Shown here: piece after piece, positions 1-31,636 of the stretch
Position numbering within the stretch: the first letter of the stretch is position 1
Layout: the number at the start of each line of letters is the position of its first letter
DNA from: a virus
Virus record (IMG/VR): IMGVR_UViG_3300005253_000533
Location: 1 to 31,636 of that record
Length of the DNA stretch: 31,636 nt
Direction: 5' to 3' (one strand)
The notes under the pieces: model-generated
Seen by the model: the letters and a program-made list of their open reading frames with translations, nothing else
What the model was told of the DNA's origin: nothing
Databases searched by the model: none
Made by a program: the position numbers and the translations under genes

Positions 1-81
1 TAGCAAAACTGTAAAGTCTAAAGTAAAGAAAGAAGTTAAAGAGCTAAGGAAGATTTTAAAGAAAGGAGACATAACTAGGTC
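1..81. repeat. 81-bp terminal direct repeat, copy at window start
   Basis: Bases 1-81 are identical to 31556-31636. Joining the ends rebuilds one intact small gene, which is what an assembly of a circular molecule looks like. The shared block includes ACTAGGTC, which differs from ACTAAATC in the related internal copy near 8.18 kb, so the match is not just the internal duplicate. A genuine short terminal redundancy on a linear genome is not excluded by sequence alone. Confidence 0.9.
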
Positions 82-127
82 TGAATTCAACGCAGAACTT
101 AAATCATTAAAAAAGTTCCTTAAATAA
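1..127 (+). CDS. SHOCT-like 44-aa protein, 3' part (gene continues from 31548 across the junction)
   Basis: The 5' end lies at 31548 on the other side of the window edge. The joined product has 44 residues and is very basic. It has a helix of alternating K/V/E, then LKKGDITRSEF and a second short helix. This resembles the SHOCT (short C-terminal domain) fold, a small helical hairpin usually found at the end of oligomerising or membrane proteins; here it stands alone. A close paralogue lies at 8099-8233. The gene is the seventh of the small basic genes at the end of the late transcript. Its function is unknown, and a role as a nucleoprotein or oligomerisation factor is inference. Confidence 0.75.
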   Translation, partial: SKTVKSKVKKEVKELRKILKKGDITRSEFNAELKSLKKFLK

Positions 128-159
128 ATAACAAATTATTAAAAGGATAAAAAAAAACA

Positions 160-321
160 ATGGTACTAATAAAAGATAAAACAATTATGAGACCACCAAA
201 AGGCATGAAACCTACAAGGTTTAGATTCAGAGATAATATTCGCCTTGGATTTAGAAACAACCGAGTTGTTGAAATTACTAAATTCAAAGAAGTGAAACGT
301 ATGAGGAGGAAGAAGAAATAA
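160..321 (+). CDS. 53-aa basic protein, unknown function
   Basis: The frame opens at ATG 160 and ends at TAA 319-321, one base before the next ATG. The product has 53 residues, with a central R/F/N-rich stretch and a KRMRRKKK tail. It has no membrane segment or signal peptide. The strong positive charge and position among other tiny Lys/Arg-rich genes of the late transcript suggest nucleic-acid binding, perhaps in the virion core. I recognise no family. Confidence 0.65.
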   Translation: MVLIKDKTIMRPPKGMKPTRFRFRDNIRLGFRNNRVVEITKFKEVKRMRRKKK

Positions 322-435
322 ATGGCAAGATTAGGAAGACCAAAGGGAAGTAAAACTAGAAGGACTACTAGGAGAACTGCAAGAAGGACAGCAAGAAGAA
401 CTACAAGAAGAGTTTTAAGAAGAAAGAAAAAATAA
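322..435 (+). CDS. Protamine-like Arg-rich 37-aa protein with AT-hook-like start
   Basis: The ATG follows directly on the previous TAA. The N-terminus carries LGRPKGSK, close to an AT-hook core (GRP flanked by basic residues). The rest is a run of RRT/RRTA units ending VLRRKKK. Arginine makes up about two fifths of the protein, as in protamines and some viral core proteins that neutralise packaged DNA. The repeat units use mixed AGA/AGG and ACT/ACA codons, so the repeat is kept at protein level and is not just slippage of identical DNA. By position it is the last gene of the late transcript. DNA condensation inside the virion is the likeliest role, by analogy with the small basic VP2 of fuselloviruses. 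Confidence 0.7.
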   Translation: MARLGRPKGSKTRRTTRRTARRTARRTTRRVLRRKKK

Positions 436-454
436 ATAGTTCATTACCTAAATT

Positions 455-462
455 TTTATAAA
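455..462 (+). promoter_or_regulatory. TATA box for the 483-938 gene (leaderless)
   Basis: TTTATAAA begins 28 nt before ATG 483. There is no purine-rich ribosome site before the ATG, so an archaeal leaderless transcript starting at or next to the start codon fits best. Confidence 0.55.
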
Positions 463-482
463 GTTTGAATTTATAGAAAAGC

Positions 483-938
483 ATGAAAAACATCTTCTCT
501 AATAAATTTTTTATTATTTTTGTTAGTATTTTAATTATTTCTGGAGGTGTTTTAGCGTTTTTTGTTTTTGATTATAATAAATCAATAGATTTTCAGGTTA
601 TTGGTGCAAAAGGTAATTTAACTGTTACATTAGATTTAGCAGATCAAGCTTTTAATGTAAGTGAAAATTTATCATTAACACAAGATCTTATAATATTAAA
701 TCAAAATGGAGCTGCAACTATGTTTTATTTACTTAATACAAATCTAACAGGTGTAGCACCTGGTTGTGATCCTACAGGAGATATTTCATTTGAATTAAAC
801 AAAGGTGGTGAAATATTAAATGGAACAAATTTCATAATGAGTCCTGGATTTAATAACTTTAATTTTACAATAAGTGCAGTTAACAATAGAATATGTCCAC
901 AAAATATAACTGCTACATTAGATTTCTCTGAACAATAA
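483..938 (+). CDS. Membrane-anchored secreted beta-rich protein (151 aa)
   Basis: The N-terminus (KNIFSNKFF) leads into one hydrophobic helix at about residues 9-28, either a signal anchor or signal peptide. The remaining 120 residues are Asn/Thr-rich and beta-like, with several N-glycosylation sequons (NLT, NLS, NGT, NFT, NIT) and two well-separated cysteines that could pair outside the cell. This is typical of archaeal surface or virion-surface proteins. It has its own promoter and sits between the late basic genes and the replication operon, alone in its unit. It could be a minor virion glycoprotein or act on the host surface. I do not recognise a named family. Confidence 0.75.
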   Translation: MKNIFSNKFFIIFVSILIISGGVLAFFVFDYNKSIDFQVIGAKGNLTVTLDLADQAFNVSENLSLTQDLIILNQNGAATMFYLLNTNLTGVAPGCDPTGDISFELNKGGEILNGTNFIMSPGFNNFNFTISAVNNRICPQNITATLDFSEQ

Positions 939-950
939 AAAAAGATAGAA

Positions 951-958
951 TTTATATA
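951..958 (+). promoter_or_regulatory. TATA box of the replication operon leader
   Basis: TTTATATA lies just after the stop at 938. A start 25-28 nt downstream would place the 5' end near 977-980, giving a leader of about 115 nt before ATG 1096. This contrasts with the mostly leaderless or very short leaders elsewhere here. The leader contains the hairpin at 993-1039. Confidence 0.5.
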
Positions 959-992
959 TTCTGAAGCCTTTGAATAATAATCACCTCTTTTT

Positions 993-1039
993 GCCCAGGA
1001 GACGCCCTTTCTCTATTAGAGTTAGGGATTCTCCCAGGG
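993..1039 (+). promoter_or_regulatory. Long interrupted hairpin in the replication operon leader
   Basis: Nested perfect stems pair GGAGA (998-1002) with TCTCC (1030-1034), CCCT (1005-1008) with AGGG (1024-1027), and CTCT (1011-1014) with AGAG (1018-1021) around an ATT loop. Adjacent stems are separated by symmetrical 2x2 internal loops. An outer CC/GG pair (995-996 with 1037-1038) follows another 2x2 loop. It is markedly GC-richer than its surroundings. No T-run follows it on the plus strand, so it is not a standard terminator. It could be a structured 5' leader, a small RNA or a protein-binding site. Confidence 0.6.
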
Positions 1040-1095
1040 TTTCATTTTAAAGGGGTTACTATGATTTAAGTAGTGAATAAATTGATGGTTGTACT

Positions 1096-1281
1096 ATGGA
1101 TCATAAATCATTAACTCAATATGTTGGAAAGACAGTGAAATTAATTCTAAGAAATGGATTTTGGTATAAAGCAAAAATAACTAATGTTTCTGAAGAAGCA
1201 ATTGATTTTATTGAATTAAAAGGAAATCATGTTTCTGTTCATCCTTCAATGATCATGATGATTGAGGAGGTGGGGGAATGA
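1096..1281 (+). CDS. Sm-like (LSm/Hfq-type) small RNA-binding protein
   Basis: The product has 61 residues. The sequence VGKTVKLILRNG then FWYKAKITNVS matches the Sm1 pattern (GK-V-V-x-L-x-NG-x-x-x-x-G/A-x-I), followed by strands and a short IEEV end, the length expected of a minimal Sm barrel. Sm proteins form rings that bind U-rich RNA. A generic SH3-like barrel is the alternative. It is the first gene after the hairpin leader and overlaps the next gene by four bases, so it is probably translated coupled to it. An RNA-binding protein next to a structured leader invites the idea of autoregulation, which is only inference. Confidence 0.6.
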   Translation: MDHKSLTQYVGKTVKLILRNGFWYKAKITNVSEEAIDFIELKGNHVSVHPSMIMMIEEVGE

Positions 1282-1397
1282 TAAAATCTTGTGAGATATG
1301 TTGGAACACTTATGATATTGAAAAAAGTGGGGCTAATGAATTTTATTGTCCTAAATGTAATGGATTTGTAATGAGGGTTGAAAATGGTTTGGATTAA
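1278..1397 (+). CDS. Zinc-ribbon miniprotein (39 aa)
   Basis: ATGA overlaps the previous stop, and GAGGAGGTGGGGG at 1264-1276 is a strong ribosome site. Two CxxC knuckles, CEIC and CPKC, are separated by about 17 residues, a minimal zinc ribbon with nothing else attached. The end overlaps the first codons of the helicase gene (ATG 1384). Such stand-alone ribbons usually bind nucleic acid or act as protein adaptors. Its place directly before the helicase suggests a replication accessory role. Confidence 0.7.
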   Translation: MIKSCEICWNTYDIEKSGANEFYCPKCNGFVMRVENGLD

Positions 1398-2727
1398 AGA
1401 AAAAAAAGATATTTTCACAAAAGAAGAACCAGAAGAAAAACCAAAGAGAAAATATAAGAAAAAAGAGAAAGTAGAAGAAATTGAAGAAAAAGTATCTAAT
1501 ATTTCAGAAGAAGAACTAAAAAGTGTATTAAAACCAATTCTTAAAAAAATAATCATTATTTTAAAGAAATATATGGATCTTAAAGAAGATCATTATTTAT
1601 TAATAGGAACTTGGATTATTGGAACACATTTTCATCAATCATTTAGAAGTTATCCTTATTTGTTTTTTAATGCTATGAAAGGTTCAGGAAAATCAAGAAT
1701 ACTTAATTTGATAACAATGCTAAGTAAACAAGGAATTGTATTGAATTCTTTAACTGAAGCAGTATTATTTAGAACAAAGGGGACTCTTGGAATAGATGAG
1801 TTTGAAAGTGTTGGAAAGAAAGGAAATGAAAATTTAAGGGAATTATTAAATTCTGCTTACAAAAAGACAGGAAAAGTGTTTAGAATGAAAAAAGTTAGTG
1901 GAAAAGATGGTGAAAGTCAAGAAGTTGAAGAGTTTGAAGTCTACCGTCCAATCATTATGGCTAACATTTGGGGGATGGATGAAACTCTTGGAGATCGGTG
2001 TATTGAGCTAATTTTAGAGAAATCTGTAAATAAAAAAGTGGTAAAATTAATTGAAGATTTTGAAGACAACTCCCAAATCACGGGAGTTGTAGATGCCATC
2101 TCAAAGGGGATTGGGAGTTACGGGAGTTTTAAGTTCATGTTAGAAGTACAGCAAAATTGGAATAATTACATTGAGAGTATCAGTAGTCCCAACATACCTA
2201 ACACACCCTTTACCCCCACAACTCCCACAACTCCCGTGAATAATATGTATAATAATAATAATATATATATATATAATAAGATAAATAATACTGAGTTACT
2301 AGGTAGAGATTTAGAATTATTCTTCCCTTTGTTTTTAATTAGTGATTTATGCGGAAATTTGGATAAAATGTTAGAAATTTCAACAAAAATTGTAAAAGAA
2401 AGAAAAGAAAAGGATGTGTATGAAAGTTTTGATGTTCAGGTGTATGATTTTGTTGCACAACATAAAGAAATAGGATTTTTAAGAATAAGTGAATTAACAT
2501 CACAATTTAGAGATTTTGCTGGAATCCAGGAAAAACAAGAAAATTGGATTAATTCAAGATGGCTTGGAAAGTCTCTAAAAAGATTATTATTAATAAAAGA
2601 TAAGAAAAAAAGTAGTGGAATGATGGTTGTTTTGAATATTGAAAAGGCACAAGAGAAAATTAAGATATTTAAAGAACCAGAAGAAGATGACTCCATAGAG
2701 GAAATAGTAACAGAGGTGTTCAAATGA
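1384..2727 (+). CDS. Replicative AAA+ helicase/initiator-like ATPase (447 aa)
   Basis: The start at ATG 1384 is preferred because GAGGG lies about 6 nt upstream; a TTG at 1378 is in frame. A Lys/Glu-rich N-terminus is followed by Walker A (MKGSGKSR, residues about 98-105), Walker B (GIDEFES, about 135-141), a sensor-like RPIIMANIWGMD (about 189-200) and a GDRCIEL arginine-finger-like motif. This order matches virus and plasmid replicative ATPases of the DUF927/DUF3631-like, primase-associated group. A Pro/Thr then Asn/Tyr-rich linker (about 268-302) separates it from a C-terminal helical part resembling a DNA-binding winged helix. With no polymerase in the genome, it probably recruits host replication enzymes. 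The linker DNA holds a repeat cluster described separately. Confidence 0.75.
   Translation: MVWIKEKKDIFTKEEPEEKPKRKYKKKEKVEEIEEKVSNISEEELKSVLKPILKKIIIILKKYMDLKEDHYLLIGTWIIGTHFHQSFRSYPYLFFNAMKGSGKSRILNLITMLSKQGIVLNSLTEAVLFRTKGTLGIDEFESVGKKGNENLRELLNSAYKKTGKVFRMKKVSGKDGESQEVEEFEVYRPIIMANIWGMDETLGDRCIELILEKSVNKKVVKLIEDFEDNSQITGVVDAISKGIGSYGSFKFMLEVQQNWNNYIESISSPNIPNTPFTPTTPTTPVNNMYNNNNIYIYNKINNTELLGRDLELFFPLFLISDLCGNLDKMLEISTKIVKERKEKDVYESFDVQVYDFVAQHKEIGFLRISELTSQFRDFAGIQEKQENWINSRWLGKSLKRLLLIKDKKKSSGMMVVLNIEKAQEKIKIFKEPEEDDSIEEIVTEVFK
2066..2290 (+). repeat. Iteron-like cluster plus AT-rich tract inside the helicase gene (candidate origin)
   Basis: ACAACTCCC occurs at 2066-2074, 2218-2226 and 2227-2235. 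Its exact complement GGGAGTTGT is at 2082-2090, making a 9-bp inverted repeat with a 7-nt spacer. GGGAGTT also occurs at 2113-2119 and 2122-2128. Immediately after the tandem pair lies an AT-only stretch (about 2238-2290, with ATA/TAT runs). GC-rich repeats beside an unwinding-prone tract within the initiator gene is the arrangement of phage lambda ori in gene O. The 7-mer also occurs singly elsewhere, for example near 3343 and 26913. Confidence 0.5.
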
Positions 2728-2891
2728 AAAGATCAGAAATGAAAAAGCTAGGTAGACCTTGTGATAGGTGTGAAAAAAGGTTTGTTCCTAATGGAAAAAG
2801 AACTAAAATTTGTGATAATTGTATAAGGAGAAATTTTAAATGGAGGAAAAAGTTAAAAGATGAAGAAAAAACTATCCAAACACAAGAATAG
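2724..2891 (+). CDS. Small zinc-finger basic protein (55 aa)
   Basis: ATGA overlaps the helicase stop. Residues LGRPCDRCEKRF and KICDNCIRR form two CxxC knuckles of a zinc ribbon, followed by a basic tail (FKWRKKLK). This suggests nucleic-acid binding, but I recognise no named family. Position directly after the helicase suggests a replication accessory or operon regulator. Confidence 0.7.
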   Translation: MKRSEMKKLGRPCDRCEKRFVPNGKRTKICDNCIRRNFKWRKKLKDEEKTIQTQE

Positions 2892-2937
2892 TCTTTTTTC
2901 GCGAATTAAGACATCTGGAGAACAAAAAAAGGTAAAT

Positions 2938-3072
2938 ATGAACAAATATGCTATAGTTGATTCTAAAGGAAAAATTATAGAGAAATTCAGAAATAAAATT
3001 ACAGCTAAAACATTAATAGTTAATTTAAAACGTGAGTATTATGAAGAACTTAAAATTGTGAAATTAGAATGA
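2938..3072 (+). CDS. Small hypothetical protein (44 aa)
   Basis: The start at ATG 2938 is chosen because AAAAAAGGT lies close upstream. An in-frame ATG at 2860 would give 70 residues but would overlap the zinc-finger gene by 32 bases. The product begins MNKYAIVDSKGKIIEKF, a beta-hairpin-like pattern, followed by a helix (TAKTLIVNLKREYYEELKI). It overlaps the methyltransferase by four bases (ATGA). Function unknown. Confidence 0.55.
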   Translation: MNKYAIVDSKGKIIEKFRNKITAKTLIVNLKREYYEELKIVKLE

Positions 3073-4184
3073 AAAATGAAGAAAAAAAAGAAATCAAATA
3101 CTTCAGTATGTTTACAGGAGTCGGAGGATTCGAACTTGGGTTCTCAAATATATCAAAGACCAAGAGGAACAAATTTAGGGGGGATGAAAAAGATTCCAGG
3201 AGCATTGAGTCAATCAAGTTGGCAAGACAACAATTTACTTGTGTTGGATTCTCTGAAATTGACAAATACGCAAGTGAACTCCTTAAACAAAAATTTCCAA
3301 ACATCAAAAACTATGGAGATGCAACAAAAATTAATCCCACAGAACTCCCAGACTTCAATCTTCTTGTTGGGGGATTTCCTTGCCAAGCGTTTTCAATTGC
3401 TGGAAAACGTAAAGGCTTTGAAGATACAAGAGGTACATTATTTCACGAGATTGTTAGAATCCTTGAAGTTAAAAGACCTGGAAATATTCTCCTTGAAAAT
3501 GTTAAAGGGTTATTATCACACGATAGAGGGAGAACGTTTGCAATTATCCTTGCCTCACTTTCAAAGTTGGGGTATGTTATACAATGGGTGGTTCTTAACA
3601 GCAAGTTTTTTGGAGTTCCCCAGAACAGAGAAAGGGTGTTCATTATCGGAAGTCTTACAGGAGAACCCATCCCAGAAATATTACCTCTCAGAGAAAGCAG
3701 TGAAGAGATTGTTGGAAAAGACAAACACAAAGTTGCACACACAATTGAGGCAAACTATTGGAAAGGACCAAGCACTTACGGAAGTAGAACAATGATAAAT
3801 GTAATAAATAATCCAAGAGGACAAGGATTTGAAATGAATAAAAGAATTTATGGAATAGATGGAATAGCACCTACTCTTCAAAGTCAAGAGACAGAAGTTA
3901 AGATACATTCATTATATCCAAGAAGTGGAAATCCTAATCAAGGTGGAACTGGACATTTGAGTAAAGAAGATAATACAAGTTATAATTTAGATACAGGAAA
4001 TATGCAAGTTATAGAAATGGAAGGAATGAAAATTCGTAGATTAACTCCAATAGAATGTGAAAGACTTCAAGGTTTTCCAGATAATTGGACAGAAGGATTT
4101 TCAGATACTCAAAGATATAAGATGATGGGAAATGCAGTAACTGTTAATGTTATAAAAGCAATTGGAGAAAAATTAATAAAATGA
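3069..4184 (+). CDS. DNA (cytosine-5) methyltransferase
   Basis: The product has 371 residues with the canonical C5 order: motif I FTGVGGFELGF (15-25), motif IV GGFPCQAFS with catalytic Cys105, motif VI ENVKGLL (143-149), motif VIII QNRERVFIIG (185-194), a target-recognition region with APTLQS, motif IX RRLTPIECERLQGFP, and motif X MGNAVTVNVI near the end. All catalytic elements are present, so it should be active. It is a solitary methylase with no restriction nuclease partner beside it, so protection of viral DNA from host restriction is likely. The first two thirds (to about 3795) are richer in C and G and use CTT/CTC/CCC codons rarely seen elsewhere in the window, coinciding with a second open frame. 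Confidence 0.95.
   Translation: MKNEEKKEIKYFSMFTGVGGFELGFSNISKTKRNKFRGDEKDSRSIESIKLARQQFTCVGFSEIDKYASELLKQKFPNIKNYGDATKINPTELPDFNLLVGGFPCQAFSIAGKRKGFEDTRGTLFHEIVRILEVKRPGNILLENVKGLLSHDRGRTFAIILASLSKLGYVIQWVVLNSKFFGVPQNRERVFIIGSLTGEPIPEILPLRESSEEIVGKDKHKVAHTIEANYWKGPSTYGSRTMINVINNPRGQGFEMNKRIYGIDGIAPTLQSQETEVKIHSLYPRSGNPNQGGTGHLSKEDNTSYNLDTGNMQVIEMEGMKIRRLTPIECERLQGFPDNWTEGFSDTQRYKMMGNAVTVNVIKAIGEKLIK
3076..3795 (+). CDS. Possible overlapping gene in the +1 frame of the C5 methylase (239 aa)
   Basis: An ATG 7 nt after the methylase start opens a frame of 239 codons with no stop, long for AT-rich DNA. The C-terminal part reads FPRTEKGCSLSEVLQE, then KYYLSEKAVKRLLE. From memory this resembles phage ORFs found with cytosine methylases (pattern SLSDILE..P.KYYLS.KA..IL). 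The composition anomaly of the methylase gene ends about where this frame ends, as expected if both frames are constrained. No ribosome site of its own is evident. The alternative is a by-product of the unusual composition, which also opens minus-strand frames here. Confidence 0.4.
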   Translation: MKKKKKSNTSVCLQESEDSNLGSQIYQRPRGTNLGGMKKIPGALSQSSWQDNNLLVLDSLKLTNTQVNSLNKNFQTSKTMEMQQKLIPQNSQTSIFLLGDFLAKRFQLLENVKALKIQEVHYFTRLLESLKLKDLEIFSLKMLKGYYHTIEGERLQLSLPHFQSWGMLYNGWFLTASFLEFPRTEKGCSLSEVLQENPSQKYYLSEKAVKRLLEKTNTKLHTQLRQTIGKDQALTEVEQ

Positions 4185-4327
4185 AAATAAATAAAAAGAC
4201 ATTAGTAGGAATTATATGTGGATTTGCTTTAGGATTTTATCTTAAAGGTTGTGATGCTCTTGCTCAAGACTATCAAGTAAAACCAAAATATAATTATGAT
4301 ATAATTTACAAAGGAGGTAAAAGTTAA
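4181..4327 (+). CDS. Small single-span membrane protein (48 aa)
   Basis: ATGA overlaps the methylase stop. The basic start MKINKKT precedes a hydrophobic helix (LVGIICGFALGFYL), then KGCDALAQ and a Tyr/Lys-rich tail. It could be a lipoprotein-like or single-span peptide; the cysteine after the helix is suggestive but not a clean lipobox. The end contains AAAGGAGG, the ribosome site for the next gene at 4329. Confidence 0.6.
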   Translation: MKINKKTLVGIICGFALGFYLKGCDALAQDYQVKPKYNYDIIYKGGKS

Positions 4328-4328
4328 A

Positions 4329-4673
4329 ATGGATTACCAAGAAGAACTGAAAAGGTTACAAGAAAGTGGAAACTACTGGAAACCAAAAGTTGGACAATAT
4401 AAGATAAAAGCATTGACAGAACTTGAAGATACAGACCCTTATATTAGAAGACACGATGATAAAGAAGATGAAGTTAGCCCTCAAGCTAAAATTAAGATTT
4501 TAGTTGAAGGTGAAGAAAAAGATTGGACTTTTGGAAAAGGAAAAACACCTTTATCAACTTTCGGACAATTAATTGAACTTGCAACTAAACATGCAAATCA
4601 ACTTACAGATTTAGAGTTTTCTGTTGTTGTAAAAAGCGATGGAACTAAGAATGAATATACAATTGTAGGATAA
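4329..4673 (+). CDS. Possible ssDNA-binding (OB-fold-like) protein (114 aa)
   Basis: The AAAGGAGG site at 4312-4319 supports ATG 4329. The pattern NYWKPKVGQYKIKAL near the N-terminus, followed by beta-rich sequence (KIKILVEGEEKDWTFG) and a helix (STFGQLIELATKHAN), resembles phage ssDNA-binding proteins that begin WKPxxGxxxIRIL. It is acidic and lacks membrane segments. Its place at the end of the helicase/methylase operon, directly before a terminator, fits a replication role. The assignment rests on pattern only; a gp32-like or other OB-fold is inference. Confidence 0.55.
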   Translation: MDYQEELKRLQESGNYWKPKVGQYKIKALTELEDTDPYIRRHDDKEDEVSPQAKIKILVEGEEKDWTFGKGKTPLSTFGQLIELATKHANQLTDLEFSVVVKSDGTKNEYTIVG

Positions 4674-4685
4674 GTTTTTTATTAT

Positions 4686-4710
4686 AGCCCAGATTTTCTG
4701 GGCTTTTTTT
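4686..4710 (+). terminator. Hairpin plus T-run terminator of the replication operon
   Basis: AGCCCAGA (4686-4693) pairs perfectly with TCTGGGCT (4697-4704) around a TTT loop, and T continues to 4710. It sits 13 nt after the stop of the 4329 gene and before the next promoter, so it likely ends the operon begun near 951. A hairpin is not required for archaeal termination, but the T-run is. Confidence 0.75.
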
Positions 4711-4743
4711 ATTTGTGTTACCCCTTTAAAGAAAATATAAATG

Positions 4744-4768
4744 TTTATATACTACTACTACTACTACT
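4744..4768 (+). promoter_or_regulatory. TATA box and (ACT)6 microsatellite before 4776
   Basis: TTTATATA (4744-4751) lies 32 nt before ATG 4776 and is followed by six ACT units (4751-4768). The microsatellite occupies the TATA-to-start interval, so changes in repeat number would alter promoter spacing. TTAccccTTTAAA upstream (4709-4720) is nearly the complement of TTTAAAGGGG at 1046-1055 in the first operon leader. Confidence 0.45.
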
Positions 4769-4775
4769 AATTAAT

Positions 4776-4922
4776 ATGAAAATAAAAATAAAAGTTAAGT
4801 TTCCATGTGGATATGAATATGAAGTAAAGATTAGAGCTGGTTGGTTAACTAGTTTTGGTTTTGACTTTGATTTTCTTAGTGATAAGGAATGTCCTATTCA
4901 TGGAAATAAATGTAAAAAATGA
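4776..4922 (+). CDS. Small Cys-containing protein (48 aa)
   Basis: ATG 4776 follows the promoter. The frame stays open upstream but would run through the TATA box and microsatellite, so that extension is rejected. The product begins MKIKIKVKFPCGYEYEVK, a beta-hairpin, and ends CPIHGNKCKK. The three cysteines plus histidine could bind one zinc. It overlaps the next gene by four bases. Function unknown. Confidence 0.6.
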   Translation: MKIKIKVKFPCGYEYEVKIRAGWLTSFGFDFDFLSDKECPIHGNKCKK

Positions 4923-5035
4923 ATTACACAAAAGTAAGAAAACAAATTGAAGAAAAAATAGAAGAGGAAAGAGATGAAAAAAAGACAGAACAACATTTCC
5001 AAAACTTACAAGATTTAGGAGTTCCTGTTTTATAA
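4919..5035 (+). CDS. Small helical protein (38 aa)
   Basis: ATGA overlap with the gene before and a one-base gap to the gene after argue that it is translated. The product is a single charged helix (KVRKQIEEKIEEERDEKK) with a short tail, probably a coiled coil or peptide cofactor. Function unknown. Confidence 0.5.
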   Translation: MNYTKVRKQIEEKIEEERDEKKTEQHFQNLQDLGVPVL

Positions 5036-5036
5036 A

Positions 5037-5258
5037 ATGAACAAAACAAAAGTAACTGGTAAAATAATATTCGAAGCGTTAATAGATGTGCTTTCAGGAG
5101 TTATACTGTGGATGTTAATTTTGATTGGGGCAGTAATTGCTTTAATTGATCATGGTGAACCTGCTCTTGGATTTATACTTTTTTTATGTGGGATTGCTTG
5201 GGTGTATAAAGAGATTAAAAAGGTGAATAAAAATGAAAAACCAAAAAAGAAAAGCTAA
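5037..5258 (+). CDS. Two-span membrane protein (73 aa)
   Basis: Two hydrophobic helices at about residues 17-38 (VLSGVILWMLILIGAVIAL) and 43-57 (ALGFILFLCGIAWV) flank a short DHGEP turn. A Lys-rich tail is probably cytoplasmic. Overlap with the 5233 gene suggests coupled translation. It is one of a run of tiny membrane proteins that includes 5352 and 5609. Function unknown. Confidence 0.65.
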   Translation: MNKTKVTGKIIFEALIDVLSGVILWMLILIGAVIALIDHGEPALGFILFLCGIAWVYKEIKKVNKNEKPKKKS

Positions 5259-5355
5259 ATGTAAATGCGGTTATGAATGGGGAACAGCTTCTAAACGGGA
5301 GTTTGTGACTTGTCCTAATTGTTTAAAGAAAGTAAAGGTGGAGAAAGAAGAATGA
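5233..5355 (+). CDS. Zinc-ribbon miniprotein (40 aa)
   Basis: ATG 5233 lies inside the end of the previous gene. CKCGYEW and CPNCLKKV form paired knuckles separated by about 17 residues, spanning nearly the whole protein, with basic ends. The pattern resembles rubredoxin-like or transcript-cleavage-type ribbons, but it is too short to assign. ATGA overlap with the next gene. Confidence 0.65.
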   Translation: MKNQKRKAKCKCGYEWGTASKREFVTCPNCLKKVKVEKEE

Positions 5356-5612
5356 ACACAGATTTATTATTATATAAAATATTTATTATTTATGGAGTAA
5401 TTGTTTTACTTTTGATGTCTCTTTTTGTAGGACTTTCAATTATAAGAAATTTTGATTCACAAGAATATGTAACAGAGAATATAGTTGAATGTAATGATAA
5501 AGATGGAGATTTAATTGAAGGGTTAGTTTGTTATGATAAAATTTTTTGTTCTAATTTTTTAAAATTTATGAATGAAGAAGGTTGTGAAGAATTTGTGGGA
5601 GGAGAAAAATGA
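5352..5612 (+). CDS. Signal-anchored small protein (86 aa)
   Basis: The start at ATG 5352 overlaps the previous stop and has GGTGGAGAAAG upstream. An N-terminal hydrophobic helix (about 8-30, IFIIYGVIVLLLMSLFVGL) is followed by an extracytoplasmic part with four cysteines that could form two disulfides. It is probably displayed on the membrane. Function unknown. Confidence 0.6.
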   Translation: MNTDLLLYKIFIIYGVIVLLLMSLFVGLSIIRNFDSQEYVTENIVECNDKDGDLIEGLVCYDKIFCSNFLKFMNEEGCEEFVGGEK

Positions 5613-5788
5613 AAGAGTGGATGGCTATGGTTGTTTTTATAATATCTATGTTAATGGGACTTCTTTCTATTGATTTTGGTTATCAAATTGATAGTGAATT
5701 AATGCTTTCTGTAGGTGCTGTAATTCTTATTTTTGCAGGATTATTTATTGGTAGATGGTTTTATGAAGAAAGGGAGGAAGACGTTTAA
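5609..5788 (+). CDS. Two-span membrane protein (59 aa)
   Basis: GGGAGGAG upstream and an ATGA overlap support the start. Helices at about 5-20 and 33-50 are joined by a short polar loop (DFGYQIDSE), with an acidic tail (EEREEDV). Holin-like proteins share this plan, but the evidence is only architectural. It lies directly before the RNA ligase. Confidence 0.6.
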   Translation: MKEWMAMVVFIISMLMGLLSIDFGYQIDSELMLSVGAVILIFAGLFIGRWFYEEREEDV

Positions 5789-5796
5789 CTTAGAAA

Positions 5797-6429
5797 ATGA
5801 GTAAAGAATACCATAAAATAAATTCAATCTTTAAAAGGGATGAAAAGACAAAAGGATTTACAAAGGAATATTCCCTTCCAGAGTTTGAATTTTTAAAAGA
5901 TAATCTTTGGGAATTTACAGAAAAGATAGATGGGACTAATGTAAGAATTATTTGGGATGATGAGGAATTGAAATTTGGAGGAAAAACTGATAATGCACAA
6001 ATGCCTATGAAGTTATTAGAAAAGTTACAGAGCATTTTTACAAAGGATAAGATGAAAGAATTTTTCCCAGATGGAAGGGTTTGTTTATATGGGGAAGGAT
6101 TTGGAGTTAAAATTCAATCAGGTGGAAAGTATATCCAAGATGGGGTTGATTTTATTTTATTTGATGTGTTGATTGATGGTTGGTGGTTAAATAGAAATTC
6201 AGTAGAAGATATTTCTAATAAATTAGAAATAAAGATTGTAAAGTTAATTGGTGAAGGGAATTTAAATGATGCTATTGAAATTTCTAAAAAGGGATTTAAT
6301 TCAGAATTTGGAGAGTTCATTGCAGAGGGAATAGTTTTGAGACCAAAGGTTCAATTATTCTCAAGAAATGGAAATAGGATAATTTCAAAAATTAAGTATA
6401 AAGATAAATTTCATGAGGAGAATTCGTAA
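5797..6429 (+). CDS. Minimal RNA ligase (Rnl2-like nucleotidyltransferase)
   Basis: The product has 210 residues. Motif I is EKIDGTN with the adenylated lysine at K43. LYGEGFG and VDFILFDVLIDGWWL supply motifs III/IIIa, EGIVLRP (about 178-184) motif IV, and SKIKYKDKF near the C-terminus motif V. These are the nucleotidyltransferase motifs of the RNA ligase/mRNA-capping/DNA ligase superfamily, and the order and IKYKDKF ending favour the Rnl2 RNA ligases. It is much shorter than T4 Rnl2 (334 aa), so it is essentially the catalytic domain alone. Phage RNA ligases repair tRNAs cut by host anticodon nucleases, so an anti-defence or RNA-repair role is a reasonable inference. Confidence 0.85.
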   Translation: MSKEYHKINSIFKRDEKTKGFTKEYSLPEFEFLKDNLWEFTEKIDGTNVRIIWDDEELKFGGKTDNAQMPMKLLEKLQSIFTKDKMKEFFPDGRVCLYGEGFGVKIQSGGKYIQDGVDFILFDVLIDGWWLNRNSVEDISNKLEIKIVKLIGEGNLNDAIEISKKGFNSEFGEFIAEGIVLRPKVQLFSRNGNRIISKIKYKDKFHEENS

Positions 6430-6441
6430 AATTTACATAAA

Positions 6442-6720
6442 ATGAATAAAATAAAAGAAAAAGTTTTGAAAGATTTAAATAAGGTTATTAGTGATAAATA
6501 TCCTATTGACTTTTTTTGGGCAAGAAAAGGAGTTGAATTTACCCTTGCTGAAGTTGAGAAAGTTATTGATGAATTAGATGGTTTATATTTTAGTTACGGA
6601 AATAGTATTGATGATTGTTTAAATGATAAAGATTATAAAAAAACTAAAGAATTACTTGAAGAATTTTATCAGAGATATAGAAAGATAAAACAAAAACTCT
6701 CGGAGGAAAAAGGAAAATGA
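6442..6720 (+). CDS. Helical hypothetical protein (92 aa)
   Basis: The frame runs from ATG 6442 to an ATGA overlap with the next gene. Predicted to be almost all helix, with a charged C-terminal coil (YRKIKQKLSEEKGK). No cysteines, signal or membrane segment. It follows the RNA ligase closely. Function unknown. Confidence 0.6.
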   Translation: MNKIKEKVLKDLNKVISDKYPIDFFWARKGVEFTLAEVEKVIDELDGLYFSYGNSIDDCLNDKDYKKTKELLEEFYQRYRKIKQKLSEEKGK

Positions 6721-6947
6721 ATAAAGAAGAAATAATTAATTTATTGAAATCAAGAATAAAAACTTGTTACAGAGACTTACTTTTCGCAAGAAGTCAAAAG
6801 GGATATAGGAAGGATTGGATAGAAGGTTTTAGAAGTAGATTAGATGAATTAATTTTAGTATATCATCAAATTTATGATATTTCTTTTGTAGATGCTTGTG
6901 AGGAATTAAATATTAATTATAAAGATGTGAATACGGAGGACGCTTAA
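6717..6947 (+). CDS. Helical hypothetical protein (76 aa)
   Basis: ATGA coupled to the previous gene, with CTCGGAGG upstream. Helical, with the motif RSQKGYRKDWIEGFRSRLDE. It ends NTEDA, with GGACGC at its 3' end 18 nt before the next ATG, a boundary sequence that recurs in the 12.6-13.5 kb gene string. Function unknown. Confidence 0.6.
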   Translation: MNKEEIINLLKSRIKTCYRDLLFARSQKGYRKDWIEGFRSRLDELILVYHQIYDISFVDACEELNINYKDVNTEDA

Positions 6948-6955
6948 TTTTTCAA

Positions 6956-7372
6956 ATGGGAATAAAAATGAAAGAACAATTAAAATTAGCAGAAGAAATT
7001 GCAAGAGAAGTTCATGAATGTCAAAAAAGACCAATTGGAAAAGATGATTATATAAATCACCCAATGAGAGTAGCTGAAAGATTTGAAGATGATTCTTTAA
7101 AAATAGTTGCTTGGTTACATGATGTCTTAGAAGATTCAGATTTAGAATTTAAAGATTTGGTTGAAAGAGGAATTGATTATTACTTATGCCAAGTTATAGA
7201 TTATCTTACAAGAGAAAAAGACCAAAATTATATAGATTATATTTTAGGAATAAAAGAAAATGAAGATGCAATCAAAGTAAAAATTGCTGATTTAATGGAT
7301 AACTTATCAGATTTAAAAAATGGAAATATGAGAGACAAATATATTTTGGCTCTTCATATACTTCGTAATTGA
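6956..7372 (+). CDS. HD-domain hydrolase resembling small alarmone hydrolases
   Basis: The product has 138 residues. INHPMRVAE supplies the first metal-binding His, AWLHDVLEDS the HD pair, and VKIADLMDNLSDL the distal Asp of the RelA/SpoT-type hydrolase signature, with a Tyr-rich YIDYILGIKENEDAIK helix before it. The length fits single-domain Mesh1/SAH enzymes, which remove pyrophosphate from (p)ppGpp or phosphate from NADPH. No synthetase domain is present. In a virus it could degrade an alarm nucleotide made by the host in defence or starvation. The substrate is not readable from sequence. ATG 6956 is used; an alternative ATG lies four codons in. Confidence 0.8.
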   Translation: MGIKMKEQLKLAEEIAREVHECQKRPIGKDDYINHPMRVAERFEDDSLKIVAWLHDVLEDSDLEFKDLVERGIDYYLCQVIDYLTREKDQNYIDYILGIKENEDAIKVKIADLMDNLSDLKNGNMRDKYILALHILRN

Positions 7373-7387
7373 TTTAAATTAAGAACA

Positions 7388-7852
7388 ATGAAAACAATAC
7401 AAAGAAGACCAATACTTTACAAACTAACTAAACAACAAAAAAAATGGAGAGATACAAACTGTTGTCCTATTTGTGGATTACATGAATCTAAATGGAAGAG
7501 AAGAACTGACTGGAGATGTTGTTCGGTTAAATGCACAGAGAAGTTTTCAAAAGTAGTGGTTTTTATATGGCAATTTTTTAAATTAGACGCTTTTAAAAGA
7601 GATAATTATTCTTGTGTGAAATGTGAATATAAACCAACACAAGAGACTTATGAAGGAAAAATTATTCCAGATACATCTAAATTAATTGGAGACCATATTA
7701 AACCAATTGCTATTGGTGGAGAAGAATATAATTTAAAAAATGTTCAAACACTTTGTATTAAGTGCAACAAAATTAAAACTAAGAAAGATATGAAAGATAT
7801 TGTTTTTTATAGAAAACAACATAAATCACAAACTAAAATAAATTCACAATAA
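7388..7852 (+). CDS. HNH endonuclease with N-terminal zinc knuckles
   Basis: The product has 154 residues. The N-terminal CCPICG and CCSVKC form a zinc-binding element. The C-terminal part has DNYSCVKC, then GDHIKPIAIGGEEYNLKNVQTLC, CIKCNKIKTKKD: the DH of the HNH motif, the central Asn and the closing knuckle. This is a complete ββα-metal nuclease related to the McrA/HNH group. Free-standing HNH proteins in viruses act as homing endonucleases or packaging and recombination nucleases. No intron or split gene is visible here, so a virus-specific role or selfish element are both possible. Confidence 0.85.
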   Translation: MKTIQRRPILYKLTKQQKKWRDTNCCPICGLHESKWKRRTDWRCCSVKCTEKFSKVVVFIWQFFKLDAFKRDNYSCVKCEYKPTQETYEGKIIPDTSKLIGDHIKPIAIGGEEYNLKNVQTLCIKCNKIKTKKDMKDIVFYRKQHKSQTKINSQ

Positions 7853-7859
7853 TATTAAA

Positions 7860-8066
7860 ATGGGAACAAAAAAATGCCAAGTATTTAGTAAGAATGATGA
7901 AGGTTCATTAATGACTTGGATAAGTATTTCAGATAAATGGAATAATCAGAAGATTATAAATTATGTTCAGAAATTAACTGCTGACTTAGAGATGAATATT
8001 ATGTGGATTAAAATTGATGGAAAATATTTAATTGATAATAGAATTAAAAAGGGGAATTCGCCTTAA
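7860..8066 (+). CDS. Hypothetical protein (68 aa)
   Basis: Starts eight bases after the HNH stop. A mixed alpha/beta pattern: WISISDKWNNQKIINYVQKL then MNIMWIKIDGKYLI. No motif I recognise. It ends with TTCGCCTTAA just before the duplicated SHOCT-like gene. Confidence 0.55.
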   Translation: MGTKKCQVFSKNDEGSLMTWISISDKWNNQKIINYVQKLTADLEMNIMWIKIDGKYLIDNRIKKGNSP

Positions 8067-8081
8067 TTTCCAAAATGGTAC

Positions 8082-8249
8082 AAGGAGGTAAAAATAAGAT
8101 GGTATTTAGCAAAACTGTAAAGTCTAAAGTAAAGAAAGAAGTTAAAGAGCTAAGGAAGATTTTAAAGAAAGGAGACATAACTAAATCTGAATTTAATGCA
8201 GAACTTAAATCGTTGAGAAAGTTCCTTAAATAAATAACAAATTATTAAA
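8082..8249 (+). repeat. Duplicated gene cassette, internal copy (partner spans the junction, about 31531-31636 and 1-146)
   Basis: Bases 8090-8183 (94 bp) are identical to the junction copy, from just after the ribosome site through codon 28 of the SHOCT-like gene. The last 50 bp of coding sequence carries seven differences, mostly third-position or conservative. Similarity resumes in the stop and trailing ATAACAAATTATTAAA. Both copies have their own GGAGG site. They are in direct orientation. Confidence 0.9.
8099..8233 (+). CDS. SHOCT-like 44-aa protein, internal copy
   Basis: AAGGAGGT at 8082-8089 lies nine bases before ATG 8099, the best ribosome site nearby; an in-frame ATG at 8075 would precede it. 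The product is basic and helical, with LKKGDITKSEF, and differs from the junction copy at two residues (R29K, K40R by my reading). It lies in the early/accessory half, whereas its twin sits in the late transcript, so the two copies may be expressed at different times. Function unknown. Confidence 0.75.
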   Translation: MVFSKTVKSKVKKEVKELRKILKKGDITKSEFNAELKSLRKFLK

Positions 8250-8297
8250 GGAATATTGTTTGATTTAGTTAGAACAAAATTCATAAAAGTATAGAAA

Positions 8298-8483
8298 ATG
8301 GAACTAAAACCAATAAATTTTAAAGAAAGATTAAAAACACATCCAAAAGATTGTGAAGAAGATGAATGTATTATTTGTGGATATAGAGATTGTCAATATA
8401 AAGAGCCATTACATTATCACCATGATGGATGTCCAGCTTGTTACAATGCTGAAGTAAATAAATCATTGAAGGATTTCGCTTAA
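8298..8483 (+). CDS. Zinc-binding small protein (61 aa)
   Basis: Cysteine and histidine pairs CEEDECIICG, LHYHHDG and CPAC could hold one or two zinc ions. The rest is polar. The 64-base gap upstream holds the repeat remnant and AT-rich sequence but no clear TATA box. It ends DFA with TTCGCTTAAGGTTTGAAAT, a leader sequence seen again at 8725 and 9267. Function unknown. Confidence 0.65.
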   Translation: MELKPINFKERLKTHPKDCEEDECIICGYRDCQYKEPLHYHHDGCPACYNAEVNKSLKDFA

Positions 8484-8493
8484 GGTTTGAAAT

Positions 8494-8733
8494 ATGAAAA
8501 AAATAAATGAAGAAATTGAGGATATAAAAAAGAGAATTTTTACAAGAAGGAATTTAAAAAAAGCATTCACTGAAAGGGAATTAAAGGAACTAATGATAAA
8601 TGATAATTTTTACAAACCAGAAACTTTGTGGTTTACTAAAGAAATGATTGAATCAGATATTCCAAGGATAATAAAGGTAATTAAAGAGCATTCGTCAAAG
8701 TCCTCAAATAAAAAGGAGACTAAAAAGGTTTGA
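8494..8733 (+). CDS. Helical hypothetical protein (79 aa)
   Basis: Charged helices (INEEIEDIKKRIF, FTERELKELMIND, IPRIIKVIKEH) and a Ser/Lys-rich tail. A helix-turn-helix is possible but not clear. The tail region carries AAAGTCCTC and the GGAGACTAAAAAGG leader shared with the gene at 9278. Function unknown. Confidence 0.55.
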   Translation: MKKINEEIEDIKKRIFTRRNLKKAFTERELKELMINDNFYKPETLWFTKEMIESDIPRIIKVIKEHSSKSSNKKETKKV

Positions 8734-8746
8734 AAATGGAACAAAA
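8715..8746 (+). repeat. Leader repeat, first copy (second at 9257-9288)
   Basis: Bases 8720-8746 match 9262-9288 exactly over 27 nt, preceded in both by GGAG plus one differing base. Both copies place AAAAAGG before an ATG that starts MEQ. A shorter relative, AAGGTTTGAAATATG, occurs at 8482-8496. Confidence 0.75.
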
Positions 8747-8906
8747 GAATAAGATAAAAGAAGGGAAAATTTATTGTTCAAATTGTGATAAAAATATTTT
8801 ATATGAATATTGTGAATCAGATTTTGATAAAGGATATATTTTGGTTCATTGTTCTGGTTGTAATTCAACTTCAGAAGTTTCGCGAATGTCAGGAGATGAG
8901 AAATGA
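8736..8906 (+). CDS. Zinc-ribbon miniprotein (56 aa)
   Basis: Knuckles YCSNCDKN and HCSGCNST are separated by about 25 residues. The start lies inside the shared leader repeat, so it begins MEQK like the methylase at 9278 (MEQN). The stop is 11 bases from the end of the convergent minus-strand gene. Probably nucleic-acid or protein binding; no named family. Confidence 0.65.
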   Translation: MEQKNKIKEGKIYCSNCDKNILYEYCESDFDKGYILVHCSGCNSTSEVSRMSGDEK

Positions 8907-8917
8907 TTAATATTCAA

Positions 8918-9076
8918 TTATTTGAATTTAGCTTTTGCTGCTTTCAAAGCAGAAGACTTCCTTTTGAAAGTTTTAGATGGAATAGAAGCTTGAAAAACTC
9001 CTTTAAGTGTTCTCCCAATAAGATACCTTTTACCATCAGTAGTTTGTATCTTCCTTACAGCTGGTTTAGATACCAT
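8918..9076 (-). CDS. Small basic protein on the minus strand (52 aa)
   Basis: Read on the minus strand from ATG at 9076. It starts MVSKPAVRKIQTTDGKRYLI, then GRTLKGVFQASIPSKTF, and ends in a Lys/Ala-rich helix (SALKAAKAKFK). The beta-hairpin plus basic tail suggests DNA or RNA binding. It is the only minus-strand gene between 1 and 16.9 kb. The plus-strand frame over this stretch has atypical Phe/Ser/Cys-rich composition and is rejected. A TATTTAAA element 28 nt upstream fits a leaderless transcript. It may be a regulator or a recent insertion. Confidence 0.65.
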   Translation of the reverse strand: MVSKPAVRKIQTTDGKRYLIGRTLKGVFQASIPSKTFKRKSSALKAAKAKFK

Positions 9077-9096
9077 ATTAATACAACGAATAATAG

Positions 9097-9104
9097 TTTA
9101 AATA
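9097..9104. promoter_or_regulatory. Shared TATA element for divergent genes 9076(-) and 9121(+)
   Basis: TTTAAATA on the plus strand is 24 nt before ATG 9121. The complementary TATTTAAA reads toward ATG 9076 at 28 nt. Neither start has a ribosome site, as expected for leaderless transcripts. One palindromic TTTAAA core could serve both directions. Confidence 0.5.
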
Positions 9105-9120
9105 ATTATTGGTTAAGAAA

Positions 9121-9291
9121 ATGAAAATAAAAATAAAGGATTGGAAAGGGCTTGAAAGATTGTTTAATAGAGATGACCATGAACTGTTTAAAATAATTTG
9201 TGTTAGTTTTTATGATAATAAACTTGAAAGCGTAGAATTTGAAAAGGATACAAACAGGAGGCTAAAAAGGTTTGAAAATGGAACAAAATAA
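9121..9291 (+). CDS. Hypothetical protein (56 aa)
   Basis: ATG 9121 is preferred to a TTG at 9109 because of the promoter spacing. Alternating strand and helix: MKIKIKDWKGLERLFN, then FKIICVSFYDNKLESVEFE. Its last ten codons are read through the leader repeat shared with 8715-8746, overlapping the methylase start by 14 bases. Function unknown. Confidence 0.55.
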   Translation: MKIKIKDWKGLERLFNRDDHELFKIICVSFYDNKLESVEFEKDTNRRLKRFENGTK

Positions 9292-10717
9292 ATTAATACA
9301 AGGTGATTGTATTGAAGAGATGAATAAGTTAGAAGAAAACTCAGTAGATGCAATCATAACAGATCCTCCTTATGGAATTGGATTCATGGGAAAAGAATGG
9401 GATAATTTCAAACCAGAACATATACAAGAGGCCATGGAGAATGATGTAAGACCTAAAAAAGGAATAGCTTCTACAAGAACTTCTAATACAGCAGGAACTT
9501 ATGATTTATCTTTAAATGCTAATCAGAAATTTCAATTATGGTTTAGTCAAGTGGCAACAGAATGTTTAAGAGTTCTAAAGCCAGGAGGATTTCTTTTAAG
9601 TTTCGGTGGAACAAGAACATATCATAGATTAGTTTGTGGAATAGAAGATGCTGGATTTGAAATAAGAGATACAATTATGTGGTTATATGGTTCAGGATTT
9701 CCTAAGAGTTTGAATATTGGAAAGCAGATTGATAAAATTCAAGGAAATGAAAGAGAAGTTATTGGGGAGAAAATTAGGGGAGATGTTGAAAAATCAAAAC
9801 AAGGAGTAACTTTTGCAGGAGCAGACGCCAATAAAAATAATAAAGATATTTTTGGATATGGAAAAGAGATTTTAACAAAAGGAAATTCTGAATGGGAAGG
9901 TTGGGGAACTGCATTCAAACCAGCATGTGAACCAATAGTAGTTGCAAGAAAACCTTTATCTGAAAAGAATGTTGCTTTGAATATTCTCAAATGGGGAACT
10001 GGTGGAATTAATATTGATGAGAGTAGGATTGGGACTGAAGAAAGAACAAATCCTCAAGCAGGTTTTATAAGACGAGGAAGAACAGATGAGGAAGTTTTTG
10101 GTGGTGTTGATAAAAATAAACCAAAAGAAAATGTTTCAGTTCAAGGAAGATTCCCTGCAAACATAATTCTTGATGAAGAAGCAGGAAAAATGTTAGATGA
10201 ACAAGCTCCATTAACAGGTGCATTTGCCCCAGTAAAATCAGGACAGAAAGGATTTGGTGGAGAGATTTATGGAAAATATGAATCAGGTGGAGATGATGGA
10301 AAAACATTTCATAATGAGAAATTACAAGGAGCATCAAGATTCTTTTATTGTGCTAAGGCAAGTAAAAGTGAAAGGAATTATGGTTGTGAAGAATTAGAAA
10401 AGAAAGAAAAATCAGGAAGTTACAAATTTAGAGAAGATGGAAGTTTAGATGGAAAGCCAACACAAGCCAAAGCTAACACACATCCAACAGTAAAACCAAT
10501 TAAGTTAATGGAATATTTAGTTAAGTTAATAAGTAAAAAAGGAGCAACAATACTTGACCCTTTCTTAGGAAGTGGAACTACTGCAATTGCTTGTCTAAAG
10601 AATAACCGTAAGTTCATTGGAATTGAAAAAGAAAATGAGTATGTTAAAATATCAAACGCAAGAATTAAACCTTATTTAGAACAAAGGACGCTTATGTCCT
10701 CTGAAAAGAAAAAATGA
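9278..10717 (+). CDS. DNA amino-methyltransferase (DPPY, N6-adenine or N4-cytosine)
   Basis: The product has 479 residues from ATG 9278. QGDCIEEMNKL, then catalytic DPPYG (29-33), come before the SAM-binding FLGSGTTAIA (about 429-438), the beta-class order. HPTVKPIKLMEYL precedes the SAM loop as in YhdJ/Dam-like solitary methylases. A long insert between them (about 150-400) probably carries target recognition. DPPY does not by itself separate N6-adenine from N4-cytosine. It is the second DNA methylase of the genome, and with no cognate nuclease it probably protects viral DNA or marks it. The gene carries GGACGC 28 nt before the next start. Confidence 0.9.
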   Translation: MEQNKLIQGDCIEEMNKLEENSVDAIITDPPYGIGFMGKEWDNFKPEHIQEAMENDVRPKKGIASTRTSNTAGTYDLSLNANQKFQLWFSQVATECLRVLKPGGFLLSFGGTRTYHRLVCGIEDAGFEIRDTIMWLYGSGFPKSLNIGKQIDKIQGNEREVIGEKIRGDVEKSKQGVTFAGADANKNNKDIFGYGKEILTKGNSEWEGWGTAFKPACEPIVVARKPLSEKNVALNILKWGTGGINIDESRIGTEERTNPQAGFIRRGRTDEEVFGGVDKNKPKENVSVQGRFPANIILDEEAGKMLDEQAPLTGAFAPVKSGQKGFGGEIYGKYESGGDDGKTFHNEKLQGASRFFYCAKASKSERNYGCEELEKKEKSGSYKFREDGSLDGKPTQAKANTHPTVKPIKLMEYLVKLISKKGATILDPFLGSGTTAIACLKNNRKFIGIEKENEYVKISNARIKPYLEQRTLMSSEKKK

Positions 10718-11277
10718 GTATTCAAACAGAAATAAGGATAAATAAAATGAAACAAATGTTAGAAGAAGGGAAAACATTAGAAGTTGGAATAGGAGAAAAC
10801 AGAGTAAAAGAAGGTAAAAGAATAACTCTTGATTGTGTTGAAAAATATAAACCTAATTTACTTTGTGATCTGAATGAAGAGGCCATACCTTTGGATGATG
10901 GAACAGTCAAGGTAGTTATTGCAGGAGAAGTTTTAGAACATTTACAAAATCCTTTTAATGTTGTTAGAGAATTTTATAGAGTTTTAAAACCAAATGGAAT
11001 TCTTATTATTTCTGTTCCAAATGTTTGTTCTTTAGTAAATAGAATAAATATGCTTTTAGGAAAATTACCATTACATTGTGCTAAAGCTTTTGATGAAGTT
11101 ACACCTGAAAGACACATAGTTGATTTTAATTTAAGAAGTTTAAAAGAAGTTATAGAGAAAGCAGGATTTGAAATAGAGGAAGTAACTTCAAACGGATTAA
11201 TAACAAATGGAATCCTTATAACTAAATATATCCCTACAAGTTGGGGAGAAACATTAATAATAAAGGCAAGAAAATGA
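10714..11277 (+). CDS. Class I SAM-dependent methyltransferase, copy 1
   Basis: The product has 187 residues. A degenerate motif I (LEVGIGEN), LLCDLNEEAIPLDDGTV, then GEVLEHLQNPFNVVREFYR and VLKPNG are features of the Methyltransf_11 group. This group acts on small molecules, lipids, sugars or proteins rather than DNA. A clear paralogue is at 15899-16480. Motif I is shorter than usual (GIGE rather than GxGxG), yet the SAM acidic residue (CDLN) is present. ATGA-coupled to the DNA methylase. The substrate is unknown; modification of surface glycans is one possibility. Confidence 0.8.
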   Translation: MSIQTEIRINKMKQMLEEGKTLEVGIGENRVKEGKRITLDCVEKYKPNLLCDLNEEAIPLDDGTVKVVIAGEVLEHLQNPFNVVREFYRVLKPNGILIISVPNVCSLVNRINMLLGKLPLHCAKAFDEVTPERHIVDFNLRSLKEVIEKAGFEIEEVTSNGLITNGILITKYIPTSWGETLIIKARK

Positions 11278-11304
11278 ATTCATACAAGTCCTCAAGAGAG
11301 AAAA

Positions 11305-11577
11305 ATGAAAATAAAGAATAAAGACAAAAAGAAAATACTTGAATTTCATAATTTAGTTGTAAAGGGATTGGTTAATGGATTAACTCATACAAATAGAGAT
11401 GGGAGAAATGAAGATATTGAATGGGTTAGAAAAAGATTAATGTTATGGGAATCTTTTGGGAGAACAGTTTTTGATTTTATTATTGGTCTAAATGATTATA
11501 GTTATTCTCTCAAAGACTTAGAGAGAGTTGCAAAAGAGGGTTATTCACACAAGTCCTCTAAGGGGAAATCACAATGA
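11305..11577 (+). CDS. Helical hypothetical protein (90 aa)
   Basis: Mostly helical, with HTNRDGRNEDIEWVRKRLML in the middle and a KSSKGKSQ tail. Preceded by ACAAGTCCTCAAGAGAG, and its own end carries ACAAGTCCTCTAAGGGG before the next start, so neighbouring genes share a boundary sequence. Function unknown. Confidence 0.55.
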   Translation: MKIKNKDKKKILEFHNLVVKGLVNGLTHTNRDGRNEDIEWVRKRLMLWESFGRTVFDFIIGLNDYSYSLKDLERVAKEGYSHKSSKGKSQ

Positions 11578-11855
11578 AAATAGAGTTTAGAATAGCAAGA
11601 GGGAATGTTAAAGATTGGAAAGAGATAAGAATTACAAAAGATGGAAATTCTAATCTTATTTGTAAAGAACATAAATTAAGTTGTGAAAGATGGTTAGGGT
11701 TTTGTAAAAAGGAGATTAATAATCCTTATTTTTGGAGAAATAGAAAGGTTTCATTAAGTCAGAATGTAGAAAGATTAATTTATAACATTCAAGAAAAAAT
11801 AAAAGATTTAGAAGAAGCAATTAAACATTATGAGGATAACGAGATAAGTTCGTAA
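11574..11855 (+). CDS. Hypothetical protein (93 aa)
   Basis: ATGA overlap with the previous gene. The N-terminal strand (MKIEFRIARG) and three cysteines (ICKEHKLSC, GFCKK) may bind metal. The C-terminal coil (IQEKIKDLEEAIKHYED) suggests oligomerisation. It ends the operon that starts near 9121. Function unknown. Confidence 0.55.
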   Translation: MKIEFRIARGNVKDWKEIRITKDGNSNLICKEHKLSCERWLGFCKKEINNPYFWRNRKVSLSQNVERLIYNIQEKIKDLEEAIKHYEDNEISS

Positions 11856-11884
11856 TTGTTCCCTTTTCTGTTCAAGTCAATAAG

Positions 11885-11892
11885 TATATAAA
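11885..11892 (+). promoter_or_regulatory. TATA box for the RHH regulator operon
   Basis: TATATAAA lies 32 nt before ATG 11917. There is no ribosome site between them, so a leaderless or near-leaderless transcript is expected. The 61-base gap before ATG 11917 is one of few inside this half of the genome. Confidence 0.55.
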
Positions 11893-11916
11893 GGTTATAT
11901 TCCTTACATAATCAAG

Positions 11917-12060
11917 ATGGTAAGAAAAAAAGAGACAAAAAAAGAGTACACGACGATAGAAGTAAAAAAGACAACAAGAGATAAGTTAAAAAATCTTTTA
12001 AAATTTCCACATTTAAGTTATGATTCTTTAATAAATAAATTAATAGGAAAGAAAAAATGA
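11917..12060 (+). CDS. Ribbon-helix-helix DNA-binding protein (47 aa)
   Basis: YTTIEVKKTTRDKLKNLL then YDSLINKLIG is the archaeal RHH pattern (T-T-I-x-V, T-R-x-x-L, SYDxxI), preceded by a basic KKETKK arm. RHH dimers bind operator DNA through the first strand. As first gene behind its own promoter it may repress this operon or act as an antitoxin-like regulator. No toxin partner is evident next to it. It overlaps the next gene by four bases. Confidence 0.75.
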   Translation: MVRKKETKKEYTTIEVKKTTRDKLKNLLKFPHLSYDSLINKLIGKKK

Positions 12061-12431
12061 CACCAATTGAAAAACAAATATTAGAAAATCAAAAATCAAT
12101 AATGTTTACTCTTAGAGATAGTCTTGAAAATGAAGAAATACATACAAATAATTTTAATATTTTAAATAAAAATATTGAGATAACAAAGTATTTACTAAAC
12201 CCAACCAAAGAAGAAAATGCTTGTGATATGAGGGAAACAAAAGGTTGTGGGAAAATGTTCTGTTTAGTTTGTGATGAGGAAGATAAATTACATAGTGCTT
12301 ATTGTTCAAAACATCAGAGAAGTACACATTATATTTGTGGAGAAGATAATAAAGGTGCAATTCAAATATGTGATAAATGTGCAAAGAAATTGGATGTACA
12401 AGAAGAAAGAGGTGTAAAGAATGCCAACTGA
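12057..12431 (+). CDS. Cys/His-rich zinc protein (124 aa)
   Basis: A helical N-terminal half is followed by a C-terminal zinc module: GCGKMFCLVCDEED, AYCSKH, YICGED, ICDKCAKK. Seven or eight Cys and two His could form a two-zinc cross-brace (treble-clef or RING-like). No enzyme signature. It starts the run of tiny genes that extends to 14.4 kb. Confidence 0.6.
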   Translation: MTPIEKQILENQKSIMFTLRDSLENEEIHTNNFNILNKNIEITKYLLNPTKEENACDMRETKGCGKMFCLVCDEEDKLHSAYCSKHQRSTHYICGEDNKGAIQICDKCAKKLDVQEERGVKNAN

Positions 12432-12609
12432 GAAAATTTATCTGAAAGTTATTCAGGCAAGTAAAGAACTTATTGATTTGGGTCTTAATGGATGGCAAAC
12501 AGAATTAACAATAACAAATAAAAAGAAAAAGATAAAAACAGATGTTAAAATTATTTTTGAATTAAAGAAGAAGAGTTACGTAGAAGGCAAAAAAGGAGAA
12601 GGGAAATGA
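12421..12609 (+). CDS. Small beta-rich protein (62 aa)
   Basis: Starts within the end of the previous gene. Strands LTITNKKKKIKTDVKIIFEL form a likely beta-hairpin. Ends KKGEGK, the first member of a series of genes whose last codons and ribosome site look alike (GGAGAAGGGAAATGA). Function unknown. Confidence 0.55.
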   Translation: MPTEKIYLKVIQASKELIDLGLNGWQTELTITNKKKKIKTDVKIIFELKKKSYVEGKKGEGK

Positions 12610-12782
12610 AAAGGATATATTTGATTTTAACTATTTTAGGAACAATTATACCTGCACTTATAATGAATGTTAAGATCCCAGAGCCATGGAATGCAGTAAG
12701 TTTAGCTTGGTGTTTTGTTGGAGGGATTGTTTATACTCTTCAATTAACGGACGCACAAGAAGAAAATGGAGAAGGGAAATGA
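12606..12782 (+). CDS. Two-span membrane protein (58 aa)
   Basis: Hydrophobic helices MKRIYLILTILGTIIPALI and VSLAWCFVGGIVYTLQL are separated by a short loop with PEPW. The tail LTDAQEENGEGK belongs to the shared linker series. GGAGAAGGGAA precedes the start. Function unknown. Confidence 0.6.
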   Translation: MKRIYLILTILGTIIPALIMNVKIPEPWNAVSLAWCFVGGIVYTLQLTDAQEENGEGK

Positions 12783-12934
12783 AAAAGAATAAAGAATTAT
12801 GGAGATGTTGGCGTGAATCACATGGTGAATTTGAAACAAAAGCAGACCAACCTAAATGTCCTATCTGTAAAACAATTAGTTGTTATTTTATAAGAGAATT
12901 AGACGCACAAGACCAAAGAGGTGAAGGGAAATGA
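12779..12934 (+). CDS. Zinc-binding miniprotein (51 aa)
   Basis: ATG 12779 with GGAGAAGG upstream is chosen over longer in-frame openings that run through the previous gene. CWRESH and CPICKTISC provide three or four zinc ligands. The tail LDAQDQRGEGK closely matches the tail of the preceding gene, although the bodies are unrelated. Function unknown. Confidence 0.6.
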   Translation: MKKNKELWRCWRESHGEFETKADQPKCPICKTISCYFIRELDAQDQRGEGK

Positions 12935-13107
12935 AATTAGAATATGGAAACCACATATCTCATCCATATTGGAGAGAACTTTGTGATATTTGTAATAAAA
13001 TAGAAACTTTAAAAGAAAAAGCTAAAAAATTAAGAAAGGAAATAGATAAAGATGTTTTTAGCAAAAAGTTATTGGACGCAGAAGACAACAAGGAGGAAAT
13101 CAAATGA
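12931..13107 (+). CDS. Coiled-coil small protein (58 aa)
   Basis: CDIC followed by a charged helix (IETLKEKAKKLRKEIDKD) and a tail LLDAEDNKEEIK of the shared linker series. Starts behind GGTGAAGGG. Only one CxxC, so zinc would need partner ligands or a dimer. Function unknown. Confidence 0.55.
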   Translation: MKLEYGNHISHPYWRELCDICNKIETLKEKAKKLRKEIDKDVFSKKLLDAEDNKEEIK

Positions 13108-13220
13108 AAGCTAAATTTACTTTAGAAGAAGTTAAATGGTACTTAGTTATTGTAGGTGGTCTAACTTTTTGTATTGGTTTTTTACTTGGTATTACAATTA
13201 AAATGGCAAATATAAAATGA
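13104..13220 (+). CDS. Single-span membrane peptide (38 aa)
   Basis: AAGGAGGAAAT precedes ATG 13104. One hydrophobic helix covers about residues 12-33 (YLVIVGGLTFCIGFLLGITI) with a charged N-terminal MKAKFTLEEVK. Overlaps the next gene by four bases. Function unknown. Confidence 0.55.
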   Translation: MKAKFTLEEVKWYLVIVGGLTFCIGFLLGITIKMANIK

Positions 13221-13336
13221 TAAAAATAAAAGAAAAAGTTTTGAATATAATTTGTTGGATTTTATCCCCAACAGGATATGAATATGATAAACAATTAAAA
13301 AAAGTTGCAGAAGACAACAGGGGGGAACAGAAATAA
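13217..13336 (+). CDS. Small hypothetical protein (39 aa)
   Basis: MIKIKEKVLNIICWILSPTG forms an amphipathic or membrane-associated helix. The tail KKVAEDNRGEQK shares DNA (GCAGAAGACAACA) with the 12931 gene. Its TAA overlaps the next ATG by one base (TAATG). Function unknown. Confidence 0.5.
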   Translation: MIKIKEKVLNIICWILSPTGYEYDKQLKKVAEDNRGEQK

Positions 13337-13503
13337 TGGTTGTGATAATCTTAGATAATAAAATAAGGAATGTCAAATTAACAGGAGATGAAATAGAGTT
13401 TTTAATTGCAACTTTAAATTATCAACCACATAGTATGTTTCCTTTTTTTAAGAAGATAATCAAACAATTAAAAGACGCAAAAAGTAGGAGACAAGAAAAA
13501 TGA
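13336..13503 (+). CDS. Small hypothetical protein (55 aa)
   Basis: CAGGGGGGAACAG gives a ribosome site. Begins MVVIILDNKIRNVKLTGDEI, two strands, then a helix (EIEFLIATLNYQ) and a basic tail LKDAKSRRQEK of the shared linker series. Function unknown. Confidence 0.55.
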   Translation: MVVIILDNKIRNVKLTGDEIEFLIATLNYQPHSMFPFFKKIIKQLKDAKSRRQEK

Positions 13504-14018
13504 CATTAAAAGATAAAGAAAGAGATTCATATTTTTTTAGTGATTATATTAAAGTTATTAAAACCAAAGATATTGCTAAAGCTGTTAAAGAGTTGAAGGA
13601 AGATTTAAAATGTTATTGTGAAAACGCTTATAGATGTCCAAATTGTAATTTTATTTTAAAGGTTGATAAAATATTTGGAGATTTTAATGATAATAGTCCT
13701 CAATCTGTGCTGGAAAATTCTGAGGACAAAGAGCCAGAGGATGAATTGGGTAAAAACCTCTCCAGGAATTTATCTGCAGATTCTTCTGGCTCGGATAATC
13801 AAAAAGGATGTGGAAAATGGTATTTAAAGGAAATTGAAAAAGGTTTAAATGAACCTTGTTTATGTGGAAGACATGGATCTTGTCCTGAATGTCAAGGAGA
13901 TGTTTGTGAATGTGGACATGATAAAGAAAAACACTTTTCAGATAAGATGGGAGAATTATGTGGAGATCTTAAATGTAGATGTAAAAAATTCAAACCAGTG
14001 AAAGGAGATGGAGAATGA
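13500..14018 (+). CDS. Multi-knuckle zinc protein (172 aa)
   Basis: The N-terminal part contains CYCENAYRCPNC. An acidic Ser/Asp-rich linker (about 60-100) separates it from GCGKWY, PCLCGRHGSCPEC, VCECGHDKEKH and ELCGDLKCRCKKF. The last element, C-x-CGH...H...C...C-x-C-x-x-F, is a compact Cys/His module seen in many uncharacterised prokaryotic proteins. At least two zinc sites are likely. The linker DNA (about 13690-13800) is richer in G and C than its surroundings. Function unknown; nucleic-acid or protein scaffolding is plausible. Confidence 0.6.
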   Translation: MTLKDKERDSYFFSDYIKVIKTKDIAKAVKELKEDLKCYCENAYRCPNCNFILKVDKIFGDFNDNSPQSVLENSEDKEPEDELGKNLSRNLSADSSGSDNQKGCGKWYLKEIEKGLNEPCLCGRHGSCPECQGDVCECGHDKEKHFSDKMGELCGDLKCRCKKFKPVKGDGE

Positions 14019-14176
14019 TGGGAAGTGGAATTGGAAGAAGGTTAAAATATGCAGAAAAAGTAAAAGAAAGAATGAAAAAAGGTTTATGTGTTCGTTGTGG
14101 AAATAAGAATGATTCAGATCTAAAGAATTGTTCTAAGTGTCTTGAATATTATATGGAGGGAAATAAAAGAAAATGA
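14015..14176 (+). CDS. Zinc-ribbon miniprotein (53 aa)
   Basis: Begins MMGSGIGRRLKYAEKVKERM, then LCVRCGNKN and NCSKCLEYY, a ribbon with a 13-residue gap, and a basic tail. GGAGATGGAG precedes the start and the ATGA overlaps the previous stop. Function unknown. Confidence 0.65.
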   Translation: MMGSGIGRRLKYAEKVKERMKKGLCVRCGNKNDSDLKNCSKCLEYYMEGNKRK

Positions 14177-14382
14177 AACCAAGAAAAATATATTATTCAA
14201 GAAAAAATAAACGAATTGTTATAGAAGGTAAGAGAAAAAATAAAACGATTTATTTATTCACATTACCAGAGCCAATGAAACTCTTAGAATCGTTGAAACT
14301 CCCCTCTGAAAAAATGCAGAAAATCATGGAAAAAATCAGTCGTTTAGATTATAAAGAAATGGGAGGGGTAGCAGTGCAGTAA
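14173..14382 (+). CDS. Basic beta-rich protein (69 aa)
   Basis: IYYSRKNKRIVIEGKRKNKT forms a strongly basic beta-hairpin, followed by an amphipathic helix (PSEKMQKIMEKISRLDY). No cysteines. A 46-base gap follows, with GGTTC/GAACC half-sites (14384-14388, 14409-14413) that could form a short stem. Nucleic-acid binding is possible. Function unknown. Confidence 0.55.
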   Translation: MKPRKIYYSRKNKRIVIEGKRKNKTIYLFTLPEPMKLLESLKLPSEKMQKIMEKISRLDYKEMGGVAVQ

Positions 14383-14428
14383 AAGGTTCATATAATGAAA
14401 ATTACACGAACCATCTAAAAACACGAAA

Positions 14429-14659
14429 ATGAAAGAACAAATATTTGAAAAGGTTGTTGAAACGGATAAAGAAACGGATCTACTTCAAGCAATATTAATT
14501 ATTGCAGTTATGTTTCTTTGGGCTGGATTTGCAATAGGACATATACCAGATAAAGACGATAAATTGTGGGTTATATTTGGATTTACTTTAATTGGAATAG
14601 TAGGATATATTCTAAGTTATTATGATAGTAGAAAAGTATATTGGAGAAAAATTAAATGA
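14429..14659 (+). CDS. Two-span membrane protein (76 aa)
   Basis: Helices at about 18-38 (LLQAILIIAVMFLWAGFAI) and 47-63 (LWVIFGFTLIGIVGYIL) with an N-terminal acidic segment and a basic tail. First of five consecutive membrane proteins (14429-15902), each overlapping the next, which looks like a unit that builds or alters a membrane. Function unknown. Confidence 0.65.
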   Translation: MKEQIFEKVVETDKETDLLQAILIIAVMFLWAGFAIGHIPDKDDKLWVIFGFTLIGIVGYILSYYDSRKVYWRKIK

Positions 14660-14766
14660 TAGGAAAAATTATATCATGGATAATAGGAGTAGTAATGGGT
14701 TTCGTAGTAGGAACTTTATTTGGATGGGCTTTGATTCAAAAATTATTAACAGGGGGAGGAATATGA
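14656..14766 (+). CDS. Single-span membrane peptide (36 aa)
   Basis: ATGA overlap at both ends supports translation. A Gly-rich helix (IIGVVMGFVVGTLFGWALI) spans most of the peptide, ending TGGGI. Function unknown. Confidence 0.55.
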   Translation: MIGKIISWIIGVVMGFVVGTLFGWALIQKLLTGGGI

Positions 14767-15044
14767 AACCTTGGTTTGAAAACAAAGCAGATAAATATAG
14801 ATCTAGAAAAAAGAAAGTTACAGAAATAAAATTAGTAACAAACCCAGTTAAAGAATCAAAACTAAAACAAGACTTAAAAATAACAACGAAATTATTATTG
14901 CAGTTAATAGGATTTTTGTTTGGGTCGGGATTATTTTTTGCAATAACAACTTTATCAGTTACTGTTCATTGGGCTTTTGGATTTTTATATATTCCATTTT
15001 TATGGACATTATTCTTTATAATAGTGAGGTCTGAGAATGAGTAA
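14763..15044 (+). CDS. Two-span membrane protein (93 aa)
   Basis: ATG 14763 is preferred because GGGGGAGG lies close upstream and it overlaps the previous stop; longer in-frame openings would bury the 36-aa gene. A basic cytoplasmic N-terminal half (YRSRKKKVTEIK) is followed by two helices (about 46-66 and 70-88). Function unknown. Confidence 0.6.
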   Translation: MKPWFENKADKYRSRKKKVTEIKLVTNPVKESKLKQDLKITTKLLLQLIGFLFGSGLFFAITTLSVTVHWAFGFLYIPFLWTLFFIIVRSENE

Positions 15045-15543
15045 ACTAAAACAATTAAAAGAAGCAATGGCAAATACGCCACCACAAAGGTTGGCAAAGA
15101 TAGAGTATCAAAGTCATATGTTTCAAATGTTAGGAATAGCAACTGTTTGTTCAATTCTAATTTTCAAAGGATTTTGGTATATTATTTTTGCATTTGTATT
15201 TGGACTAGGAATTTCATATGCTCAAGGAATGAGTGCCTATAAAAAATATAGAAATATATCTATGCTTGTTGAACCAGAAAAACCTGAAAACTTCGAGGGA
15301 GATATTTCATTCACAAGAAGAAGATCAAAAATAATAGAACATGTTTATGGAACAGTTCCTAAATGGACTTCTATTGTTATAGCTGTTATAATGTCTACAA
15401 TCGTAATGCCTTTAGATTCTGCAAGAGTATTATTAATGTTAGGATTTTTAATTTTAATTCCTACATTCTATTTCATTTTCTACTTTGGATTATTTTACTG
15501 GATAGCTTATCCTCAATATAAAGCGGAGATGAAGATCAAATGA
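15037..15543 (+). CDS. Four-span membrane protein (168 aa)
   Basis: Two helices at about 32-66 (MLGIATVCSILIF, IIFAFVFGLGISYA), a charged loop with FTRRRSKIIEHVYG, then two more at about 110-155. The loop with several arginines probably faces the cytoplasm. GTGAGG precedes ATG 15037. No transporter motif is recognised; a membrane-remodelling or virion-assembly role is inference from the neighbourhood. Confidence 0.6.
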   Translation: MSKLKQLKEAMANTPPQRLAKIEYQSHMFQMLGIATVCSILIFKGFWYIIFAFVFGLGISYAQGMSAYKKYRNISMLVEPEKPENFEGDISFTRRRSKIIEHVYGTVPKWTSIVIAVIMSTIVMPLDSARVLLMLGFLILIPTFYFIFYFGLFYWIAYPQYKAEMKIK

Positions 15544-15902
15544 TAACCATACTTCATATATTAGTCTTAGTAACTTTCTTAGGAGACATGCTTCTAACAT
15601 ATAGATATGTTAAAACTTATAAGAAGCTTTATCCAAAAGGAGACTATACTCTCGCTGAAGCTAATTTTATTTTAAGAAAGTGTATGAAATATTTAGGTTT
15701 AGAAAAAGGAATGATGGTTGGATCAACAATTATTTTGTTAATATTAATTTTATTTGTAAATTTGTTTTCAAATAACTTTATGTTTTTCTTATTAGGAATG
15801 TATTTCATGGCTAATATTTATCACTTTGTAAATTGGCAAGCAATGAAGAGATTAATTAAAACTAAAAATGAATCTAAAAAAAAAGGAGGAAAGAAGAAAT
15901 GA
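15540..15902 (+). CDS. Three-span membrane protein (120 aa)
   Basis: Helices at about 2-20, 57-75 and 78-98, with a KLYPKGDYTLAEAN loop and a Lys-rich end (KKKGGKKK) whose AAAGGAGGAAAG codons double as the ribosome site for the next gene. Function unknown. Confidence 0.6.
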   Translation: MITILHILVLVTFLGDMLLTYRYVKTYKKLYPKGDYTLAEANFILRKCMKYLGLEKGMMVGSTIILLILILFVNLFSNNFMFFLLGMYFMANIYHFVNWQAMKRLIKTKNESKKKGGKKK

Positions 15903-16480
15903 TAAATAATCAGACACAAATAAGAATAAATAAGATGCAAGAGTTCATAGGAGAAACAAAAGATAAAATTGTTTTAGAAATTGGAATTGGAGAATATGAA
16001 TTTGATATTAAAACAAAAAAGAAATACACTTTAGATATTGTTGGAAAATACAAACCAGACTTATTATGTGATTTAAATAAAGAAGTAATTCCTTTAGATG
16101 ATGAAACAGTTGATCTTGTTATTGTTGGAGAAGTCTTAGAACATTTGATTAATCCATATAATGTTGTGAGAGAGTTTTATCGTATCCTTAAACCAAATGG
16201 AATTGTTGTTGCGTCTTCTCCAAATATTTGTTCTCTTGTAAATAGATTCAGAATGATCTTTGGAAATCTTCCAACATATTGTGCAGAACCAATTGATGAA
16301 GAAAATCCTGAAAGACATATAGTTGATTTTAATAAGAAATACTTTAAAGATATTTTCAATAAAGCTGATTTTGAAATTGAAAGAATTACAAGTAATGGAA
16401 TTATAAGTAAAGGAATAGTTATATCAGAATTCTGTCCTACATCTTGGGGAGAAACTTTGATAATAAAAGTAAGAAAATGA
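15899..16480 (+). CDS. Class I SAM-dependent methyltransferase, copy 2
   Basis: The product has 193 residues, paralogous to 10714-11277 along its whole length. They share RINKM, LLCDLN, IPLDD, GEVLEHL, NVVREFYR, LKPNG, CSLVNR, PERHIVDFN and the terminal SWGETLIIK. The N-terminal loop after motif I (LEIGIGEYEFDIKTK) is longer. Residues differ by many substitutions, so the duplication is old and both copies are kept. Genes after both copies begin directly after the conserved end. The substrate is unknown, and the two enzymes may act on different acceptors or as a heterodimer. Confidence 0.8.
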   Translation: MINNQTQIRINKMQEFIGETKDKIVLEIGIGEYEFDIKTKKKYTLDIVGKYKPDLLCDLNKEVIPLDDETVDLVIVGEVLEHLINPYNVVREFYRILKPNGIVVASSPNICSLVNRFRMIFGNLPTYCAEPIDEENPERHIVDFNKKYFKDIFNKADFEIERITSNGIISKGIVISEFCPTSWGETLIIKVRK

Positions 16481-16827
16481 ACTTAAAAAAAGGACTAGAA
16501 CCAAAAGATACAGAAGAAGTTAGACCAGGTTTGTATGCACAGAAGAAAGCAGATGGTAGTTGGAAACAAATAGAACCTTTAGTTTGGAAAGGAAAGTGGA
16601 GATTAAAGAATCAAATAAGTTGGAGAAACCTTTTAACAATTGTATTAATAATTTTATTATTTTTCAGTGGAGCAAAATATGTAAGATTTTATGAAGCTGT
16701 CAATCAAGACCCAGAAGCATTCTGTAAGAATGTGCAGTTGTTTTACAACGTGGGGCAATTAGATGTGCAAAATGAGGATACCTATAATATACAAAGTTAT
16801 CCATCAGAAATTTCAAGAGAGAGCTGA
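16477..16827 (+). CDS. Single-span membrane protein (116 aa)
   Basis: ATG 16477 is chosen over an upstream opening inside the methylase. A polar, Trp-rich N-terminal half (GLYAQKKADGSWKQIEP, resembling a small beta motif) precedes one helix (about 48-64, LLTIVLIILLFFSGA) and a C-terminal outer part with one cysteine. Function unknown. Confidence 0.6.
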   Translation: MNLKKGLEPKDTEEVRPGLYAQKKADGSWKQIEPLVWKGKWRLKNQISWRNLLTIVLIILLFFSGAKYVRFYEAVNQDPEAFCKNVQLFYNVGQLDVQNEDTYNIQSYPSEISRES

Positions 16828-16987
16828 TGAACAACTAATAAAAATAATTGAAGCAAGATATATAATATCAGTTTGTTTTAGAGTTAAAAGAAAATTAGTC
16901 GGAAGAATTTTGACAGACATGAAACATTGGAACTTAATAAAATTTCATAATGGAAAGTTTGTTAGAGTTTTAGGAAATTCTCTTTGA
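16763..16987 (+). CDS. Possible winged-helix DNA-binding protein (74 aa)
   Basis: GGGG at 16752-16755 lies 7 nt before ATG 16763; a second ATG is at 16772. Overlaps the previous gene by 65 bases, more than usual here, so the start is uncertain. ADEQLIKIIEARY, then VKRKLVGRILTDMKHWNLI and KFHNGKFVRVL, have the helix-helix-wing spacing of a small winged helix. A regulator at the end of the operon is plausible. Its 3' end overlaps the convergent minus-strand gene by 18 bases. Confidence 0.5.
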   Translation: MCKMRIPIIYKVIHQKFQERADEQLIKIIEARYIISVCFRVKRKLVGRILTDMKHWNLIKFHNGKFVRVLGNSL

Positions 16988-17317
16988 GTCTTTTTTCTTT
17001 GGTATTAGATAACCATACGATTCTAGTAAGTCCATGATCTGTTCATTGTACTCCTCATATATATAAGCCATCCCATTTCTCTTTCCATCTTTCTGACTCT
17101 TATAAAAATTTACTTCGTAAGTTCTTAAACTATCCCTCTCTTCCTTCTCTAGGCTCTGAATGAATCTAAACTTGGTAGCCTTCAAACACCAGAAGGCTTT
17201 GGCTATGTTCCCATTAAGATAATAACGGTTGGCATTGTTCAATAGGTTCTGTATCTCGCTGACTAACCCGTAGGAAAGGTTCCATTCCACTTGATCTGGG
17301 GAGAAATTATCTGACAT
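16970..17317 (-). CDS. Helical partner protein of the ATPase (115 aa)
   Basis: Minus strand, starting eight bases after the ATPase stop, so probably co-transcribed with it. Helical, TPR-like feel: LVSEIQNLLNNANRYYLNGN, AKAFWCLKATKFRF, then a C-terminal EYNEQIMDLLESYG. No membrane segment or cysteine cluster. Its function most likely depends on the ATPase; nothing more specific can be read. Confidence 0.65.
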   Translation of the reverse strand: MSDNFSPDQVEWNLSYGLVSEIQNLLNNANRYYLNGNIAKAFWCLKATKFRFIQSLEKEERDSLRTYEVNFYKSQKDGKRNGMAYIYEEYNEQIMDLLESYGYLIPKKKDSKRIS

Positions 17318-17325
17318 ATTAAGTA

Positions 17326-18162
17326 TTAAATATTATTATGAAGTTGGAGTTTAGAGTTTTCTTGGTGTTTTTGGGAAGTTCTTGCTTTATCTAGGTGATA
17401 ATAGAGAGTTGATTCGGGTATTTCTGTTTCATTTGAGAGAAGAGGAATAGGTATTTCAAGAATATCATGACAAAACCATACTAATGTAGACATTCTTTCA
17501 TACTTTTTAGTGGTTGATTGTTGATTCAAGAACTTATCAACAGCTTCTTGCTTTACCACCTCGTATTTCTTTTCGTTAACGACAAAATGCTTTGTGAATT
17601 TCCCAAAAAAGTTAGCCCTTGGCTTTTTATAATCATAAAACTTCTTCCCATATAAGTATAAGAGCTTTAACCTATCCATTTGATCCCCTGAGGACTTAAA
17701 AAATGCAGCAAACCTACCTCTATCAACCAATCCCTCACCATAAACGTGCAATAGAGCATCTGCCCTCGACAAAACAAGGTTTCTATCCAAATCAAATACT
17801 GAATTCACACAAAAAGCAACATAAATTCTTTTACTTCTTATCATACTCATCGCTTGAACAATCATTTTGTTCACAGAACTCATTGCAGACCTCGAAGATA
17901 GAATCATTGCTTCATCAAAAGAAAAATATTCACCTGGTTTTGAATTTGCAAGACCTTTTAAGAAAGTTTCTGGATCATAATAAATATTTTTTAAATCAAA
18001 TTCAGGATAAAGATATTTTCCTGTTTGATTAGAAAGAGTTGTTTTTCCTTTTCCTGACTTTCCGTCAAATAAAAGAACTATAGATGTATTGTGATTCTCA
18101 ACAGCATTCTTTAAGTCGTCTAAAAGTTGTTTATAGTATCCATCAATATATATTTCAGTCAT
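17326..18162 (-). CDS. P-loop ATPase with C-terminal helix-turn-helix (virion assembly/DNA packaging candidate)
   Basis: The product has 278 residues. Walker A GKSGKGKTT (34-42), Walker B EYFSFDEAM (78-86), a polar sensor region VAFCVNSVFDLDRNLVLSRA, and a C-terminal segment (about 228-268) IPLLSNETEIPESTLYYHLD with helix-turn-helix character. FSFDEA with a nearby SRSAM loop recalls HerA/FtsK- and Zot-like ATPases, but no membrane span is present. CTCCTC at 18169-18174 is its ribosome site on the minus strand. It is divergent from the coat genes and is the only P-loop ATPase besides the helicase. DNA packaging or assembly is inferred. A transcription or partition role is the alternative. Confidence 0.65.
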   Translation of the reverse strand: MTEIYIDGYYKQLLDDLKNAVENHNTSIVLLFDGKSGKGKTTLSNQTGKYLYPEFDLKNIYYDPETFLKGLANSKPGEYFSFDEAMILSSRSAMSSVNKMIVQAMSMIRSKRIYVAFCVNSVFDLDRNLVLSRADALLHVYGEGLVDRGRFAAFFKSSGDQMDRLKLLYLYGKKFYDYKKPRANFFGKFTKHFVVNEKKYEVVKQEAVDKFLNQQSTTKKYERMSTLVWFCHDILEIPIPLLSNETEIPESTLYYHLDKARTSQKHQENSKLQLHNNI

Positions 18163-18195
18163 TTATCACTCCTCAACTATGTAATTCTTTTTTTC

Positions 18196-18203
18196 TTTAT
18201 AAA
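18196..18203 (-). promoter_or_regulatory. TATA box for the minus-strand ATPase operon
   Basis: TTTATAAA, read leftward, lies 29 nt before GAGGAG and about 41 nt before ATG 18162. The TATA-to-GAGGAG spacing equals that of the late plus-strand promoters, so this gene pair may be expressed with the virion genes. Confidence 0.5.
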
Positions 18204-18225
18204 TTCTTCTTATTTAAAAATTTTC

Positions 18226-18275
18226 AGAAGACTTTAAATATAAAAGAAATTATATTAATGTTGAGGAGGATATAA
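18226..18275 (+). promoter_or_regulatory. Late promoter 1 (coat operon) with short leader frame
   Basis: AGAAGACTTTAAATA (18226-18240) is identical to 18-kb-distant late promoter 2. TTTAAATA is followed after 25 nt by ATG 18258, which opens a five-codon frame (MLRRI, stop 18273-18275) whose codons contain GAGGAGGA. The coat gene starts at 18283. Confidence 0.65.
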
Positions 18276-18282
18276 TAAAACA

Positions 18283-18501
18283 ATGGCACTCGGAAGATTA
18301 ATTGAAGGTTTCATTACTATATTAATTGGTGTTAATTTAATTCCAAGCGTTGCAGACCAAGTTGTTGCAGCACAAAGTGGAAACGTTACAGGATCATCTA
18401 GTACGATTTTAGGATTAGTAACTCTATTCTTTGCTTTAGGAATTATGATTGCAGGAGTTAATATTGCCGTCGGTGGACTTCAAGACGTTGGATTAGTTTA
18501 A
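18283..18501 (+). CDS. Two-helix coat protein A (spindle-virus VP1/VP3-like)
   Basis: The product has 72 residues. Helix 1 (about 8-21, EGFITILIGVNLIP) ends in SVADQV. A short loop has a GNVTGSSST sequon. Helix 2 (43-60, LGLVTLFFALGIMIAGVN) leads to GGLQDVGLV. Two hydrophobic helices around a small VTG-containing loop, with L-x-LVxLFF, is the plan I recall for major capsid proteins of spindle-shaped archaeal viruses. It has a tandem paralogue ten bases downstream. It is the first gene behind late promoter 1, as expected of an abundant product. The virus-family match is inference. Confidence 0.7.
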   Translation: MALGRLIEGFITILIGVNLIPSVADQVVAAQSGNVTGSSSTILGLVTLFFALGIMIAGVNIAVGGLQDVGLV

Positions 18502-18510
18502 ACATAAAAA

Positions 18511-18738
18511 ATGGCACTAGGAAGATTGTTAGAAGGTTTTATCACCATTCTTATTGGTGTTAGTTTAATTCCCTCTATTGCAGATCAAGTTGCTACTATT
18601 CAAAACTCTACGATTAGTAATGTTACAGGATCTGCGTCTACACTCGTTGGATTAGTAACTTTATTCTTTGCATTAGCAATTATGATTGCAGGAGTAAATG
18701 TAGCAATAGGAGGTCTACAAGATGTTGGACTTATCTAA
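18511..18738 (+). CDS. Two-helix coat protein B (tandem paralogue)
   Basis: The product has 75 residues and aligns with the preceding gene throughout: same MALGRL start, EGFITILIGV, SIADQV, VTGSAST, GLVTLFFAL, GGLQDVGL. Differences are mainly conservative, plus a loop longer by a few residues (NSTISNVTG, two sequons). Codons often differ where residues match, so the duplication is not recent. No ribosome site is obvious (AAACATAAAAAATG), suggesting re-initiation. The two coat proteins probably coassemble. Confidence 0.7.
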   Translation: MALGRLLEGFITILIGVSLIPSIADQVATIQNSTISNVTGSASTLVGLVTLFFALAIMIAGVNVAIGGLQDVGLI

Positions 18739-18777
18739 ATTATTAACTTTTGTTAATAAGTTAGGAGACTTTTACAA

Positions 18778-19632
18778 ATGAAAGTCTACGGTATGATTAT
18801 TTTATTTATTTTATTAGTTGGAATCTCAATTGCTTTTATATCATCTCAAGTTGTTCAAACACAAGTCATAGAGTTAACAGAAAAGGTTCGTGACTTTTTT
18901 GTAGAAGCAACTAAAGGAAATATAGTTGGACAACAAACAGTAAATCAATTTGGTGAGAATTTAGATGTTGGAGTAGTTCAAGAAGATATTCAAAGTCAAG
19001 GAGGCATTTTGGTTTTCTTACAAGCTGCTGAAACAATGGATATTATTTCCACAGATACTGTTAATGATATTTCAGGAGGTGCAAATGCACATTCTGTTTT
19101 AATTAAGGGTTTAGATGAAAATTTTACTGAAATTGAAGAGGTTGTTCTTTTAGCAGCTGTAGTAAATACAACTGTTAATGAATATATAAGGATTCAAACT
19201 GCTGAAGTTCAAAATGTAGGAACTTATGGAGCAGAGAACGCAGGAACTATTAGCATAACAGCAAGTACAGCCGCAACTTTACAATTAGAAATAGCTACAG
19301 GACAATCAAAAAGCTCTTCAACACATTATACTGTACCTTCTGGTTTTGATGTAATAATAACTTCATTTTCAACTACAATGGATACTGGGAAAGCTATTGA
19401 TGTTTTACTACATTCAAGAGCTGATGCAGATATAGTAGCTGGAGAAATGAGTCCTGAAACAATCTTCAGAACTTTTAGAGGTTTAGCAACTCCTGTTGGA
19501 AGAAGAAGTTTTGGAAATTTAAAATTTGATGAAATGACAGATCTTTGGTTTTCTGCTGCTGTATCAAGTGGTGGAGCAGGAGCTAACGTAGAAGTAAATT
19601 ATGATTTTGTACAATATGCTATCGGAACATAA
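18778..19632 (+). CDS. Membrane-anchored virion surface protein, phage-structural-like (284 aa)
   Basis: AGGAGAC precedes ATG 18778. One N-terminal helix (4-22, YGMIILFILLVGISIAFIS) then a beta-rich ectodomain. Residues about 85-190 contain HSVLIKGLDENFTEIEEVV, NEYIRIQTAEVQNVGTYG and HYTVPSGFDVII. This series (E-x-V-x-L, F/Y-x-R-I, NVGT, YTVPSG) is familiar from tail or capsid decoration proteins of marine phages. That family resemblance is from memory. A surface fibre or decoration protein in the coat operon is likely. Confidence 0.65.
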   Translation: MKVYGMIILFILLVGISIAFISSQVVQTQVIELTEKVRDFFVEATKGNIVGQQTVNQFGENLDVGVVQEDIQSQGGILVFLQAAETMDIISTDTVNDISGGANAHSVLIKGLDENFTEIEEVVLLAAVVNTTVNEYIRIQTAEVQNVGTYGAENAGTISITASTAATLQLEIATGQSKSSSTHYTVPSGFDVIITSFSTTMDTGKAIDVLLHSRADADIVAGEMSPETIFRTFRGLATPVGRRSFGNLKFDEMTDLWFSAAVSSGGAGANVEVNYDFVQYAIGT

Positions 19633-20269
19633 AAAAATATTTGTAACCTTTTTATTGGGATTGTTTTTAATTAGTATGATCTCTGCATTGACTTTCCAAC
19701 AATCAAGAACAGTTGATATAAAAATAGTCTGTATTAATGCAGGATTTTGTACAAGTGCTGCTCAATGTAATGTTTCTATTTTTAGTCCAACAGAATTTGT
19801 TCTTTTGGATGGTGTTGAAGCAACTCAATCATCTAGTTTAGCATTTCATAATATTACTTTAAATTCTACTCAAACAGATGATTTAGGAGAATATAGGGTT
19901 GGAGGATTTTGTAAGGATGGGAGTGTTACACAATTAGTTGATTTTCCTTTTACTATAACTGCTGATGGAAAACCTTTCCAAAACTTTCCAACACCATTTA
20001 CAATAATTATTTTAGGGTTACTTTTAGTTTGGGTAGGTTCTTTAGTTGAAAAGATGACTTTATTTAAAACAATGGGATCAATTATATTAATTATTATAGG
20101 AGTAATAACTCTTTTCCCAGGATATTCTTTTATTAATTGGACAACATTATTAGGTAAAGCACTTGGATTTGGTTTAATAGCAATAGGATCATATTTCTTG
20201 ATAAATGATTCTTTCTCTAGGGATAAGCAACAACAACATTTTGGAGACAGAGGCGGTGAAGATGAGTAA
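19616..20269 (+). CDS. Membrane glycoprotein with three C-terminal helices (217 aa)
   Basis: ATG 19616 overlaps the previous gene by 17 bases; ATG 19601 would add five residues. A signal-like helix (IFVTFLLGLFLISMISA) is followed by a beta ectodomain with four cysteines and sequons (NVS, NIT, NST), then three helices (about 128-196) and a charged tail. This fold plan (ectodomain then multi-span C-terminus) is shared with the large LamG protein at 25503. A virion envelope or assembly protein is likely. Confidence 0.6.
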   Translation: MLSEHKKIFVTFLLGLFLISMISALTFQQSRTVDIKIVCINAGFCTSAAQCNVSIFSPTEFVLLDGVEATQSSSLAFHNITLNSTQTDDLGEYRVGGFCKDGSVTQLVDFPFTITADGKPFQNFPTPFTIIILGLLLVWVGSLVEKMTLFKTMGSIILIIIGVITLFPGYSFINWTTLLGKALGFGLIAIGSYFLINDSFSRDKQQQHFGDRGGEDE

Positions 20270-20456
20270 TTGGTTTGGTTTTGCAATAGCTTCAATTATT
20301 TTAGTAATTCTTCCTGTCTGGATTCTTAACCTTGCTGATATTCCATTTTTATATAAGATAGTCTTTACTATAGGTGGTATTGGAATGGCTTGGTATGCCA
20401 CTGAACATGGTGGGGCAAAAAGGGGATTTATAGCTGGAAGGGGATCTCAAAGATGA
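20262..20456 (+). CDS. Two-span membrane protein (64 aa)
   Basis: ATG 20262 lies behind GAGGCGGTGAAG and overlaps the previous stop. Helices at about 6-22 and 28-44, then a Gly/Arg-rich tail (HGGAKRGFIAGRGSQR), probably cytoplasmic or facing virion DNA. Function unknown. Confidence 0.6.
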   Translation: MSNWFGFAIASIILVILPVWILNLADIPFLYKIVFTIGGIGMAWYATEHGGAKRGFIAGRGSQR

Positions 20457-20719
20457 AAATATTAACTTTTACAATGGGAGCTGCACTAAGAAAAGTAATA
20501 ATTAATAAAAAAAGAATATCTTTTTTAGGTGCTGAATTAAATTTTGTTCCGTTAGTTATTGATTTAGATAACTTGGAAAAGGTTGATAAAAATAAACTTT
20601 CAAAAGAGGATTTAAAGACAATAAAAAAATTAGCTAAGTTGGGATCAGAAGTTCAAATAGCTAAAGATATAATAGAAGATTTTAAACAAACAGGATGGAA
20701 TTTAATTGGAAAAAAATGA
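20453..20719 (+). CDS. Small alpha/beta protein (88 aa)
   Basis: ATGA coupled. Strands (MKILTFTMGA, ISFLGAELNFVPLVIDL), then LSKEDLKTIKKLAKLGSEVQ and a helix. No membrane segment. Lys-rich. Function unknown; as part of the coat operon a virion or assembly role is likely. Confidence 0.55.
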   Translation: MKILTFTMGAALRKVIINKKRISFLGAELNFVPLVIDLDNLEKVDKNKLSKEDLKTIKKLAKLGSEVQIAKDIIEDFKQTGWNLIGKK

Positions 20720-20910
20720 CATTCGGACAATCACTAACAGCTCTTATTGCAATTATAGGAGTAGGATGGATAATATTTATAAAAATAATGGGAAAAAATC
20801 CCGAAGCATTAGAAAAAATGAAAGAATGGTTTAGAGATAAAAAGAAATTTCCTATGGAAGGTGAAGATTATAAACAACAAATTTACCAAGAAAAGAGGAT
20901 GGGAATATAA
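20716..20910 (+). CDS. Single-span membrane protein (64 aa)
   Basis: ATG 20716 overlaps the previous stop. One helix (about 6-25, SLTALIAIIGVGWIIFIKIM), then a charged amphipathic tail (EALEKMKEWFRDKKK). The tail DNA supplies AAGAGGATGGG as the next ribosome site. Function unknown. Confidence 0.55.
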   Translation: MTFGQSLTALIAIIGVGWIIFIKIMGKNPEALEKMKEWFRDKKKFPMEGEDYKQQIYQEKRMGI

Positions 20911-20911
20911 A

Positions 20912-21400
20912 ATGGAAGACCCAGTAATGACACCAGAGATGTTTGATATACTTCAAGAAGAACAAGAAGACGAAGCAGCTGATGCTGAAGCAGATAGACA
21001 ATTAACTCAACAAGAAGTAATGGATGCTATGGGGTATCCTAGTGCTGAAGAGAAGCAAAATCAGCACAGTTACTTGCATAAAGCAACATTTGATCATGAA
21101 GATTCAATTAGAACAACTTACCTTACTGAATCAGAATTAGGAAGACCTTTGTTTAGTATAAGATTTTTATTAGATATGGAAGGAGTTTCTAAATATTATT
21201 TAGACAAAATTGCAAAAGATTTAAATGTTATTAATGAAATTTCCAATTATTTTAGAAAGAAGACTTACAATGTTACTAATTCTGGCATGAGTAATGAAGG
21301 ATTTGCAATGAATCTAAACGTTACAAAAAAGATGGATGCAACAAGAAGAAGAGTAAGAAATGTTATAGACAATCTAAAAGGAGGGGAAAAGAAAAAATGA
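20912..21400 (+). CDS. Acidic helical protein (162 aa)
   Basis: ATG 20912 follows AGAGGATGGG. The N-terminal 40 residues are strongly acidic (EEQEDEAADAEAD), and the rest is helical with KYYLDKIAKDLNVINEIS and a basic end (DATRRRVRNVIDNL). Soluble. The charge polarity suggests it might chaperone the basic core proteins or bind the inside of the virion, but no family is recognised. Confidence 0.6.
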   Translation: MEDPVMTPEMFDILQEEQEDEAADAEADRQLTQQEVMDAMGYPSAEEKQNQHSYLHKATFDHEDSIRTTYLTESELGRPLFSIRFLLDMEGVSKYYLDKIAKDLNVINEISNYFRKKTYNVTNSGMSNEGFAMNLNVTKKMDATRRRVRNVIDNLKGGEKKK

Positions 21401-21864
21401 GTAATGAAGAAAAGAAAATAAAGAAAGAAGCTAAAAAGAAATGGTGGAATAAAGCCTTCCCTAATAAAGATAAGTTCAAAAAACCAAACAAAGTTGCTGT
21501 TTTATATTTAAGACAGAATGGTAATGCCGAACCAATGGATATAGATGTCAAAGATGGTTTCTATAGCATTGACGGAAAGACATATCATGAAAGAAGTGAT
21601 TGTATTTATACTGTGGGAAAAGAAAGAATTCCTTTAGCAATTATTCCTGAAAAGAATATCACACCTATAGGCACTAAAGATTGGCAAGATAAAGGAATGC
21701 AAGAAAAATATAGTGAACTACAAGACCATCTTTTAAAGGGAATAAGAAATGCAGAATTAGTAAAAATGGGAGATAGTTCTGGAGTAAATCCTAATCTTAA
21801 AAAATGGATTGCTGGAGGTCTAGGAGTAATAGTTCTTTTAGCAATCTTGTTTGGTGCTACATGA
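21397..21864 (+). CDS. C-tail-anchored membrane protein (155 aa)
   Basis: A Lys-rich N-terminus (KKIKKEAKKKWWNKAFPNK), a beta-rich domain with YSIDGKTYHERSDCIYTV, a helix, and one C-terminal helix (138-154, GGLGVIVLLAILFGAT). Probably a cytoplasmic or interior domain tethered to the membrane. Function unknown. Confidence 0.6.
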   Translation: MSNEEKKIKKEAKKKWWNKAFPNKDKFKKPNKVAVLYLRQNGNAEPMDIDVKDGFYSIDGKTYHERSDCIYTVGKERIPLAIIPEKNITPIGTKDWQDKGMQEKYSELQDHLLKGIRNAELVKMGDSSGVNPNLKKWIAGGLGVIVLLAILFGAT

Positions 21865-22211
21865 GAAAAATAAAAAAAATAAATAGAAAACCAAATGTAA
21901 CAGCGAAGCTTACATTTTTTGATTTTGGTTGGAGGGATAATATTATTTATAGTGTAAAAGCCACCAGTAAAGAAAAAAGTAAAGGATTAATGATGTTAGA
22001 AAAACTAAATGATTTTTTTAACTTTTCCAAACAAGATCAAGAAGATTTTAAGAAGAAAATGATTGAAATGCAAATCAAAGCATTTACTCCTACAAAGTAT
22101 TTTGAACAAGTAAAACCTTTAAAAAAATTTGAAAGGGATGAAAGAGGAAGGATAATTTCTCCATTTTCAATAAAGAAAGATGAACAAAAAGAAGATACTG
22201 AAAAATCTTAG
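21861..22211 (+). CDS. Soluble basic protein (116 aa)
   Basis: ATG 21861 overlaps the previous stop. A basic start (MRKIKKINRKPNVTAKLTFF) precedes a helical FNFSKQDQEDFKKKMIEMQI. No membrane segment or cysteine. It is the last gene of the first late operon; late promoter 2 follows within 20 bases. Function unknown. Confidence 0.55.
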   Translation: MRKIKKINRKPNVTAKLTFFDFGWRDNIIYSVKATSKEKSKGLMMLEKLNDFFNFSKQDQEDFKKKMIEMQIKAFTPTKYFEQVKPLKKFERDERGRIISPFSIKKDEQKEDTEKS

Positions 22212-22229
22212 AATATTTCTAATAGTTTT

Positions 22230-22286
22230 AGAAGACTTTAAATAATCTTTTTTACTAGTAAAATGGAGGAGATCCTAATATGGTAA
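22230..22286 (+). promoter_or_regulatory. Late promoter 2 with short leader frame
   Basis: AGAAGACTTTAAATA (22230-22244) is identical to late promoter 1. ACTAGTAAA follows (22254-22262, also in late promoter 3). ATG 22263, 26 nt from TTTAAATA, opens a seven-codon frame (MEEILIW) whose stop overlaps the next gene's start at 22280. GGAGGAG sits within it. Confidence 0.65.
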
Positions 22287-22444
22287 GAAAATCAATAGTT
22301 AGAAAGGTTTTCATAAATAAGAAAACAAAACAAGGAAGCGTAACTCTTCCAAAAAAAGAACTTAAAAAATTGAATCCAAATCTAAAATTTGGAAAGCATT
22401 TGTTTGTTCGTTTAGAAATCTTTAAGAATGAGAAGAATGGTTAA
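22280..22444 (+). CDS. Small basic protein, AbrB-like candidate (54 aa)
   Basis: GGAGGAGAT lies about ten bases before ATG 22280. QGSVTLPKKELKKLNPNLKF then KHLFVRLEIF is like the swapped-hairpin AbrB/MazE pattern (GSVTLPK, then a V-x-V strand), with a basic N-terminal arm. AbrB-type proteins are dimeric DNA binders. First gene behind late promoter 2, so it could be a late regulator or a virion DNA-binding protein. Confidence 0.5.
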   Translation: MVRKSIVRKVFINKKTKQGSVTLPKKELKKLNPNLKFGKHLFVRLEIFKNEKNG

Positions 22445-22592
22445 TGAACTTGAATGTAAAAATATTCCTAATTTAGTTAGAGATAAAAAAACTCTTAAAG
22501 AATTGAGTAAAAAAGGTTTTATTGAAAGAAATAGAATAATGCAAGACCTAGCTAGAAAAAGAATGCTTTGTAAAATAAAGAGGAATAGATAA
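22428..22592 (+). CDS. Small basic helical protein (54 aa)
   Basis: ATG 22428 overlaps the previous gene by 17 bases; ATG 22437 is the alternative (51 aa). It has the sequence KTLKELSKKGFIERNRIMQD, then LARKRMLCKIKRNR. Highly basic, no membrane segment. Ends three bases before the 862-residue gene. Function unknown. Confidence 0.55.
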   Translation: MRRMVNELECKNIPNLVRDKKTLKELSKKGFIERNRIMQDLARKRMLCKIKRNR

Positions 22593-22594
22593 AA

Positions 22595-25183
22595 ATGGTA
22601 ACTGTTCAACAAGCAAGACAACAATTGTCTCAACAACAACAAGTATTAACTCAAGCAAGATCTCAGATAGAAAGAGCTGCATTACCTGCAATTTCTCCTG
22701 CCGAATTAAGAGCTAGAGGAAGAACAGAAATCTTACAGAGAGAATCTCGAGAGAGACAATTACAAACTGCTAAACAAAGAGAATTAACTAAATTAAAACC
22801 AGCTGAAACTCAATTACAACAATTTGAAAAAGATGTTCAAAAAGCAGAAGTAGCTATAAAGGAACAACAAAGACAAAGGATTGCATTTGATCAAGCTTTA
22901 AAAGTATTTATTTCTAAAAGACCTGAAGCAATATTTGGTTTATCTAAATTAGAAAAAAAGTTTTTCCAACAAATAGAAGCTGGAAGACAATCTGCTGTTA
23001 AAAGATCTATAGATGAAGCTATAGAAAAATTAAAAGAAAAAGGTGTTAAAGAAGTTAAACCAATTTTTAAACCAGGCACGAGGATACTTGTTGGTTTTGA
23101 AGAAGCTCTTAAAGCTCCAAGAGTAGTACCTGGAATTACCTTACCTGTTATTACACCAGGAGAAAGAATTGTATTTGGAGATCCTAGAAAATTTGGAGAG
23201 AGTTTTCAGAAAGCAACAGGGTCTGATTCTTTTACAATTGCCGTTCCAATTAGAAGACAGGATGGAAAACTATTTGTTCAAGATTTTAATTTTTTATTTA
23301 AAGATGGTAAAATAGTTAGATCAACTCCTACAGGATCTGCATTAATCACAGAAACTCAATTCTTGAAAGTAGACAAAAGAAGAAGAGATAAAAATCCTGG
23401 TTTTACATTTGGAGATACTCGAATAGAAGTACCTGAAATTACACCAGGTGTAACACAATTACCAGGAGGAACATTTGAAAAGTTATCCACACCTCAAAAA
23501 AGAAAATTTATTGATCAATTAAAAGATGTTCTTTCAGGAGAAGCTGGAAGACAATTAATTGGTATTGGTGGAGTTGCTGCCAGACCATTAATTGGTGTTG
23601 GTGCTTCTGTGATACCAAGAATAACTACTACAGATATTAATAAATTTCTTAGAGGGAAAGGGGGTTTACCTGGAAAAGTTTTAGGAGAATTCATTCCTGA
23701 AACTCCTGCAGAAACAGCTTTTTTAGCGGGATTTATTGGATTGGCTGCGTTGCCAGGATTAACTGGAAAAATAGCAACAGGAGTTGCACAAGGATTTGGT
23801 GCTGCTTTAGCATTAAGTAAAGATTTACCTGTTGAAACAAGAATTGCAGGGGCATTAGTTGCTGTTGCACCATTAATTCGTTTTCTTCCCAAACCAATAA
23901 AAGGAAAAAAATTTAAAGTTCCCCCTTTTTCAAGATTCCTTCCTAAGGGAAAAAGAGGTCAAGCAAGATTTGCAGCATTAGAACAATTCTTTAAAAAAGA
24001 AGGTAAGAAGAAAAGTGATCTTCAAAAAGCATTAGATGAATTTGGAGATAGGTTAAGTTTTAAAAGAGTTGGAAAAAAACTTGAAAAAACTTCTGCATCT
24101 GAAAGAATTGATTTAATTAGAAAATCAATAAATGAAATTAAAAAAACTAAAGATCCTGGTCAAAGAAGAGCACAAATAAAAGGATTGATAGAATTGACAA
24201 GAGTAAGACTTGGTGAGAAACCAACAGTACAACTTTTCAATGATTTCTTAGCTCAAGAAGGAATCTTTCCAAAAAAGTTTGCTCAAATACCAAAAGATAT
24301 AACAGCAACTCTTCGTGAACCAGCAGTATTTGTTGTTCCTAAACCTCCAGAAGAAATTCCAGAAGTTGTTCCAGGAGCTCCAGCTATTCCAGAAGTCACG
24401 CCTATAACTCCACCAATAATTAGTATAACGGCAGCTGCGGGTCCATTAAAAGAAATAAATAAAGAGATTATAGATCAAAAAAATAAAATATTTGCAGCAC
24501 AAACTCAAGGACAACCTTTAGACGAAATAAGTGCTTTAAAGAGTGGATTAGATACTTTACAAAAACAAAGAACAGACCAAATAACAAAACAAGGTCAAGC
24601 ACTTAAACAAGCACAAGCATTAAGAACTAAACAAATACTTGCACAAAGAGCAGTTTCTCGACAGAAATTACAAAAGTTACTAGGATTAAAAAAACCAATT
24701 CCAAAACCCTTTAAACCTTTTGCATTGCTAAAACCACCAGTAAAGAAGAAAGGGATATTTATTAAAGTTGCATTATCTAAGGGAGGATTTAATGCTTTCG
24801 TTAAAAGTAAAGGAAAATTCAAGAAAGTTAATATAAACCCTTTAACAAAAAAGAAAGCTCATGATTTAGGTTCTTGGCTTACAGATAGATCTATAGCAAG
24901 AACATGGAAAATAAAAAGAATTCCTTTCAAAGCACAAAAACCAATACTTAAAGTTCCAGCAAATTATTTTACAAAAAATATTAGAAAATTTAGGGGAAAA
25001 AAGTTTAAAGGAAAAATACAACCAATCTTTAATCTAGCAATTGAAAAAAGAAAATTTGCAATAGATACACCAGGGGAAAAACAACAATTATCTGCAGCAA
25101 GACTTAGAGCAAGACTTTTAAAAAAAGCATTCAAGCCAATAACTAAAATGAAAAAAGTAAAGAGGTTAATACAATTCAAATGA
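22595..25183 (+). CDS. Large coiled-coil virion protein candidate (862 aa)
   Basis: The first 120 residues are Gln-rich coiled coil (QQARQQLSQQQQVLTQ). A beta-rich stretch with repeated TPG (about 165-300) follows, then a hydrophobic Ala/Gly-rich segment (about 369-432) that could cross or insert into membrane. Next come a basic helical region, a Pro-rich linker (about 582-610), a second coiled coil (about 620-690), and a very basic C-terminus with KKGIFIKVALSKGGFNAF and AIDTPGEKQQLSAARLR. The size, coil-hydrophobic-coil plan and late position recall phage tape-measure or DNA-ejection proteins. That is analogy; no family is recognised with certainty. Confidence 0.65.
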   Translation: MVTVQQARQQLSQQQQVLTQARSQIERAALPAISPAELRARGRTEILQRESRERQLQTAKQRELTKLKPAETQLQQFEKDVQKAEVAIKEQQRQRIAFDQALKVFISKRPEAIFGLSKLEKKFFQQIEAGRQSAVKRSIDEAIEKLKEKGVKEVKPIFKPGTRILVGFEEALKAPRVVPGITLPVITPGERIVFGDPRKFGESFQKATGSDSFTIAVPIRRQDGKLFVQDFNFLFKDGKIVRSTPTGSALITETQFLKVDKRRRDKNPGFTFGDTRIEVPEITPGVTQLPGGTFEKLSTPQKRKFIDQLKDVLSGEAGRQLIGIGGVAARPLIGVGASVIPRITTTDINKFLRGKGGLPGKVLGEFIPETPAETAFLAGFIGLAALPGLTGKIATGVAQGFGAALALSKDLPVETRIAGALVAVAPLIRFLPKPIKGKKFKVPPFSRFLPKGKRGQARFAALEQFFKKEGKKKSDLQKALDEFGDRLSFKRVGKKLEKTSASERIDLIRKSINEIKKTKDPGQRRAQIKGLIELTRVRLGEKPTVQLFNDFLAQEGIFPKKFAQIPKDITATLREPAVFVVPKPPEEIPEVVPGAPAIPEVTPITPPIISITAAAGPLKEINKEIIDQKNKIFAAQTQGQPLDEISALKSGLDTLQKQRTDQITKQGQALKQAQALRTKQILAQRAVSRQKLQKLLGLKKPIPKPFKPFALLKPPVKKKGIFIKVALSKGGFNAFVKSKGKFKKVNINPLTKKKAHDLGSWLTDRSIARTWKIKRIPFKAQKPILKVPANYFTKNIRKFRGKKFKGKIQPIFNLAIEKRKFAIDTPGEKQQLSAARLRARLLKKAFKPITKMKKVKRLIQFK

Positions 25184-25506
25184 ACAAAAAAGGAGGATTC
25201 TTAGTCGGAACATCATTGTTATTAGCATTTTTTATTTTTGCACTAATTTTATTTGTAACTATAGAACCATTTAAAGAAAACTTAGATGTTATAAGAGGTG
25301 GAGATGCTTTAAATTGTAAGGGTACTGCAACCTTTAATCAAACAGCTTTTGATAACGATGATGGAAGTACAATAAATAAACTATCAAGAAGACCTACTTG
25401 TTTCATTACAGGTATTACAATGGTTTGGTTTATCTTTGGGTTTTTGTTTGCCTTAGTGGCTTGGTTGGCAGATCAATGGACTAGAAAGAGGAAAAGAGTA
25501 ACATGA
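25180..25506 (+). CDS. Two-span membrane protein with outer loop (108 aa)
   Basis: Helix 1 (about 7-27, LVGTSLLLAFFIFALILFV), an outer loop with two cysteines and an NQT sequon, helix 2 (about 77-96, TMVWFIFGFLFALVAWLA), and a KRKR tail inside. AAAGGAGGA within the first codons may aid expression of an alternative start. ATGA overlaps flank both ends, so it is tightly linked to the coiled-coil protein and the spike. Probably a virion membrane protein. Confidence 0.6.
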   Translation: MNKKGGFLVGTSLLLAFFIFALILFVTIEPFKENLDVIRGGDALNCKGTATFNQTAFDNDDGSTINKLSRRPTCFITGITMVWFIFGFLFALVAWLADQWTRKRKRVT

Positions 25507-28500
25507 AAAAAATAATATTAATGATGTTTGTAGTTATCCTGTTCACAGGATTACTATCAGCTTTTGAATTTGATAATGTAAAAACATATGATGAAATAGA
25601 AAGAAGTATAACTGTTCATAATGTATTTAACCTTCCTTTAATAGGAAATGATATTGTAAAAATTACTCCTTTAACTCCCCATGTGGTTTCAACATTTGCA
25701 GGACCAAATCAAACAGTAGCTATATTCCATTTAGAAAATTTCAAAGATGGTTATTCAGATGTTTGGAAAAAAATGGAATTTTATAATTTAAATAAAAATT
25801 CTAAAGAAGAAAATAGACAATTCTTTTTCCAAGAAAAAGTTATTGTGGGAACAAGAGAAAAACCAATTTATAATATAACTTGTGAAACTTTAAGTTATGG
25901 AAATGGTACAACTTATCAAGATTGTACCAGATCTATTAAAGGATATGAAACAATTGATATAACAGAATGGGAAGATTTAGATACTTCTGAACCTCTTTCG
26001 AAAGGAAATCATACTATAAGAATTGTAACAGATGTTTTTCCAAGAGATCATATGGAATTTATTCCAACTTGGTTTGGGGTTAGAATGCCTGAATATGCTG
26101 AATGGACAGCAGGACTTAATGAAGAAATAGTTTTCTATTATAACTTTGAACAAGGAGCTGGAAGTGCGATACCAGATGTAACAGGAAATTTACCAAATGC
26201 AACTTTATTTAATATGGAAGATAGTGATTGGACACTAGGAAAAATTGGAAATGGTTTGAATTTTAGTGGGGGAGATGAATCAGCAAACACAACGTATAGA
26301 ACTAGTTATTCAACTTCAGATAATTTTTCTATTAGTTTTTGGTATAATACAAATGAAAGTGTTCAAGCTTCCAGGGAATTTTTTGGAACATTAGGTGGAG
26401 ATGGAAGTGCTATTGGTCTTGATTATTCACCTGGATTAATTGCAAGATTTCGTTTCAGAGATGGTGGAACTGGAGATCTTAATCTTGCAGAAACAAGTAT
26501 TTTCAATGATGGAGATTGGCATATGCACACAATAGTTAGAGATACTGCTGCAGATACTTATGAAATTTTCTTTGATGGGGTAAGTGAAGCAAGTGCAGCT
26601 GATCCAGCAGTAGTAAATATTAATTTTAATGATGCAGCTTTCTTCTTATCTGCAAGAGGAACAGTAGGAGCACCAACGACAATAACTCGAGGAGAATTTG
26701 ATGAATTTGGTTGGTGGAACAGAAGTTTAAATCAGTCTGAAATTACACAATTATTTAATGGTGGTGATGGAATAACTTTCATTTCTGATTTTCCACCTGT
26801 TGTTAATGTAACTGTTCCATTAAATATAACTTTCAATACAACTCAAACTCAATTGAATTTTACAGTAGTAAGTGCTGGTGGTGGTTTTGACAGATGTTTC
26901 TTTTCAACAGATGGGGGAGTTACAAATTCAACTGATAATGATTGTACATCAAACTTCACAACAACTTCTGTAGAAGGGGCAAATACATGGACAGTATTTT
27001 CTAACACTACAGGAGGAGCTGTTGGACAAGACAGTGTAACATTTACAGTAAATAGTACAATACAAGTTGATTTATTTACTCCTGCAAATGATTCAAATTT
27101 TTTATCCCCTAACATTGATTTTAATTGTCAAGCAACAGATAGTCTTTCTTTAGAAAATTTAACCTTGCTTATAGATGGAATTGAAAACTTTACAAATTCA
27201 TCCACAGGATCTACTTTAATAAATTTAACAACAACCGTAATAGGAGTTAGTTTAGGACAACATACTTGGACTTGTAGAGCTTTTGATAGTGATAATTTTA
27301 ATGCCTCTGCTGCAGAAAGAATTTTTGAAATAAAGAAATTTGATGAAAATAGTCAAACATTTAATGCATTTACTTTTGAAACAAAGGATGAGGAATTTAC
27401 ATTAAATATAACAACTGATCCAAGTAGTACTCCAAGTGCTGCTAATTTAATTTATAATGGAACAGATAAAGGAGGTGGAACAATAACAAGTTTAGGAAAT
27501 AACAACTTTAATATATCTCAAACAATAGATATTCCTACAGGTTCTGGAAATAATACTTGGCTCTTTAATATAACAATTGAGGGTATATTAGGAAGTTCAC
27601 AAACTAATCAACAAAGCGTAGCCTTAATAAATTTGACATTTTGCCAAGCAGCTCCACAAGATGTTGCTTATATAAATTTTAGTTTTATAAATGAAACTAT
27701 TAATCAAGAAGATGTTACAGCATTTATAGATACATCTTGGTCATATTTCATTGGAGCAGGATCTGTAAAAAAAGATTTGATCTTTGCAAATACAACTGAA
27801 GCTTTTAGCTATTCTTTCTGTTTTAATCCTCCAAATCAAACAATAACAGGTGAAGTAAATTTAACTTACAATAATGCTCAAAGTCAACAAAGAATATTCT
27901 CTTCAATTTTCACAGTATTGACAAATTTAACAACACAACAAAATCTTTTCTTACTTCCAACACAGCTTGGATTATTTGCTCAATTTAGAACACAAGATAC
28001 ACTTGGAAATACATTAGTAAATGTTTTGGCATCAATAACAAGAACATTGGGGGGTATTACAATTAGTGTTACCTCAGATACCACAGATGGATCAGGAGTA
28101 GTTGTATTCTTCTTAAATCCTGATGTAACATATACTGGAGAGTTTAGTTTAATTGGTTTTGTAACAAATACTTTTAGTTTTGTTCCTGTTACAGATCTAA
28201 GAACGGTTGTACTGGGTTCTACAGCAACAATAGTAGTAAACGGTACCACAATTGGTTTAGGAACAGAATTTGAAATCCAACCAAACAATGATAGTCTTAA
28301 TAATAATACTCTTACAACCTTTAGTTTTAATGTTACAGGAGGAACAGGAATAACATTAATAAGTATGAATATAACTAATGGAACAAATCAACTTAGTTTT
28401 GTTAGTAATGCTGGGGTTGGATTTATTTCAGGTATTGTAGACACAGGAAATAATACTCAATTATTTGGAGAGTTTATAATCCAAACAGCCAATGAAACAA

Positions 28501-28874
28501 TAACTGTGCAAAGAATTTGGATTATTGGTCCAACATTTATTGGAGACTATTCCTTATTCAGACAATTAACCTTATTTAATGAATATGGATTTAAAGATAT
28601 TTTTAGATTTTTAATTGTGTTGGGAATAATAGTTGCTCTTTTAATATTTTTATCTGGTGAAAATCAATTAGAAGATGAAATTAAAATGCTTGTAATGTTA
28701 TTATTGATCTGGGGTTTCAGTATAGTTGGTTGGTTAGACACAGGAATAGTAGTTAGTTCTACATCGGATAAAATTAATAATCTAACACAATTTAGTAGTC
28801 AGTTTGGGATAGCCATATTAACAACTGTTGCGGCATCATACTTCATATTAAGGAGGGTATTAAGAATAATATAA
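25503..28874 (+). CDS. Large LamG-containing spike glycoprotein (1123 aa)
   Basis: A signal peptide (KKIILMMFVVILFTGLLSA) leads to a beta domain, then a concanavalin/LamG-type module (about 200-419) with FYYNFEQG, FSISFWYN, WHMHTIVRD and FDEFGWWNRSLNQSEI. Next come Ig-like repeats (LFTPANDSNF, FNCQATDSLS) and further Thr/Asn-rich beta domains to about residue 1030, with dozens of sequons. The C-terminus has three or four helices (about 1035-1123) anchoring it in the membrane. LamG modules bind sugars, so host attachment is the likeliest job. The Ig-like wording is typical of DPANN surface proteins and may be host-derived. It is the largest gene of the window. Confidence 0.8.
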   Translation: MKKIILMMFVVILFTGLLSAFEFDNVKTYDEIERSITVHNVFNLPLIGNDIVKITPLTPHVVSTFAGPNQTVAIFHLENFKDGYSDVWKKMEFYNLNKNSKEENRQFFFQEKVIVGTREKPIYNITCETLSYGNGTTYQDCTRSIKGYETIDITEWEDLDTSEPLSKGNHTIRIVTDVFPRDHMEFIPTWFGVRMPEYAEWTAGLNEEIVFYYNFEQGAGSAIPDVTGNLPNATLFNMEDSDWTLGKIGNGLNFSGGDESANTTYRTSYSTSDNFSISFWYNTNESVQASREFFGTLGGDGSAIGLDYSPGLIARFRFRDGGTGDLNLAETSIFNDGDWHMHTIVRDTAADTYEIFFDGVSEASAADPAVVNINFNDAAFFLSARGTVGAPTTITRGEFDEFGWWNRSLNQSEITQLFNGGDGITFISDFPPVVNVTVPLNITFNTTQTQLNFTVVSAGGGFDRCFFSTDGGVTNSTDNDCTSNFTTTSVEGANTWTVFSNTTGGAVGQDSVTFTVNSTIQVDLFTPANDSNFLSPNIDFNCQATDSLSLENLTLLIDGIENFTNSSTGSTLINLTTTVIGVSLGQHTWTCRAFDSDNFNASAAERIFEIKKFDENSQTFNAFTFETKDEEFTLNITTDPSSTPSAANLIYNGTDKGGGTITSLGNNNFNISQTIDIPTGSGNNTWLFNITIEGILGSSQTNQQSVALINLTFCQAAPQDVAYINFSFINETINQEDVTAFIDTSWSYFIGAGSVKKDLIFANTTEAFSYSFCFNPPNQTITGEVNLTYNNAQSQQRIFSSIFTVLTNLTTQQNLFLLPTQLGLFAQFRTQDTLGNTLVNVLASITRTLGGITISVTSDTTDGSGVVVFFLNPDVTYTGEFSLIGFVTNTFSFVPVTDLRTVVLGSTATIVVNGTTIGLGTEFEIQPNNDSLNNNTLTTFSFNVTGGTGITLISMNITNGTNQLSFVSNAGVGFISGIVDTGNNTQLFGEFIIQTANETITVQRIWIIGPTFIGDYSLFRQLTLFNEYGFKDIFRFLIVLGIIVALLIFLSGENQLEDEIKMLVMLLLIWGFSIVGWLDTGIVVSSTSDKINNLTQFSSQFGIAILTTVAASYFILRRVLRII

Positions 28875-28875
28875 A

Positions 28876-29274
28876 ATGGGAAAACTAATACAATTTGTAG
28901 CAATTTTAGTGTTCATAGATATACTTTTTATAATTACTGGACAAAATGTATTGAATAGCCCAAGCTCTGCAATAATTAATGCATTGCTGGATCCCGCCAA
29001 TATTCAATCAAGTCAACTGTGGGTATTAATTATAACTGGAGGTATTGCAACTTTAGCGATAGTTGGTTCTGTTATACTTGGAATTGTTACAAGAAATGTT
29101 GAGTTTTTCTTCTTCGTAACATTTGCTTTAGGATTTGCTACACTAGTTGGAGATTTTGTTGCAATATTTTTATACTTAGCATCCTTTAATGTTTTAATCG
29201 CCACAATAACCATTGGTCCATTAATGATTTTATTCCTAATGACCGTATTAGAATGGTTAAGAGGTAAAGATTAA
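28876..29274 (+). CDS. Four-span membrane protein (132 aa)
   Basis: Starts one base after the spike stop. Four helices at about 5-21, 47-70, 75-100 and 105-125 with short loops. No signature motif. Placement directly after the spike suggests a membrane complex with its C-terminal helices. Function unknown. Confidence 0.65.
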   Translation: MGKLIQFVAILVFIDILFIITGQNVLNSPSSAIINALLDPANIQSSQLWVLIITGGIATLAIVGSVILGIVTRNVEFFFFVTFALGFATLVGDFVAIFLYLASFNVLIATITIGPLMILFLMTVLEWLRGKD

Positions 29275-29275
29275 A

Positions 29276-29548
29276 ATGGTAGGCTGTGATTTATTAGATT
29301 TAAAGTGTATCTTTGTAAGTGAACTAGTTGGAAGTGTAACACTAGCAGTAGTCCTAGCTGCCATGTTATTTTTTATATTTGCATCAAGAGTTAAAATAGG
29401 TTTTAGAACAACTATTGTTATTTCAATTCCTATACTTTTATTGTTTGGATTAGCAATAGGAAGTTTCTCTGCACTTTATGGTTTCTTAACATTATTCATA
29501 GGAGTAATTATTGCGGTAATTTTCCAGAAGATGGTGGGAAATAAATAA
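29276..29548 (+). CDS. Three-span membrane protein (90 aa)
   Basis: Begins MVGCDLLDLKCIFVSE, with two cysteines, then helices at about 17-35, 43-61 and 66-84. Last gene of the second late operon, with late promoter 3 starting within ten bases of its stop. Function unknown. Confidence 0.6.
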   Translation: MVGCDLLDLKCIFVSELVGSVTLAVVLAAMLFFIFASRVKIGFRTTIVISIPILLLFGLAIGSFSALYGFLTLFIGVIIAVIFQKMVGNK

Positions 29549-29553
29549 AAGGT

Positions 29554-29595
29554 TTTAAATAATATCTTTACTAGTAAACAATGAGGAGTATATAA
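29554..29595 (+). promoter_or_regulatory. Late promoter 3 with short leader frame
   Basis: TTTAAATAATATCTTTACTAG lies upstream of AGTAAACAATGAGGAG. TTTAAATA (29554-29561) is 27 nt before ATG 29581, which opens a four-codon frame (MRSI, stop 29593-29595). The CTTTACTAGTAAA block is shared with late promoter 2. The coat paralogue starts at 29608, 19 nt after GAGGAG. Confidence 0.6.
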
Positions 29596-29607
29596 AAAAA
29601 GAAAAAT

Positions 29608-30096
29608 ATGGGATCAGGAAAACCAGACATGATGAAAATCCTTATGATCTTTATAGGTCTTATAATTGCTATTGTTCTACTTCAAAGCGTTGCGGATCAG
29701 GTTTTTAATACTACAACAACTTTAACTTCAACAAATGAGACAATAACAACACCTGCTAATGGAACAACCGCTTCAATTGCAGGAAGAACTTTAATTGGAA
29801 CAGCAACTGTTACAAACGGATCAACTCCAGTTGCTTCAACTAATGTTACGGTTGCCACTGCACTTGTTAGTGGTGCAGAAACAATAACAGTAACAGTTAA
29901 CAATGTAAGTTTTGCAAATTTGGCTCTTAACTTCAGTTATGATTTCGAACCAGATGGTTTCTTACAATCATCTTCTTCAAGAGCGATTATAGTATTAGTA
30001 ACATTATTCGGTGCATTGGCTGCATTGATTTTTGTTGTAGCACTTGTATTTAGTATGTTAAAAGACGCTGGATTTGTTGGAGGAAGGAAGAAGTGA
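29608..30096 (+). CDS. Two-helix coat protein C with large glycosylated insert (162 aa)
   Basis: Helix 1 (11-26, ILMIFIGLIIAIVLLQ) ends in SVADQV exactly as in the two short coat proteins. Helix 2 (about 129-152) has IVLVTLFGALAALIFVV and a DAGFVG end matching their DVGLV. Between them lies about 95 residues of Thr-rich beta sequence with many sequons (NTT, NET, NGT, NGS, NVT, NVS), against about 15-20 residues in the others. So it is the same membrane hairpin with an extra outer domain, perhaps a minor or tip coat protein. First gene behind late promoter 3. Confidence 0.7.
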   Translation: MGSGKPDMMKILMIFIGLIIAIVLLQSVADQVFNTTTTLTSTNETITTPANGTTASIAGRTLIGTATVTNGSTPVASTNVTVATALVSGAETITVTVNNVSFANLALNFSYDFEPDGFLQSSSSRAIIVLVTLFGALAALIFVVALVFSMLKDAGFVGGRKK

Positions 30097-30518
30097 ACTT
30101 CTGGCAGAGTTTCAAAGACGAACTAGAAAGCAAAAGACAGAGAAAGAAAGATGATCAAGAAATAATGGATAAAGCAAGGTTTGATGCTGAAGTTCAAAGA
30201 AAGATCATCTATGAAGAAGAAGTCAGAAAATATACCTTAAAATTGGCAATAGATGGTGCCAAAAGACAAGCAGCAGAAAATTCAGGTATGAAAAAACACC
30301 AAGCCGAAAATAGATTAAGAAATCTTGAAAAAAGTGGAGGACAACCTGCCCAAGGTTTCTTATCGAAATTGTCAGAGTATACAACAAGAAACATGGCAAA
30401 AACAGAAGAAAGAAAACAAAGACAAGCAGAGAAAATGAAAAACGTTCAAGGAATGAAAAATCAACCTGTTCAACCTTTACAAAGAAAACCATTCTCCCCA
30501 ACCTTTACAAAATTATAA
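30093..30518 (+). CDS. Basic coiled-coil protein (141 aa), GTG start
   Basis: The GTG at 30093 overlaps the coat stop (GTGA), with GGAGGAAGG close upstream; no good ATG is available nearby. Charged helices (LESKRQRKKDDQEIMDKARF, AKTEERKQRQAEKMK) indicate coiled coil, with a Pro-rich end. Soluble and basic, it probably binds DNA or scaffolds assembly. Function unknown. Confidence 0.6.
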   Translation: MNFWQSFKDELESKRQRKKDDQEIMDKARFDAEVQRKIIYEEEVRKYTLKLAIDGAKRQAAENSGMKKHQAENRLRNLEKSGGQPAQGFLSKLSEYTTRNMAKTEERKQRQAEKMKNVQGMKNQPVQPLQRKPFSPTFTKL

Positions 30519-30519
30519 A

Positions 30520-30609
30520 ATGGTATTAAAATCATATAGATTAAAAGACAAGCAGAAACCAGCAATGTTTAAAAAGAAAAAAAATAATAAGAGGAGGTCT
30601 AAAAAATAA
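30520..30609 (+). CDS. Tiny basic protein (29 aa)
   Basis: MVLKSYRLKDKQKPAMFKKK followed by KNNKRRSKK. One-base gap to the previous stop; its last codons (AAGAGGAGGTCT) carry the ribosome site of the next gene. About half the residues are Lys or Arg. Possibly a core protein; it could also be only a leader frame. Confidence 0.45.
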   Translation: MVLKSYRLKDKQKPAMFKKKKNNKRRSKK

Positions 30610-30610
30610 A

Positions 30611-30877
30611 ATGGTAAATGATAAATTAACAAATTTAAGAACATTAATTCACAGAGATAAAGAAGGAAATACAGTTTTTTTAGAAGCTGGTAAGCAACTA
30701 GCTGTAAGAGACAAAACAGGAGAAATTGCTGAACCTAAAGATGTTAGAAGAGTTTTAAGTAGACCAAAAGTCAAAGCAGCTATCCAAAAAAGATTAGGTG
30801 GTTTACCAATTAAATTCAAATTTTTGAAAGAAGGAGATCCTGGAAAGCCAAAAAAAGCTTTGGAAAGGAGAATCTAA
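30611..30877 (+). CDS. Basic hypothetical protein (88 aa)
   Basis: GAGGAGG at 30591-30597 precedes ATG 30611. HRDKEGNTVFLEAGKQLAV, then EPKDVRRVLSRPKVKAAIQK, a beta-hairpin followed by helices. Basic, soluble. Function unknown; position suggests a virion interior protein. Confidence 0.55.
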   Translation: MVNDKLTNLRTLIHRDKEGNTVFLEAGKQLAVRDKTGEIAEPKDVRRVLSRPKVKAAIQKRLGGLPIKFKFLKEGDPGKPKKALERRI

Positions 30878-30881
30878 AAAA

Positions 30882-31025
30882 ATGACATTAAAATTCAGTC
30901 CGTTTTTTAAAGCGAAGAAAAGGTCTAAAAAGAAAAGAAAGATTGGTTTATTAACTGGAGCTGCGACTGCTTTAATTGGCCTTGCTTTATTTACTGAAAC
31001 GGCTGCTGCTCTTAGGAGAATATAA
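30882..31025 (+). CDS. Basic N-terminus plus one membrane helix (47 aa)
   Basis: MTLKFSPFFKAKKRSKKKRK then one Ala/Leu-rich helix (GLLTGAATALIGLALF) and TETAAALRRI. A cationic arm on a membrane helix could tether DNA to the virion membrane. TAATG overlap with the next gene. Function is inference. Confidence 0.55.
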   Translation: MTLKFSPFFKAKKRSKKKRKIGLLTGAATALIGLALFTETAAALRRI

Positions 31026-31348
31026 TGGTAAAAAGATTAACAGGAAAAGAAGAAAGAAAATTATTAAGAAAAGTTAGGGAAAAATTAGAAAAAGAAAGGA
31101 AGAAAATAGAAGAAGAAAAGAAGAAGAAAAGTGAAAAAGTCAGGAAAAGAAGAGAAGATGTTTTTAAAACATTCTTTAAAAAAGCATTAGCTTCCAAAAA
31201 AATGACTAAATTTACGCTTCCAAAATTTGGGGCTGAAGAACAAAAAGTATTAATGAAAAGAAGAGAGACTACAGCCAAGAAAATATTGGCAAGTAGGTTT
31301 ACTTCACCAATACAAAAACAAATGGCTAGGAGATTATTAGGAACTTAA
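31025..31348 (+). CDS. Highly charged coiled-coil protein (107 aa)
   Basis: TAGGAGAATATAATG provides the ribosome site. A long Lys/Glu helix (REKLEKERKKIEEEKKKKSE) is followed by a basic helical end (SPIQKQMARRLLGT). Probably an extended coiled coil. No family recognised. Confidence 0.6.
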   Translation: MVKRLTGKEERKLLRKVREKLEKERKKIEEEKKKKSEKVRKRREDVFKTFFKKALASKKMTKFTLPKFGAEEQKVLMKRRETTAKKILASRFTSPIQKQMARRLLGT

Positions 31349-31349
31349 A

Positions 31350-31457
31350 ATGTTAAGCGTATGGAGAAACCTACCTTTGATTAAGAAAAAGAAAACTATG
31401 AAAGATTCAAAACTAAAGTTCAATTTTAAGTTTAAAAAATTTAAAAAGGAAAAATGA
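31350..31457 (+). CDS. Tiny basic protein (35 aa)
   Basis: MLSVWRNLPLIKKKKTMKDS followed by KLKFNFKFKKFKKEK, alternating Lys/Phe as in an amphipathic strand or helix. ATGA overlap with the next gene supports expression. Function unknown; part of the basic-protein run. Confidence 0.5.
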   Translation: MLSVWRNLPLIKKKKTMKDSKLKFNFKFKKFKKEK

Positions 31458-31546
31458 CTGGAAATAATAATAAGAAAAAACCTCTTTTCGCGACTTTTTT
31501 GCCACGAAGAAGTACGAAGAAAAAAAGGAAAGGGAGGAAAAAATAA
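31454..31546 (+). CDS. Tiny basic protein (30 aa)
   Basis: MTGNNNKKKPLFATFLPRRS then TKKKRKGRKK. Its final codons contain AGGGAGGA, the ribosome site of the SHOCT-like gene that starts one base after its stop. Function unknown. Confidence 0.5.
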   Translation: MTGNNNKKKPLFATFLPRRSTKKKRKGRKK

Positions 31547-31547
31547 G

Positions 31548-31636
31548 ATGGTATTTAGCAAAACTGTAAAGTCTAAAGTAAAGAAAGAAGTTAAAGAGCT
31601 AAGGAAGATTTTAAAGAAAGGAGACATAACTAGGTC
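31548..31636 (+). CDS. SHOCT-like 44-aa protein, 5' part (continues at window start)
   Basis: ATG 31548 with GGGAGGA nine to ten bases upstream. The frame runs off the window end and continues at base 82 (because 31556-31636 repeats 1-81), ending at 127. See the entry at 1-127 for the product. Confidence 0.75.
   Translation, partial: MVFSKTVKSKVKKEVKELRKILKKGDITR
31556..31636. repeat. 81-bp terminal direct repeat, copy at window end
   Basis: Identical to bases 1-81. On the inferred circle only one copy exists, giving a genome of 31,555 bp. Confidence 0.9.

Follow-up and report, generated by a model that had tools for sequence, protein, structure and literature searches.

A selected open reading frame overlapping a viral C5-cytosine methyltransferase gene recurs in phage P1 and many other phages

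The window analyzed here, i.e., a stretch of 31,636 nucleotides comprising positions 1 to 31,636 of the IMG/VR virus record IMGVR_UViG_3300005253_000533, contains a gene for a C5-cytosine DNA methyltransferase (3069..4184, + strand, frame 0, 371 amino acids) within which a second reading frame, displaced by +1, is open from 3076 to 3795 on the same strand. An earlier note on this DNA had proposed a conserved dual-coding gene, while cautioning that base composition might contribute to the openness. Is the second frame translated into a protein that is under selection and, if so, what might that protein do? The frame itself is open exactly as had been claimed, with 240 codons from stop to stop and a product, as first called, of 239 amino acids (the stop is included in the coordinates).

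The frame-0 gene is that of an orphan C5-cytosine methyltransferase. In profile searches its product matched PF00145 (E = 4.3e-85, profile positions 2-324) and phrog_116 (E = 1e-95), and it contains the sequence GFPCQAF, i.e., the catalytic PCQ motif expected of a C5-cytosine methyltransferase, as well as a motif IX-like stretch, IRRLTPIECERLQGFP, in the same frame. Single-sequence scans of viral contigs yielded no relatives of the frame-0 product and four of the +1 product. Elsewhere in the window are genes for an RNA ligase (5797-6429; PF09414), an N6/N4 DNA methylase (9272-10717; PF01555) and a LamG-domain protein (25503-28874), and at 18283-18738 a tandem duplication has left two neighboring ORFs for small membrane proteins of closely similar sequence (MALGRLxEGFITILIGVxLIPS...).

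The shift in composition that had been described as ending about where the +1 frame ends is real, GC content being 0.394 in 3313-3792 versus 0.296 in 3796-4184, while C occupies 17% of frame-0 third positions in the former segment and 0% in the latter. When the codons of the window gene were permuted synonymously 400 times, however, the mean for the longest +1 stretch was 59 codons and the maximum 140, compared with the 240 observed. We also collected 160 loci using frame-0 peptides only, so that an open +1 frame was not selected for, and added a few phage and viral records from earlier searches. In the resulting usable set of 176 methyltransferase loci, 124 had a +1 stretch of at least 130 codons; 100 of these exceeded all 400 shuffles, and 115 had p values of 0.01 or less. 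The other 52 loci, which served as controls, behaved like their own shuffles (mean +1 stretch 59.6 codons, versus 59.0 when shuffled). Codon permutation and the control methyltransferases thus rule out composition or chance as the cause of the open +1 frame, and answer the caution about composition. The +1 products of the 117 loci in the same clade as the window end alike, with CSLSDILEE..VDEKYFLS followed by some more residues. As a separate observation, long methyltransferase ORFs on five viral contigs (L024, L027, L035, L081 and L093) are open not only in +1 but also in +2, there over 134-204 codons, a length reached by no shuffle.

Openness is one matter and selection another, and we examined the latter in 111 non-redundant members of the window clade (subtracting 5 from the reference residue gives the methyltransferase residue). 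Outside the overlap, the observed/expected ratio for frame-0 synonymous codon identity was about 0.97-1.1. It rose to 1.15-1.6 across reference residues 76-195, peaked at 2.3-2.45 at residues 196-225 and was 1.09 from residue 226; in the control methyltransferases it was mostly flat, at about 1.05. At residues 196-210 synonymous codon identity was 0.87, against 0.355 expected. Within this same block mean entropy was 1.09, 0.66 and 0.61 at the first, second and third codon positions of frame 0, respectively, and amino acid entropy was lower in the +1 frame (1.23) than in frame 0 (1.58). The third position of frame 0 is therefore the most conserved and the first, which is the wobble position of the +1 frame, the most variable, showing that it is the +1 product that is selected and ruling out an RNA element. 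With codons permuted within each sequence as the comparison, +1 amino acid identity was 0.653 versus 0.237 at residues 196-212, and the frequency of +1 stops was 0-0.001 versus 0.035-0.06 over residues 76-212, so that the scattered stops for which the earlier note had suggested looking in homologues are absent from the window's own clade. Stop loss of this kind was seen only in the +1 frame; the +2 and antisense frames showed raised identity as a by-product. Downstream, in the single-coding 3' part of the gene (3796..4184, + strand), which carries the variable region and motifs IX and X, there was no +1 constraint, the frame-0 ratio was 0.97-1.09 and +1 stops were at background level. Up to 3795, then, synonymous sites are strongly constrained, and past that point the constraint is gone, so that neither of the two outcomes named in the earlier note as refuting dual coding was observed. 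That the +1 protein is under selection we regard as practically certain, and the proposal of a conserved dual-coding gene is supported by 117 homologues that keep both an open +1 frame and a conserved product.

The selected part does not span the whole open stretch. Synonymous constraint and loss of +1 stops both set in near methyltransferase residue 71-83, which makes ATG 3313 or 3319 the probable start of the selected ORF and gives a protein of 160 or 158 amino acids, respectively (3313..3795, + strand). A start at 3076 was rejected, there being almost no constraint upstream of residue ~76; the selected part covers about 3313-3750, and the openness of the stretch further upstream is not conserved. 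Dual coding from 3076, as originally envisaged, therefore stands as regards the open frame but not as regards conservation, which begins at about 3313/3319. An ATG occurs at the proposed start, inside an open +1 ORF, in 95 of the 117 homologues; since a +1 ATG is also present there in 24 of 47 controls, the start codon is offered as a proposal, and no convincing Shine-Dalgarno sequence was seen at it. The conserved core of the product, FLEFPRTEKGCSLSEVLQENPSQKYYLSEKAVKRLLEK (3607..3720, + strand), is marked out by codon identity, third positions, +1 amino acid identity and AF2 modeling, and overlaps frame-0 motif VIII (FGVPQNRERVFIIG) and the linker that follows it. This core of the overlap, FPRTEKGCSLSEVLQENPSQKYYLSEKAVKRLLEK, is under strong purifying selection.

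A profile search with the 239-residue +1 product matched PHROG_16143 (E = 1.9e-22, residues 82-212), and there was no credible match in Pfam or NCBIfam. The motifs of the SLSEVLQE/KYYLSEKA type that the earlier note connected with phage ORFs are accordingly genuine. PHROG_16143 also covers orf14 of Streptococcus phage MM1, a relative of the product, which is annotated as "C5 methyltransferase beta subunit" and sits in the +1 frame inside orf13. In AF2 models of the window and P1-type products, confidence was restricted to the C-terminal 45-55 residues (pLDDT 88-96 in blocks 111-150 for the window; three helices with pLDDT 84-97 for the P1 type), and the remainder was predicted to be mostly disordered; in the window product the N-terminal 100 residues had a pLDDT under about 50. 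Searches of the PDB by sequence and by fold gave no usable match to the +1 product.

How widespread is the overlap? A tblastn search with the +1 product of Caulobacter phage DMCA matched 201 records from phages and 537 from plasmids, the latter mostly P1-like; among the matches were phage P1 dmt, mycobacteriophages, cyanophage Pan4, phages of Vibrio, Sinorhizobium and Streptococcus, and a Bifidobacterium plasmid. In the records read in detail the match lay in the +1 frame of a C5-methyltransferase, except where the annotation was split or frame-rearranged, as in FP_Toutatis. In P1 dmt (L185:1921-4185, i.e., AF234172.1 66412-68676) the +1 stretch occupies 2219-2707 of the locus, in the C5-methyltransferase half, and carries no annotation in the AF234172.1 record. 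In P1 Dmt-like genes, of which 72 were non-redundant and used here, synonymous identity exceeded expectation 2.1-2.6-fold at Dmt residues 166-255; beyond residue 270 the ratio was about 1.04. Only 5 of 87 P1-like loci were longer than all 200 shuffles, a test that has little power in this clade because of its GC content. In a third clade (L191-like), whose +1 family is PHROG_1008, the +1 ORFs measured 250 codons versus 101 when shuffled, 67 of 84 loci lay beyond all shuffles, and the same pattern of selection was seen. PHROG_1008 also matched +1 ORFs of the P1 and window types, namely those of Caulobacter phage DMCA (8.9e-6), L098 (5.3e-6) and Drs3 (0.0047), which links it with the PHROG_16143 family. 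In a tree of the catalytic halves, midpoint-rooted and hence giving no direction of change, the P1-like and PHROG_1008 clades separated with full support; the placement of the control methyltransferases, within a paraphyletic window clade, was weakly supported.

The signal is thus common to archaeal, Gram-positive, proteobacterial and actinobacterial elements. Dual coding had been thought unusual for an archaeal virus; the dual coding holds, but it is not peculiar to such a virus, being widespread in phages, and that it is both real and widespread seems to us almost beyond doubt. The overlap is found again in hundreds of phages, and in P1 it appears to have gone largely unnoticed. In most records read, the +1 ORF was without any annotation, and gene callers variously report just one of the two frames, split the dual gene or join it wrongly. 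In Mycobacterium phage Schatzie (L189:333-2217) an HNH endonuclease gene interrupts the methyltransferase, and the annotators were unable to place the intron boundaries, perhaps misled by the reading frames that surround the overlap.

What the +1 product might do is suggested by methyltransferases that lack the overlap. A profile of the +1 product matched frame 0 of 32 of 49 control methyltransferases (best E = 1.7e-14) and of none of the 117 dual ones. The matching piece lies after motif VIII, e.g., FRFPKELPLDITLKDLLEDDVPEKYYLSQK in L007, which aligns to M.HhaI up to residue 212. When a profile of this segment alone was scored at E = 1e-3, none of the 347 loci had it in both frames. It was confined to the +1 frame in all 117 window-clade loci and in 86 of the 87 P1-like ones, and to frame 0 in 21 of 49 controls and in Alicyclobacillus phage L014; 28 controls and every locus of the PHROG_1008 clade had it in neither frame at this threshold. 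In that last clade, motif IX is absent from the frame-0 chain in 84 of 84 loci, and a motif IX-like sequence (LNPxxVEWLMGFPxGW) occurs in the +1 ORF of 75 of the 84. In the Ruminococcus loci L123:1489-2710 and L166:1-1294 the +1 frame runs via the SLSxxLE..KY[YF]L segment into the target-recognition domain (TRD) and motifs IX and X, and gp14 of FP_Toutatis reads the motif IV/VI half and an SLSQILE domain in one frame. The L014 methyltransferase (Alicyclobacillus phage MMB025; 580-2079 of that locus), with the +1-like segment LLDILEDNVDEKYYISDEKAAKLLEQL in frame 0 and its +1 frame closed, is a possible intermediate between the single-chain and dual-coding forms.

The complementary distribution of the segment, the arrangement of L123 and L166 and that of FP_Toutatis make a methyltransferase partner more likely than an unrelated protein. 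We infer that the +1 ORF directs synthesis of a beta-like partner polypeptide of 158-160 residues, a reading that we consider somewhat better than even. Internal initiation at ATG 3313 or 3319 would yield a second protein of about 160 residues ending at 3795. Its conserved segment resembles the hinge piece that single-chain C5-methyltransferases carry between motif VIII and the target-recognition region; the frame-0 chain of the window is without that piece. By binding the methyltransferase it might complete or tune the enzyme, with effects on activity, DNA binding or specificity, a role modeled on the beta polypeptide of M.EcoHK31I.

A real protein might instead have a function independent of the methyltransferase, e.g., as an anti-restriction, regulatory or host-takeover factor. 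Overprinted genes commonly have accessory functions of their own, and the two products are separable: in L076, a near relative, the methyltransferase is intact while the +1 ORF has been lost, its frame being closed, and in Lactococcus phage 4268 (L004:1350-1932) the methyltransferase is truncated right after the overlap and the +1 ORF intact, so that neither is strictly essential to the other. An independent function nevertheless seems unlikely to us, because the conserved segment matches a segment of C5-methyltransferases and is distributed complementarily to it, and because one clade places the catalytic motif IX in the +1 product.

Less probable still is programmed ribosomal frameshifting, which would fuse motifs I-VIII to the CSLSDILE..KYFLS tail in a short isoform. 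The single-frame reading of FP_Toutatis gp14 would fit this, and constraint is indeed strongest at the 3' end of the overlap, but ahead of the core the +1 frame stays stop-free and constrained over about 100 codons, a feature for which a slip further downstream gives no reason, and no slippery site was noticed in an unsystematic look. That there is no second protein, the open frame resulting from composition, horizontal transfer or an RNA or DNA element, can be given almost no credence: the overlap region does show a GC shift, and in members rich in GC chance accounts in part for the long +1 stretches, but permutations that keep protein and codon usage fail to produce the open frame, the wobble pattern and +1 amino acid conservation specifically fit +1 coding, and the signal is shared by all four kinds of element named above.

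The proposed partnership has precedents among two-chain enzymes. In work by Lee and colleagues in 1995, the beta polypeptide of EcoHK31I was reportedly encoded inside the alpha gene, in a different frame, and was needed for methylation. M.EcoHK31I is a heterodimeric C5-methyltransferase of two polypeptides, alpha and beta, in which the larger subunit carries motifs I-VIII and X and the TRD and the smaller one motif IX only (PMC3404938). As described, this allocation is shared by the L191-like clade, with motif IX missing from alpha and present in the +1 product. In the window, by contrast, motif IX stays in frame 0 and lies beyond the end of the +1 product, so that an obligate split of the EcoHK31I type is not implied; set against EcoHK31I by description, the window product is also shorter, and its core is the post-motif-VIII segment. 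M.AquI is likewise a two-chain C5-methyltransferase, which L123 and L166 resemble in having motifs I-VIII in one frame and the TRD, IX and X in the other. However, AquI is split within the variable region, whereas here the frames overlap by more than 100 codons, and the window's frame-0 chain is complete for motifs. Closer to the window is MM1 orf14, a homologous +1 ORF in the same gene and at the same position. Its family, PHROG_16143, had already glimpsed the overlap, but as an annotation only: our literature searches found neither a selection analysis or function for it nor any description of this methyltransferase overlap. Phage P1 Dmt has the same +1 ORF, ending in CAGILRRGEKRRKSLPPLLQMALQSVAKA and under the same constraint, in its C5-methyltransferase half, but is fused to an adenine methyltransferase, and its +1 core has an added helical tail (GILRRAEKRGK..LP..L..AL).

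To our knowledge, long conserved overlaps on the same strand are seldom met outside compact viral genomes, and most of those known come from one lineage each. The present overlap is found in three clades of methyltransferase, in elements of archaeal, Gram-positive, proteobacterial and actinobacterial type, phage P1 among them. Tentatively, a very widespread class of phage and viral C5-methyltransferases may be obligately dual-coding, with motif VIII in frame 0 and the hinge segment in +1, supplied in trans as a second subunit. Single-chain enzymes might then be derivatives in which the overlap was resolved, or the +1 protein might represent a new means by which phages regulate DNA methylation. 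Should the +1 product prove to be a subunit, there are many orphan methyltransferases of phages whose expression will have included or omitted an unrecognized partner, a partner that recoding of the gene would have eliminated from any assay. The system would also provide a testable model for two protein chains arising from the same DNA and later becoming fused or separated.
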